Shown here: positions 1-64,000 of the stretch, piece by piece
How the letters are laid out: each line of letters begins with the position of its first letter
Numbering within the stretch: position 1 is the first letter of the stretch
Source of the DNA: Acytostelium subglobosum LB1
Lineage: Eukaryota > Evosea > Eumycetozoa > Acytosteliales > Acytosteliaceae
Length of the DNA stretch: 64,000 nucleotides
Assembly (NCBI RefSeq): GCF_000787575.1
Contig: NW_012236509.1
Location: forward strand, 250,001-314,000
Reading direction: 5' to 3'
The notes under the pieces: generated by a model
Told to the model about the DNA's origin: nothing
The model's database searches: none
The model's input: only the letters and a program-made list of their open reading frames with translations
Made by a program: the position numbers and the translations under genes

Positions 1-817
1 GACCACATCATTGTTGTGATTAGTAGGCCAATGTCCAAGGATTTGAAGCTCTTTAGTCCACCCTCGCCATCCATGACTGTCTTCCACTCGACGTGGCCAA
101 TGCCCATGCACACCAAGATGATAAAGGGCAGCAAGAGTATGACGGCGAGTATGTTGCTGACGACGCCGACCTCTTCGGCGCCCCAAATGTTGATGGCCAT
201 CACCGCGAGGATGACAACCACGGCAAAGATCCATCTGCAATGCAGACAGTTGTCGAGGTTGCCGGCCCAGGGGTTGCCAGCGTAGGGCGTGCCCTCGAAG
301 CAATTGGAGAGGTATTGGACAAAGAGTAGGGGGTAGAGGCTGAGGTCGACGATGGTTGAAGTCCATCCAACGAATCCAACAAACATGCTGATGTAAGGGT
401 TGAATGCACGTTCGGCCCACATTGATGCGCCGCCATCCTCCATCGTCAGATTGGCCAGCTCAGCGGTGATCATACCCAGTGGATAGGCCCAAAAGAATGG
501 CAACACCAAGAATGTCAACAAAACATATACAGGAGGGCCAGCGGCCACTGCGCCCTCAATACCATAAGGTCCACCAGATACACAAAAGTACATAATCGCC
601 AAGAATGATATGAATGATATAACTCTTGGTGGTTTCTCTATTTGTTTGATTGAATGAGTTAGTGTGATTGATTGATTGATTGATTGAATGATTGAATGAT
701 TGAATGATGTGAGAGAGACCTACCTTCATGTTTTCCTTTTATAGCAGTGTAATCATCATCGTAGTGCACACTGCCTACTGGGATGATCAATGGTAGGCTT
801 TCATAAGTTAATGACAT
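1..817 (-). CDS. APC-superfamily amino acid/polyamine transporter, 5' part (3' end lies off the window)
   Basis: The gene starts at 817 and runs off the left edge. Exon 1 (817-724) encodes a short cytoplasmic N-terminus, MSLTYESLPLIIPVG..., and one GT-AG intron (723-638) is removed to join KHE to EKPPRVISF. What follows is a strongly hydrophobic protein with the motif SGGPYGIEGAV, the unwound first-helix signature of the APC superfamily, and then ITAELANLTMEDGGASMWAERAF and WGAEEVGVVSNILAVILLLPF. This pattern is typical of the plant PUT / LAT-like branch of H+-coupled polyamine and amino acid transporters in the plasma or organelle membrane. Five or so membrane segments are visible before the edge. 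The substrate cannot be told from this piece. The start is the first Met with no upstream in-frame alternative before AT-rich non-coding DNA. It is divergent from the LUC7-like gene. Confidence 0.82.
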
Positions 818-1801
818 GTTTGAATTCTAAATAGTATCTATCATCTACAACAAAGATAGTATCTTGTAATTGTTAACAAATGATATATATAAATATATAA
901 TAGTAATAAGTTATAAGTAGGAGGACACAAGTTAATTATCAAGTTTGTTGTAGAACACACACAAACAAACACTCAAGAAGGCTAATAGATGAATACACGG
1001 AAAACGACTCGCCTCGTACTCTTCAAACACCCACTCACCATACACACAAACAAACAATAAACACAATCTTACACATCATCTTTCATATCCTAAAATATCT
1101 GGTATGTGGTTCCCACCTGAAATCCACCGATCACCTCAAGATTCAAATGATTTTCATTCGATTACTTTCAAGATAATAAGATAGGTCGTAAATGAATAGG
1201 AGTTATAACTCCTTTGAATTGAATTGAATTGAATTGAAGAGAGACATACAAAGAACATTCATTTATGTATTAGTCATTGGAATAATCAACTTTATCAAAT
1301 ATAAAAAACAACGCATATCCAAGACCAGGCCACTTTGAAGATGAAGATGAAGTTGACTATTCAATTGAATCAAACATAGATATTAATATTTATATATGAT
1401 GGGCAGGCAATGGATATTAATAACATCTTGAAATAGATAGATAGCATTGGTTTTAGATATTTAAGTGTTTGAATTCGTTTGCGATACCTCAACTTATAAG
1501 TCAATAATAATTAATCGAACCTAGTCGACTCTACCTCATAACAACACGGTTGTAGTTGGTATTGATGAATGATTGCCACTGGATGTATAAGTTGATGTCA
1601 GAATGATTATATGTTTGTTGGATATCCCTTCAAAACAAACTAAATCTTGACGACAGAAAGTTGTGTTTGTTGAAGTTTTCAAACTTAGCCTAGGGTTGAG
1701 TGTTTGTAGATGATTCCAACATTTTATAACTCGTATTATTATCACAAACTTAGTTATTACACAATTATAATAATATTCATACATATATATCATATACAAT
1801 A
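818..1801. promoter_or_regulatory. Divergent intergenic region between the transporter and the LUC7-like gene
   Basis: About 1 kb of AT-rich DNA lies between two divergent start codons, so it should hold both promoters. It contains a perfect 16-base palindrome at 1198-1213, followed directly by about five tandem GAATT units (1215-1237), and AT-rich TATA-like stretches near 880-905 and 1780-1800. No coding region or RNA gene was recognised. Confidence 0.5.
1198..1213. repeat. Perfect 16-base palindrome
   Basis: AGGAGTTATAACTCCT equals its own reverse complement. It sits in the divergent promoter region and abuts a short GAATT tandem repeat. It could be a dimeric protein-binding site; no known factor is assigned. 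Confidence 0.6.
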
Positions 1802-3287
1802 ATGGACTCTGTAAGAGCACAGCTTGACGAACTCCTAGGCAAGAATAGAAATATGACGGTAAGTTAAACTCAGAAACAACAACCATTCTAGAACATGAAG
1901 ATGTAGATGTAGATGTAGATGATTTAGATGTTGGAGCAAGAACTATTAGAAGACGCCATGCATATAAATACACTTAGTTGTTGAATGGTAACATTCCTTA
2001 CTCACTCGCATTACTCACTCATACCTCTCTTCCTTCTGCCTCGACCTATCGACCTACTTATTCATCATTATGTACAGCCTAGCGAGAAAGCAAAGAGAAA
2101 GCCTCACTTCTCTGACCAAGACATATGTAAGAATTACCTTTGTGGACTGTGTCCGAACGAGTTATTCACGAATACCGACATTAGGGGCTTTGGACCGTGC
2201 ACCAAGCTTCATGATGAAGACTGTCTAAAACAGTAAGTTGATCATTGAATCAAGCTCCAATATAGTCGAGTTACGAGGTACTAACAATCATTCAATCAAT
2301 CATTCAAACAAACAGGTACAACTTGTGCAAAGATAAAGAACAGTATGACTATGAGAGAGAATGGGCGATGCTAATTGATTCAATCATCATTGATAACGAC
2401 AAGAAGTAAGTATAAGATATATAGTGTTGATGATGAGGAAGAGGATGAGGAGGGCTATACTAAACATCAGATGAATGAATGAATGATTAAGGGTCAAGAA
2501 GAACAAAGAGAGATTGATCATGGATGCTGCCAAACTGGCCGCAGAGGAAGGCCTACAGGACAACAGCAAGGAGTTGACGACACAGATCATTGAGAAGGAC
2601 GACAAGATCAAGGAGCTGCTGAAGAAGGCTGAGGAGCTGGGTGAGGAGGGCCAGATCACAGAGGCTCAGGAGCTGATGGCTCAGGCCGAGCGTCTAAAGA
2701 TCATCAAGGCAGAGTTGGAGCGCGAGGAGGAGTCCAAGTCGCACGACAAGAAGATGTCCGTGTGCGACATCTGTGGCGCTCTGTTGTTCACTGGCGACAA
2801 GGAGAAGAGATCCATGAGTCATCTCGAAGGCAAGAAACACATTGGCTACGACAAGATTCGTACACACATGGAGGAGTACTACAAGAACAACAAGCGCGAC
2901 CTTCGCTACAGGGGTGGTGGTAGCGGTGGTAGTGGCGGCAGTGGCAGTGGCAGCGGAGGATACTATAACAACAACAGAGGTGGTGGCGGTGGTGGTGGAT
3001 ACAACAGAGATGATGGTGGATATAACAGCAGAGGTGGATACAATAGAGGCGATGGAGGATATAGCCAACACAGAGATGGAGGTGGAGGTGGATACAGACA
3101 CAACAATGATGACAGACGAGACAGATACCCAAGAGACCGCGATGGAAGAGGCTCATACTCCTCATCACGAGGCGGCGGCGACTACCAGGACAGACGACGT
3201 GAGTACAACCCATACGACACCCGTGACAGAGACGGACACAGGGAGAGAGAGAGGGACAGAGACTCCCACGATCGTCAACGATCGTAG
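1802..3287 (+). CDS. LUC7-like U1 snRNP splicing factor (LUC7L3/CROP type)
   Basis: LUC7 proteins are U1 snRNP components that help choose 5' splice sites in the nucleus. Four exons (1802-1858, 2078-2232, 2316-2405, 2492-3287) give 365 aa in an unbroken frame. The start MDSVRAQLDELLGKNRNM matches the family N-terminus. A CCCH-type finger follows at about residues 36-64 (C36, C44, C60, H64), with YLCGLCPNELFTNT closest to the CROP/LUC7L3 branch. A coiled coil rich in Glu/Lys leads to a C2H2 finger near residues 190-215 (CDICGALLF...HLEGKKHIGY). The C-terminus from about residue 240 is a Gly-rich tract with many RGG/RGGY boxes and then RD/RE/RS-rich repeats, as expected for an SR-like tail. All introns are GT-AG with sense-strand AATC/ATTC repeats. 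The main family call is secure; paralog assignment is by motif only. Confidence 0.93.
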
Positions 3288-3415
3288 ACACCTCCCTCCA
3301 TCAACCTACCTTCCTTCCTTCCTTTCCACATCATACATTCATTCAAATCAATCAATCTTGATAAACAATACATTCATTTAATGATGGTGAACAACTTCAA
3401 GGTAGTAATACTACA

Positions 3416-4100
3416 TTACTTTGACTTCTTCAGACCCTCGGCAACTTGGGCCTTCTCAATCTCTGATCTTGGCTGCATCTTTGACACTCTGACGTAGTAC
3501 TCCTTGGCCTTGACGTTGTCCTTGAGGGCGGCGTACGTGTCGCCAAGGTAGAGCACGTTGCGGACGAGTAGTGGGTCCTGCTGGTCAGCCTGGAGGAAGT
3601 AGTCGAGGGCCTCCTGGAAGGTGGCGGTGGGTGGGGTACCAAAGAGTGCCGAGGCAATGGTGCGCTCAGCCCAACCAATGTTGGCAACGCTGTAGCACCA
3701 ACGGCCGAGCAGATGGAGCGTGGTGGGGTCGTTTGGCTTGAGCTCGAGCGAGCGCACGGCGTGCTCCTTGATCTTGACGGCGTTGGCGATCTTCTCCTTG
3801 GTGGAGAATGAGGTCGCCCAGCGAGCTGGTCAGGATGGACCACCACTTGTGCAGAGCCCAGTGGGCCTCGTTGCGGGCCAACGCCTGATTGATCAGGTCC
3901 AATGCCTTGTTGAGCAGGTCGAGCTTTGTGTTCTTGTCAGACACCTCCTCCACCTTGTCAAAGTAGCATCTTGCCAGACGCCATGTAATCTCATCATTGT
4001 CTGGGTATGTCTTGAAGGCGCCCTCCATCAAAGTTAGCAACTCAGCATACTTTTGCTCAATGTGCAATTGATCAGCTTGTGTAATGATTGCGTCTGCCAT
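3416..4100 (-). CDS. RMDN/FAM82-type TPR protein (regulator of microtubule dynamics family), frame disrupted
   Basis: The N-terminal half (from Met at 4100) reads MADAIITQADQLHIEQKYAE...WRLARCYFDK...LDLINQALARNEAHWALHKWWSILTSSLGD and the C-terminal half reads SFSTKEKIANAVKIKEHAVRSLELKPNDPTTLHLLGRWCYSVANIGWAERTIASALFGTPP...YLGDTYAALKDNVKAKEYY. The HKWW and DPTTLHLLGRWC motifs are hallmarks of RMDN proteins, which carry TPR-like helices and associate with microtubules or mitochondria. The halves lie in different frames and the switch falls at about 3812-3822. The locus is 685 bases, so one extra base explains it; no GT-AG intron fits. About 227 aa would result, shorter than vertebrate RMDN3. 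The gene is convergent with LUC7. I suspect an assembly or sequencing error, but a real lesion cannot be excluded. Confidence 0.78.
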
Positions 4101-4463
4101 TTTACTATTCTATTCTTTCTTTGTTTGATGAATTAATAAGAATATGTATATATATGTATGTGTATTTGTATGATTAGTTGGTTTGAATGAATGAATGTGT
4201 TTGTGCTGTCAAAGCAATGTGAAGGTGAAACTTGATGTTGTGTGTGAGTAGAGTAGATAAACATGAGCTTTCGCCTTATTTGGAAGAGTAAAACCACAAG
4301 GAAATTTCATTTATTCATTCAAATAATCAAAGAGATAGAGATTACCTTTACTCTTCATTCTAACAAAGATATTGACTCATTCACTTTATTACAAACTAAT
4401 AAACAAACAAACAAATAAACAATTAAACAAATAAATAAGAACACATACTTTTTCAAACAAATA
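4101..4463. promoter_or_regulatory. Divergent intergenic region between the RMDN-like gene and the mitochondrial-type gene
   Basis: This 363-base AT-rich stretch lies between two divergent start codons and probably holds both promoters. It has TATA-like runs near 4145-4160 and an AAAC/AAAT-rich leader at 4395-4450. No gene or structured element was seen. Confidence 0.45.
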
Positions 4464-5110
4464 ATGATTACTAATACTCTCCTCTCAATCAAACCAAGAT
4501 GTTACCGTAACCTATGCTTCCGTCAATTTTCATCACTTAAATCTCATGGACACTCCTCCATGTCTTGTAGCCTGTCAACAGAACAGTACAACTCAAAATA
4601 CCTTTATTCATTTGAGCTCTCCAACTCAACAACAACAAAATTTACTATTAGTCAATTGAAAAGAGAGTACCTGGAGTTGAATCGAAGGGTCAATGTATTA
4701 GAGAAGGATTTATTGATGTTGAAGGATAAATATAGTGTATTAGAAAGAATCAGTAATAAGATTGATATTAGAGTGAGGCTATGAAGGTGTTATTGAGACA
4801 TATTGCAAAGGACATGATGGGATCAACGAGGATATCATATGCAACAACCAATAATCTACGTAAAGTCAATGGAATTGGATCAATACTTTCAAATGATCAG
4901 TTGGACTTGATAGACTATTTAAGAGATGAAGGTTATTTCATTCATAATCCACGTTGTGAATTCACAAAGGATGAACTATTGGACTACTTACAATGTTCAG
5001 ATGATGATCAACAAACAATCAAAGACAAGGAGCACCTTGTCAAACTACTTGACAGATACTCTAGACAACACAATGTTCCGTTTGGTTGCTCTCCATGTCC
5101 GACCTCTTGA
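4464..5110 (+). CDS. Unrecognised protein with likely mitochondrial presequence, frame disrupted
   Basis: Two open frames touch at an ATGA overlap (4781-4784): MITNTLLSIKPRCYRNLCFRQFSSLKSH... (4464-4784) and MKVLLRHIAKDMMGSTRISYATTNNLRK... (4781-5110). The first begins with a basic, Ser/Arg-rich amphipathic segment typical of mitochondrial import signals and continues into a coiled-coil-like stretch (ISQLKREYLELNRRVNVLEKDLLMLKDKYSVLERI). The second holds a compact acidic/helical region (LRDEGYFIHNPRCEFTKDELLDYLQC). The 647-base locus is one base short of a multiple of three, so a single missing base near 4775-4785 would make one 215-aa protein; an overlapping two-gene arrangement is unlikely in a eukaryote. 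No intron fits in the overlap. I do not recognise the family. Confidence 0.5.
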
Positions 5111-5152
5111 GATAACACTCACTCATCGCGACTTTTCCTCGAGTTAGACCTT

Positions 5153-5216
5153 GTTGGGCTGGGCTTGGCCCAGACAACCACCAACACATAATTTCGGGTT
5201 GTGTTGTAGGCCCAAC
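5153..5216 (+). other. Potential three-way-junction RNA or DNA structure
   Basis: An outer 7-bp stem (GTTGGGC at 5153-5159 with GCCCAAC at 5210-5216) encloses two hairpins: TGGGC/GCCCA (5160-5164 with 5168-5172) and CAACACA/TGTGTTG (5182-5188 with 5200-5206). All stems are perfect. It lies between the mitochondrial-type gene and the RNF213-like gene, in a G+C-rich patch unlike its surroundings. It may be a 3' UTR element or a small RNA; no known family was recognised. Confidence 0.5.
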
Positions 5217-5408
5217 TAATGTAGGTCTTTGTTCATTAGCAACATACATCCAATCAATCAATGGAATGAATGAATGTAATGATGATGATTATGTAGATTG
5301 TCAATATAAAGTTGTTATTGTTATATATATACATATAAATAAAGGATATAGAGTTAGTGAATAGACAGAGAGAGATAGAGATAGAGATAGGAGTGTTTAA
5401 GAGTGTAA

Positions 5409-8400
5409 ATGGCAAAGGACTATAACTTACAACTATCATCATTGTACTTTGTTGAACAAAGTCAATCACCAATAGGCGATAACAACAACAACAATGATAA
5501 CAACAATGATAGCAACAATGATAACAACAACAGTCCCAAATTTGCTGTACCAACCAAGTATGCATCAATGGGAAAGATTGTAAACCTTAATATGAATGTT
5601 AAAGCAGGAAAACTAGAGTTGAATGACATGGATAAGCGTAAGCTAGTACTGCCAATCAATCAACATCTAAAGATGAGGTATGTAATGAGATGATCATCAG
5701 TCGTTCAATTCATGCATGGATGTACTAAGCTTCAGGAACACCACAACTTTTAGGATGAGCGCCAAGAGTACAACCATCATTGTTGACTGCCCTGTTCCTG
5801 CCATTCCTTTGGAATCAGTCAGCAAGGACAAATGGAATCCTGTGGAATCCATGGACCCGTTCGTTGTGGCACTGAAGGATGTCCGGCGATTCATCTGCAT
5901 CTCTAACTTCTCAGAGGTGCCAAAGAAGTTGATCAAGTTCAACAACGAGCATAATCTGATCGTATTCGATGATGAGAGTGTTGACGCTGATGCTGCATCC
6001 ATATTCTTTAACGCCGACCAGGACATACAAGAGGAGGGTGGCGACAACAAGGATAAGGACAAGGACAAGGACAACAAAGGCAAGGGTGGTTTATTCTCGA
6101 GGATACTCAACTCTGCGGCGAAGGTCATCAAGAATGCCATTGCACCCACTGAGACATTCGATACAACGACACTACTTGGTTTGATCAAGTATTATAACAA
6201 GTGCGTGTCGATCAGTACCAAGGAGAAGGAAGTCATCCTTAATCAGCTGAACAATGTCAAGCCTCCACCTGTTACCGACTTTGAGAGTCTACGCGACAAG
6301 GAGGCCCTAAAGAAGCTCTCCAACGACAACAAGAACTCACATGTAGTCTCATTCCAGATCTTGATGAAGATTGATAAGTATGCTCATCCAACTGGATTGA
6401 TTGGAACAATTCCAATTCAATTAATAACTCACTCACTCAATCAAACATTTAGTGTCCTGCCAGATGGTCTTGGCGAGTCAAAGAGTATGCTCTTGGAGAG
6501 CTTTACCAAGTTCCGGTATCAAGCTCGTGCACCCTTAGTGAGCGAAGAGATATTCAAGATATTCCTCTTGAATAATTGGCTAAAGAACGATCCAAACGTG
6601 GCAGACCTATTGCTCCGCACGTCATTCCTGTACATCGAACTGTTTGGATCGGAGAAACACATTGACGTCATGTTCTCAGCCTTTATCAACTATGTTCAAA
6701 CCATGAATATGTTTGATCTTGAGGACTTGTACACCACCTACAGCACCATATGCTCAAACAATCGAGTCCAACTACTCAGTCTCTTTGCCAAGCAATTCAA
6801 TCTATTCAGTCCACATGTAAGTAGTGTTTGATTGATTGATCGATTGATTATGCAATATTCTAACACACTTCATCCATGCTTCCATCCATCCATCATCAGA
6901 ATGAGCTTGGTCAATACCATCTAGTCTTCCAGAAGTTTGTTGAGCATACTAACTATGCAAGCGAGAAGAACAAGTTCGCTCCATTGTTTAAGAACATTGG
7001 TATGTCCAAGAATGTGATTGATTGATAGGCGGCATCTTACTCACTCATCACACTCATTCACTCACTCAATCAATCATTAGACCTCAACGCACTCAATCCA
7101 TTGATGCTTGGATTCATCCTACAAATGAGCCAGAAGTTCCAACAAGAGGATGTGGTCCAGGATATATATTATAACTTGATTCAATACCCAGATGAATTCA
7201 TCAAGGCCACCAGTAAGATGGATGCCTACAATATCAAGAATTTGGGCACAAAGTTATCAAGTCGAATTCGCAATGACTTCAGAACGACAGGACTTACCAA
7301 GTACATCGAGTTACTCCATCATACCCAATTCTATTCTGTACTCGATGGTGTCGCATGTCAACCAAACGACTTCACCTTTGACACCAAGAAGGAGTTGTTG
7401 AACATGGGTCGGGATGACAACAACAAGTGCATCACATTCCTTCAAAACAAGATCATGATCAGCGCCAGTATCGATGAGTACGTGACTCTGTTGTTGGCAG
7501 TCCCAGCCTATCGCGTTCTTCAAGAGGGAAACAAAAGGTTTCCCTGCACGTTGATTTATATCAACTTGATGTCCGAGAGAGAGTTGGCACTCAGGGCCAC
7601 AGCAAGTGAGATGCAACCATGGACAGGAGATCACTTCCAGTCTTATTGGGACCTGTGCAAAAACATGGTCGATACACTCTACATTTACTCGCATTATATG
7701 CCGATTGACGTGATCAAGTACAGTCTTCCCCACTTGATGCTCGTCAACAAACTAATCACAATGTCCTTGAAAGACTTTGTGGACACCAAGCTCTTGCAAC
7801 GAATCGAGAAGTACCTTGTGCTACAACAACCATCATGTGACAACAATGTCATTCACTGGCCCAACGAGTTCACCATGTACATGGAGAATAAGATCAAGGT
7901 GAGTACATCGTATGCTTGGCTCCAAACAATTCAATATCAATCAATCATGCTAACTCTGGAGCCCACCCCTTCACTCGAACAGATACACGACATGTTGATC
8001 AATGCTTATAAGATGAACTGCATGAACTTAAAGAGCGATGATGTACAGACAAAGGCATTGTTTGATGAGATTGCAAGGCTGTTGCTGAGATACTTTGATG
8101 TCAAGTTGAATGATCATATTGCCATGTTCAAGGAGGCTGAGGAGAAGCTCAATCAGTTCAATTGCTACATCAGCGCAGCCAATGTACTCAGCAGAACATT
8201 CTCCATCCATTGTCCAATCAATGAGAGCAAAGAGAATAGATCTGGACTCATCCTCCAGCGTTTGAAAGAGGTGCTGCCAAAGGTCAGGCAACAGATAGTG
8301 GACAGCTGTACCAAGAATGGACTGGTCATCAACAATGATCAATCATTGATGTTCCTCGGACACTTTGGACGACAGAGTCACAATCAGTTCTTCCTGGCCA

Positions 8401-11400
8401 TCATCAACTTTTATGCCAAGTCATCGTCAGACGCCAACAAAGTGATCAATGTTGACATGCTATGCGAGCGAACCAAGACCCTGATGCAAGACATCATCAA
8501 CATGAACCCTGACATCGAGGTCACCGACCTTTTCCAAGAGTTTGCCAACTTCTCTGGTATCTCCCAACGAAATGAGATCATCACAATCTACAAATACTTC
8601 AATGTCAATGATGGAGTGGCAGCTGACCCAAACAACAACAACAACAAACAAGTTGACGCAGCCAAGAATGAGAATAAGATCATCGATTTCATCACGAGGA
8701 TCACATCGATCTATGGATACAAGAAGAACTTGGACATTTTGTTTGGATTCCTTCAGAATCATCAGGACATCAAGATCCACGATTGGGAGGAGCGTCGAGA
8801 CTACCTCAACAACCGCATCAATATCTTCATGAATGGCGATGAGAAGGGCGTCCAGGACTGCCAGGTCTTCTTCAAGTTGGTGTCGCGTGCACTTGGCGGA
8901 CTGGACTACACGCAGCTCGAGTACTTCAAGGATGTGCCGGTCGACCTGCTCAAGTTCTACTCCTGCTTCAAGGGCGACAATTTCATCAAGAAGTGTGACA
9001 TCATCACGCAGAACCTGCTCACGGACACGGTCAACGACAGCTTGCTCACCAAGACGATTAACGTGCACTCGATCCTCGCGCCACTCATCACAGCCTACAC
9101 AAGTGGCAAGTCCTACTCACTGGAGGATTTTTGCAAAGCCGTGTATCAACGCATCAGCACGACCGACTCGCAGTTCCAGGTGTGCCTCGACAAGATCAAG
9201 GTGGTCACCAGCTCGTTCGCCCAGGTCCAGGTGCTGTTCTCGACTGCCACAGGCACGTACAGCCTCGAGACTATCCTCCCAGCAGTTGTCAACCTGTTGG
9301 CCAAGTCTGAGTTTGTGTCGCGCACATCCAAGTTTGAAGAGGGCCTTTTGGATTGGTTCATTGAGGTCAAGGCCGACAAGACCAGTGTGGTACACAATCA
9401 AAACAACATCGAGGACTTTGATCAAGGACTCAAGTTCGTCATGAACAACAAGCAGTTGACCAAGGCCAAGCAGGAGCAGATGGCCAACATCGAGAACTTT
9501 GCCACACTAGTTGTATTGCTCAAGCGCATCCACAATCTGCACTGCCAGCTCGACAGCACCTTCCACCCGCGATACTTCAAGGGCGAGATCAAGATGGACA
9601 TTCGTCAATCAAACATCCAAAAGTTCCAACACATGGAGAAGCAGCTGGAGGCACATCTCAGGGAGTGGCGCGAATCAATCAAGATGTTGCCACCCCAGCT
9701 CTGGCTCCTTCGCTCACAGGCGCTCTCATCGATGATCAAAGAGGTGGGTGAGCATCTTGATTCTGGGCCCACCGCAGACCCCACGGTGTTGGCANTTCAG
9801 GCTGACGCCCTACATCAGGTATTGCTTCCCCACAGTCGTGCAGGCTGATCTCTTGACCATCTTTAAGGAGTACCCCCAGCGTATGTTCCCAAAGGACCAG
9901 GCAAACTACATTGACTTCCTCATACAGTTGGTAGCGATTCTCAAAGAACGCAACTTTATGGATGTGTACGACCTCAATGAGGACATGGACAGCATGGGGC
10001 CAATGATACACACACTAACAGACAAGCGCACAGTGTTTGACGTGCTGACACAGCTCAACAACAGCAAGATGCCAGACCCCGGGCAGGTCTTCTACGCACA
10101 CACCTTTGACTCGGAAATGGAGCACTTCTTCCGCATTTCCAAGCATGTCAAGGGTGCCGTACTGTTCCTGCTCGGCATTCCAAAGAGGAAGGAGAGGCTG
10201 TTGTACAAGCTGTCCAAGTATCATCAGAACCAGCGATCATTGACATTGTCGCGCATCTACATCATCTCGCTGGAGCGAAATGATGGCCAGGAGTTGTTTA
10301 CATTCATCGATCGCTACAATGAGAAGATACAAATCAATCATTGGGGACCAGAGATAAAGAAGCAATGGATCGCCAGCTCGGCCATCAAGTCACTCAATCT
10401 TCTCCAGGGACCAAGTGGCACGGGCAAGACATTCTATGTCCACTCGCTCAAAAGCACAGTGGCGGCATCGACCACGGTCCACTTCCGACCCGGCTTTGAT
10501 CCCAAGTCTCTGATCGACACGTTTGAGAACTTCAAGTATCAGCAGTTCCCCGCAGGCACCAATGTGCTCGTCCACTTCCTGCTCTCACCCTATGCCGACA
10601 TGGACCAATTCAATCAGTTCATCTACCCACTAATTATGCGTGGCTTTGTGTTTGGACATCGTGTTGGCGAGATCATCAACATACCTGAGACCATCAACCT
10701 CCAATGCTTCATCGAGATTGGTTCGCCATTGGAAGAGTGCAAGCTCAGCATTGCTGATTACGTCTCCCAATCAATCCCCCTCATTCAACTCCTGGCCAAG
10801 CCCATCAGATACGAGAACTCCAACTGGATGTTCACCAAAGACTGCCACGACACACTCACCAAGTTCCTGCCCAGGGCAGTCGCCAATATCGATTCATACA
10901 TTCGCGATGACGTCACAAGCATTGCACGCAGCCTGGAGCCAGCATACCGTGTGCCATCGATCACACATCACCAGCGCACCAACTTCCTGCATCTCCTCTG
11001 CGAGCGTCTCAAGTTCCACACCGTGTATCTTGTATTCCATCGATACCTCCAGCAGAACGGCCATCCCGTCAACCGCATGCTCACACCCGATCAGCTTTAC
11101 AACCAGTTCGTGCTCGAGTCGGTCAAGCTATCTGACCCAATCTTTGCCTCCAATCAAATGATCCAAGAACGCCCGCCACTAATCACCTGCCCCTCGCTAC
11201 CTGTGGACGAGGCCGATGGGTTCAAGATGGCCATGGTGGACTTTGTCGACTTCTCCAACAACCCACACGTCCAGCACGTCGACACATTGATCACGCAGGA
11301 CCAGGCCAAGGCCTCGCCAGCACAATTCAGAAATGCGATCAGCAACGCCTTTGGTATCCATTCGCGAACATACATCCTGGGCAACCTCAGCCAGCAGTAC

Positions 11401-14400
11401 TGCTTCGTTCTCACGCCCGACTTTGGCATGCGTCTCCTTCTCCTGCATAACAAGGTCAAGAACCAGCGATCGCTGGTACTCACAGGCGACACAGGTGTTG
11501 GAAAGACCTATGTCCTGCTCTTCTACTCTTTGCTCATCAATGCTAAGAACGATCGTCTGCCGGACATCTTGTTCGACATTAAGTCCATCATCAACACAAT
11601 CATCAAGAACCACAACATTCGTGCAGCAACCATCCCCAACATCGATGCTGGCGCGTCCAAACAGGAGATTCTCGATTGGCTTCTGCGACTGGATGATTAC
11701 AATCCAGTGATCGGGGCTGTAGCTGCGCAACAAGCTGCCGAGACTGCCAAGGCCACGTTTAAGGCCAACCTCTACCTTGAGATCGAGAGCAAGATCAAGA
11801 AGTTGCTCAAGGACTATGAGCTCATCAACATGAAGGGCAACGACATCTTGGCCAGGATAAGGGACGGTGCAGCACGTGTGGTCACCTCCAAGGACACAAT
11901 GATCGAGACCGTCACAGCCATCATGTCAGTCGAGTTCCACTCATTGTTCCATCGTGTAATCATGCATCAACGTTTCACATCCAAGGAGTTCAAGCTAGGC
12001 GTGAAGAAGCTGATTGAGCAGGCCAAAGACCTTGCCAAGATCAACACCGAGCTCAAGATGGTGGTGTTCATCGACGAGTTCAACACGGCACCATTCGACA
12101 CGCTCTCACTCATCGAGGAGATCTTTGCCAATGGACGCCTGGATGGAGAGGACTGTATCCCAAGCAACATCTTCTGGGTGGGCGCCATGAATCCACAGAT
12201 GGTGACCAAAGGCAACAGCGTGGACTACACCGGCCAACTGTCGGCCACATCGTCCAAAGCATTCGTCGTCCACAACTGTCCACCATCAATGGCCCGACTT
12301 CAACTCAACTATGGTGTGTTTGAAGCACGCCACGAAGAACCATTCTTGGAACACTTCTCCAAGTTGCGACCCAACATCAGCCAACATTGGGACCAGCTCA
12401 AACAATTCATTATTATTGGACAGAACGCCATTCGTGATGCCAAGGAAGACAGAGTGCATATGAGCATCCGCGACCTCGTGCGCAGCATCGACATCTATCG
12501 CTTCTTCATGGAGGAGCCTTGCGGCGAGCGCATCCTTATGTGCGCCTATCCCAAAATGGACGAAGACCTCCATCACTGGCTGGCAATGATCGTCAGCATT
12601 GCGCTAAGCTACTACCTACGTGTGTCAGTTACCAAGCGCAAGGACATCCTGACAAAGTGCCACGACTTCATCGCTAGATTCTGCCCCTACCTCTTTGACA
12701 ACCTACCAGGTGGCGTCAACGTGTTCCTCTACACATTCAAACAGATCTATACTGCATTCTGTAGCAAGGAACACACTCACCTGCCGCCCGGCATTGCGCT
12801 CACTGAGGCGCTCCAACTCAACATCTTCTGCACGGTCGTGTCGGTCAACTGCATGATCCCGCTCTGTATCGTCGGTCCGCCCGGTTGCTCCAAGACGCTC
12901 TCCTTCTCGATTGTCAGCGACAACATGAACATGCCTAAGATCGACCAGCGCTCTCCCTGGGCGGCTATGCGCAACATGGTCACATTCCGTTATCAATGCA
13001 CGCAGCACACGACAGACATCGAGATCAAACAGAAGTTTGAGCAGGCACTCAATCGCCAACGCGAGTATGACAACAGCAACAGCAAGATGCGATCAGTCGT
13101 GTTCCTGGATGAGGCGGGTCTGGTCAACGAGGATGACTCACCCATGAAGATCATGCACGACTACCTCGACAAGGTTGCCCAGAAGACTGAGAAGGAGACA
13201 GCTGACATCGCAATCGTCATCCTCTCCAACAAGATCCTCGACGCTGCCAAGACCAACCGCATGCTCCTGCTCGTCCATCCACCGACCATCACCAAAGAGG
13301 ACGAGGTAGCCCTGGTCCAAGGATGCCTTTTCAACAACGAGACCTGCCTCGAGGCAGAGATCAAACAGCAGACATTCATCAGCGATGCACTCTGTGCTGC
13401 CTACAAGCGTGTCAATGAGTTTGCTCGTGACTCCAAAGCCAACCTCTTCCATCAGCGCGACTTTGTATACTTCTTGCGACACATGTCTCGCGCGTACAAT
13501 GCCAACAACAAGACTTTGAACGCATCGATCGTACTCCACTCACTCGAGAGGAACTTTGGAGGTGTGCCCCTTGGTCGCTTCAGAGAGATGGCCACAGTAT
13601 TCCTCAAGGAGCTCAAGATGGCCAGCACTGATGACCTCAAGCTGCTCGAACATGACAACACTGTTGAACGCATCAAGGAGTCCCTGGCCGAGACAGTCGA
13701 CACCAAGCAGAACTTGAATGTTGCCGCTTTCAGGTACATGATGCTTATCGACCCGACAGAGAACGAGACATCTCTGATGATCCTTCGTGAGCTCCAAGTC
13801 GAACATACAGTGATCCGTGTTGGTGGCTTCGAGACAGACACGAGACCAGAGTCTCTAGTCAAGGTTGTGAGCGAGATCAAGAACGCAATGACAGTAGGCA
13901 GCACTGTGGTGCTGGTCAACACACAGCTGATTGACGCGTGCTTCTACGAGGTGTTCAATCGCTACTTCACCATCCAGCCTGACGACGACGGAGACAAGTT
14001 CGTGGCAATGGTCAGCTTCGCCTCGCACAGCATCCTCACGCCCGTCCACCCGGAGTTCAAGATCATCGTCCACATGCCACTGTCGCGTCTGGAGAACACC
14101 CAACTCCCATGGCTCAACAGGTTCGAGAAGTACTACCTCTCTCTAGAGAACATGATGGAGTACTTCCTGCGCACTGACGCGCCACACTTGAGGAAGGACT
14201 GTGAGTTGCTCATTCGCGAGGGCAATCATTTTGCCAACTTCTTCCATGCCAGCGCCAATCGACTGCTGTTGGCGGGATTCTCAGACAGCGAGACTGTGCC
14301 CTCACTCGTGTATTCAATGGCTCGCGAGGCATACACCAACAACACGACAATGTCGATTGCACCAGCACACGTCATGGTCAAAGCAGACATCAATGAGAAG

Positions 14401-17400
14401 TTCGAGAGCACCAAGGAACGTCTGTCGCTCTCCAAGATGTTCAACTGGAAGCTCCTGCAGTTGGCACGTCCCGAGACCATGTTCAATCTCAAGAAGATGC
14501 CCAAATCATACGTTGAGGAGTACTTGTTGCGCCAGGACCACTTCAACGCGCTTCGTTTCCTTCACAATGTTATCCAGCGACGTATGATTGTTGGCGATAC
14601 CAATGTGTCCAACAAGTGGATCATCTACACAAGGAGCTCGCCATCTCTCGACCTCATGAATGACGCCAAGGTGGACGAGGTTGCGCCACTTCTCTTCTCA
14701 GGCCTGGACCTCACAACATACACACGGCCTCTCACAAACAATATACTGAGTATCATTCAGATTAGCTCGATCAAGTCCAGCGAGCAGTGTCGCAGCGAGA
14801 TCGTCAATCGGTTCATCAACAATGATGACAAGCAGATCTGTTTGATCGTTGCCAACATGGAGTTTGTCAATCAACATCAGATCAACTACGTTGTCAACAT
14901 ATTCAATGAGTTCTCCAGGCCAGACAAGCTCGTGGTGACCATCTGCCACTACTCGCCCGAGTTCTCCATCTCCAACCAGACCAAGCTCAACTCGATCTTC
15001 CTCAACGGCTTTGACTACCTCTATGTCGACTCGTTTGGAGTTGGTGTCAATCACATCCCAATCGAATCATTTGCCAAGAAGATCGATGTTGACATTCGAA
15101 CATGGATCGCCAAGGCATATGGCCTGCGTCCAATCAAGGCCGACGACTACTCACTTCGCGAAGCCTTCAAGACCATGTTCCTTGAGAAGCTCACCAACAT
15201 CTCAATGACGTCGAACAATATCCGCAACTTCAACAATCACCGACATCTCTCGGAAACGACCAAGGAGTTCTATTCCAACGCTCAATTCAGGAGTCTGCGC
15301 GCCAAGGACTTGTTTGTCAAGCATCCAGTATGGTACAACGAGATAATTCAATCATTTGAGCGAGTCTGGGACGATGAGCACGTGTTCCCGAGGATCATCG
15401 CCAACATCTCCAACCTTATCTTGACGGGCAAGACATGCTCTTCATTCCTCCAAACGATCAAGGACTCGATGGAATCATATCTGTACCCGACAATCGCTCA
15501 AACATTCCGCTACCTATTCAATCATCTGATGTTTGAACACATCAATCGTGTGGAGGTCGACACCGCGCAGGAGCAGTTGGTCACCATGATCATTCGAAGC
15601 ATTGAGTTCAACAGACCCGTGGAGATTGAGAACCGGTTCGAGCCAGTCAAGCTCAGCGTGCCACTTGCTGTGAGGGGTGTAGCCGGCCAGCCCAAGGCTA
15701 TCACTCTGCCGCTGTTCGAGACGATCAACACAATCATTCAGAACATGCTCAATCATGTGTTGCACACTACCAAGTCGCCTCAGATCGATGCGATCACCAG
15801 CAGTATGCACGAACATATCCAACGACATCGTGCACGCGACCTTATCACACACATCGACAACAACTACCAACTGCGCAATGACTACACCAAAGACTTTGTG
15901 GTACACCAGTTGGAGTTTGAACCCCAATGGACCATGTTCGTTTTCAACATGATGCAGAGGCTTACGCCTCTCGAGCTGAACTCGATCGTGGACCTGTCCA
16001 TCATCAAACACTTCCATTCACCCACCATCAACTTCCTCAAACATATGGTCGAGCCCATCTATCACTTGGACAAGGACACCGACTTCTTGGAGCTGTTCAT
16101 AGGCGAACTCAACAACACCCCGATTAACGAGCGTGTGCTTAAGACCTCACACATCCGAGACGTCATCGTACGATTGTCAATGAGTCGCCTTGCTGACGCC
16201 TTTTCCTCGGATGTGCGCATGGCAGAGTTTGAGTTCCTCAAGGACTGGCTCGCGGTGGTCCGCGAAGTGTTCAATCGTAACACGATCGAGCAGATCAGGC
16301 TCAGGACCAGCGACAGCACAGTTAACTACGTGTTCATCGTGTACCAGATCCTCATTGACAATGCCATCTCTCACAATGATGAGCTCATTATCATGTCCAC
16401 CGCACGTCTGCTTCGTGAGGCCTTCCCAGAACCCTTGACATCCAACAACACACACGCGACACTCACACAGCTCCATCAACTCAACATCCACCTCGTCACA
16501 TCCGACATGCCACCAGTCCCAATCCAATGCGTGCTGGACATCATCGAGGCGTCACTCTACAATGAGCACAACATCAATGTGTTCTTGCGCATCTGCAACA
16601 AGGACAGGACACTGCGATCAGAGATGCCAGAGCTGGTCGATCAGATACCTTATGGATGGTGCTCCAACCTGCTCCACACACTCCTATTGCGACAGGATAC
16701 AACGCGTATGGTCAAGAGGGGCATACTCTCAATCTTGGGCAACGGACAGGTCGATCACAAACGCATCGACAACCCTGCAGTTCTGCCAATGATGCACAGT
16801 GAGGTCATGCGCAAGTCTTTTGGCGCTGGCACTAACCCATGTGCTGCCAACCCGCCATTGGCCAACGTGTTGTATCACTCCATCATGCAGTGCAATCGCG
16901 CCACTGGACCGTTAGACATCAACCAACTGATGGCCACACGAAGCGACAACGTAGTCAACGATGTCTACTCGACAATGGAGCGATATGTCTTGGACACAAT
17001 GTTGCTCGATCATCTGGCCACACTGATCAACACAGTAAAGACTCCCGCTGCACTGATCAATCATCTAACCACACATGCCCAGGAGCAAAAGGCCTATCGA
17101 TCACTGTTGGACACGACCAAGCCGTCATCAATGACATTGGCCAACAACATAGTGATCAATCAAGTCTATTTGCTCAACAACATCACATCTGAGGCTGTTG
17201 TGATTGATCTGGTCAAGTCGGCACCCTTGCTCAAACTGCTTGGCATGGACGAATTGCATGTAGCCGAGAACATACTTGTGAAGCAGATGACTCTAATGCC
17301 ATTCATTGACGACACCGCGCATCCCGATCACAAGCTGTACATCATGTTGAAGACTGCAGTCGACTCCTCTTCAATTGACGTGGTCAACGAACTCATACGC

Positions 17401-20400
17401 GCAACTCCATCTGATCGTGACCGTGGCTTCATCAGGATGGCACTGTTCCTGCTGACCTACCAGATGTATCTCGCGGCCACCCCACTCAACTTTGTAGACA
17501 CGTTGTTCGACAACAACACATTTTCCCATCACTTTGGACTCGCCAACTACAAGCACTTCTACACCAAGTTCACCCAAGAGAGGTTCATCTCCTGCACCCT
17601 CGACAACATGCTCAGACGCACCGCCAACAGGGACCTTCAACTCGAGATCCGTGCTCAGATCTTGGTCAACTTTATAGCTGTGGCCATCGGTTGCTCGCCC
17701 AATTCGTACCTGTACAATGTAGCGCGGGCTCCCAACACAGTGGTTGTCAAGCCCTTCCCCGCGCACGAGGGACATGCATTCAAGGATTGTGGAATGATGT
17801 ATCGCATGCAGCATGGACCCGTCGTGACTGGCACGATGGGCGGCATCACAATGTACAAGTTCCTGGTCAACTGTCCATCATGGGGAGTCATGGCCTACGC
17901 ACTCACATGCTGTGCGGACAATGTCTACCAGGCGATCTCAAACACGGCCTTTGTGATCAGAGATCACACCAATAACACACGCGAGACACTCGTCAACTAT
18001 GTCGCCGACAGGTCATACACATGCATCACCGAGGTCGAGGGCAACCCAATGATGCGCGATCAACACATGGACTACAGTTTGTTCTTTGCCGAGTTTGCCT
18101 ATGTCATGTGGTCCGACTCATACTTTAGCCCAATCTCATTCCAGCAACATACCAACAACATCCCTGCATACGAGCGACACCTGACCTCTTTGATCAAGTC
18201 GGTAGAGTACTCATATCGCACGCTCCAGGACAAGAGGACTGCGATGAGTCAGCAGCGCCAGACCAAGATGCATTGGATCAGAGAGTTACGCAACACGTAC
18301 ACAGGCATCAACAACTCGCCAGCCATCGACCCGGAAACGGCCACCTCTATCGTCTCTGACCGACAGGACATACCGGTCCTCAAGCTATTCAATCAAAAGA
18401 TCGAGGACATTGTGTTGTCCCGCCACATCCCAGTGATGGTCCACTTCCTCAAGACATTCTTCCACTACTTTAGCTATCGCCTGCCCAAGGACTACCTCAA
18501 CCGCACCGTGCCCGAGTGTTTGGAGTTCATCACACCGCTCGAATCGATCGATGCCACGTCCACAATACATCGCGCGTGGGATGCGCTCAAGGACTCGTGG
18601 GATAAGGTCACCAAAAGACTGACGGCTATCGTGGTCGGCTGCCACAGTACACACGTGGGCAAGATCGATGACAGCACTCCACTCACACAGATCATCTACA
18701 GCACAGTGGACGAGCAGAACATCGGTTCAATCATTGATCTGATCAACACTTGGATGCAGAACACACAGCAAAAGATCTTGGATGATCTCAACAATGCATC
18801 AGAGGAAACTATATTCGGCTCGATCATCAATGGATATGGTGGAGAGAAGAGTATGCGGGGCACAAAGATCGACGAAGTGCCTTCAGAGTATGGTGACAAC
18901 TACCTCTTGATCGGCGCCAACATCGACACACAAAGGTTCTACGACTTCCTCTCTGGCGCCATCGCCAAGTATCACTCATTCACGAGGAGTGAGTTCAAGC
19001 CCAACATGAAGATGATTGAGTCCAAGCTCATTTGTTCATTCCTCTCGGGCAAGGTGTATCGTGCCAACCTGGAACGATTCAACATGTTCCCAATCGCCCA
19101 TGCCGTGGTCGCCGAGGACAATGATCCACAATCTGGAATGAACCCCAACACATTGATGTCCGAGTCGATCAAGAGTCTCATCTCGCTGAACATGAAGCTG
19201 CTGGCGCCATGGAGGAAGCCCATCTCCAAGACATGCCATACACTGCTGACATCACACTGCCACTCCAAGAGCTCACACAAGGAGATGGAGTCTCTGTGCC
19301 AGTACTTCAATATGGCCATCACTCACTTGCTCAGACACAATCACTATGAAGAGCAACTGGACAACAATATCACAGTGCACGAATTCACTCAATCAAAGAG
19401 GATCGGTCATGACAACCTTCCAGGCGACTTCCTCTCGGTACTAGAGAGTGTTAGTCTCAACTCGATCCACACAGTGACCAGTCTTGTGATCAAGGAGTAT
19501 CTTATGTACAGCTACCTCTACGCCGACACAATCAGACAGCCCGTCAACCCCGAATTGGGCAGCTTCAATCTTTTGAAAGACAAACTGCTTGCTGACCTCA
19601 ATACATCGCCAGACGCATGGAAGCAATACCTACACACAGTGATCCATCGACTGAACTCACCAGACTGCAAGGAGGACATCAAGAAGGTGCAGCCCAACGA
19701 ACCTCTACGCAACCTTCTCGACAAGTACGTCCCATCCACTCATGAAGAGTTCAAGATGCCGCCGTCCAAGACATTTAACACGCACAGGGATATAGTTGAG
19801 GTCGGTCTCACACTCAACTACTACCCCATCCTCATGAGGACGCTTCATGACGTGCTGTCCACCGTGTACATCAGCTCACTTGATGCACCGTCCGCCGAGT
19901 TCAAGGAGCTACATGGCTCGGAACTTGAGATTGACGACCCAATGGACACTGCTCGGCCAACATCTTCAGCAGCAGAGGACGCCGAAATGTCCGCTCGGGC
20001 ACCAGATCACAATGATGCAGACGCAATTGACAGAGCCCCCAAGTCTCATGGACTCATACATCCCATCAAACCTCCACAAGGTAACGAGTTGGCCACATGT
20101 CTCTTCAACTGGCTTCGCTTCCTTCCAAGTCCACCTCAATACCATTCGAACAAATCGTTCATCGCCAGTCTGATCGATCACTTTAAGAAGGACTGCATCG
20201 ACCCTGACCAACCCATCAACGTTGATATGCTGTTCACTGAGCTTGCCAAGGGAGCCGAGCAACCCAACAACGCTGCACCCGAGTATCCAGGCTGTCTTCT
20301 TATGTCCATACTGGACCAGGTGACAAAGAAGGACGACTTGTTTGAAGCAACCATCATGAAGGAGTGTGACAAGTGTGAGAACTCTTGGTTGACACAGTCC

Positions 20401-20919
20401 AATATCATGTTCAGATGTCACAGTAACAATCAACACGACGATATCAACAACACGATACGCGATTCAATCAAGGATGATGCCAGCAACCAATGTCCGAACT
20501 GCCACCTACCACCAGTCCAAACACTTGAGAGGCATCCACAATATGTCTTTGTTGAACTCGACCGAATGAACATCATTGACCAGAGCACCATGACCGTCCT
20601 CACTCTCTCGGACTACTACCAATCAGACTTTATCATATCATATCAAGTAAGTTAAGTTATGCTATGTGATTGGCTACTCTATCAATCAATCAATCATTCA
20701 CTCACTCACTCAATCTCTTTCCAGTTACAATCGTTCATATTCAAGGAGGATAGCGTTCAAGGATATACATTGGTGGTCAATTCCAATGACAACCAAGTGT
20801 TGTTGTGCTCATCACATTCAATCCAACGAGTGAGTCGTGATGATTGTCCAGATGTATTCCAAAAGGCGCCATTATTATTGATGTACAAGTTCGACGACAA
20901 GGTGAAGAAGAGACAATGA
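5409..20919 (+). CDS. Giant RNF213/mysterin-like AAA+ protein with a C-terminal degenerate USP-like domain
   Basis: Five exons (5409-5677, 5754-6816, 6900-6999, 7081-20646, 20725-20919) give about 5,063 aa once the n at 9795 is not counted as a codon base. Human RNF213 is similar in size (about 5,200 aa): a dynein-like AAA+ core plus RING and RZ E3 fingers. Three P-loops are visible: GPSGTGKTF (about residue 1586), TGDTGVGKTY (1944) and GPPGCSKTLSFSIV (2406). Walker-B-like MVVFIDEFN (about 2136) and VVFLDEAGL (about 2483) follow the last two. The SKT P-loop with SIVSDNM and the LDEAGL sequence match the RNF213 AAA4 unit as I recall it. I see no RING or RZ cluster in the later part. After an acidic linker, residues about 4790-5063 resemble a peptidase C19 (USP) fold with CDKC...CPNC zinc-ribbon pairs and a YTLVV...LLLMYKF end. 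All introns fall in the first 1.7 kb. Role in ubiquitin or antibacterial biology is inferred. Confidence 0.85.
9795..9795. other. Ambiguous base that breaks the giant reading frame
   Basis: The frame is open to the codon ending at 9794 (...TVLA) and again from 9796 (FRLTPYIRYCFPTVVQ...). Leaving out the n makes the 5,063-codon frame continuous, so it is best read as a gap placeholder or miscalled base rather than a lesion. Confidence 0.85.
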
Positions 20920-21177
20920 TCACTCAATGTAGGACCTATGACACGGTCGGCCTTTTGGGTCCATAAATATTAATAAACTCCAATCTATTGATTTATAAAT
21001 GTGATGTAAATTAATTAATTTTTAATTATTTGATTATCTATAATTTCTAAGTACATCCCCTTTAGTGAATCATTCATTTACTCACTCAACTTCAATTATC
21101 TTATTTGTATACAAATAATACATAATTACTTATCATAGTGACTACATTTGTTTGAGATCTTATTCATTCAACTTAAT

Positions 21178-22166
21178 ATGCCTACTTTTAATTCAATCCT
21201 CCACCTCTCTGGTGAGATGAGTCCATCAATCACCTTTGACTTTGTTAATGTTGTTTCAGTCAAAGACATCATGGTTCCCATCGATAATCTTCTCCACCTT
21301 AAACCAGAATCATATAACCTTTGTGCTCGGACTAATGAGTACTCTGAACCAATTGATCTCAAAAGAGATGATCTAATACCAGATAATGGGTACAATCATT
21401 TATATTTAGTCCCAGTCCCAGTCCCAGTCCCAGTCCCTGTTCCAGATCATGATACCATAGTTAGTATGTATTCATTAAATTGAGAGTATCTATGACGCTT
21501 AAGACTAACTTTAATCTTGGATTCATTCCTATCTCCCAGAGATCTTCACTGATGATGTTGAGTATCTCACAGTATGCCCAGGTATTTCAGTATCAGACGC
21601 ACTTACATCTCTCCAAAGAAGTACAAGCGCATTCTCAATATGTGAGAAGAGGACTGGTACTATCCTCGGCAACAACCAGCAGTTACAGATTGGTATAGAT
21701 TACTCCCTTCATTATATCAAGGCAATTCAAATACGATTCATGGGATCGACCAAGTCATTCCGTCCTTCATCCTCAGACATATCTCCCAAGAAAGCAATCC
21801 TTACCTTGTTTGGGTATCCACATGTCAACTCCGTCAATTCAAAACTTGTGGATCCAGAGGGGGAGGAGCTTGACTCTACTCAGATCGCTACGGCAGACAA
21901 GGATTGTTTTCTACGACCTTTATATAAGAAAGGTAAGTAATTATAATTCTAACCACAATATCAAAAGATATCATTTCCACAACTAACAATACCTCTAATA
22001 TTCAGAGAGATATTATAGCCAGTCTTTTTTGGAGGAACAGATCATATCGGGCCAAGATATTGATTCTAATGACACCTATGTTGGCCGGTATTGTGGTTAC
22101 CATTCTCAACAAACTATACAAAGAGTCAACAGATTTAAGTCACAATCAACACTCCAACAACAATAG
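21178..22166 (+). CDS. Unrecognised three-exon gene with a Val-Pro repeat
   Basis: Exons 21178-21463, 21540-21932 and 22006-22166 join in frame to 279 aa, with GT-AG introns of 76 and 73 bases. The protein starts MPTFNSILHLSGEMSPSITFDF and has no signal peptide or membrane segment. Near residues 82-93 is a (VP)6 tract written by a six-base GTCCCA tandem repeat, then DHDTIVKIFTDDVEYLTVCPGISVSDALTSLQRS. The middle and C-terminal parts (IDYSLHYIKAIQIRFMGSTKSF, LTLFGYPHVNSVNSKLVDPEGEELDSTQ, DTYVGRYCGYHSQQTIQRVNRFK) look like a soluble alpha/beta protein. The correct splice phase across both junctions supports the model. I do not recognise the family. The start at 21178 is preferred over the upstream Met at 21148, which lies close to the preceding gene. 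Confidence 0.6.
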
Positions 22167-22529
22167 TTTATCACACCAATCAAACTAACAATCAATCAAT
22201 TAATCAATCAAAGAATCCACCCTTGTATTATCGGTTTTTGAGTAATTAATATATTTATTTAAATTAATTTTTAAATAAATATTGTTGATTACACTTCTCT
22301 GATTGATTGAATTATTGGTTGATTGATATGTACTAAGAGAAGTTGAATGCATCTTCTGAGCCTGTTGCTGCGTGCCAAGCATACCAGTGTGCGTCAAACA
22401 GAGTTGATGGCATCAAAAGTTCGAAGGAAGAACCTGTCCTGGGAACCAAAAGTGGCAGACATTCGGACTCCTGTTGTAGGGGTTGCCAATACGGCCAGCT
22501 CGGACAAAGTGATCATCGGCTTTGAACTC

Positions 22530-22856
22530 CTAGTAGTTGGAAGCGAACTCGGAGGTGTTGGAGAGCGCTTGTTGAGTTCTGAGGCATACACCATGGATCC
22601 TGTCAGGAGTTGAGTGACCGGCCACGTCAATTACCACCTCGATAAGGTAGTGAGTGCGGTGGATATAAACATCACCAGTGCGTTCATGATTGATTATAAA
22701 TCTAGGTGTTTGGGAGTATAAAGACATAATTAAAATATCAGCAGGAATATAGTTATTCTGAATAGTATTATTAATATTTGTATTATTTGATGATGTTGAT
22801 GGTATGACTTGATGACTATTGTCACCTTCTTCCAATTTATACTGACTCTGCTCCAT
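22530..22856 (-). CDS. Doubtful small hypothetical protein or decayed gene
   Basis: A minus-strand open frame (extendable to 22940) reads MEQSQYKLEEGDNSHQVIPSTSSNNTNINN... then RFIINHERTGDVYIHRTHYLIEVVIDVAGHSTPDRIHGV. The Ser/Asn run is typical of dictyostelid coding DNA. After its stop at 22530 the other two frames keep protein-like stretches down to about 22340, including an end reading WYAWHAATGSEDAFNFS, as if a longer gene had introns I cannot place or had decayed. No family is recognised. Confidence 0.25.
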   Translation of the reverse strand: MEQSQYKLEEGDNSHQVIPSTSSNNTNINNTIQNNYIPADILIMSLYSQTPRFIINHERTGDVYIHRTHYLIEVVIDVAGHSTPDRIHGVCLRTQQALSNTSEFASNY

Positions 22857-23502
22857 GTTCTTTGTAACTCTAATAAGTGATAAATAGGTTGAATGAAGAA
22901 TGAATAAGGTATTCACTACTATATATGTAATAGAATTCACTCATTATTCTTTAAAAGGTTATCATTTCCAATCCTGGACATTTAATGGGCTAGTGAAAGT
23001 GGTTTGCTGTGCTAATACAATTGAGAAAATTGATTAAAAATGCTCGGTATGGTATTGATTACCATCTTTAGGAATCTCATCACTAGCTTTGAGCTCACAA
23101 CCATCCTTATTGATTGTAATAAATACGGTAATCATAATTAAAATGGTAACAATTAGCTTTAAAAGAAATCAATCACTGTATCATTGTTCACCAACCACAA
23201 GTATTGATTGGTGAGTGAGGTAAATGGAGGTGGAGAGCCATTCGTCAGAGAGAATAAATGTGGGACTGCTCTCCCTCAATCAGAACTACCCATACTACTT
23301 CCAATCCATCCCTCTGGACACCAAACCCAAAAGAATACAATTGATCAAGTTCATTTCCACCACAATTCCATGATTACACAACCCAACACCATTTATTTGT
23401 TTGGACGATGAATGATCAAGACAAGTGATTGTTTAGAATACTATACCCTTCTTAAATCATTCAATCAATCAATCAATTGTGATCATACACACATGAATTA
23501 CA
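22857..23502. other. Intergenic region, nothing recognised
   Basis: AT-rich DNA upstream of the F-box/FNIP gene. It includes a short G+C-richer patch (23200-23300) and AATC repeats just before the start codon. No convincing gene, RNA or repeat was seen. Together with 22167-22529 it makes an otherwise gene-poor 1.3-kb interval. Confidence 0.4.
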
Positions 23503-24607
23503 ATGAATGATATATCAACTATACCCAATCTATTATTACAATATATATTGTCAAATGTAGAGTCCAACATTGATAAGATATGTCTGTCGATGTCATGTAA
23601 ACGTCTGTTCAATCAAAGACCATACTACCTTAGACTACGATGTGAATGTCGAATGTCAAATGAACGATATCGAGCAGTATCCCTCACATCCTTTACTCAA
23701 CAACTCGTCCAAGTTGATCCCCCTCCAGTCCTCACTCTTGTATGTTAAGTCTCAAGTCCATTCATTCTCTCGCTTATTCAATCTAACTTGACGACAACAA
23801 CAATAGCAACAGCTAAAGGATCAAAGAAATGTACCTTCAAAGATGATCTGGACTATCGATACAAGTGTTGCGGCTAATGCTATACCCGCAGCGGTCACTG
23901 ACTTGGAGTTTGGAATGGCGTTCAATCAACCTTTGAAGCCAGGCGCACTGCCACTGACTATTCGTAAACTGATACTTGGCGAGCAGTTCAGAAAGGTGCT
24001 CATGCCAGGCTCGATACCGCCTCTGGTCGAGGTACTCAAGTTTGGCACCGACTATAACATACCACTCGTGCAAGGCATACTCCCCAACAGCCTGCGGAAG
24101 TTGGATCTGTCTCGATGCAGTGTGATACTGAACAAGTCGGCACCGCTGCCCGCCGGCATCACATCGCTTAGTCTTCCCAACCAACAAATACCCATCATCT
24201 TCCTGCCACCGAACCTATTGCATCTCAAACTGCCGCGCGACTACTCTCATCGCCTGCAACATCTTCCAGAGAGCGTGCGAACGATCAAAGGGTCATTCAT
24301 GGAGGACACCAACTTCAAATGGATACCATCAATACCATCACATCTGGAGACACTACAAGTTACAGTACTAACGATGCGCTTGGACCCTACAAGGATACTG
24401 TCATACACGTTCAAGCCATTGATACACATCAACACTGTCGTCCTCAACTTGGCGCGCGAAGATCGCTTCTTCATTCGACGTCTAGATCGTCGGAGTGCGC
24501 TTGTCGTTGTTGAACGTACCATGGAAGGCTTCATCGCGCCAATCGATCAGTTTGCTCGACACTTCCTTCGATTCCGAACCGAGTTGCTTCGACTCGAGTG
24601 GGTCTGA
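23503..24607 (+). CDS. F-box and FNIP repeat-containing protein
   Basis: Two exons (23503-23739 and 23813-24607) join in phase 0 to 343 aa. The N-terminus MNDISTIPNLLLQYILSNVESNIDKICLSMSCKRLFNQRPYYLRLRC resembles the short F-box that heads many dictyostelid FNIP proteins. The rest carries repeats of about 22 residues with the pattern L-x-FG-x-x-(F/Y)N-x-P-L-x-x-G-x-L-P: DLEFGMAFNQPLKPGALP, VLKFGTDYNIPLVQGILP and more divergent copies such as SLSLPNQQIPIIFLPPNLLHLKLP. FNIP repeats are leucine-rich-repeat-like, and the family is hugely expanded in dictyostelids, presumably as substrate adaptors for SCF ubiquitin ligases; that role is inferred. Codon usage is G+C-rich in exon 2. A single intron just after the F-box region fits the usual family gene structure. 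Confidence 0.82.
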
Positions 24608-24854
24608 CGCGACAACTCCATCGAGTCCAATGAATGAATGAATTTATGAATGAATGATGTTCATCCAATATATATATATTGTCTGTTTAATACAACTGCG
24701 GTTGATGATTGATTGTGGTACTACAAAGGACAAGGCCAACGCCTCAACCTTCGCCGTGGTGTGGCGCAACGCTGCTCCTCTTTCTTATTCTTATTCTCTA
24801 TTCTTGTTCTTCTTCTTCTTCTTGTTGTTGTTCGTTCATCCCTCAATCTTTTTT

Positions 24855-25589
24855 TTAGAGATGGCCTCCACATCTTACACAATAACGAGTGTTACCTGCG
24901 TTCTCTTTGTTGCAGGATGGACAGGTCATACCGTCGCCAGACACCTGACCGACCCACTTTGGCTTGGGCGCAGAGGGCGAGGAGTAGCTGGGCGAGGTGG
25001 CCGAAGCGGCTGGCGAGGTGACGCCGTCGTGCACCTTGAATGGTGAGGCAGGGGGTGTCATACCACCGCTGCCCGACAGCGAGCTGTTCTTGAATGCCAG
25101 CAGGAAGGAGGTCATGACGCCATTGAGATCGCGCACTCTGTATCGGCCGTTGGCCACGGTGAAGTCGATGCCCTCGCGGCCCAGACACACACGCACCACG
25201 ACGATGCGGGGGTATGGCACGGCGCCGCCCTGCTCCTGGATGGCCTTGGCAGCGCTGGAGAAGAAGATGGTCTCGGTGGCGTCGAATGCCGCCCAGCCAT
25301 TGACCAGCACTTTCCTCAGCTGGCCCTCGCTCGTGGGGTTGAAGAAGCAGTTGACGGTCTCCAGCTTCTTGCCGTGTGGCAAACTGCGCTCCAACTCATT
25401 TCTTCGCAGCTCGAATTTCTCAATCATCATACGAGGTGGCGAGTACTGCTCCACTGTTGTAATAATATACGGATGTGTTGGATTCTCCGAATTGTGCTGT
25501 TGTGCTCCATCCTCACTATCTGCACTCTTTGCCCAAATGTTGACTGCTACCTTGAACACTGCTGGTGATACCTCTTTTAAAACTTCCAT
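24855..25589 (-). CDS. Zinc-ribbon protein with a possible divergent ADP-ribosyltransferase-like domain
   Basis: A single exon encodes 244 aa. The C-terminus CPSCNKENAGNTRYCVRCGGHL is a four-Cys zinc ribbon preceded by a Ser/Pro/Ala linker. The central part (about residues 60-165) runs ELERSLPHGKKLETVNCFFNP..., TIFFSSAAKAIQEQ, YPRIVVVRVCLGREGIDF and YRVRDLNGVMTSFLLAFK. Its order of strands and the ending YxVxDxxxxxxxFLLAF recall the end of PARP-type ART domains, and similar PARP-like plus zinc-ribbon proteins occur in dictyostelids. The usual catalytic His in the first strand is not seen, so activity is doubtful and the ART link is an inference from pattern only. No signal peptide or membrane segment is present; the protein is probably cytosolic or nuclear. 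The start is the only Met upstream of the conserved part. Confidence 0.72.
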   Translation of the reverse strand: MEVLKEVSPAVFKVAVNIWAKSADSEDGAQQHNSENPTHPYIITTVEQYSPPRMMIEKFELRRNELERSLPHGKKLETVNCFFNPTSEGQLRKVLVNGWAAFDATETIFFSSAAKAIQEQGGAVPYPRIVVVRVCLGREGIDFTVANGRYRVRDLNGVMTSFLLAFKNSSLSGSGGMTPPASPFKVHDGVTSPAASATSPSYSSPSAPKPKWVGQVSGDGMTCPSCNKENAGNTRYCVRCGGHL

Positions 25590-26087
25590 TCTTATTACTT
25601 ATTATAAGTTATGATTTATATATTTGATTGATTGATTGATTGATTGAATGATTGAATGAATGGACAGTGAGTTGAGTTGAGATTAGATTAAGTTGTTGTT
25701 GCGAGGAAGTAATGGCAACACTTATAAGTGTGGTGTGTGTTGTGTGTTGTGTGTATATATATCTATCCTGCCAACCAGTGTTGAGGGTATGAAGTGTCTA
25801 CACCCATCACACTTGGTAACATCTGGAGGTCCTCTCCTCCCTCGCACAATTATTCAAACAAAATATCATTTGTTTCACACACCAATTCATACCCAAACAC
25901 TGTTTGATTCACATGAATGGCTCTTTCACCAAAGATTATTTTAAATCATTCACACATTCAAATGGATTATTGACTGCGAGGTAATAATGTGTGTCTTCAA
26001 ATACTTTTGGATACTTGCTACTCGCTCATGTTCAATCAATTATTTATCTCTCTATATATGACAACAAAGAATGAATGAATGTATTAC
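25590..26087. other. Intergenic region upstream of the zinc-ribbon gene
   Basis: This 498-base stretch separates the start of the zinc-ribbon gene (25589, minus) from the 3' end of the next minus-strand gene (26088). It carries TGAT repeats at 25625-25660 (sense AATC, probably 5' UTR) and GT/GTGT-rich sequence at 25730-25760. Nothing else was recognised. Confidence 0.4.
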
Positions 26088-28220
26088 TTAGGCTGCACTG
26101 AAGAGGAATTGTGACTCTTCATAGGGACTGAATGCATCTTCACCATCACCAAGTTGTTGTTGTTGAAGAAGTTGATGTCTTGATGAATATGGCCAACAAC
26201 TTCCTTCACGACATACATTGGTCTTTCCACAACATCTAACATTGCATGTGTATCCGGGAGGCTTGGGTACAGGCACAGCAGGTACAATGTCACTGTTATC
26301 AATCTGTTGTACGCAGTAGAGGTCCACCTGTGTAGTAGGAGGTCCGCCACAATCCATAGCAGATGGATCTTTACAATAGTAGCACAAGTCGGAAGTACAT
26401 CGATAGCAACTTGGACAATTCTTTGATGTACATCGCCTTGGCACGATTGAAGCACATTCTGGCTTCCTCGCCGAGCACACCTGCGGTCCCACCGGGTAGT
26501 AGTGATCCTGGCTGAAGCGATTGGTGTAGATGTCCACACTGAACACCTTCCAGAACGCGAGGTTCACCGAGAATGTCCAGCCCGTGTTGATGTTGGCGCC
26601 TTCAAACGCTCCGATAGGGTCGCCAATGTTTAGGCAGGGACAGTAGCAACCATCTTTGTTACATAGTGCGTTGCTGCCAATGTTGGAGTCGGGCGAGGCG
26701 AGTCCGTTGCTGGGTGACTCGGTTGGCCCGCCAGTCTGGTAGAGGTAGGCAAAGGCAACCGATCGGGTAATGCTTACTGAGAGAACCTCCCACATCTTTA
26801 GACCGAGCTCGATGCCAAGGTCAATGGAGACGTCGGTCATACATGATGTAACAGTCGACGGTATGAACTGCACTCGCTTGTTCACCGAGGGTGTGTAGTC
26901 AATGGTTGGATTACTCCAGTAATTGATGGACGGGTTGTAGTCGGCACTGAAGCTGCCCGTCATCTCGACTTGGCCAATGAGATCGCCACTCCACACCGCG
27001 GCGCTCTTTGCTGAGATAGTCAAAGGGAATGAGAATGTGGGGCGGAGTACCATTGGCATTCCAAACAGTCCAATGCCGCCCAAGCCCGACGCTGACCACA
27101 ATGTGAAAGTATGGTGCAGGGGCACGGCTTTGGCGAACCGGATGGTACCCTTGACATCGAGATGTATTGTTGGAGCCCATTCTACTTTGTAAGTCGAGAG
27201 GGCACCAGCGGCAACCTTGATGGTGACCGTCGGGTTCAAGGTAACACTGCCACTGATAATGAATGTGATGTCCAAGCCCGATATAAAGGTCATGGCTTGG
27301 TTGCCAGTGTTGAACGAGTATACTGTTGTTGGATCCTGGAGTGCTGCCTTGGAGTCCATTCTCATGGCCATCTTGTTTGATTGGGTCTGTGATGAGTTGT
27401 CAAGCATACTCAGTGCGAATGGAACTGAAGTGAATGATGCATCTTGTAACACATCCATGGGCAAAGCATATGTCGAGTTGAGGATGATAATAATATGAGT
27501 GATGTTGTTTGTGGCCGTGATCACAGGGTTCTGGATGTTGTACAATGTTCCTGATGACATGATTATGGTGCCAACAGTGATATTCATCTTGGACAACTGT
27601 GTGCAATTGGTTGAGGATATGTCAATCACTGCTTGGCGGGTGATGTTGCCTGAGCCCAACTGTGCCATGCACCTCTGGGGCACGCGAACAACATGATCTT
27701 GGTAGAACACATAGTTGGTCGATGATGGCGTGGCCGAAGAGTCTTGGTAGGTAGCATTACTTAGTTGCCAGTGGTACCATTCCGATGACCTGATCACTGC
27801 GTTGAACAGACGGTAGACGACTTTGACTGAAACACTTCCACTGTGGTAGCCATTGTTGATGGACATGGTGTAGGTTGGTCCATATGATGGTTGGGCATCT
27901 GTCACATTCGGACTCCATATGACCAATGGACGGAAACCAAGTAGTGGCGCACGATATTGTGCTTCCAATTCAATTGTGTCACCATGTTGGATGACTGGCG
28001 CATCGATATAACTATCATTATTGGCACTTAATATCTTTGATGTTATCCTGTCATCTTCATCATCCAGTGTTGATGATGATGAATGTCCCTTATATTATAT
28101 GTTATCAATGTTTAATGGAGTAACGAATATAGTGATTGATAATACAATAGTTATAACAATCAAACATAGAAATACTAGACAGATTGACCATCTGATTGAT
28201 TGAGCTGATGGTCTCTTCAT
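26088..28220 (-). CDS. Large secreted or cell-surface Cys-rich protein
   Basis: From Met at 28220 the protein starts MKRPSAQSIRWSICLVFLCLIVITI, a strong signal peptide or anchor. An in-frame TAA then appears near 28105-28110. It is removed if a 57-base GT-AG intron (about 28145-28089, phase 0) is spliced, giving ...VITI-GHSSSSTLDDEDDRITSKIL and an open frame to the stop at 26088, about 690 aa. The long middle part is beta-rich with many N-glycosylation sequons and the stretch FTLWSASGLGGIGLFGMPMVLRPTFSFPL. The C-terminus is Cys-rich (CNKDGCYCPCLNIGDP, CTSKNCPSCYRCTSDLCYYCKDPS, YTCNVRCCGKTNVCREGSCW), followed by a polar Gln-rich tail. No second membrane segment is visible. I do not recognise the family; a role in the extracellular matrix or cell surface is inferred. 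Donor GTATTA is atypical, so the N-terminal model is less certain than the body. Confidence 0.7.
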
Positions 28221-28644
28221 TGTAAATCTATCTATCTGTATGATTGATTATTGATGAAAGTGATTGATTGATTGATTGATAATATAACATACATGTCTGG
28301 ATCATAAGTCATGATTGATTGTGTAGAGGCAGCTTTCCCCCAAATGATCAAGATGACGTTTCGGCCCACAACACCGTTTGGTGGGCCTCGTGTGATCCTT
28401 ATGAGGCCTACTTTCGGGGACAGTTTACGATATGACTACTTGTATAACCAAGTAATACATTGTTGCTGGAGGTAGTAATAATAATAAAGATGATTGATTA
28501 CATTGATCAAATGTCTATTCTGATCACTTATCCAAATTCTTAATTATGGGATCATTGATTAGACTTAGTCCAAAACTATGATCTTCAACACAATCGTAAA
28601 GTGCAGTTACAGATACAGATATAGAATTCAGAGAATAATAAACA
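28221..28644. promoter_or_regulatory. Divergent intergenic region holding a structured element
   Basis: This 424-base region lies between two divergent start codons. Most is AT-rich, with TGAT repeats at 28262-28280 (leader of the minus gene). A G+C-rich island at 28326-28425 contains several perfect complementary arms, described separately. Confidence 0.5.
28336..28420. other. G+C-rich structured island with mutually exclusive hairpins
   Basis: Arms TCCCC (28336-28340) and GGGGA (28416-28420) can close a loop that encloses two hairpins: GGCCCAC/GTGGGCC (28363-28369 with 28381-28387) and GGCCTC/GAGGCC (28384-28389 with 28403-28408). The two share 28384-28387, so only one can fully form at a time. 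The arms are perfect on both strands, so direction is unknown. It could be a small structured RNA or a leader switch; no known RNA family was recognised. Confidence 0.45.
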
Positions 28645-30093
28645 ATGCTATCAACGAGATGTAATAGATTATTAAGATATAATACATTGTTGTTGACTCA
28701 TAAACAGACGACAACAATGATTCCTGTTGCTGGAGTAATGATCGATACACAACATAACAGCAATAACATAGTATATCAACGTTGCGACTACTCTAGTAAT
28801 AACAACAACAAGGATGAACAAGACATATTCGAACAGAAGAAAGCTGACTTCTTTAAGAATGTACTGAACAAGAAGATGACAAAGGAGCAACTAGAGCAAC
28901 GTGAACAAGATGAGAAACATCTGGCTCAACAACAATCACCATCCCAAAAATCACATCAACAACAACAACAATCACAGACACATCAACAACAACGACAAGT
29001 AATGAATAATGAAGAAGAAGAAGATAAGATATACGAAAGACTTGACTTGTCCAAACCAATGAACCCAAAGGAAGAGCTGGAAACATTGCTGGCGAGGATC
29101 ATTGTGGACAAGGATCACATCAACTCACAGAGTGAACAACAGCTCATCGATAAGATCACTGAATCACTCATGTCAAAAGAAGACGTCATGACGATAAACG
29201 CAACATGCGACAAACAGTTCCAAGAGGCACGCGGCCACTATGTCGCCGGCTTCCACGACAAGGCCCTGCACATGTTCAAGCAGATCGACGCGCGACACGG
29301 CATGACCAACATCTTCCTGGGCAACATCTACTTCACGGGCATCATACATGGCACGCCCAACATGCAGCTGGCCTACCAGCACTTTGACCGCGCAGCACAT
29401 GCCCGCGTGCCCGTGGCCTTTGGTATGCTGGGTGAGATGTTCTTGAAGGGCTTTGGCATGGACCTGCCCAACCCACAACGAGCGCGAACGTACTTTGATG
29501 TGGCCGCGTCCATGGCGCTCAAGTCGTCGATGGAACAGCTGGTATTCATGGTGATCAATCAGATTGGAGGCGAGTTCAACCTGGCCAAGGCATCATATTA
29601 TCTCAAGCAGTTGGCGCAGCTCAAGGGAGACGTGCAGGCCGTCGTCACCCTGGGCGGCATCCTATTCGAACAGGACAGGTCCATTGCCGTTCAACTGTGG
29701 ACATTTGCCTCGCGCCTTGGCAACGCCGATGCCATGTACTACCTTGGCCGATACTATTACACGCGATCCATCCCCGACTACAATCACGCCTTCACCCTGT
29801 GGTCCAAGGCCTCTGAGATGGGCAACGCCAACGCACAGTTCTGTCTGGGAGGCATGTACGACATGGGCCTGATCGTCGAGCGCAACATACGCACGGCCAT
29901 CCAGCTGTACGAGGCGTCGGCGCTACAGGGCAATGTTAACGCGCAGTTCCTGTTGGGCAAGTTCTACCTGCAAGGCCAAGGCATCGAGGTCGACGTGGCT
30001 GAAGCGACCAAGTGGCTACAGATGGCCGCCAAGCAAGGTGACATGGCCGCCATCCAACTCATACAGGAAATGAATAATAAGGACGAGGAGTAA
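28645..30093 (+). CDS. Sel1-like repeat protein with likely mitochondrial targeting sequence
   Basis: A single exon encodes 482 aa. The N-terminus MLSTRCNRLLRYNTLLLTHKQ is basic and hydroxylated, like a mitochondrial presequence. A low-complexity region follows (Asn runs, then KSHQQQQQSQTHQQQRQ) with a coiled-coil-like KKMTKEQLEQREQDEKHLAQQQ. From about residue 200 to the end there are tandem Sel1-like repeats of 34-38 residues: NIFLGNIYFTGIIHGTPNMQLAYQHFDRAA, AFGMLGEMFLKGFGMDLPNPQRARTYFDVAA, AMYYLGRYYYTRSIPDYNHAFTLWSKAS, AQFCLGGMYDMGLIVERNIRTAIQLYEASA, AQFLLGKFYLQGQGIEVDVAEATKWLQMAA. Such repeats form helical solenoids that scaffold protein complexes. The partner is unknown. Coding G+C rises sharply in the repeat region compared with the low-complexity part. 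The first Met is chosen because it precedes the presequence-like segment. Confidence 0.85.
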   Translation: MLSTRCNRLLRYNTLLLTHKQTTTMIPVAGVMIDTQHNSNNIVYQRCDYSSNNNNKDEQDIFEQKKADFFKNVLNKKMTKEQLEQREQDEKHLAQQQSPSQKSHQQQQQSQTHQQQRQVMNNEEEEDKIYERLDLSKPMNPKEELETLLARIIVDKDHINSQSEQQLIDKITESLMSKEDVMTINATCDKQFQEARGHYVAGFHDKALHMFKQIDARHGMTNIFLGNIYFTGIIHGTPNMQLAYQHFDRAAHARVPVAFGMLGEMFLKGFGMDLPNPQRARTYFDVAASMALKSSMEQLVFMVINQIGGEFNLAKASYYLKQLAQLKGDVQAVVTLGGILFEQDRSIAVQLWTFASRLGNADAMYYLGRYYYTRSIPDYNHAFTLWSKASEMGNANAQFCLGGMYDMGLIVERNIRTAIQLYEASALQGNVNAQFLLGKFYLQGQGIEVDVAEATKWLQMAAKQGDMAAIQLIQEMNNKDEE

Positions 30094-30375
30094 GATTCCT
30101 CACTCTCTCCGATATCAGTGTGCGGCGTACTTTACATAGCGACCTCTTTGCCAGGCTCATCGTGCTTGGTTGTTAGTCGACGTTTACTGCATGTTATATC
30201 CAGGTCGACTCGACTCGATTCTATCTATCGATGGTCTAGACTGTGTCTATTGTTTGTTTGTTGTTGTTCTTCTTCTTCATTCACAACGCACTCACATGAT
30301 TCAATCATGCTTCTTCCCTGTTGCCTGTTGTGATGTTGTTGTCTGTTTGGTTGTGTGTGGAGTCTGTTTGATACA

Positions 30376-31129
30376 CTAGTTGTTGTCGATGACGGGCAGC
30401 TTGAACTCATAGATATCCTTCTCTGGCTCAAAAGAGTCCATCTCCTCCATCGTGCCATTTGTACATGGTACAGTACAGTTGGTACACATAATGTTAAATC
30501 CAACATAGTCAACCTGAAGGCAATCAGTTGTCTGACATGCTCCAGTGTCTGGCCATTTGAAACATTTCTTGTCGCCAGTCATATAGAGTCCATTGCTATT
30601 ATTGATTAATCGATTGAGTGAGATAGTGAGTGAGTTAGTTAGTGTGTGTGTGTGGCCTTGAGGCCGAGGCCGAGGCCGAGACCTCAATGATCCCAATCAT
30701 AACATACCAGACTGGTTGTGGGATGATCTTCTCCCAGACAAAGACGTTGACAGTGACACCACATGCAAGAGTAGAGAGGATGAGCAAGAATACAAGCCAC
30801 TTAAACTTTGGATGAATGGCATCATCTCTGTCCTTCCACCAACGCACCAGCAAAGCAGTGCTCATGAACACCAATGCAAGAGTTCCAACCAATGTAAAGT
30901 CTCTCGGGTGCTTAATACCAAAGAATATACCAACTGCCAGTGAGAACTAATATATGATTGATTGAATGAGCGAGTGAATGAGTGACCGAGTCAGTATGAT
31001 TGATCGAGTATGTGTGATGGTTGGATGGATGTATGGACATACGAGAGTGAATATAGTGACTGTCAGACCGACGATATATTGCCCGATCTGGGCCTGCTTC
31101 TTCTGTTCTCCGAACAGTGGCTCATCCAT
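30376..31129 (-). CDS. Small multi-pass membrane protein, family not recognised
   Basis: Three exons (31129-31043, 30946-30708, 30595-30376) join in frame to 181 aa. The first starts MDEPLFGEQKKQAQIGQYIVG and the splice into FSLAVGIFFG completes a first membrane helix. Two more follow: FTLVGTLALVFMSTALLV and KWLVFLLILSTLACGVTVNVFVW, separated by the charged loop RWWKDRDDAIHPKF. The C-terminal part is Cys-rich (CFKWPDTGACQTTDCL...CTNCTVPCTNGTMEEMD) with an N-glycosylation sequon, so it may face the lumen or outside. I know no family with this layout. The second intron (30596-30707) is unusual in carrying a GAGGCC tandem repeat. All junctions are GT-AG and the phases agree, which supports the model. 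Confidence 0.7.
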
Positions 31130-32106
31130 TCTTAAGTAATCGTTCGCAATTTTCGATTAATCTATATATTTATGATACGTCAACAAGTTTGATACTAATA
31201 AAGTATTTGTACTCGTTAACAATCAATTATATGTATATGTATAGGTTATAAATATATATATATAAATATATTAATATCTGTCGATGCCTAAGCTTGAGGA
31301 GTGAATAAGGTTGTTTGACTTGAGACCCACCCATGTTGTGTTTGTTGAGTGATTTGAAATGAGATGAGGGGGGATAATAACAAATGACAAAAATTGAAGA
31401 GTTTTGCTTGGACTCTTCCAAACAATCATCGCCAACTTCGTGGTCATTCTCAAAGTGATAGTTTGAGTGAATGTGTGTCTGATAGATCAATCGATTAAAC
31501 AAGTTTAGTTTATAATGATAGATTAGTAAGTTAATATTATTATTTGTCAGAATGGAAGGATAAGAATTATTAATAAAAAGTTTTAAAGAATTTGATTGAA
31601 TTCTCCCATAAAGGTTATGAAGACAAAGAAACGAACGAATGAAATAATTCTCTGTTTAGGCCGAATGATCCTTGTGGGTTGGACCATAGATGTATTATGA
31701 TGAAAAATTTCAGTTCTGCTTCAGACTGTAACCATGGCTGATTTCTTACCATTTAATCTGAACATACATCTCCATTCCTTTTGTCTTTATCTCTTTGCCC
31801 AAGCCAAGTCATTCATTCATTCATTCATTCTTCAAGTTTCGTCGTGAACCCCCCTTCACGGAATTCATTCGCGAGAGAATGACCAAGTCAACTCACTCAC
31901 TCGCTCACTTTGAAAACAAACAATGAATGAATGGATGTTGTTGAAGTCAACAACAACAAAGATAGATAATACATATGACATGGTCGGATATACTTTATAT
32001 AAATATATACTTTATACAATACAGTGATGCTTGAGTGTCGGTCGGGTATTAGCTCGAGTTTGAGCAAGCAAGCAATCAATGCAGTGCAAATAGTCAACCA
32101 ACCATT
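31130..32106. other. Intergenic region with a short perfect hairpin
   Basis: This 977-base AT-rich region lies upstream of the small membrane protein gene (promoter side) and downstream of the tandem zinc-ribbon gene. It contains the hairpin CGTGAA/TTCACG (31843-31848 with 31855-31860, C6 loop), an ATTC repeat (31810-31830), and snoRNA-like boxes that were judged too weak. No gene was recognised. Confidence 0.4.
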
Positions 32107-33553
32107 TCAATGCACCTTGTTTGCCTGTCCCCTGTTCGACATTGACATCCTCTCGTCATTCTCAATGATCTCATAAAGGTTGGCCAATGTGCCGAAAATG
32201 GAGTCAGGCTGCTGTTGATTGCCAGTGTTGTTGCTGTTGTTGTGTCTCAGCTGCTGGTGGTGACTATCCATTGAGAAGGATAGTGGAGTTGATCGTCTGA
32301 GTTGGTCGTCACACTTTGGGAACTTGTTTGGCATTGGTGGCATTCGGCTTGACTCCATCTCGAACCTTTTACCGTTGAAGATGGCGTTGTTGTAGTTGTT
32401 GTTGGATGTTAATGTTGGTGAGGTGGAAGGTGAGGTGGAGGTGGAGGATGATGTGGAAGTACATGTTGTTGATTGTTGTTGTTGTTGGATTGGGTTCAAT
32501 AATGAATTGATCATGCTTATATCTCTGGATTTGGGTGGTGATTGCATTTCAGGCATTCGGCTACCTGATGCGTGGATGTTGTTGTTGTCATCGATGAATG
32601 ATTGATTGGACATGGACATTGATTGCCAGGAGTACCACCCAGAGGCATCATCATTGGCGCCACCATCCATTGGGTTCAACTTATTCTCCATGACATAAAT
32701 AATATGTGAGTTGACTCCAAGAGTGAATTGTTCTGGATTATTTATAATTGATTGATTAGTATATTTGTGTGAGTGATTGGAATAGTTCCATGGACTTACG
32801 TGTGAATGGCTTCTTGCAGAATCCACACCAGAATCTCCGACGGTCATGTCTGCGGGTGGCATAGTGGAGACATCGTCCACATTGTGGAAGGGAGTTGGAG
32901 ACGGGTTGGGTCTTGGCAGACCATCGTGGAAGACGACATGGCGTGAAGGACTTGTTGCATTTCTTACACCACCATCTCCGCTTGTCATGCTTGCGTGTGG
33001 CCTGGTCATCACAGGTTGGACAACAAGGGTTGTCCGCCATCGATCTCAACAAATCAATGTCAAACTCTGCATCTGGCTCACTGCTCTCATCGGACTTGGG
33101 CGATGAGCTGACGGACTTTGGCGAGCTGACTGGCGACTGCTGGTGCTGATGATGGTGATGGAAGCTGGGGGTACTCTTGGAAAGTGGACGAGAGATGTTG
33201 ATGTTGGTGGTGGCGGCAGGGGCATGGATGAATGGCAGTTGGTATGTGGCGTCAGCGGAGCCGGCGGCGGCAGCAGAGGTGGCGGTGGAGAGTGGAGTAG
33301 TCAAAAGATGGGATATCGATGACTTCATCAGGCTGTCTCTCCAATCATCGGCACAGTTCACCTTGTTGGAAGCAGTTGCAGTTGAGGCTACAACACCATT
33401 ATTATTATTATTATTATTATTAATATTATTATTAATATTATTATTATTAATATTTGAAACTGCTGTGGTGGCAGCGAGCTCGAAATGGGATTGTCTACTG
33501 TAGGCTGGTCCAACAAGGGGCGTGGAAGAATGATCGTTTACACCGATATACAT
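32107..33553 (-). CDS. Tandem CxxC zinc-ribbon protein, putative nucleic-acid-binding regulator
   Basis: Two exons (33553-32800, 32732-32107) give 459 aa. The N-terminal half is low complexity (Asn runs from ATT repeats, Ser/Pro/His tracts with repeated SSPKS motifs). At about residues 177-205 and 226-252 are two near-identical zinc modules, CPTC-x14-CKKC and CGRC-x14-CGFC, each containing ATR(K/R)HD(K/R)RR followed by WWC or FWC. The four Cys in each, with a basic arm between the knuckles, suggest a beta-ribbon that contacts nucleic acid. The second module is cut by the intron just after KPFT. The C-terminal half is again Gln/Ser/Asn rich and ends QANKVH. I cannot name the family; it resembles transposase-type or WRKY-like ribbons only loosely. 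A transcription-regulator role is inferred. The first Met after the promoter region is used. Confidence 0.72.
32774..32790 (-). repeat. 17-base intronic motif, copy 1
   Basis: TGGAACTATTCCAATCA on the sense strand lies about 10 bases after the donor of the zinc-ribbon gene intron. The identical 17-mer occurs in the last SHK intron, and 16 of its bases recur upstream of the gene at 55194. Confidence 0.6.
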
Positions 33554-34865
33554 TGATTATTTGTTTGTTTGAGTTGAGTGATTGAGTGAGTGATTGAAGT
33601 TGAGTTGAGATGAGTTGATTGTTATAACTACACGCTGGGGCTGAGGCTGAGGCTGAGTGAAGGCTGAGGCTTATGCTCTTGCTTTGGGAAATGAAGATGA
33701 TGCCACGACTTGGTTGTTTATGTAGGATGTAGGAGATTGGGATGTCACCTGACTGAATGACTGATTGATTGAATGACACAAAGTAATAGTTTGGTTGATT
33801 GATTGATTGATTGGGATTGTTTGGTGAATGGATGGGAAGTCTGAACAATACACGAATAACAAGAGAGAGAGATAGTAAAGATGTTCAAATGATAGAGATA
33901 TTCGGGAAGTGGAAAGTAAGAGTGATGGATTGTTTGATGGATGGTAGAGCAGGGACCTGTATGTGTGAACACACACATAATTACTGATGGGAAGAGCTGG
34001 TCCATTGGGTGATTCAATTCCCATGAAGGTGAGGTTGAGCCCATTTAATGGGGGCTGGGAGTTTGACTCTTAAATTGAATGCCCCAACATCTTCCCCTAT
34101 GTAGGTGAGTGTGGGTAGGGCACATACATGCATTGACGTCTACTTCACAAATTGATCAAACATTCACCTCATAGATGATCATTCACACTCATCTACATTA
34201 CCAGCCCCACATGAAACCACGGACGCGGCGGACGTGTGGGGGACGAATTGATGGGGCGCCCCGTTGGGAACTCATCAAAAAACACGCCCATCACCACATG
34301 ATGACACGGAGGGAGCGAACGGGTTCCCTGTGATTGGGGACGCGCCGACCCATCCTTGGACAAAGGGGATCAATCGATCACATGCTCTGCCATTGGCCCC
34401 TTTTGACCCACCCATCAAGACACTTGTTCGCTCAACAACTTCCAGGTCTGGCAACATAAGATATCTTGATTTAGTTTTAGTTTAGTGAAGTGGTAGTGGA
34501 GAATAAAAATTTTATTCCTTTATGCTTAACCTTCCTCAGAGGATTCGTCGGCGTTTACAAAGGAGGCTTGATGGTAGTGGGCATGTCAATGTAGTTGTAG
34601 TGGTAGTTGGTTGGTTGGTTGTAGGAGTTGTAGTAGTGGTAGTGGTAGAGTGGATATGATGATGTTGGTGTGTTTGTGATGGTGTTGGGAGATGATCGTG
34701 GTGCCATGCATGTTCCAGGTCCATCCAGCCAGCCAGCCAGGCCACCCTGGATCAATCATGGACACAACCGGTTTGTTTGGGAACAGGGAACCACGGGTAT
34801 ACTGGCTGGCCTGGCGAAACAATCAAACAAACGAACCTGGATAAATGGTACCAACCACACGCACC
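33554..34865. other. Long intergenic region with a G+C-rich part
   Basis: This 1.3-kb region lies upstream of the zinc-ribbon gene (33553) and downstream of the SHK kinase gene (34866). It has GGCTGA repeats (33636-33670), TGAT repeats (33790-33815), a CCCAT/ATGGG inverted repeat at about 34040-34052 and a stretch at 34200-34470 that is far richer in G+C than other spacers here. I looked for a tRNA, SRP RNA or RNase P signature in that stretch and found none. Confidence 0.4.
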
Positions 34866-36714
34866 TTAATAGGTGTCACTAGACGATGGGACGTGACAGA
34901 AGAGCGCCATGAACTTGAAGTTGGGAACGCCCAGACTGGCATCCAGCTTGACATCGCCATTGTTGCCACCGCCATTCTTGGCGACCACATCGATCAGAGA
35001 GTTGTAATTGACGTTCTGGTAGTTGTACTTGGTGCCAATGCGCGACACACGCTGATGCTTGATGGTGCCTGCCTCGTTGATCACCTGTGATATGGTGAAG
35101 CAGCCGGCGTTGGTCGAGCTGAAACGGATGAGGAAAGAGCCGACTGGCTGGCCGCCCAGTCTGGTGGCGGCGTCCACTGTCTCAAAGTAGCCGTGGAACC
35201 ACTTCTGGGCCATCACCTCTCTGATCAACTCCAACAATGTCTTGCCCTCGTTTGGTGCATTCATTGGTCCAAAGAACTCCAGTATCTTTCCAAACTTCTC
35301 AATATGTACTATGTTGTCAACTCCTGTTCCTTCAGCCTTTGGTGAATCAGCTGATTGATTGAGTGGTCGAGTGAGAGTTAGTATGATTGATTGATGATTG
35401 GAATAGTTCCACGTGATACAAACATAGAATGGCCTTGAGACACTTGATGTTTTGATACTCGATTGATGCCTTGTCACATTGAGTCCTGTTTGGATGCTTG
35501 GACCACTCACAGAGAGCATCGACAAAGGTGTCCCATGGAACCTCTTGCTCGGTGAGGAAGCTGCGCTTCCAAAAGTCACGTCCATTGATGTCAGAGATGG
35601 CAGCGTCGACAATGATGTGGTCCAGCGTGGCAATGATCTCCTTGAAAGATGGACGTCTGAGAGGCTCCTTGTCCCAGCACTTCTCGATCAGCTTTCGCAG
35701 CGAGTCGAGACAGTCGGCGGGGATGGGTGGACGCTCGTGCTTGGAGCACACGGCCTCTCTAAACTTCTCCAGCTCTCTGTGATGTGAGAATGGCTCCTTG
35801 CGCGTCAATATCTCCCAGAGCACAATGCCAAATGAGTAAACGTCGCTCGATTCATTGAACTCCTTGAACATCATCACCTCTGGTGCCATGTACAATGGAG
35901 TGCCCTTTGCACTCGATTGATCCTTTAGCATCTTATGCTTCTGTTTCAATGCTGACAGACCAAAGTCACAGACTATATAGTTGATTGATTGATTGATTGG
36001 GTGTGAATGAGTGAGTGATTGATTGAGTGAAGGAGTGATGGTCGTTCGATCGTCACTTACTCTTAACCTTCATATTCTCATCGACCAACAAGTTGGATGA
36101 CTTGACATCTCTGTGCACGAACACTGGGTTCGATTCATGTAGCCAGTTGATTCCCAATGCTGCGTCCTTGGCCACTATAATTGATTGATTGAATGAATGA
36201 ATGAGTGAGTGATCACACTTGCCAATCAATCAAACTACTACATACTCTTCATTCTTAGATAGAGTGGCAGTTGGATCTTCTCGTCGTGCAAGAGGGTCTC
36301 GAGGTTACCCTTGGGTACAAGCTCGGTGACGATCACACATTTGCCTGGGATGGTGCATGCGCCCATGAACAAACAGATGTTTGGATGGTAGATCTTGCTC
36401 ATCAAGTGAACCTCCTTTCTAAAGGCGGCCAGGGTTGCTGAGTCATAGTTCTGTTTATGCAGTAGCTTGACTGCCACAGCCTTCTGACGACATCTACCCT
36501 TGAACACCTTTCCGAATGAACCTGTTCCGATCAATTCCTCAAAAGTGATCTCCTCTGGTCTGATCTCTGGTGGTCCTGATCTATCTGCGTTCAGCTGATT
36601 ATGTTATGTTGATCATGATGATATATCAGTATATGTACATGTTATATAGTTGTACATTGTTTGATATAAACATACATCTTGGTAGGCGAATGAGTCATTC
36701 CTTTGTTGCTCCAT
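34866..36714 (-). CDS. SHK-family protein kinase (kinase domain followed by SH2 domain)
   Basis: Five exons (36714-36676, 36594-36246, 36174-36061, 35972-35424, 35350-34866) give 511 aa. SHK kinases are dictyostelid dual-specificity enzymes with an N-terminal kinase and a C-terminal SH2 domain. Visible are the P-loop GTGSFGKV (36-43), VAVK Lys56, catalytic loop HRDVKSSN (150-157; Asp152), CDFG (169-172), an APE-type MAPEVM, and WEILTRKEPF. A linker follows, then an SH2 domain from about W401 (WFHGYF) with GSFLIRFSS, where Arg426 is the phosphotyrosine-binding Arg, and GCFTISQV. The order and length match ShkA-ShkE. Exon 4 joins exon 5 best with a GTTTGT donor, giving KAIL-SDSPKAEG. It likely acts at the plasma membrane in signalling; which Shk paralog it is cannot be told. 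The intron sequence carries a 17-base motif shared with the neighbouring gene. Confidence 0.92.
35395..35412 (-). repeat. 17-base intronic motif, copy 2
   Basis: The same TGGAACTATTCCAATCA lies about 11-13 bases after the donor of the SHK kinase intron 4. It contains the inverted repeat GGAA-CTA-TTCC. Confidence 0.6.
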
Positions 36715-37404
36715 ATTTTGATTGATTGATGTGATTGAATGATGTGATGTGATTGATGTGATATATTGTCACACTATACTATATATGTATAATAATACTA
36801 CAACAACAAATAAATTATGTATCTATATAATATATATTAAACTAATGATAATAATATATTTGTTTGTATTTGGGAAACTAATAAACAAGAAGATGATGAA
36901 CAAGTTGTTTCAAACTAACACTTCATCAACAACTCATCGAATTCAAACACACACCTTCATCACCAACTTGTGTTCATTCATTCATTCATTTATACACACA
37001 CACAAAATGGTTGCAGTTGATTGTGGTGTGGTGCAGTGTGTGTTTGTCGTCTTCGTTGTCCCAATCCGGACATCTTACAAGGCATGACTCTCGTTGGAGG
37101 TCATAGTTGTAAGGACCCAACAACTAAAGACATATTTGTAGATCATCACACAACATATAATGTCAACATCATATTAATTATCTCTAATCTTTCATTTAGA
37201 GACTATTCAAAGCTTGTATTCTTGAGAGTTGGAGCTGAGGCTTGTTGTGGAGAATCCATGTTTTTGTTTTTTTTTTGCAAAGGTGGTTCACGAGCAATGT
37301 TGGTCCTGACTTTCCTTCATTCATCAAACATTCATTCAATCATTCAATCTTATATGATTGTTTATTTATAGATAGATAGAATATAGAGATATATCTAGAT
37401 AACA
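36715..37404. promoter_or_regulatory. Divergent intergenic region between SHK kinase and two-TM protein
   Basis: A 690-base AT-rich region between two divergent start codons. It contains TGAT-rich leader sequence next to the SHK start, AT-rich TATA-like stretches near 36780-36850 and 37360-37395, and a T-run at 37262-37276. No gene or RNA was recognised. Confidence 0.45.
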
Positions 37405-38283
37405 ATGAGTGATAGACATTTAACAGATGGAGGTGGTAGCCTTCAATCAATATTGGCACCTACATCACCTGATTCTTCAAGATCAATGTCAAAACGTGAC
37501 ATGGAGAGAGGTAGTGGATCATCACGTAACTCATCCAGGAGGACATCAACTGTACCATCATCATCATCATCAACCACATCATTAGAACCAGAGATGAGAC
37601 TAAAAGTGCTAAAGTCACTACTTGTCAACTCTGCCGTCATGACCGTAGTCTTTACACTCTTCACAATCACCTTGCTATCAATAGCCGGTGGAGCGCAAGT
37701 AAGTTTGGGACATGCGGACCGAACATGTTCACATGATACTGACATCGACATCGATACCAAGATATTCAAAGCAATGACATTCAAAGAGATGACATGTAAT
37801 GTGTATAATACAACGAGAATAACAAAGATTAATACTACGGATTGTTCAAGATTGAATGAGGGTCTGCTGTCACCGGTGTATGACAGTGACTTTTATAACT
37901 CATTCCCTATAATGAACCCGCAGCCAACTGTTTGCTATCAGGGTGTTTATAATGTGTCGCTGAATGGCGATCGCAAACACTCGGTGCAGGGCCCGTGGGT
38001 GCACTCGCTACAGTGCACCATCCGATATCTACAGGCGATCACGCAGCGCCAGAACGTCAGCTGCTTCATCGACACGGACAACAACATCATCTGGACGAGT
38101 CCGCCGTCGTCGCCCTATGCTATCGCACTGTTTGCCGTTGTCTGCTCGCTGACCGTCATCTCGATGGTGCTACTCGGCTTCACATTCTACAAAGTCAAGT
38201 ACCAGGCCTACCTGGAAGAGGAGACGCCACTGATCAACTCTGGCAACAACAGGTTCAACAGAGACTTTAGCTTCAGGCGTTGA
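37405..38283 (+). CDS. Two-transmembrane protein with a Cys-containing extracytoplasmic domain
   Basis: A single exon encodes 292 aa. The first 65 residues are polar and Ser-rich (SKRDMERGSGSSRNSSRRTSTVPSSSSS), likely cytoplasmic and phosphorylated. Membrane helix one is at about residues 73-98 (LLVNSAVMTVVFTLFTITLLSIAGGA). A loop of about 145 residues follows with several Cys (CSHD, MTCNVYN, DCSRL, VCYQG, LQCTI, SCFID) and N-x-S/T sequons (NTTRI, NTTDC, NVSLN, NVSCF), so it should be outside or in a lumen with disulfides. Helix two is at about 243-266 (AIALFAVVCSLTVISMVLLGFTFY), then a short tail KVKYQAYLEEETPLI containing a dileucine-like acidic EEETPLI endosomal sorting motif. I do not recognise the family. 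The sorting motif suggests an endolysosomal or plasma-membrane location. Confidence 0.75.
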   Translation: MSDRHLTDGGGSLQSILAPTSPDSSRSMSKRDMERGSGSSRNSSRRTSTVPSSSSSTTSLEPEMRLKVLKSLLVNSAVMTVVFTLFTITLLSIAGGAQVSLGHADRTCSHDTDIDIDTKIFKAMTFKEMTCNVYNTTRITKINTTDCSRLNEGLLSPVYDSDFYNSFPIMNPQPTVCYQGVYNVSLNGDRKHSVQGPWVHSLQCTIRYLQAITQRQNVSCFIDTDNNIIWTSPPSSPYAIALFAVVCSLTVISMVLLGFTFYKVKYQAYLEEETPLINSGNNRFNRDFSFRR

Positions 38284-38367
38284 TGACATGGCATGGTCCT
38301 CAATCATTCAATCATTCATTCATTCATATTGGTTGCTCCACGACAAGTGGCACAAGTGCAAAGTAGT

Positions 38368-40349
38368 TTATTCCTTGGTTCCATCCTGGATCGATCCAGA
38401 TGTTTGGCGCTTCCTCATATCCTCTTTGAACTGGTCGAATGGCATTGGAGTATATATACCTTCAACAGCTGGTCATTTGGCAACGGAAAGGACAACGACA
38501 ACGACAACGATAACAATGGATCATCGATGATGAGGTGGCAATGGACATTGGATTGTGAAATGGAAGATTAGATTAGTCTGTTTCCTCCTTCCTCCTCATG
38601 GATCACTTTGAACAACAACAACAACTTGTAATACAACAACTTACCTTTGGTATACTCGTCATAATCTCGTTGACAGGTCTGCGTACTTGGCATATCGTCT
38701 GATTGTGTTGGCTGGCTATTCTGGAACTCTTTGGACTCATCATACGAGTCGGGTATTGGCTCTATCTTCTCGCCATCGCCACTTTGAACAACATGGTCCA
38801 CTCCATCTACTCCTTTGTCATTGTCATTGTCGTCTTTGTTGTTGTTGTTGCTGTTGTTGTTGTCATCGATGACATTGCTATTCTGTTGTTGTCCTGTGCT
38901 CTCCACTATATCCACCAGATCCTGATCATGCTCTTTCTCGTCCACAGCCACATCTTGATTGCCATTGCTCTTATGTACATCATTATTGGCATCCTTGTTG
39001 TCTGGTTCAATAATATCCATGACTACTTGTGACTGCTCTAGTAGTGGTTCATCTTCTTGGTCCCTCTCCTGTTCTTGTTGTTGTTTCTTCTTGATTGATT
39101 CTTGGGAGGAAGGCGTACGTGTCACTGAACCGCCTGTTGATGGTCTATTCGAGACGTATTTCATCTCTGACACCAACTGCTCGTCCAGTTCCACGGAGAA
39201 CTCGACATGTCGTGCACGTTTATCAGTGGCGGATGTAACTGTTGACACGGTCGAAGGTGTGGTAGTTGTGTCATTGTTGTTTGTCTGTGGCGTTGTTGTG
39301 GTCGATGTCTTTAGGATTGACTTTGGCGTCGTGGTGACTGATTGAACGGGCGTCTTCTTCCTTGGACCGACTCCCTCCTTTTGTTGTCGCTCAATCTCCT
39401 CCATATCCTTTGGATCAAACTCGTCTCGAAGCTCTCGCAGCATTGCCTCGCCCTTGGCCTTCTCCTCATCGTGAATCAACTGTTTCTTGCGCTTGGTGTC
39501 CTCCTTTGACTCTGTCGACTTGACAGTGAACTTCTTTGATTTGGATGACATATATTTGAGTGTGAGGATTGAATCCAAGTCCAATCTGGCGAACTTTGGA
39601 TTGGGTAACTCTCCAATGATCGCTTCGTCCTCGTCTTCTTGATCATCATCTTCGTCGTCATCACTGTCCTTTTGTCTTTGTTTCCTCTTTGATGACGATG
39701 ATGACGATGGTGTTGATCGAGATGGAGTGTTTGGTCGCTTGCTCTGTGATGATGATGATGATGAGGAATTCTTGTGATCGCCATTGGTCAATGTCTTTCT
39801 TGCGGGTGATCTTGCAGCCCTTGATGCTCCTTGTGATGGTGATTTCGATTGTCTTGACATTGATTGTGATGGCGATGATGATGTAGTCGATGATGAATGC
39901 TGTGACAATGTCTTCTTCTTTTTCTTTCTCTTCTTGTTCTCCTCAGGATCATAATCAGAGTCATCAGAGATTGATGGAATAACATCTGAATCATTCTCAT
40001 CACTATCATTAGTCTGTGCTGCCAATCTCTTGATCACTCTTCCCCTACTACTTGTTATGATCGTTGCGCCATTGTCCTTGTTCTCTTGTTTATCTTGTGT
40101 CTGCTTCTCTGATCCTTTCAGTTGTTGTTGCTTCCTCTTCTTCTGTTTCTGTGTGTTATCAACCTCTTCCTCATTATCCTCCACATCATCTTCCTCTACT
40201 TCTTCTTCGTGATCATTATCATCATTGTCATCATCATCATTCAGATTCTTTGATGATAATCTTCTACTTCGGTTTGGTATTAGTGAAGCTTTCAATGCTT
40301 CAGACTCTTCTTGTAGTCTCTCTAACTTTGTCCTTCTTCTTGTTGTCAT
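38368..40349 (-). CDS. Nuclear-type low-complexity protein with SILK and RVxF motifs (candidate PP1 partner)
   Basis: Two exons (40349-38645 and 38459-38368, intron 185 bases) give 598 aa. The 3' exon was found from the donor after DYDEYTK and reads GIYTPMPFDQFKEDMRKRQTSGSIQDGTKE-stop. The protein alternates acidic runs (DDDDNDDNDHEEEVEEDD) with basic ones (ENKKRKKKKKTL, SKRKQRQKDSDDDEDDDQEDEDE) and Ser tracts, as in nuclear or nucleolar proteins. Near residues 342-345 is SILK and near 376-381 RARHVEF, which fits the [RK]-x-[VI]-x-F rule. A SILK motif N-terminal to RVxF is the arrangement used by several regulators to dock on protein phosphatase 1. The region MLRELRDEFDPKDMEEIERQQKEGVG is helical. 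Family not recognised; PP1 binding is inferred. The start is the ATG at 40349. Confidence 0.7.
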
Positions 40350-41322
40350 ATTGTATTGTGAATGTGATGATGAATAACTCAATTATCTATGTTGTTGAGT
40401 TGAGTGAGTTTGTAAATGAATGAATGAAATGAAGTGAAGAGATGTGAAGTGAAGTCAAATCAAATAATCAAGATTAGTGGAAAATGGTGGTTTGAGACAA
40501 GATACTTGTTGCAAAGAACGTCAATCAAATGAGACTTGTTTTCGAGTCGATCACTTTATCAATCAATCAATCAACTTTGAACTAATTATGAAATGAACGT
40601 TCGATATTGTTATCTCATCATCTAATAAATACTACAAATAATAAATAGTCCGATTGAATTCAGATCACCGTGAATGTAAAGAGAGAGATCCCCAAATGGA
40701 GAATTGAAAAATAACGAATAATAATAAAAATCATTGGTTGCCTTATTTGGCAAAAAAAGAAAGGACCTTTGAGAGATTCATTGCAAACAAACACAACTCC
40801 AAACCACAGTCATGACTGTCTCTCTCTCACAACACTCAATTATTATTTATTCGATGGGGGAACAAACCCCCAAACAAAGTGTTGAAGGGGATGTGAATGT
40901 AACATTAGTTCCCCTGGGTCCTACAAAAAGAGGCTATATTTGTACAAAGTGGTGGGAGGGTGTGTATTATTAAAGGATAGGATAGGCAAAGAGAGTGAGG
41001 GGGGAAACAACTTGAAACCCAACCCAATGCAACTGCCCTCTCACTCACTCTCACACTCACCTCTAACTTTATTATTATTATTATCACTCTACTCTCTCAA
41101 GTCTTCTTGTCTATTCTCTTTCTCTATCATTCATTCATTCATTCATTCTCTCATTCATTCAAATACTTACATAGTATCTTTATTCTTCAAAACAATCGAT
41201 CGATCAATCAATCAATCAATCAATAATAATTGATTACAAAGTGATAATTATTCAGAAAGAAAGGTGATTTTATTATTAAAACATAACATAACATATAAAC
41301 ATAACATTGTTCAAGAGAGAGA
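40350..41322. promoter_or_regulatory. Divergent intergenic region between the PP1-motif gene and the phosphosite-rich gene
   Basis: A 973-base AT-rich region between two divergent starts. It contains a 6-bp hairpin TGGGGG/CCCCCA (40855-40860 with 40867-40872), ATTC repeats (41128-41160) and AATC repeats (41200-41225) in the leader of the plus gene. No coding region or RNA gene was recognised. Confidence 0.45.
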
Positions 41323-42870
41323 ATGAATGGTACATCAGTTTCAATGGACATCCAAAGCCCATTGGCAGTTGGTCCAATTCCTACAGTGAATCATATCTCT
41401 AATGGTGGAGGTGGACAAAGTTCAAGTACTAGTAATAATAATAACAAACAGATTCAACAACAACAACAACAACATTGGAAATTTAAACCGGCACAGACTC
41501 CAAACGATTATAATAGTAATAACTTGGGAAGAAGAAGACGTAACTCTGAACCTGGAATAATGATGGTTCAAAAGTCATCCTACAAGAACTTTGTCACTCA
41601 TTGGAAGCTGGACACAAAGAAGCCAGCAGCGTCATCTCCAGGAGGAAACAAAGCACCTCCTCCTTCCTCTCAAACATCATCATCTGGATCCATTCCAATT
41701 CCAAATGGATCTCCCCAACTACATCAACAACAACAACAAGCTCAACAACAAAATCACCAAGTACCAACAACTACAAAGAATACATCTTCATCAACTACAT
41801 CAGCCAGGAAACATTCTTTGTCTTCAACACCAAGTCCAACAACAGGTTACCCAACTGCATTCAAGTCCCCGTCATCACCATCAACTTTCCAACCAATCCA
41901 CTCACCTGGAATGTTATCGGACATTGATCAAATGCGTAGTGATGATCTCTCACCATACCAATTCGTTCCAGGCAGGAGGAAGCAGAGTCTGGGCGACGAC
42001 ATGGCCGTGCCCAAGAAGTTTCATCCATATCCCAAGCTCTCTCTTCTGGAGAGCATTTGTAACAATAGCGAATTCAATGATGATCACAACAACGGAAACA
42101 ACAACAATCATCATCATCCTCACTCTTCATCCTATGATCTACCTTTCGCCAGTCATTCGCGCCATCCTGCAGCAAATGAGGGTGGCGGCGGAGGCAGCAG
42201 ACTATCAATGCGCAGAGTCTCCCTGCCAAACATAACAAACAGACCAACATACTCGCCAGAGAGATCCCTTTCACCAATCAATGAGAGGTCATTGCAAACA
42301 GACTCCCTTTATCATCATCTTTTCGCCAACAATGCCAACCAAAGTGGAAGTAATAGTAATGCCAACAACAACAATAGTAACAGGTATAGCATCAACAGTC
42401 CAAGCATCAATGCTGAACGATTGATCGTTCCCAACGAGTCCAGACTGAGTTCATTATATGAAGCATCCTTGTTGACCACTTCACCTCCATCGGATGGAGT
42501 CCTCTCAAATGCCCATGTCCATGACAAGAAGACACTGCAAACAATTTCAAGAGCATCACCAGACTACCCTTTACCACAACAACATAACTACAACAACTCT
42601 AACAACAACTCAAACAATTTACCATCGATATACTCTATATTGAATGATGTCAAAGAGGTATCTCTTGAGGATGACCACAAGTATAGTCGCGACAACAACA
42701 ACAAACATAATGGCAGTGCTGAAGACATGTCGAATGGAATCACCAGACGATCAATGGAGCGCTCATATCCATCTCGATCACCATCCTCCTCTCCAATGTC
42801 CGTGTCCACTTCCACCAACAGTATTCCCTCTAGTACCAAGATGTCAGTCATCAACCTTTTGGACGAATAA
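41323..42870 (+). CDS. Low-complexity protein rich in basophilic-kinase / 14-3-3-type sites
   Basis: A single exon encodes 515 aa with no signal peptide or membrane segment. Most of it is Asn, Gln, Ser and Pro rich. Embedded in this are short conserved-looking islands, each a run of basic residues followed by Ser: GRRRRNSEPG (about 65-74), SARKHSLSSTPS (about 163-174), GRRKQSLGDD (about 215-224), MRRVSLPN (about 295-302) and TRRSMERSYPSRSP near the C-terminus. RRxS and RxxS are targets of PKA, PKB and related kinases, and RxxSxP forms bind 14-3-3 proteins. Another island, YKNFVTHWKLDTKK, may be structured. The protein ends KMSVINLLDE. I do not recognise a family; a phospho-regulated scaffold role is an inference. 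The start codon lies after an AATC-rich leader. Confidence 0.68.
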   Translation: MNGTSVSMDIQSPLAVGPIPTVNHISNGGGGQSSSTSNNNNKQIQQQQQQHWKFKPAQTPNDYNSNNLGRRRRNSEPGIMMVQKSSYKNFVTHWKLDTKKPAASSPGGNKAPPPSSQTSSSGSIPIPNGSPQLHQQQQQAQQQNHQVPTTTKNTSSSTTSARKHSLSSTPSPTTGYPTAFKSPSSPSTFQPIHSPGMLSDIDQMRSDDLSPYQFVPGRRKQSLGDDMAVPKKFHPYPKLSLLESICNNSEFNDDHNNGNNNNHHHPHSSSYDLPFASHSRHPAANEGGGGGSRLSMRRVSLPNITNRPTYSPERSLSPINERSLQTDSLYHHLFANNANQSGSNSNANNNNSNRYSINSPSINAERLIVPNESRLSSLYEASLLTTSPPSDGVLSNAHVHDKKTLQTISRASPDYPLPQQHNYNNSNNNSNNLPSIYSILNDVKEVSLEDDHKYSRDNNNKHNGSAEDMSNGITRRSMERSYPSRSPSSSPMSVSTSTNSIPSSTKMSVINLLDE

Positions 42871-44131
42871 TAATATTAATTAATAATAATAGTTATGGTT
42901 CCAAACCCTTTGTAATCCCCTAAATTCATTCATTCATTCATTAATTTATTCATTCACTCCGACTTTATTCCAATTTGTTTGTTTGGTCCATTTAGACAAC
43001 GTTTCGTCTCAATTCGATTTATCTTTGGGCAGATCACATCGGCAATCATCAATCAGTTCTAATTTGAGAGCCACAAATCACCCCCACACTTCCATCCTGA
43101 TTGTTAGCCAAAAAACAATTCTTTGATCTCTTTTTTGTTAAGCAAGTTTGGGTGAAGTGATACCTGTGTGTATGTGTGTGTGAATGAGTGATGATAGATA
43201 AACGCGATTGATCATGTTCAGAAGTGAGCAACGAGTTTATTATAAGTCAACAATTTAGTTTGTGATCATTCATACCCTGTAAGATATAAATATATATATA
43301 TAACAACTATCTCTAGTCAAAGCACATCAACGTCATAAATCAATCAAAGTCATTCAATCAATCAATCAAAGTCAATCAAAGTCAATCAAACGAACATTCA
43401 ATACATTAGGTATGTGATACATCATTCTAAATTCAACCTTTCTCTCTCTCTCTCTCTCTATCTCTCTTTTGGTCATTGTAACTACATTCATTCTTTCATC
43501 ACATCCATCCATCTATTATGATGTTACATTCAATCGATCACGATGACAAACACATAGACAGTTTGGTAGATTCACCCACACACTAGACCCGACTCGTGGG
43601 TATGTGAGTGTATTGTTTGTTTGAATCACAAACTGTTCAAATAATTACTTTGATTTGTTTTTTTTTTCACAACATTTCTCCCCTCTCTCTCTCCAACACA
43701 ACACTTCGCACCTCCCTCTCTCTCGACATTCATTCACAAGAATACTCAAGCCTGCACCTCATCCCCATCCCTTCATCATATTCATATTCATATTCTTATA
43801 TTATATTATATTTATAAATATATATACATATATATCATTCCTTGTACACTTACTTTTAAAACTCAACTCAACTCAACTCACTCACTCACTTCATCACACT
43901 CAATCAATCTCTCAACTTAGGCGCGACAAACAAAACAATCCATTGTATCAGTAGTCAGCATTCCTTCAACCAACAACAACACATATAACATCACCATCCA
44001 TCCAATCACATTCGTCATCATAAGTCTAGAGACATATTTGTAAACAAGTCAGTGTTTCATCATCTTATCAATATCAGAGGCAGACAGAGTGTTCTAACCT
44101 TCAATCAATCAATCAATCATAACAGTATAGG
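42871..44131. promoter_or_regulatory. Promoter and probable 5' UTR intron of the RacB-type gene
   Basis: This 1.26-kb stretch runs from the 3' end of the previous gene to the racB start. A TATA-like element lies at about 43281-43304, with a cluster of GTCAATCAA repeats (43340-43390) after it. A good donor (TTAG/GTATGTGAT, intron start about 43410) is followed by pyrimidine-rich DNA and possible acceptors at about 44077 or 44129, so a 5' UTR intron of 0.65-0.7 kb is likely. No coding region was seen. Confidence 0.45.
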
Positions 44132-44920
44132 ATGCAATCAATCAAGTTGGTAGTTGTAGGTGATGGTGCAGTTGGCAAGACATGCCTTCTCATCTCATAT
44201 ACATCAAACTCATTCCCAACCGAATACGTCCCAACCGTGTTTGATAATTACTCTGGTGGGTGCAGCGCATCGATTGGACGTGCGTGCGACTGATGAGAGA
44301 GAGTCGACGATGATTACAAAGACTAACATCATAACATCATATCATCATCGAACGAAACAGCCAATGTAATGGTAGATAATAAGACAGTTAGCCTTGGTCT
44401 TTGGGATACAGCAGGTCAAGAGGATTACGACCGTCTTCGTCCACTCAGTTACCCACAGACAGACGTGTTCCTGATTTGTTTCGCCATCATCAGTCAGACG
44501 TCGTTCACCAATGTAAAGTCAAAGTGGTATCCAGAGGTCACGCATCACTGTCCCAACAGCACGATCATTCTCGTTGGCACCAAGTGCGATCTGAGGGACG
44601 ACAGGGAGGCCTTGGAGAAGCTCAAGGAGAAGAATCAAACACCTCTCTCTCCACAGCAAGGAGAGCAGATGGCAAAGGACATCAAGGCTTATTGTTATTT
44701 AGAGTGCTCTGCCCTCACCCAGAAAGGTTAGTATTCGATCAATCAATCAATCAACCAGGAGTATGTTCAACATGTCATCTAACTAACATCACATCATGCA
44801 CGACCATATTCAACATCAACAGGACTTAAACAGGTATTCGACGAAGCCATCAAGGCTGTTATATTCCCAGACAGGGACAAGTCGAACAAATCCGGCAAGT
44901 CCAAGTGCACTATACTATAA
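44132..44920 (+). CDS. racB: Rho-family small GTPase, RacB type
   Basis: Three exons (44132-44255, 44361-44726, 44823-44920) encode 195 aa. Rac GTPases switch between GDP and GTP forms to control actin and membrane dynamics at the plasma membrane. All G-boxes are intact: GDGAVGKT (G1, residues 10-17), the switch I Thr in YVPTVFDNY (G2), [24 protein letters not shown] (G3 and switch II), GTKCDL (G4, with Cys where Rac1 has Leu) and ECSALTQKG (G5, including the Rho insert). It ends SGKSKCTIL, a CAAX box whose final Leu predicts geranylgeranylation after a short Lys-rich stretch. The N-terminus [17 protein letters not shown] and the body match Dictyostelium RacB as I remember it, including the length of 195 aa; the exact paralog is likely but not proven. 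Both introns are GT-AG with matching phases. Confidence 0.93.
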
Positions 44921-45432
44921 TCCACCACCCATTGGATCAGTGTCCTTTTAGTTTATCAAATAAATGCATCCAATCAGCCTCTCACTCACTCTCTCCTCTA
45001 CTCTACACTACTCTATCACTCTCTACTCATTCATTCATTATCATTCAGCAAAACACTGTTGTGTTCAAACCTTTTGAGCGATCGATTGATTGTTTGATTG
45101 GTTGTGTTTGGCTGGAGGTTGGTTTGATGTTTCAAAAACAAAGTTTGGTTGTTTGTTTGTTCATGTCCCTGTCTGACTGGATTTGGTTTAATTAATTTTC
45201 TAATTGAATCATTGACTGACATAAAGACAGACAGACATATTAATACATACAAACATATAATAATCAATCAATCAAATAATCAAACAATAATACACAACAC
45301 ATTCACTCACTGTCTCTCACTGTTATCTATCTCTGCCAGATCACCCGCCTTGTTACTAACTCACACACCAACACACACTCTATCGATACTGCTACCTACA
45401 TCGACCCTCTACCAGCCTACACCCTCACCCTC

Positions 45433-45460
45433 AACCCTTAACCCTTAACCCTTAACCCTA
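45433..45460. repeat. Short telomere-like array (AACCCTT units)
   Basis: About three head-to-tail AACCCTT units are followed by AACCCTAAC and preceded by the degenerate CACCCTCA. The unit resembles the C-rich strand of many eukaryotic telomeres. It is intergenic between racB and the ACAP gene, so it is interstitial here. Confidence 0.55.
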
Positions 45461-45704
45461 ACACTCACTCTCACTTCTCTTTTATCATTGACATCATCTC
45501 CCTCTCTCATTATCTCATTCATTCATTCAATCACATATCTCCCCAAGTATCATCATATCATATCATATCACTCTAGTTGTTCATCCTTCATTCTTCAGTC
45601 CAGTAGTTTACGCGCAATCAAACAAACAATCAATTTATCTATCATTCATTCATTAGTATTATTATATTTATAATTATATCTTCATATCTATAACCTTTAA
45701 CCTT

Positions 45705-45732
45705 GCACTCACTAATAAACTTTAGTGAGTGC
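45705..45732 (+). promoter_or_regulatory. Perfect 10-bp stem-loop just upstream of the ACAP start codon
   Basis: GCACTCACTA (45705-45714) and TAGTGAGTGC (45723-45732) are exact reverse complements around an 8-base loop. The structure ends 21 bases before the ATG at 45754, so it should lie in the 5' UTR and could affect translation or be a protein-binding site in DNA. Confidence 0.55.
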
Positions 45733-45753
45733 ATTATCTACAGTCTTTGAATA

Positions 45754-48700
45754 ATGAGCAATCTCAGTATTGCCAGCACATCTACAGAGTCTATTGGAGG
45801 TGGAGTAGCAGGTGGAGACTCATCATTATATTCAACAAGTGCTCCAGTGACTCATTCTTCAATAGTATTCCATCCTACACCTTCAACTGTTACAATAGTA
45901 CCTCAACAACAACAACAACCTGGTAGTTCACCGATACAGTCTCGATCGACATCGACTTCAAACGCATCATCACATCCAGTTTCACAGACGACGCCAATGA
46001 TACCAATCACATTACCCAACCTGGCGCTCCAGACCAACTTCACGGCCGACATGAGTCACGACGTTGAGATGGAGTTTGCCCTACAGAACAAGAAGACGAT
46101 GAAGCGTGTTCTCAAGATATCCAAACATTGGACAGATGCCATGAAGGGTAAGTCTCCACGTCCTTGATGGATGGTGACGGGTCATCGAGCATGGACTGAC
46201 ACTTAATATCATCCATCCATTCAAACAGCATATTGCCAGAACTGCCATCTATTTTCCGAAGAGTTACTTAAACAATCTGATCAGATGGTCGAGTTTGCAC
46301 AGCCAAGAGAGAAGAACATTGGAGAGAACTTGGTGTACTTTGGCAATACACTACGCGCTGTCAACAGTGTACACGATCAAATGGTAAGTGATCAAGGGCA
46401 AGTCAAGGCCTTGGGTATCTGTGCGGACAACGAACTAACTAAGTCGCGATATTATAGCTCAATGAGATACAGGATGTATTCTCTACACCATTGGCCAACT
46501 TTGTAGATTATGACTTTGCCGAGGTGGTAGAATCACACAAGAAGATGGGCAAGCTCAAGGAGGAGTATGAGGGTACACTTGGCAAGATATCAACTGCGAT
46601 CAAAAAGTCCAAACAGGGCATTGACGAGTCAAAGCTGTCTGGCTACGAACAGGAGTTGGAGAAGCAGAGAGAGGTGCTCCAGCAGCAGAACCAAGATCTG
46701 GAGGCCAAGCTCAACGACCTTTCATTCAAGAACGAGACCAAGTATCTCAGGTCACTGCTACTGTTTGTCAACTCACAGTACCTGTTCTTCAACCGTGGCG
46801 CCAAGCTCTTCTCCAATCTCAAGCCACGTATCGAGGAGTTGGAGCGCCACCTCGAGGAGATCTCGCCGCCCAAGGTGGTCGAGGGTCATCTTCTCAAGAA
46901 GAGCAAACAAGTCATGGGTGGCTGGAACAAGTGCTGGTACGTCCTGAAGGATGGAATGTTATATTGTTACAAAGGAAAGAAGGTAAGTTGATCAATCCTG
47001 GAATCATTCCAATCAATCGATCATTCACTCATTCAATCAATCACATTCAATCAAAAGGAATTCCATCCAGAGAATGCATTGAATATATTGTTGTGCTCAG
47101 TTCGACTGCCACAACAGCTACAGCAACTGCCGACGACGGCGCCACCAACACAACAGGGCTCTTCGAAGCAGGAGAAGCAGGAGCAGCAGGACTATCGATT
47201 CGAAATATTGCATCCAAGAAAGAAGCAACCAATCGTGCTGCAGGCTGAGAGCGATGAGGAGCGTGACAGATGGGTGGCCGCAATCCAGGAGGCTATCTCC
47301 AACTCGCTCAACAGCCAGTCGCTGTCTGGTGGTGCGCTTGGTGGTGGCCGGCCCTCAATAGCTGGCTCAAGCAGCACAGGCCGTTTGTCGGCCACAGGTA
47401 TGCCAACATCAGGTGATGAGGTCAATCAGCAGGTGATGCGCATCATACTCAAGGCCAACGGCAACAATGTCTGCGCCGACTGCTCAAGCGTCGACCCCGA
47501 CTGGGCATCCATCAACCTGGGCGTCATCATCTGCAAGGTGTGCAGCGGCGTCCATCGCAGTCTGGGCACCCACATATCAAAGGTGCGCTCGCTGACGCTG
47601 GACAAGTGGTCGCCAGAGAGCATCCATTACATGCGCGAGGTTGGCAACAACAAGTTCAACATACTTTACGAGCACCAGCTGTCGGGCCAGACCAAGCCCA
47701 CGGACAAGTCAGATCGCATGACCAAGGAGGCGTATATCCGCGCCAAGTACAAGACCAAGGAGTTCCTGATCAAGTCGGCGCTGACGCAGGAGGAGCTCAA
47801 CAAGACATTCTACGAGCTGACGTCTTCAGACAGCGGCATCCGCGACGCCACACGATATCTCAAACTCATTGGACAGGGTGCAGACATCAACCACGTCGAC
47901 CAGTATGGTCGCGCCGCCCTACATCAGGTGATTTGGAAGGCGGACGACGTCATCATCCCCGAGCTGCTATTACAGAACGGCGCATATATCACATCCACCG
48001 ACTCACGTGGCTGGTCGCCCATGCACTATGCCGCCTTCTTCAACCGACCTCGTTGTGCATCTCTGTTGATGAAGCGAGGCTACGAGACGATCAAGTCAAA
48101 GTGTGTTGACAACCTTGGACGAACTCCACTGGACCTCGCAATCATGAACAAGTCAAAGGAAGTAGAGCAGATACTACGTGGCGAGGAGCTGGAGCTCGGC
48201 CTGACGTTCGACACGATAGAGGCAGGTGACGTGCAGAAGTATGAGGCCACGGCGCCACTGAGTAGCGAGTTCCCATCCGGAAGCTCACCAACACAGCCAC
48301 CACGCTACGAGTACAATGAGTACGATGAGGAGAAATACCTAGTGGACAACGAGATCGACTTGAATTGGAGTGAGAGCGAGCGCGACAGCGTGGGCAGGGC
48401 CAGCTTTAGCGGAGCTGAGGGCAATCCCGACCTGCCCCATCAGCTCAACTCATCGTTCAACAGCAACACGAGCTCAAGTGGGATGACCACCACCACTACA
48501 ACCAAGCTCGATGCCGCACAAAAGAATGATTCGGCCAACAACCCAGCGACAGGTGACAACAACAGCGATCCAAAGCTCAACAGACCCAAGTCAAAGAGGC
48601 GGCCGTCCTTGCTTGGCCGCGGCAGGAACACGCTGCGACTCATGAAGAACAAACTCGGTGCTGGCAAGAACACAGACGCAGCATTCAACGAGCAGCTGGA

Positions 48701-49184
48701 GCAGCAGCTACAGACCAATGACAATACATCAGATGATGAAGTCGACGACGACAATGAGCTTAGCTCGCCCCCCGCGGACACGATGTCCGTCGTCGACACT
48801 GTACATAATAATACCAAGGAGCAGCCTGCTGAGCAACCGACGTCTGCAGCCGAACAATCTACATCCACCAAAGATGCAGTTGCTGCCAACGTAGTCTCAG
48901 CCAACCAACTGAACAACGACGAGAAGGGTAAGTCAGAGAGGACAAACGCAGCTCTACGATCCACATCTCAGGGACTGACCATGTCAAACAATCAAGCATC
49001 CAAGCCACCGACAACTTCACCGTCAACATCTCTCTCCAAGAAGATATTCAACAAGTTCAAGGGCATCGGAGGTGGGCGCAAGAGCAAGGAGGACGCTGGC
49101 GAGCACGCCAACGATATCTCAGACACGGCGTCCACGACCAGTGTCGACTCCAAGTCGGACAATGTAGTTATAAAGAAGAAGTAA
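45754..49184 (+). CDS. ACAP-type ArfGAP: BAR, PH, ArfGAP and ankyrin domains
   Basis: Four exons (45754-46147, 46229-46383, 46458-46982, 47058-49184) encode 1,066 aa. After a Ser/Thr/Gln-rich N-terminus, residues about 98-315 form a BAR domain (FALQNKKTMKRVLKISKHWTDAMK, helical NLVYFGNTLRAVNSVHDQM, KTKYL...RGAKLF). A PH domain starts near residue 320 (VEGHLLKKSKQVMGGWNKCWYVLKDGMLYCYKGKK) and is split by the third intron and a Gln/Ser insert. The ArfGAP finger has C497, C500 and the CKVC pair, with the Arg finger in CSGVHRSLGTHISKVRS. Ankyrin repeats lie at about 610-720 (GADINHVDQYGRAALHQ, STDSRGWSPMHYAAF, VDNLGRTPLDLAI). ACAPs stimulate GTP hydrolysis on Arf6-type GTPases at curved endosomal membranes and link to actin. 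The C-terminal 330 residues are low complexity with Lys-rich patches. It is close to Dictyostelium ACAP proteins. Confidence 0.93.
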
Positions 49185-49261
49185 AGTGAAGGGCAAGGGT
49201 AAGCCTAGGAAGCCGGCACTTGATCGAATGAATCATTATGGTTTGGATTGGAGTGGAGTGG

Positions 49262-49280
49262 CGACGCATCCACTGCGTCG
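49262..49280. terminator. Hairpin between convergent genes
   Basis: CGACGCA (49262-49268) pairs perfectly with TGCGTCG (49274-49280) around a 5-base loop. It lies in the 116-base gap between the stops of the ACAP gene (+) and the winged-helix gene (-), so it falls in both 3' UTRs. A role in 3'-end formation or stability is only inferred. Confidence 0.4.
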
Positions 49281-49300
49281 TAGCTCATTCATACATTCAT

Positions 49301-50810
49301 TTATTCGTCATCGTACTCTGCTAGCAGTCGTCTATAGAACTCTAGTGTATCATCGGTTTGTTTGTTGGTAGAGGTTGTCGTTGTAGTAGTGGTTGTAGTA
49401 GTGGTAGTAGTTGTGGAGGATCTGGGTGATGAGGTGGAGGTAGAGGTAGTAGGGGCGTTGGCTGGTCTTCCCTTGGCTTGTGAAGGTGATGTGATGATGT
49501 TGGGCGTCTGGTCATCATCCTTCCTCTTCTTCTTGTAAGTCCTTCTCAATCTCTTTGGTGATGTAGTATTACTATTACTATTATTATTATTGTTGTTGTC
49601 TGCCGCCAATGCTTCCTCTCCTATCCTCCAGGGATCATCTAATTGCTTCAAAGACCAGAAGCCATTTTGATTGAGTGCTTGGTAGCCCGAGGTGAATAGG
49701 TCCTTGTTGTGACTAAGCATGTCCTGTACTTGTTTGCGCCAGTTACCAGAGGAGATCTTCTTGTTAAGATACAGTTGGCCCCAGTGGCACTCCATGAATG
49801 TGTAGACATCCTTCTTTAAATTAAAGTACTGGCGTTCAGGTGACAACCTGTGTAATGTGTAGAATACAACCTTCATGATCGATGACCATATAGGCACCTT
49901 CATTAATATTGTCGGTCGCTCCCTAGTACACAGCATACAGCCCGGTAGACGGCAACTCTGTGATGGTAGATGGTCGTGGTCTTCATCATGGACACCTACA
50001 TCTGGCAACATGTTGGAGTTGGGGCTCGGGTTAGGATGGGCAATGTTCGAGTCTGGATTGTTGTCACTGCCATATTCTGAGCTTCGGTCAGTCGAGAAAG
50101 GACCGCTATGGGAAGGTGTTCCGAGGGGCGAGGAGAAGGGGTTTGACTCATCATCATGTTGTTGCTTCCTCTTCATCACTGGCGATGAGGAGTTTGACCG
50201 CACCATCGGAGATGGTGGTGATAGCCAATTTGTTGGCGAAGGGCTTCGTTGTCTGTTCTGGATGTTCTGTGTGTTGTTGTTTTTGTTGTTGTTGTTGTTC
50301 TGGAAGTTGTTGCGAGTATCGGTGTTATTGAATATTCTATTGAGTGATTGATATGTGCTTTCCAATCCAGGTGGAACATTTTGTATATTTGATGATTGTA
50401 ATTGTGAAAGTGATGATGATGGTGAAGGTGATTGATGATGAGTGTATTCAGGATAGTTCTGGTAGCTTCGGTATTGATATGTATATGAGGCAATCATTTT
50501 ACTTGACTTTTGAGATTGATGTAATTGGACTGATGATGTTGGGTTTGAAGATAAAGGTGAAGGTGTAGATGTGAAGGGTATTTCTTGAGTTCGTGGAGAT
50601 AAATGTGGCGCTGACTTTGACGAAGGCGACCACGTAGGTGAAATTTGTATATGATGTTGCTGATGTTGCTGATGTTGTTTGCTGTTGTCTTTGAAGTTGA
50701 TGTTGTTGAAGTTGATAAGAATTTGGTACTGGATAGAAGTTGTTTGAGGAGTTATTGGCCGATGATGATGGTGATGATGATGGTCTATCACTATCCTTAT
50801 CTGGGTTCAT
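49301..50810 (-). CDS. Low-complexity protein with a putative winged-helix domain
   Basis: The ATG at 50810 opens MNPDKDSDRPSSSPSSSANNSSNNFYPV; the conserved-looking remainder is in another frame from about SPTWSPSSKSAPHLSPRTQEIPF to the stop at 49301. A 61- or 70-base GT-AG intron with donor CCA/GTACCA and acceptor CATCAG joins the two in phase 0; a one-base error would also do it. Most of the protein is Ser/Pro/Asn/Gln rich. A compact domain lies near residues 290-390 of the product: CRLPGCMLCTRERP, then VPIWSSIMKVVFYTLHRLSPERQYFNLKKDVYTFMECHWGQL, NWRKQVQDMLSHNKDLFTSGYQALNQNGFWSLK and LDDPW. Three helices followed by a W-containing hairpin suggest a winged helix that may bind DNA. A basic patch (PKRLRRTYKKKRK) and a Thr run follow. 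No family name can be given. Confidence 0.68.
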
Positions 50811-51952
50811 CCTCTTTGTTCAAACAAAGAGAGAGAGAATGAGAGGAATGAGTGATTGGGTTTTTTACGAATGAGTTGAGTTGAGTTGATCAGTTGAGTT
50901 GAGTTGATGGTGGGAGTTTGAAGTGTGTGTGATCGAGTGGGTTGAGTTGAAAGGTCTTTCTATAGCATCAACATTGTTGTTGTTAGTTTTAAATAATATA
51001 AATATATATTTATTAATGATATAAACTATAATAATCACAATCAATAATAATGAATTGGCCTCATTAACAGGTCGAGTCAGCTCACTCTGGAGTGTTACGA
51101 ACAAAGTTGATCTAATGAGGGATTTGGGGGCATGGCCTCAATGTTGGGCAAGCCTCCCTGCTGATGATTTTGCCCTGATTAGGCAAATCCACCCATTGCT
51201 GACCGGTTGGAAAGACTTGTCTCATTGGGGGGGTCAACAGGGCGCATTTGTCGTTCGACAAATATCGAGAAAGATAGTGTCACACTGGCCTCCTCGAGTA
51301 TTGTTTCAGCGAAGAGTTGATGAGTAAAGGTACATCTCCATGTTCGCTCATGACTGAAAGCCCCCACCCTCCAATTTTGTGATCAAAAGTTATTCCTGAT
51401 ATGGTGGGGGGAGGGGGAAGGGCCATTTGCGGATCCTTTTTCCCTGATCCAGCTTTGTCTGTGGTATTAGTCCACGAACTATCGCTCAAAATCTTCATAG
51501 AGAGAGCTCTCTAAACCTCGTGGCATTCTATCTTTGGTTGTCAAGTGATGTTAATGTCAACAACAACACCCTTTAGTGACATCCTTTCATTCATGAGATG
51601 GCACTTGTTTGATTTAGCAACATAACTAACTAACTGTTATTCTCTCTATGTTTAGCACTATTCATTCAAAGATGTAAGATAAAGAAATTATTCATTTTTT
51701 TTTCAAATTGAGACCTGTCACTGTAAAACATTGAAAGAGGGGCAGGGCCTTCAAAAGCCCCCTCGACCAGTGTCTCGCCAACCCCCCGCAAACTCACTTC
51801 CACTTCCTTCGACACGCCTTTTGACTAGCACACGATCAAAGATTTATTAAATCTCATCAGCGGGGATGCTTAGAGTATTGGGTGACAGCTTGTTTGTTCC
51901 ATACCCGCAATCAAGCTTAGCATGGCCTAGGCAGAGGCCGAGGCCAAGCCCT
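50811..51952. other. Intergenic region upstream of the winged-helix gene
   Basis: This 1.14-kb region separates the winged-helix gene start from the stop of the next minus gene. The part at 50865-51050 is a leader-like TTGAG/TGAG-rich and AT-rich sequence. The part at 51060-51560 has mixed base composition and short open frames on both strands without coding character, and includes G-runs (51403-51420). A partial inverted repeat GAGGGGC/GCCCCCTC lies near 51737-51765, and a GAGGCCGAGGCC patch near 51929-51942. No gene, tRNA or transposon was recognised. Confidence 0.4.
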
Positions 51953-54900
51953 TTAAGACATCCGAACATAGTCTGTGCTGCTGTTGACTACCGGTTCAAA
52001 GTTGAGCGGTGCAATTAGGTGTTGATGAAGTGTTGCTCGGTTCATAGGTAGTCCAATCACATCATTGACTACAATCTGGATTGAGAGATGAGTGATACAT
52101 TTGAATATAGGTCTGTCCAAGTGTTGACGTAATCTATTTAGATGTGTCACTATCTTGCCGTCGAGGTCCATCTCAACCATCGTGTAGATATTGTCGTATT
52201 TCAGTTGTAATGATCGTATTGATGTTTGAACATTGGGTAGTAGTCGAGTCACTTGTTCTACTTCCTTGTTGATTGTCAACACCAAGGTGTGGAGCCTATG
52301 TGCAGCATAAATCTGTTGTTGACATGCGTAGTATTGATGAAGGTAGAGGTCGATATGCGTTTTGTTGAGGTCTTGTAGGATTATCTCTAGCCTGGATAGG
52401 TTGGCGTACATTGACAAGTCCACCATTGACCGATACATCAACATCGAAGTTATGTGATCTACATCCGTTTTGTCTTTGGCCAACATTGTACCTTCGACGT
52501 ACTCTAAATGTGTGGTGACGGCGATACCCGTCGTCATTGTACTGGGGAACACTTTGAATGGGTATCGAGTCGAGTAGTAGATGGTCTGGATTCTTGGCCA
52601 TTGTTGCATGATGTGTTCTAATGGCCACGAAGGTGGGCATTGGTCAAAGGGTAGGAACGAGGTATTGACGAGAGAGCCAAGATGTCTCTTGTCGATGGAA
52701 TTCATCATGTCATTGTAGATTGTTTGGTTGATCAGAGAGACATGTTGAGATTTGGTCCCAATACACTTATGCTCCACAATCCAGTGTTTGTCTTGATGTA
52801 TGGTAGTATGATCGACTCGATTCGATTGATACAGTGATTGAGGTGCTCGTGTGGGATCATGCTCAGCTCGCTCAGTGTGAGGTGTAGCGGGGTATCGAGA
52901 AACAAGCAGAACTGTGAGCCAATATGATTGATCATTGACGAGATGTGTATTGATGGGATAGGGTGACTCGACATTACCTTGGCCACAGTTTGATGGAATA
53001 GCTTGGAAACACCAGCCAACATCACTTTCCATCTTGGGGTCATAGTGTCATCGAGCACAAGTAGTGTGACAATTTGTTTGAGTGTGAGCAGTGGAAGCCG
53101 AGGAAGTGATTGACTGATTGATTGTTTGGACGATGATGTGAATGGACTCCTGTTTAAAGGCTTGAGTCCACTATAAAGGGACTTCTCAAATTTACAATGT
53201 TCGTGAACATTCAATCTGAGTCTGTCCGTGGCATTGAAGTATGCATCGACTATATGAATGGCCAGGCGGTGGTTCGCTTTGAATCTTCCAAGTTTCTTGA
53301 GTAGATCATGTGTGAATGAAGTTGGTGATGGCCAGAGACACCTCAGTTCCATCATGATGTCGATATAGATGATCCATGTCCCGGTGGGGTCAGGACAGCC
53401 CGAGATGAATGTGTTCAATCCCGGTTCAATGGTTAATGTAACTGGGATCACATGGCGAAGTAGCATGCCAATGTGCCTGGGAACATCGATCAATCCCTCC
53501 CTCCAACACGTGAATATGAATTGAATGTTGCCATCAAGCACCATGTCAATGATGAAGCTAAAGTAATCGTTGAAGAATCGTTTGATCTCTGATGGGTAGC
53601 GTTGTTCCAATCCAAGGACCTGAGGTCCGAGTGTGTTGGCCACCATGAGTATCATGGCAGCTTCAAAGTAGTTGTGATGAGTGGTGTCTAGGCCATAAAT
53701 ACCAATCAAACCTTCGATTATCATTCCATATGATCGATGAGGATCGGCCAAGAGTTCGGTAGCAGGGCTTGTCATTAGATACAAAATTGAGTGTACACCA
53801 ATGTCCAACTGTCCAATATGACACAGAAGTGGTCCAAGAGTATCCAAGGCATTCTCATTATTCTTGAAGCAATGAGTGATACCATCAAGTAGCACCAATG
53901 ACTGAATATCGTTTACACATTCAATAAAGTATGACTCATACTTCTTGTAGTACTTCATTTTTGTTTGATTGATTGAGTGAGTAGGTGAGTGAGTGATTGA
54001 TTGATTGATTGATTGATTGAATCGATCGATGCATACCATCTGGAAGGCCTGGCCCATGTGTTTGATCAACTTGTTCTTGTCGTCGTAGGTTGGCATTGAC
54101 ACGCCAGGGGTAGTGTTGAGCAGAAGTGGTAGACATTGATCAATTGATCGTAAGTGTTGAAGGAACAGCAACAAAGGATATCTTCCATTTTGTTGTGTGT
54201 CCAATACCAATTCAATCATACGTTTCTGATTGATTTCATTATTGACATCACTGTCTTCTAGTACCAAGTCGAGAACTATTAACAAACCAGTCACCAAGTC
54301 AACATTGAGTACAGCACATTCTAATTTGTCGTAGTATGTGGCCTTGGTGAGGAGGCTTTGAGGGTTGCCAGTTGAGTATGATTGATTGATTGATTGAGTG
54401 ATTGAGTGGAATTACTCAAAGATATATTGCCTGTGATAGGTGATCAAAGAGATATCTGGGATGATGACCAGGTAGTGTAACTTTGACATCCATGTCATGA
54501 ATGGCTCGCCAATAGTGCCGTGGATGGACTGTTCTGAGAGGAGCCATTGAATGAGTGCCTCATCTGTACGTTGTTTGCCTAATGCTACTCTGAGTTCTGG
54601 ACGTCGGGCAATATGTAGACTTGGCAAATATGTCTTGATGCACTCATGATACAGGCTTTCAAGCCTATACCAAAGTTGTGGTGATGATGATGATGATTGG
54701 GCAATCTCATGTTGGAGTGACTTGACAAAGATTGGTTCAAGTAGTTGTTGCATGATCTCTATCATTGGGAAATGGATACATATTGTAAGCAATGATGTCA
54801 CTATGTCGTATCGTGTTAGTTTGACGCCAGGCCGTTCAGACCACATGTCCACAGAGAGGTATCCAAATGTAGCCATTGTTTCCTCGACTCCAAAAGAGAA

Positions 54901-55194
54901 CTTAACGGCTCTGAATGCTATGATTATAACATTATTGATCAGGTGATTATTCAAGATGTTGTCATTGTCAAGTTGCATGATTGATGTGTCTTGTCGATGG
55001 AGTATTCGTGGTAGTACATGTGCTGCAACATCGGCGATCAATGGTAACAAGTTGATCACTGATATCTTGTTTTGAAGAAGAGTGTATTGTAAGGTAGGTG
55101 ATGCTATCTCTGCCAATGTTTGCTCAGCCTCCAACTGAGACCCTTCAAGGCACTTCCTTAGAAGTTGCTCAAAGTATATATGTTGGTCAGACAT
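51953..55194 (-). CDS. Unrecognised dictyostelid protein with an F-box-like segment, frame disrupted near 52735
   Basis: From Met at 55194 (MSDQHIYFEQLLRKCLEG), exon 1 runs to 54416. A 60-base GT-AG intron (54415-54356) joins it in phase to exon 2 (54355-54037). A second intron (54036-53953, 84 bases) would be open if read through, so its use is less certain. The frame continues to about 52735 and carries PLLTLKQIVTLLVLDDTMTPRWKVMLAGVSKLFHQTVAKVM, an F-box-like start with the W...LAGVSKLFH pattern, then helical and LRR-like sequence (ESIILPYIKTNTGLWSISVLGPNLNMSL). There the frame stops, and the neighbouring frame continues with INQTIYNDMMNSIDKRHLGSLV...LSMYANLSRLEIILQDLN...THLSIQIVVNDVIGL to 51953. 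One base lost near 52735-52745 would unify them. The region upstream of the F-box (about 700 aa) is helical with no known match. It could also be two fused genes. Confidence 0.58.
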
Positions 55195-55264
55195 GTAGTT
55201 GTTGTCGGTTTGTTTGTATGAATCAATGAATAAATGAGTGATCAAAAACGAAATATTCGTCAGC

Positions 55265-55280
55265 TGATTGGAATAGTTCC
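55265..55280 (-). repeat. 16-base motif, copy 3, upstream of the F-box-like gene
   Basis: GGAACTATTCCAATCA lies about 70-85 bases upstream of the start at 55194, where a 5' UTR or its intron would be. The first 15-16 bases match the two intronic copies exactly. Confidence 0.55.
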
Positions 55281-55479
55281 CCTCCACCCCCACATTTGGA
55301 CCACAGACCATTAATGTGTGAGTTTTGATATTGATGGTTATATCTGATGCCCCTCCTTAGTTGTATTCATTCTTCAATATGCGAACTGATAAACAAACAA
55401 ACATGTAGACACATTCTTCGAATTAGTCATTCACTCACTAACTCATCATACTCTGTCACTTGTTAACTACATTACAAAC

Positions 55480-56748
55480 ATGAAGACACAAGCACTGCTA
55501 CAACTACATCTACTTGCATTGCTATTCATTGTTTGTTCATCACTCTCCTACTCTCCATCAATAATTAACTCACAACACCAACAACACCAACAACAACAAC
55601 AACAACATCAACAACATCAACAATATCAACAAGTAGATATAACATCATCATCATTGGATATTGGAGATTGTGAGATTGGAGTTGATAATACATTGGACTA
55701 TGTCATTGGTATTGATATTGGTAGTTCATACTCATCAGTCAGTGTATACAGGAATGGTTACTACGAGACAGTCCATAATGAAAGTGATAAGAACAACTAT
55801 GTAACACCATCCTACGTCGCGTTCTCAAATGGAGAGATACTTGTTGGAGAAGCTGCAAAGGACCAGGCCATCAGCAATCCCCAGAACACTATATCCATGA
55901 ACGATATTAGATCGCTCATTGGAAGAAGGTATGTTGTGAATGAGGCTCATATCTGACCAGTCCACCTCACTCACTCACTCACTCCTAGGTATTCAGATCA
56001 ACATGTACAGGATAGAGTGAAGACGTTGACATTCAGGGTAGTTGACATATATGACAAGCCATACATTGTCGCCAAGCTCAATGGCGAGGACAAATCATAC
56101 TCGCCAGAGGATATCTTTGGTATTTTCTTGAACAGAATGAGGGAGAAGGTTGAAGGCTACTTCTTTGGTGTTCCGATCAAACATGCAGTGATAACATGCC
56201 CAGTTAGCTTCAATGGGGTTCAACGACAGTCGATCAGAGATGCTGGAGCATTGGCAGGACTTAATGTGATACAAGTCATCGATGAACCAATTGCCGCTTG
56301 TCTCTCTTACGATCTCAACAGAGGTGTAGGCGACAGGAATATCTTGGTGTTCGACTTTGGAGCGGACAAGGTGGAGGTCACTATCTTGAATGTGGACAAT
56401 AGAGGTGTCTTCAAAGTATTGTCCAACACTGATGTACAGAGTGGAGCGGACATCATTGAAGGCGAGGACCCACTGGAGACAGTCAAGCAAGTGTTGGAGA
56501 TCAGTGGATTGAACAAGGTAGACATTAGCAATATCGTCATGGTTTGCCAATACGGCCACCTTCATAATGTCAACCAACTGTTGACAGACTTCTTTGATGG
56601 CAAGCAGACATTAAGAGACATCGACCCTCATTATGTACTATCAGTTGGCGCTGCCATTAGTGGTGCCAGATTAATCAAAGAGTTACCCGACAATACCAAT
56701 GCACAACAGCCATTGGTGATCCAGAGTGGTACACACGATGAACTATAG
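55480..56748 (+). CDS. Divergent ER Hsp70-like protein, truncated form, C-terminal HDEL
   Basis: Two exons (55480-55928, 55989-56748) encode 402 aa. The N-terminus MKTQALLQLHLLALLFIVCSSLSYS is a clear signal peptide, followed by a Gln/His run. Hsp70 nucleotide-binding-domain sequence begins at about residue 74 (YVIGIDIGSSYSSVSVYRNG, LVGEAAKDQAI, IRSLIGRRYSDQHVQDRVKTLTFRVVD, HAVITCPVSFNGVQRQSIRDAGALAGLNVIQVIDEP). It ends GTHDEL, an ER-retrieval signal. Relative to BiP, the catalytic Lys of AKRLIGR is Arg, and the phosphate-2 motif DLGGGTFD is FDFGADKVEV. About 85 residues of subdomain IIB are absent (SGADIIEGEDPLETVKQVL replaces them), and the whole substrate-binding domain is missing. It is therefore predicted to be an inactive ER-resident Hsp70 relative. 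It lies tail to tail with a longer paralog. Confidence 0.87.
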
Positions 56749-56796
56749 TAAAGTAGTGATACTCTTTATTCATCAATACATGAGCACGATCATGTC

Positions 56797-58961
56797 TTAG
56801 AGTTCGTCATGAGGTTGGAATGACCTCTGTTTGTTGTTATCGCCAAGGTTTGTAGATGTCTCCTCTAATAACTTGGTAATGATTGGACGGACTACCTTCT
56901 CCAGTGCTTTGTACTGGGTATCATACTCATCAAACAACACCAATGGTTCTCCAAAGTCATTGGGTAGCTTGCTGACTGTATCATCACTAGTCTTCAACAA
57001 CATCTCATAATTGTTGTTGGATTCAATCCACTTCAACACATCATTAATGGACGACTCGATGGAAGACCTGTTGTCTGCCGTGATCTTGCTGGCCACCTTG
57101 TCATTGATTATGGACTTGATCTGATTGATGAAGTTCTCCAAACTAATACGTGATTGAACTCTCTCAACAAGGGCAGTGTCATTGTCCTTGAGACTCATCG
57201 CCTCCTCCATGTTGTCATAGAATGAACGTGCATCCGAGTCTGAATTGATAGTGATCGACTTCATGCTTCCAGTTGACAAATCCTTTGCATATACTTGGAA
57301 GATACCATTGACATCAATCTCAAACTTGACCTCGATGCGTGGAGTTCCACGCGGTGCCAGAGGTATACCAGTGAACTCGAACTCGTTCATCAGATTGTTG
57401 TCCTTGGCAAACGGTCTCTCGCCTTCGAATATCTTGAAGTGCATCGTGTCTTGGTTGTCGCGCGATGTAGTGAACACATGTGTTTTCCTCGCTGGGATCA
57501 CCATTTGATTTCTGGTAATAAAGGGTACCATGACGCCACCCGTCGTCTCAATACCCATCGTTGGCGTGTAGTCTCTATACCAACAATAAAGACAGTAGGG
57601 CGCCAATTTCGGTTCCACAAGGAAGCCCACCCCGTTTAAGGCGGCGCCAGCTGAGACGGCTCGTTGTGGTGATGCCATATAGTGCCAATTGTTAAATGAT
57701 TCTTTGCCATCAAAGAAGTCTGACAACATTTTAGGAACCTTGGTTATGCGACAGTGATATCCAACCAAGATGTACTCGTTGATATCTCTCTTGTTCAAGC
57801 CACTGCTCTCCAGAGCTCGATTGACTGGATCGAGTAAATGATCAAAGATATCTTTGTTGAGGTCCTCAAACTTGTCACTTGTCAGTGTGTCAACTAGGTC
57901 ATGATCTTCAAAGAAGTCCTCTACTTTGATCTCAACTTCACTTAGTTTGAAGCCAAAGATTCTTTTGTGATCAATGGCACGACTCAGTTTCTGGATTGAT
58001 ACCTTGTCCAAGTGTGCATCCTTTTTGGTCTTGTTCTTGAATGATGAGAGGAAGTACTTGGCTACATTTTGATCAATGATTCTGCCACTCAATCCAGTAT
58101 CTCCATTTGTGTTGGCCAACACCTTTATGTCACCATTGTAGTTGGCATTCAAGATAGTGACTTCCAACATGTCTATTCCGAAATCAAACACCAAGATGTT
58201 CTTGTCACCATCGCTCTTCTCTATATCCATTCCAAGATAGGCTGATACTGGCTCATCAAGGACACGTACGACCTTTAGCCCTGCCAATGCACCAATGTCT
58301 TTGATTGCCTCTCGCTGCTGATCGTTGAAGTTTAAAGGACAGGTGATTATCGCATGTGTGACTTGAAAACCAAAGATTGACTCAGCGCTCTTTCTCATTA
58401 GAATGATGATCATTGCAGCGATCTCCAATGGCGAGTATGCATTGTCTTCACCATTGAACTTGACGACAATATACGGCTTGTCATCTTTGTCGACCACCCT
58501 GAATGGTAATGACTTCAAACTGTCCTGAACATGTTGATCGGAGAACCTGAGTGTGTGTTTGTTGGTGTTAGTTAGAATACTCTTGACAGAGCATGCCGAT
58601 GTTGTACTTACCTTCTTCCGATCAATTGCCTGATTTGCTCAATGGTAATTGTGTTCTCAGGGTCGAGGATGGCCTGGTTCATTGCTTCTTCATTACCAAC
58701 TATTATCCGATTATCTTTGAATGCTACATAAGATGGAATCGTCAAGGGTTCACCAAGGTAATAGAGATTCGATTGACTCGTGTAGACCTGCATTGTTGAG
58801 TAGGCACTGCCCAAGTCAATACCTATTACAAAACCTTCTTTATCATAGTCTTTTGGTGCAATATAACTATCTACTACACATGATTGAGATATATCTAATA
58901 TTGAAATGAATAATAATGATGTAATTATAACAAATGAATGAATGAACACTGTTGTCTTCAT
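56797..58961 (-). CDS. Divergent ER Hsp70-like protein (BiP-like), C-terminal HDEL
   Basis: Two exons (58961-58612, 58546-56797) encode 699 aa, slightly longer than BiP. A signal peptide (MKTTVFIHSFVIITSLLFISILDISQSC) leads into the nucleotide-binding domain: GIDLGSAYSTMQV (46-58), VGNEEAMNQAILDPENT, IRQLIGRRFSDQHVQDSLKSLPFRVVDKDDKPYIVVKFNGE and HAIITCPLNFNDQQREAIKDIGALAGLKVVRVLDEP. The substrate-binding beta domain is present (TPTMGIETTGGVMVPFITRNQMVIPARK, IFEGERPFAKDNNLMNEFEFTGIPLAPRGTPRIEVKFEIDVNGIFQV), with a helical lid and the end QPHDEL. Changes from BiP include Lys to Arg in the AKRLIGR position, FDFGIDMLEVTIL for FDLGGGTFDVSLL, and LAPYCLYCWYRDYT in place of the usual hydrophobic LLLLDV linker. 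Folding-client binding may remain while ATP cycling is doubtful; this is inferred. It shares its intron position and the RRxSDQHVQD motif with the adjacent paralog. Confidence 0.9.
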
Positions 58962-59184
58962 ATGTGTGTATTGTTATTGTATTTCCTGTTGTTGTATGCG
59001 ATGAGATGAGATTAGATGAGTGAGTGAGCTTGTCTTATTCGGTCGAGGGTTGGACTCTCTCTCACTCTCCTATCTCTCTCTCTATCTCTCTCTTGTCATC
59101 TCAATTGCGTTGTCATCAACAATGAAATGGAACTTCCACACTCTTGATGGCTTTAACCAAAAATATCTTGCAATCATCCATTTA

Positions 59185-59185
59185 N
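59185..59185. other. Ambiguous base in the FIG4-like gene leader
   Basis: A single n lies 40 bases upstream of the start codon at 59225, outside the coding region. It has no effect on the gene model but marks a second low-quality position in this assembly. Confidence 0.9.
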
Positions 59186-59224
59186 TTGTTGTAATTGATA
59201 CAGATAATATATATATACATACAC

Positions 59225-62200
59225 ATGGAGAATACAAATATATCTCCCAATACTACTACAACTACTACAACAACAACTAATACTACAACTACTCAGAATA
59301 TTGATGATGTGAACAAACAGACTCAGACTCAGACTCAGACTCAAGGTCATGCTCAAGGTCAGACTCAGCCACAACACAATGAATCGTCATCATCAACATC
59401 TAATACAGATGCAGAGAGGATACCTCTGAAGGAGTCTATATTCTGGAACAACTTGCCATCATCTGATCACCAACCTACAATCAACAACAACATCAGCAGT
59501 GTCAACTCTGACTACATCATGCCCATCACAGCCTTCTCAATGCAGAAGTTTGTACTATACGAGACAAAGAGTGTATGTTTGATTGATTGATTGATTGATT
59601 GAGGTATGATACTGACCTCTTCATACACATTCACAGCGCTTCTATCTTGTTGGATCAAACAGAACAAAGAACAGGTTTAGATTGTTAAAGATTGATAGGA
59701 CTTATGAGGACAGGGTGGTGATTAGTGAGGACCCGACAGAGTATAATAAGGTACAACTGCAGGAGCTGTTGACAATGATAGAGAATGCTAATAAGGAGGG
59801 ATTGAGCAGGGTATGCTCGTCATACGGTCTTCTTGGATTCATCCGATTCCTTCACGGCTACTACATCATCTTGATCACAAAGCGTCGCAAGGTCGGCCTG
59901 ATTGGCACGCACATCATATATGGCATCGACGACACGACCTATGTCTACATCCCCACCACTGTGCCCAAGGCCAACAGTCCGGACTTTGTCGACGAGACCC
60001 GCTACAAGGGACTGTTCCTGGGCCTGGACCTCACCAAGGACTTCTTCTTCAGCTACACGTACGACATCACACGCACACTCCAGTACAACATGACACGTTA
60101 CTTCCACAACCCTGCGCCCAAGACTATTCAAATCGATGAGAAGACCAACCAACCCAAGCTCTACTACAACGAGCAGTTTGCATGGAATCAGTTCCTTCTT
60201 GAAAAGCTCGTCTCGCAGTCCATCACCTGGAACTGGATACTTCCAATCATACATGGATTCATACTTCAAGAGAGTATGTTTGATTGAGTGATCGAGTGAT
60301 CATCATAACTCTAACACTCATTCACTCGCCCAATCAATCAATCAGAGATCGATATATTTGGAAAGGCTGTAGACTTGATATTGATCGCGCGAAGAAGTAG
60401 ACATTATGCTGGAGCAAGATTCCTCAAGCGTGGCATTAATGAGAATGGACATGTGGCCAATGAAGTGGAGACGGAGCAGATTGTACAAGAGCCACTGTCT
60501 GGCAACACAAGACAGTCGCAGTTCTCTTCTTATGTTCAGGTGCGTGGATCAATCCCTTTGTACTGGGAGCAGGACAACAATATCGTCACACCCAAACCAC
60601 CCATTCAGATGCAGCGCATGGAGCCATTCTACGGCTCGACCATCGTGCACTTCCAACACCTCTTCCGCAAGTATGGCTCGCCCGTGGTCATCCTCAACCT
60701 CGTCAAATCCAACGAGAAGAAGCCACGTGAGTCCATCCTGCTGGGCGAGTTCACCACGTGCGTCGAGCAGCTGAACGAGCAGCTGCCGCCCGAGCACCAG
60801 CTCATCTACCAGGCTTGGGACTTCCACAAGGCGGCCAAGGCCAAGAATGAGGATCACATGGGCTGGCTCGACTCATTCGCTCTGCAGACCATCCAAAAGA
60901 CTGGCATCTTCCACTCGTCCAAGAAGCTGTATTCGACGTCGATACGCGAGGCCTGCCAGGCCGACTGCAAGGTCAACCTGAAGTACGGCGTGAGCGGCAC
61001 CGAGCAGACCGGTATCGCACGCACCAACTGCATCGACTCGCTGGACCGCACCAACACGGCGCAGTTCTGCATTGGCAAGTGCGCTCTAGCGCACCAGTTG
61101 TACGCAATGGGTGTAATCGATCAACCACACCTCGAGTTCAACACGGGTATCGTCGAGATCCTCATCGAGATGTACGAAGCGTGTGGCAACCAGATCGCGC
61201 TGCAGTACGGAGGCTCGGAGCTGGCCAACACGATCAAGACCTACACCAAGAACTCGCTGTCATCGCAGTCACGTGACCTCGTCACCACCATCAAGAGATA
61301 CATCTCCAACTCATTCATTGATGTGGACAAGCAGCACTCTATCAATCTATTCCTTGGCTACTACGTGCCGTCGCGACACATTGAGGACATTGCGTTGTGG
61401 AACCTTGAGACCGACCATTATCTGCACAACAAGACGAAGCGTCTACAGCACCACCTGCTGTCCAACACGCGCTGGTGGGAGGAGCCGCTCAAGGACTTCA
61501 AGAAGACGTCGCTAATGTGCAACTATGCCGAGAAGCACTCGATGATACAGTTGATGCGTCAGCGAGCCGTCGAGTTTGAGGACAACTTCTACAAGCCCGA
61601 CACATTCACATGGATCGACAAGCACTTTGACTATCGTTTCAACGATCCGATCCGATTCAGGAATCTCACATCGGCTATCGCCAACTACTTGGAGTCGCCC
61701 AAGCTCATCAAGAAGAATGTTCAAGCCAATGGCGCCAACGGCAGTAACAACAACAACAACTCTCAATCATCATCATCAGCCAACAATGAGATAATGTAAG
61801 TACTCTGGCGAGCATGCTACATCCATCACTCACTAACTCACTCAATCATAGTCGCTATGACATCAAGAGATGGGTGGTCTCAATTACAAAGGGCAAGTCA
61901 GTTGCGAATGGTGGTACAAAGAAGAAGACTGGCGATATGAACGGAGCGAATGAGAAGATGGACACAAAGATCAGTGAGGGCGAGGACAAGGGTCATCTCG
62001 GCAACTACCAGCCATTCAAGAAGTTTGGCATTGAGCTGGGTACGAAGAAGTCCGAGCAGGACGTGTTCAACAACTATTGCTGCCCGGCCGACAAAACTGT
62101 CAACATCCACGCGTCGCAATACTCATCGCAGGACATTTACAGCCACAACTTTTACGCTGACTATATCAAGAACAGCGAGCAACTCAACTTTATCAACAGC

Positions 62201-62485
62201 TCACTCAAGCCCACACCCGCCAAGGGTACGGTCAAGTGGTCGACCACACGCAATGGACAGAGACGCGCCAATGCACCCGAGGTCACCAAGCACGAGCTAC
62301 AGACCGCCTTCTACTACTCATTCCTACAAACGCACAACAGCAATGCGCTGTACCCTGTATCATCAGACAACGAGTCCACCTACGTTGGCCACTCACAGAG
62401 CATCAAGAACATGCTGCTACAGAAGGAGCCACCCCTCCAGTTTGGTTCACAGCGCACCAACTCATCGTACATACCGATCAGTTAG
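59225..62485 (+). CDS. FIG4-type SAC-domain phosphoinositide phosphatase
   Basis: Four exons (59225-59572, 59637-60273, 60346-61795, 61852-62485) encode 1,022 aa. FIG4 removes the 5-phosphate of PI(3,5)P2 and is part of the PIKfyve-VAC14 complex on endolysosomes. After a Thr/Gln-rich N-terminus, [34 protein letters not shown] matches the FIG4 start. The SAC domain follows with GLLGFIRFLHGYYIILITKRRKVGLIG, RSRHYAGARFLKRGINENGHVANEVETEQI and the catalytic CX5R at C557-R563 (RTNCIDSLDRTNTAQF). LQYGGSELANTIKTY and INLFLGYYVPSRHIEDIALWNLETDHYLH are typical of FIG4 rather than Sac1 or synaptojanin. The usual CLDR Cys is Ser here, but the catalytic Cys and Arg are kept. There is no C-terminal membrane anchor, as in FIG4. 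The tail contains Asn/Ser runs. All exon phases agree, and the gene is convergent with the next, 45 bases away. Confidence 0.94.
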
Positions 62486-62530
62486 TCCAATCATTCATTA
62501 CATTCCATGTTGTATCATACTTCTTTATTT

Positions 62531-64000
62531 TTAGAGCTGTGCGTCGGTTGCCTTCATCTTCATCTGGGTCTTCATGATCTTCCTCTCTTGTTGGCTCCAT
62601 ACTAACTTCTGCTTGATCAGCCATCCCGCTCCAACTGCTGCCGCCAGCAACACAGCGCCACATGTCACAGCAATGACGATGATCTTCCATTTGGGGAAGC
62701 CGCTTGATGGGCACACCTCGGACTCGACACCAACCAAGCCCACCATGCTGGGATCGATTGTACATTGTTGGAAGTAGGGTAGGTTCAGAGCTGTCCAAAG
62801 GGAGAATGTGTCGTTGGTGGGGGGCTGCGCGAGGATGAGCACATCGTCGCCTGATAGTTCGATAAAGTCCGATTGGACAACACGCTCATCCACAAAGAGA
62901 TGGCTGGCAAACTTGACCTGAAGGATAGAGTTGCCTGCCACAACATGATATGAGTTGGTGGCCAGCTCCCCAGTGGTCGTAAGAGTCTCGCTGCATGGGC
63001 CCAGGGTAGTTCGGTTTGTCTTTGTCTCCATTATCACCTGGAGCGTGTGAAGGGTGCTGTTGAACGACCAATTGTAAAGAGATAGTACAATCTTGATTGA
63101 GTTGGCGGGGATTGGTATGAGCTGGCCTGCAAACTGGTATATTCCCGCGTCCTTGAACTGATACATGGTCATTGCAACAATGACTGGATCTTTGTTAAAC
63201 ACTCCTGTGATGACTCCCGAGCCATTGTCGGCAGTCCAAAAGATGTTGGCCATATCCAAAGTGCGCACAGTCTGACCCATGGGATTGAGTTCGCGTAGAT
63301 ACCTAATGCCTGACACAAAGTCCACACGTGATGGGTTGATCACAGTGCCATTGTTGCCAGATGGGTTGGTGTTGGTGTTGTCAGTGGGCTTGGTGCAGGC
63401 GGCCAATGTCCAGCCACTCTCACAGAAGCATGTGCCCTGTATACATCGACCATGGTCATTGCACAACGCACCACTTGGTGCCACTCTCGGACAGTTTGCG
63501 TCGTTGGCATAGTAGAACAACTGTTTGATCACTGTGAAGCCAGCCATTGTAAGATTAACAAACATCGACTTGTTGTCTGACTTGGCCAACATTCCATCAA
63601 ACTGACATGTCAGGATGGATGATGATAAGACTCGAGGGTTGTAGCATGGTGCTCTTGACACAGCTGCAGTTGTGTTGCTACCTATGGTAACTGACACATT
63701 GTTATCTGAGAAGTACCTGCCAGAGATTGTCAGTGTTGTTGAGATGTTCTCGTATCCAGGTGTAATCTCGGTCATCTCCATTGAGAGGTACTTGAAGTTG
63801 AATGCAGGTGCCTTGGTTCCATTTAATGATAGCTGAACTGATAGTGTCGTGTTGAGGCCGCCGGATGGCTTCGCCAAGGTACAGGCAATCTTGAGATGTG
63901 GTGTGATGAAGGTGATGTCTGTGCACTTGTCATGACCAATGCCCACGTCCAGGAGTGTTGGGTCGGTGTACAGGTTGGCTCCAGTGATTGTGAAACGGCC
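62531..64000 (-). CDS. IPT/TIG- and EGF-containing single-pass membrane protein, 3' part
   Basis: The gene enters from the right edge and stops at 62531, giving about 489 residues without an intron. At the edge is GRFTITGANLYTDPTLLDVGIGHDKCTDI, the core of an IPT/TIG (immunoglobulin-like) domain. A second unit follows (TEITPGYENISTTLTISGRYFSDNNVSVTIGSN...CYNPRVLSSSILTCQ), then an EGF-like module (CPRVAPSGALCNDHGRCIQGTCFCESGWTLAAC). A beta-rich region with many N-glycosylation sequons comes next. The C-terminal membrane segment is WKIIVIAVTCGAVLLAAAVGAGWLI, with a short basic tail. Large IPT/TIG-EGF proteins of this build are common in dictyostelids and include the Tgr cell-recognition family and ComC-like proteins. 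This one is likely a cell-surface or phagosomal protein. Exact family and N-terminus are outside the window. Confidence 0.88.
   Translation of the reverse strand, partial: GRFTITGANLYTDPTLLDVGIGHDKCTDITFITPHLKIACTLAKPSGGLNTTLSVQLSLNGTKAPAFNFKYLSMEMTEITPGYENISTTLTISGRYFSDNNVSVTIGSNTTAAVSRAPCYNPRVLSSSILTCQFDGMLAKSDNKSMFVNLTMAGFTVIKQLFYYANDANCPRVAPSGALCNDHGRCIQGTCFCESGWTLAACTKPTDNTNTNPSGNNGTVINPSRVDFVSGIRYLRELNPMGQTVRTLDMANIFWTADNGSGVITGVFNKDPVIVAMTMYQFKDAGIYQFAGQLIPIPANSIKIVLSLYNWSFNSTLHTLQVIMETKTNRTTLGPCSETLTTTGELATNSYHVVAGNSILQVKFASHLFVDERVVQSDFIELSGDDVLILAQPPTNDTFSLWTALNLPYFQQCTIDPSMVGLVGVESEVCPSSGFPKWKIIVIAVTCGAVLLAAAVGAGWLIKQKLVWSQQERKIMKTQMKMKATDAQL

Follow-up and report, generated by a model that had tools for sequence, protein, structure and literature searches.

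An RNF213-like AAA+ gene family in Acytostelium subglobosum with a C-terminal domain probably derived from a ubiquitin-specific protease

We analysed a 64,000-nucleotide stretch of the Acytostelium subglobosum LB1 genome (hereafter the window), which carries on its forward strand a giant gene with an AAA+ core resembling that of RNF213 (mysterin) and a C-terminal tail resembling a ubiquitin-specific protease (USP; peptidase C19). At the level of sequence, our comparisons demonstrate that the AAA core is homologous to RNF213, that the tail is homologous to USPs by way of the paralogs of the gene, and that the catalytic His and the Cys-box motif have been lost. Taken as a whole, the explanation that we favour, and hold to be moderately probable, is an RNF213-like AAA+ family whose C-terminal USP-derived domain, without catalytic residues, would read ubiquitin. 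RNF213 is a human antimicrobial ubiquitin ligase, encoded by a moyamoya disease gene, and it coats bacteria and parasite vacuoles.

The window gene and its AAA+ core

The genome searched comprised 30.7 Mb in 56 contigs, and the window is part of the same genome. The features of the window gene upstream of its tail are the following.

7029-9848, forward strand: N-terminal arm ORF, upstream of the AAA core, assigned by homology to the arm of another gene (L013)
9883-20646, forward strand: main exon (P0001, 3588 aa), with the AAA+ core, a long middle region and the first part of the tail
10408-10431, forward strand: Walker A motif GPSGTGKT
11485-11508, forward strand: Walker A motif GDTGVGKT, with Walker B motif VVFIDEF within 12061-12096 (AAA_22, E 1.8e-9)
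12040-14274, forward strand: AAA core homologous to RNF213 (P0001 residues 720-1464; phmmer)
12874-12897, forward strand: Walker A motif GPPGCSKT, with Walker B motif VVFLDEAG within 13096-13134
14275-19920, forward strand: post-core region without a credible PDB or Pfam match
19921-20031, forward strand: acidic linker

The arm ORF matched the L013 arm at 27% over 211 aa (E 2.9e-15). The reading frame changes between the arm ORF and the main ORF, and a single ambiguous base (N) lies at 9795 within their overlap; therefore, an assembly fault is probably the source of the frame change near this position. The main frame is open from stop to stop over 9736-20655, and P0001 was read from the ATG at 9883 up to the splice site. 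The final ~250 residues of the gene continue the frame of the core and are completed by an exon behind a 78-nt intron, and an AATAAA is found at 20972, past the stop codon. The coordinates in the earlier note were borne out on re-reading, and the linker, the tail segments, the Cys pairs and the closing strands lie at the positions listed here.

The same note had called the gene an RNF213/mysterin-like AAA+ giant, and its dynein-like core is indeed homologous to the solved RNF213 structures. Searching the PDB by phmmer, we found that P0001 720-1464 matched residues 2110-2854 of chain 9jw1_A (E 3.6e-38) and residues 2516-3260 of chain 8s24_A (E 1.2e-37). Among the PDB matches listed for P0001, nine of the 14 were RNF213; the remaining five, all at E 0.63, represent a single kind of periplasmic protein. 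A five-row profile, in which the rows from three paralogs (C49, C47b and C53) were confined to the post-core part, matched RNF213 with E 5.6e-50 and reached residue 3281 of chain 9g08_A. The Walker motifs are kept in the core of the window gene, where two Walker A motifs are each paired with a Walker B motif and one further Walker A motif is present.

The post-core region and the gene family

According to one report (PMC7311170), animal RNF213 carries its E3 module after the core and a helical C-terminal domain (CTD), and its authors describe the E3 subdomains and the CTD as having no PDB counterparts. No RING was found by Pfam in P0001, in the two ORFs upstream of it or in the five post-core regions of the family, those of C53 and C47a being partial. 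The RZ finger (PF20173) was detected at two places in the genome at E<=0.1, neither of which is at an RNF213-like gene. The post-core profile gave nothing in the PDB at E<=1, including the E3-back, E3-core, E3-shell and CTD of RNF213; the first 500 post-core residues gave a single chance-level PDB match (E 0.26), and the best Pfam match of the post-core regions reached only E 0.034. The conserved Cys and His columns of the post-core alignment include C213, C230, H242, C269 and H270 within a stretch of 58 columns, the spacing of which, judged by eye, is not that of an RZ finger. The claim that the tail stands in place of an E3 module holds at the level of sequence only: no RING, RZ finger or E3-module match was found, but a diverged E3 scaffold may lie within the ~1,900 residues that separate the matched core from the tail and for which no match was obtained. 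The two RZ-finger genes (L015 and L016) also carry repeated Cys-rich fingers and appear ZNFX1-like by eye.

A search of the genome with the AAA core returned seven matches, which were the window gene, four close copies (C49, C47a, C47b and C53; 52-59% identity) and two distant genes. The family of five considered below leaves out these two weaker core matches, at C47:764151 (E 5.9e-22) and C51:898491 (E 5.2e-10). Splice models of the paralogs were built from GT-AG sites and alignment rather than from transcripts, and the N-terminal parts of the paralogs were used solely in the six-frame profile search. We found that a tail homologous to that of the window gene follows the core in all four close paralogs, so that every member of the family of five has one. 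Judged by coordinates, four members have a single open frame that continues from the AAA core into the tail; the C53 copy shows one frame change before its tail begins. The tail is thus not a separate gene, whereas a separate gene in relatives was the outcome that the earlier note had named as refuting its reading. Acidic stretches also precede the tail in C49, C47a and C47b. The tail is the least conserved part of the protein, with 20-24% identity between the window tail and the others as against 52-59% in the core, and this low conservation could also mean drift.

A conserved helical pair of ~150 aa follows the tail in the four longer paralogs (L009, L024, L025 and L026); the window gene stops at the tail. 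The pair looks SAM-like by eye, and the three of four tails scanned whole gave no Pfam SAM-domain match. A separate opposite-strand ORF near the C47b gene (L025 ~1534-2334, +) contains the same helical pair (E 3.3e-20). The distant RNF213-like core at L022/L027 (G000:C47:764151 onward) shows 27% identity; over the following 9.9 kb, the USP-like tail gave no match at E<=0.5, and the helical pair matched weakly (E 1.3e-5).

Relationship of the tail to ubiquitin-specific proteases

The tail of the window gene contains the following elements.

20059-20136, forward strand: Cys-box-like helix GNELATCLFNWLRFLP, for which the register test in the window came close to a tie between Glu and the conserved Cys as the residue at the catalytic place
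20284-20322, forward strand: helix YPGCLLMSILDQV, the counterpart, matched by eye, of the QDAxEF helix of USPs (SPGEFLVKLLDNL in C47a)
20365-20502, forward strand: fingers with two Cys pairs, CDKC at 20365-20376 and CPNC at 20491-20502
20536-20568, forward strand: palm strand PQYVFVELDRM
20647-20724, forward strand: 78-nt GT-AG intron, in frame (26 codons, one TAA)
20725-20919, forward strand: last exon with the closing strands, containing the His-box region, then LLCSSHS and APLLLMYKF; stop codon at 20917-20919
20740-20778, forward strand: His-box region FKEDSVQGYTLVV, without a His, in the last exon

The earlier note had read this tail as a degenerate USP, a reading that holds through the paralogs. 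The Pfam family UCH (PF00443; cut-off 23.9 bits) was matched by the tails of C49 (43.5 bits), C47a (37.8 bits) and C47b (30.7 bits), with a best E of 3.9e-11, and the matched profile positions in the three tails were 33-220, 102-254 and 134-245 of 254; the C53 tail gave no Pfam UCH match. The C47a tail was also recovered by a whole-genome C19 search (E 1.6e-8). Alone, the window tail gave no UCH/C19 match in Pfam and no USP signal by hhalign (Prob 0.1%). With an HMM built from the four paralog tails, it reached 68.0 bits (E 9.4e-20), with 11.1 as the best of 2000 shuffles, and BLAST against the same four tails gave E 8.7e-11 to 7.2e-5. Since three of the four paralog tails are C19-positive and the window tail is homologous to them, a USP origin of the window tail follows by transitivity and is well supported by these comparisons. 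The absence of any significant C19 match, which the earlier note had named as evidence against a USP, is thus not what we found, as relatives of the window tail match C19 significantly.

Profile-profile comparison was performed with hhalign. In local mode, a profile of the five tails was aligned to one of five USP stretches from the same genome (two full domains and three partial ones), which resulted in a score of 48.3 (Prob 87.6%, E 3.5e-6); the best of 100 column shuffles scored 19.8, and the reversed profile scored 16.9. Removal of the window row lowered the Prob to 49.8% (E 1.7e-4). The global mode of hhalign was dropped, the real pair scoring 45.8 (Prob 94.5%) and one column shuffle 128 (Prob 99.6%).

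When the tail profile was searched against the PDB, the top match was a ubiquitin hydrolase (6tbm_Q, E 6.5e-4), with an alignment that begins in the fingers and takes in the His box. The rest of the list of nine at E<=10 consisted of a kinesin-associated protein (0.039), USP18 (0.054), four USP28 entries (0.29-0.31) and two purine-synthesis proteins (1.1). Eight ordinary USP loci were searched in six frames with the five-tail profile, and only three were recovered at E<=0.5 (L007, 7.4e-5; L006, 0.09; L003, 0.24). NCBIfam gave no informative match, and a comparison of the tail alignment with viral contigs yielded nine pattern matches and zero relatives. An AlphaFold2 single-sequence model of the window tail, in which the 26 codons of the intron were read through with TAA as Gln, had a pLDDT of 37.5 and was too uncertain to be of use.

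The active-site region was compared across the family. Two close Cys groups are present in the fingers of five of five tails, in line with the proposal that CDKC and CPNC form the zinc ribbon of the fingers; C-x2-C occurs twice only in the window and C49, and the spacing is irregular in the other tails. At the GHY position of the His box we found GSY (C49), GLY (C47a), GTY (C47b) and ERY (C53), and in the window it is absent (VQGYTLVV); the loss of the His box proposed for the window gene holds, the catalytic His being replaced or absent in all five tails. A Cys box of the GLxNxG(N/A)TC type is present at seven of eight ordinary USP loci and in none of the five tails. One Cys (C14) is invariant in all five tails. 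Its register was tested by scoring against three ordinary Cys boxes, and the results favoured, for C49 (16.7 vs 0.0) and C47a (9.3 vs -13.0), the register in which Pro occupies the catalytic place, and gave a near tie for the window (-3.0 with Glu, -3.7 with Cys); C47b and C53 were uninformative because their cuts start too late. A Cys-box-like segment is present at 20059-20136, as had been proposed, but the conserved Cys probably lies four residues beyond the catalytic place.

A sixth gene, L013 (G000:C35 around 303174-303422), contains the N-terminal arm and the start of a pseudo-USP tail in one 628-aa ORF. The tail start matched at 31% over 89 residues (E 4.5e-6). The arm and the tail start are ~180 residues apart in this single ORF, and there is therefore no AAA core between them; the genome search with the AAA core also gave nothing on C35. 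L013 lacks the invariant tail Cys, reading ATLLINW, and a later frame contains closing-strand-like sequence with GEY at the His box. The lack of a GNTC box, the replacement or loss of the catalytic His and the lack of the invariant Cys in the sixth gene together mean that the enzyme is most likely dead.

Three other readings of these data were weighed. That the USP resemblance arose by convergence, from a zinc ribbon and the helices and strands on either side of it, draws on the silence of the window tail alone in Pfam and hhalign and on the low pLDDT of the sole structure model; it is extremely improbable, as three of the four homologous tails lie above the curated C19 cut-off of Pfam and the order of elements is kept across the whole domain. 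An active but odd protease, using the shifted invariant Cys and another His, is very unlikely, if slightly less so. The presence of C14 in five of five tails speaks for such an enzyme, and there are precedents: PMC12037411 describes USP53 and USP54 as once annotated inactive and then proved active, and a review (PMC10919355) mentions claims of deubiquitinase (DUB) activity through non-conserved residues for USP52 and USP39. The former source also states that USP54 shows a canonical triad and that USP53 and USP54 both depend on their own Cys and His. Against such an enzyme, the catalytic place is taken by Pro under the better register for C49 and C47a (for the window, Glu there gives a near tie), none of the five tails retains the catalytic His, and the sixth gene does without the invariant Cys.

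More weight falls to a third reading, though it is still unlikely: the tail would be a USP-derived fold without ubiquitin contact, capping the giant in a purely structural or protein-binding capacity. The fast divergence of the tail relative to the core is consistent with such a cap, as are the allosteric and scaffold roles that the review names for pseudo-DUBs (PMC10919355), and the helical pair behind the tail of the four longer paralogs could be the working end. Against it stand the finger Cys groups and palm strands, which are kept in five of five genes, and the domain start kept in L013, where no AAA core lies between arm and tail.

Possible role and comparison with known systems

In the reading that we favour, that of a USP-derived ubiquitin reader, the C-terminal domain would have descended from a ubiquitin-specific protease whose catalytic residues are gone in every member examined, and the catalytic loss would predate the expansion of the family. 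The dead USP fold would no longer cut ubiquitin and could still grip ubiquitin or a ubiquitin-like protein through its palm and zinc-bearing fingers, and the AAA core would spend ATP to change shape or to form assemblies on the target that carries ubiquitin. RNF213 acts as a writer of ubiquitin on such targets; this branch, in which no RING or RZ finger was detected, would read it. By analogy with RNF213, such a protein might plausibly serve a phagocyte in defence; antibacterial or lipid-droplet defence was the possibility raised in the earlier note. We also raise, tentatively and with somewhat more doubt than belief, the idea that the entire RNF213-like family of this lineage gave up writing for AAA+ reading by way of a dead USP, with one member having shed the AAA core and kept only the arm and the reader. 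The same core joined to a dead deubiquitinase end suggests that the older task of the core may be general ubiquitin handling, not ligation.

Among the literature matches listed, a set that holds few subscription papers and no bioRxiv preprints, there was no RNF213-like protein with a USP domain and no RNF213 of a social amoeba. The terms RNF213 and Amoebozoa gave no match, and RNF213 and Dictyostelium gave only papers that, from their titles, abstract openings and term counts, we judged to be unrelated. The C19 match in the relatives may already be present in automatic database annotation.

The window gene resembles RNF213/mysterin in its AAA+ core over ~745 residues with Walker motifs, in its giant size and in its long pre-core arm, and differs from it in ending in a USP-like domain, with no RING, RZ finger or E3-module/CTD match detected. 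According to PMC11549300, the coating of bacteria by animal RNF213 requires E3 activity via the RZ finger, and its coating of bacteria and vacuoles needs ATP hydrolysis. The L015 and L016 genes of the same genome contain an RZ finger like the one needed for this coating, but they are separate from the RNF213-like loci, where the RZ finger was not found. With USPs (peptidase C19, PF00443) the tails share the order of a first helix, a QDAxEF-like helix, fingers with two Cys groups, palm strands and a His-box region, and they differ in having neither a GNTC-type Cys box nor GHY and in being fused to an AAA+ giant. USP39/Sad1 and USP52/PAN2 act in splicing and mRNA decay and not in an AAA+ giant, and the activity of both is still debated according to the review (PMC10919355); like the present family, they belong to larger machines and have a USP domain that lacks the usual catalytic residues.
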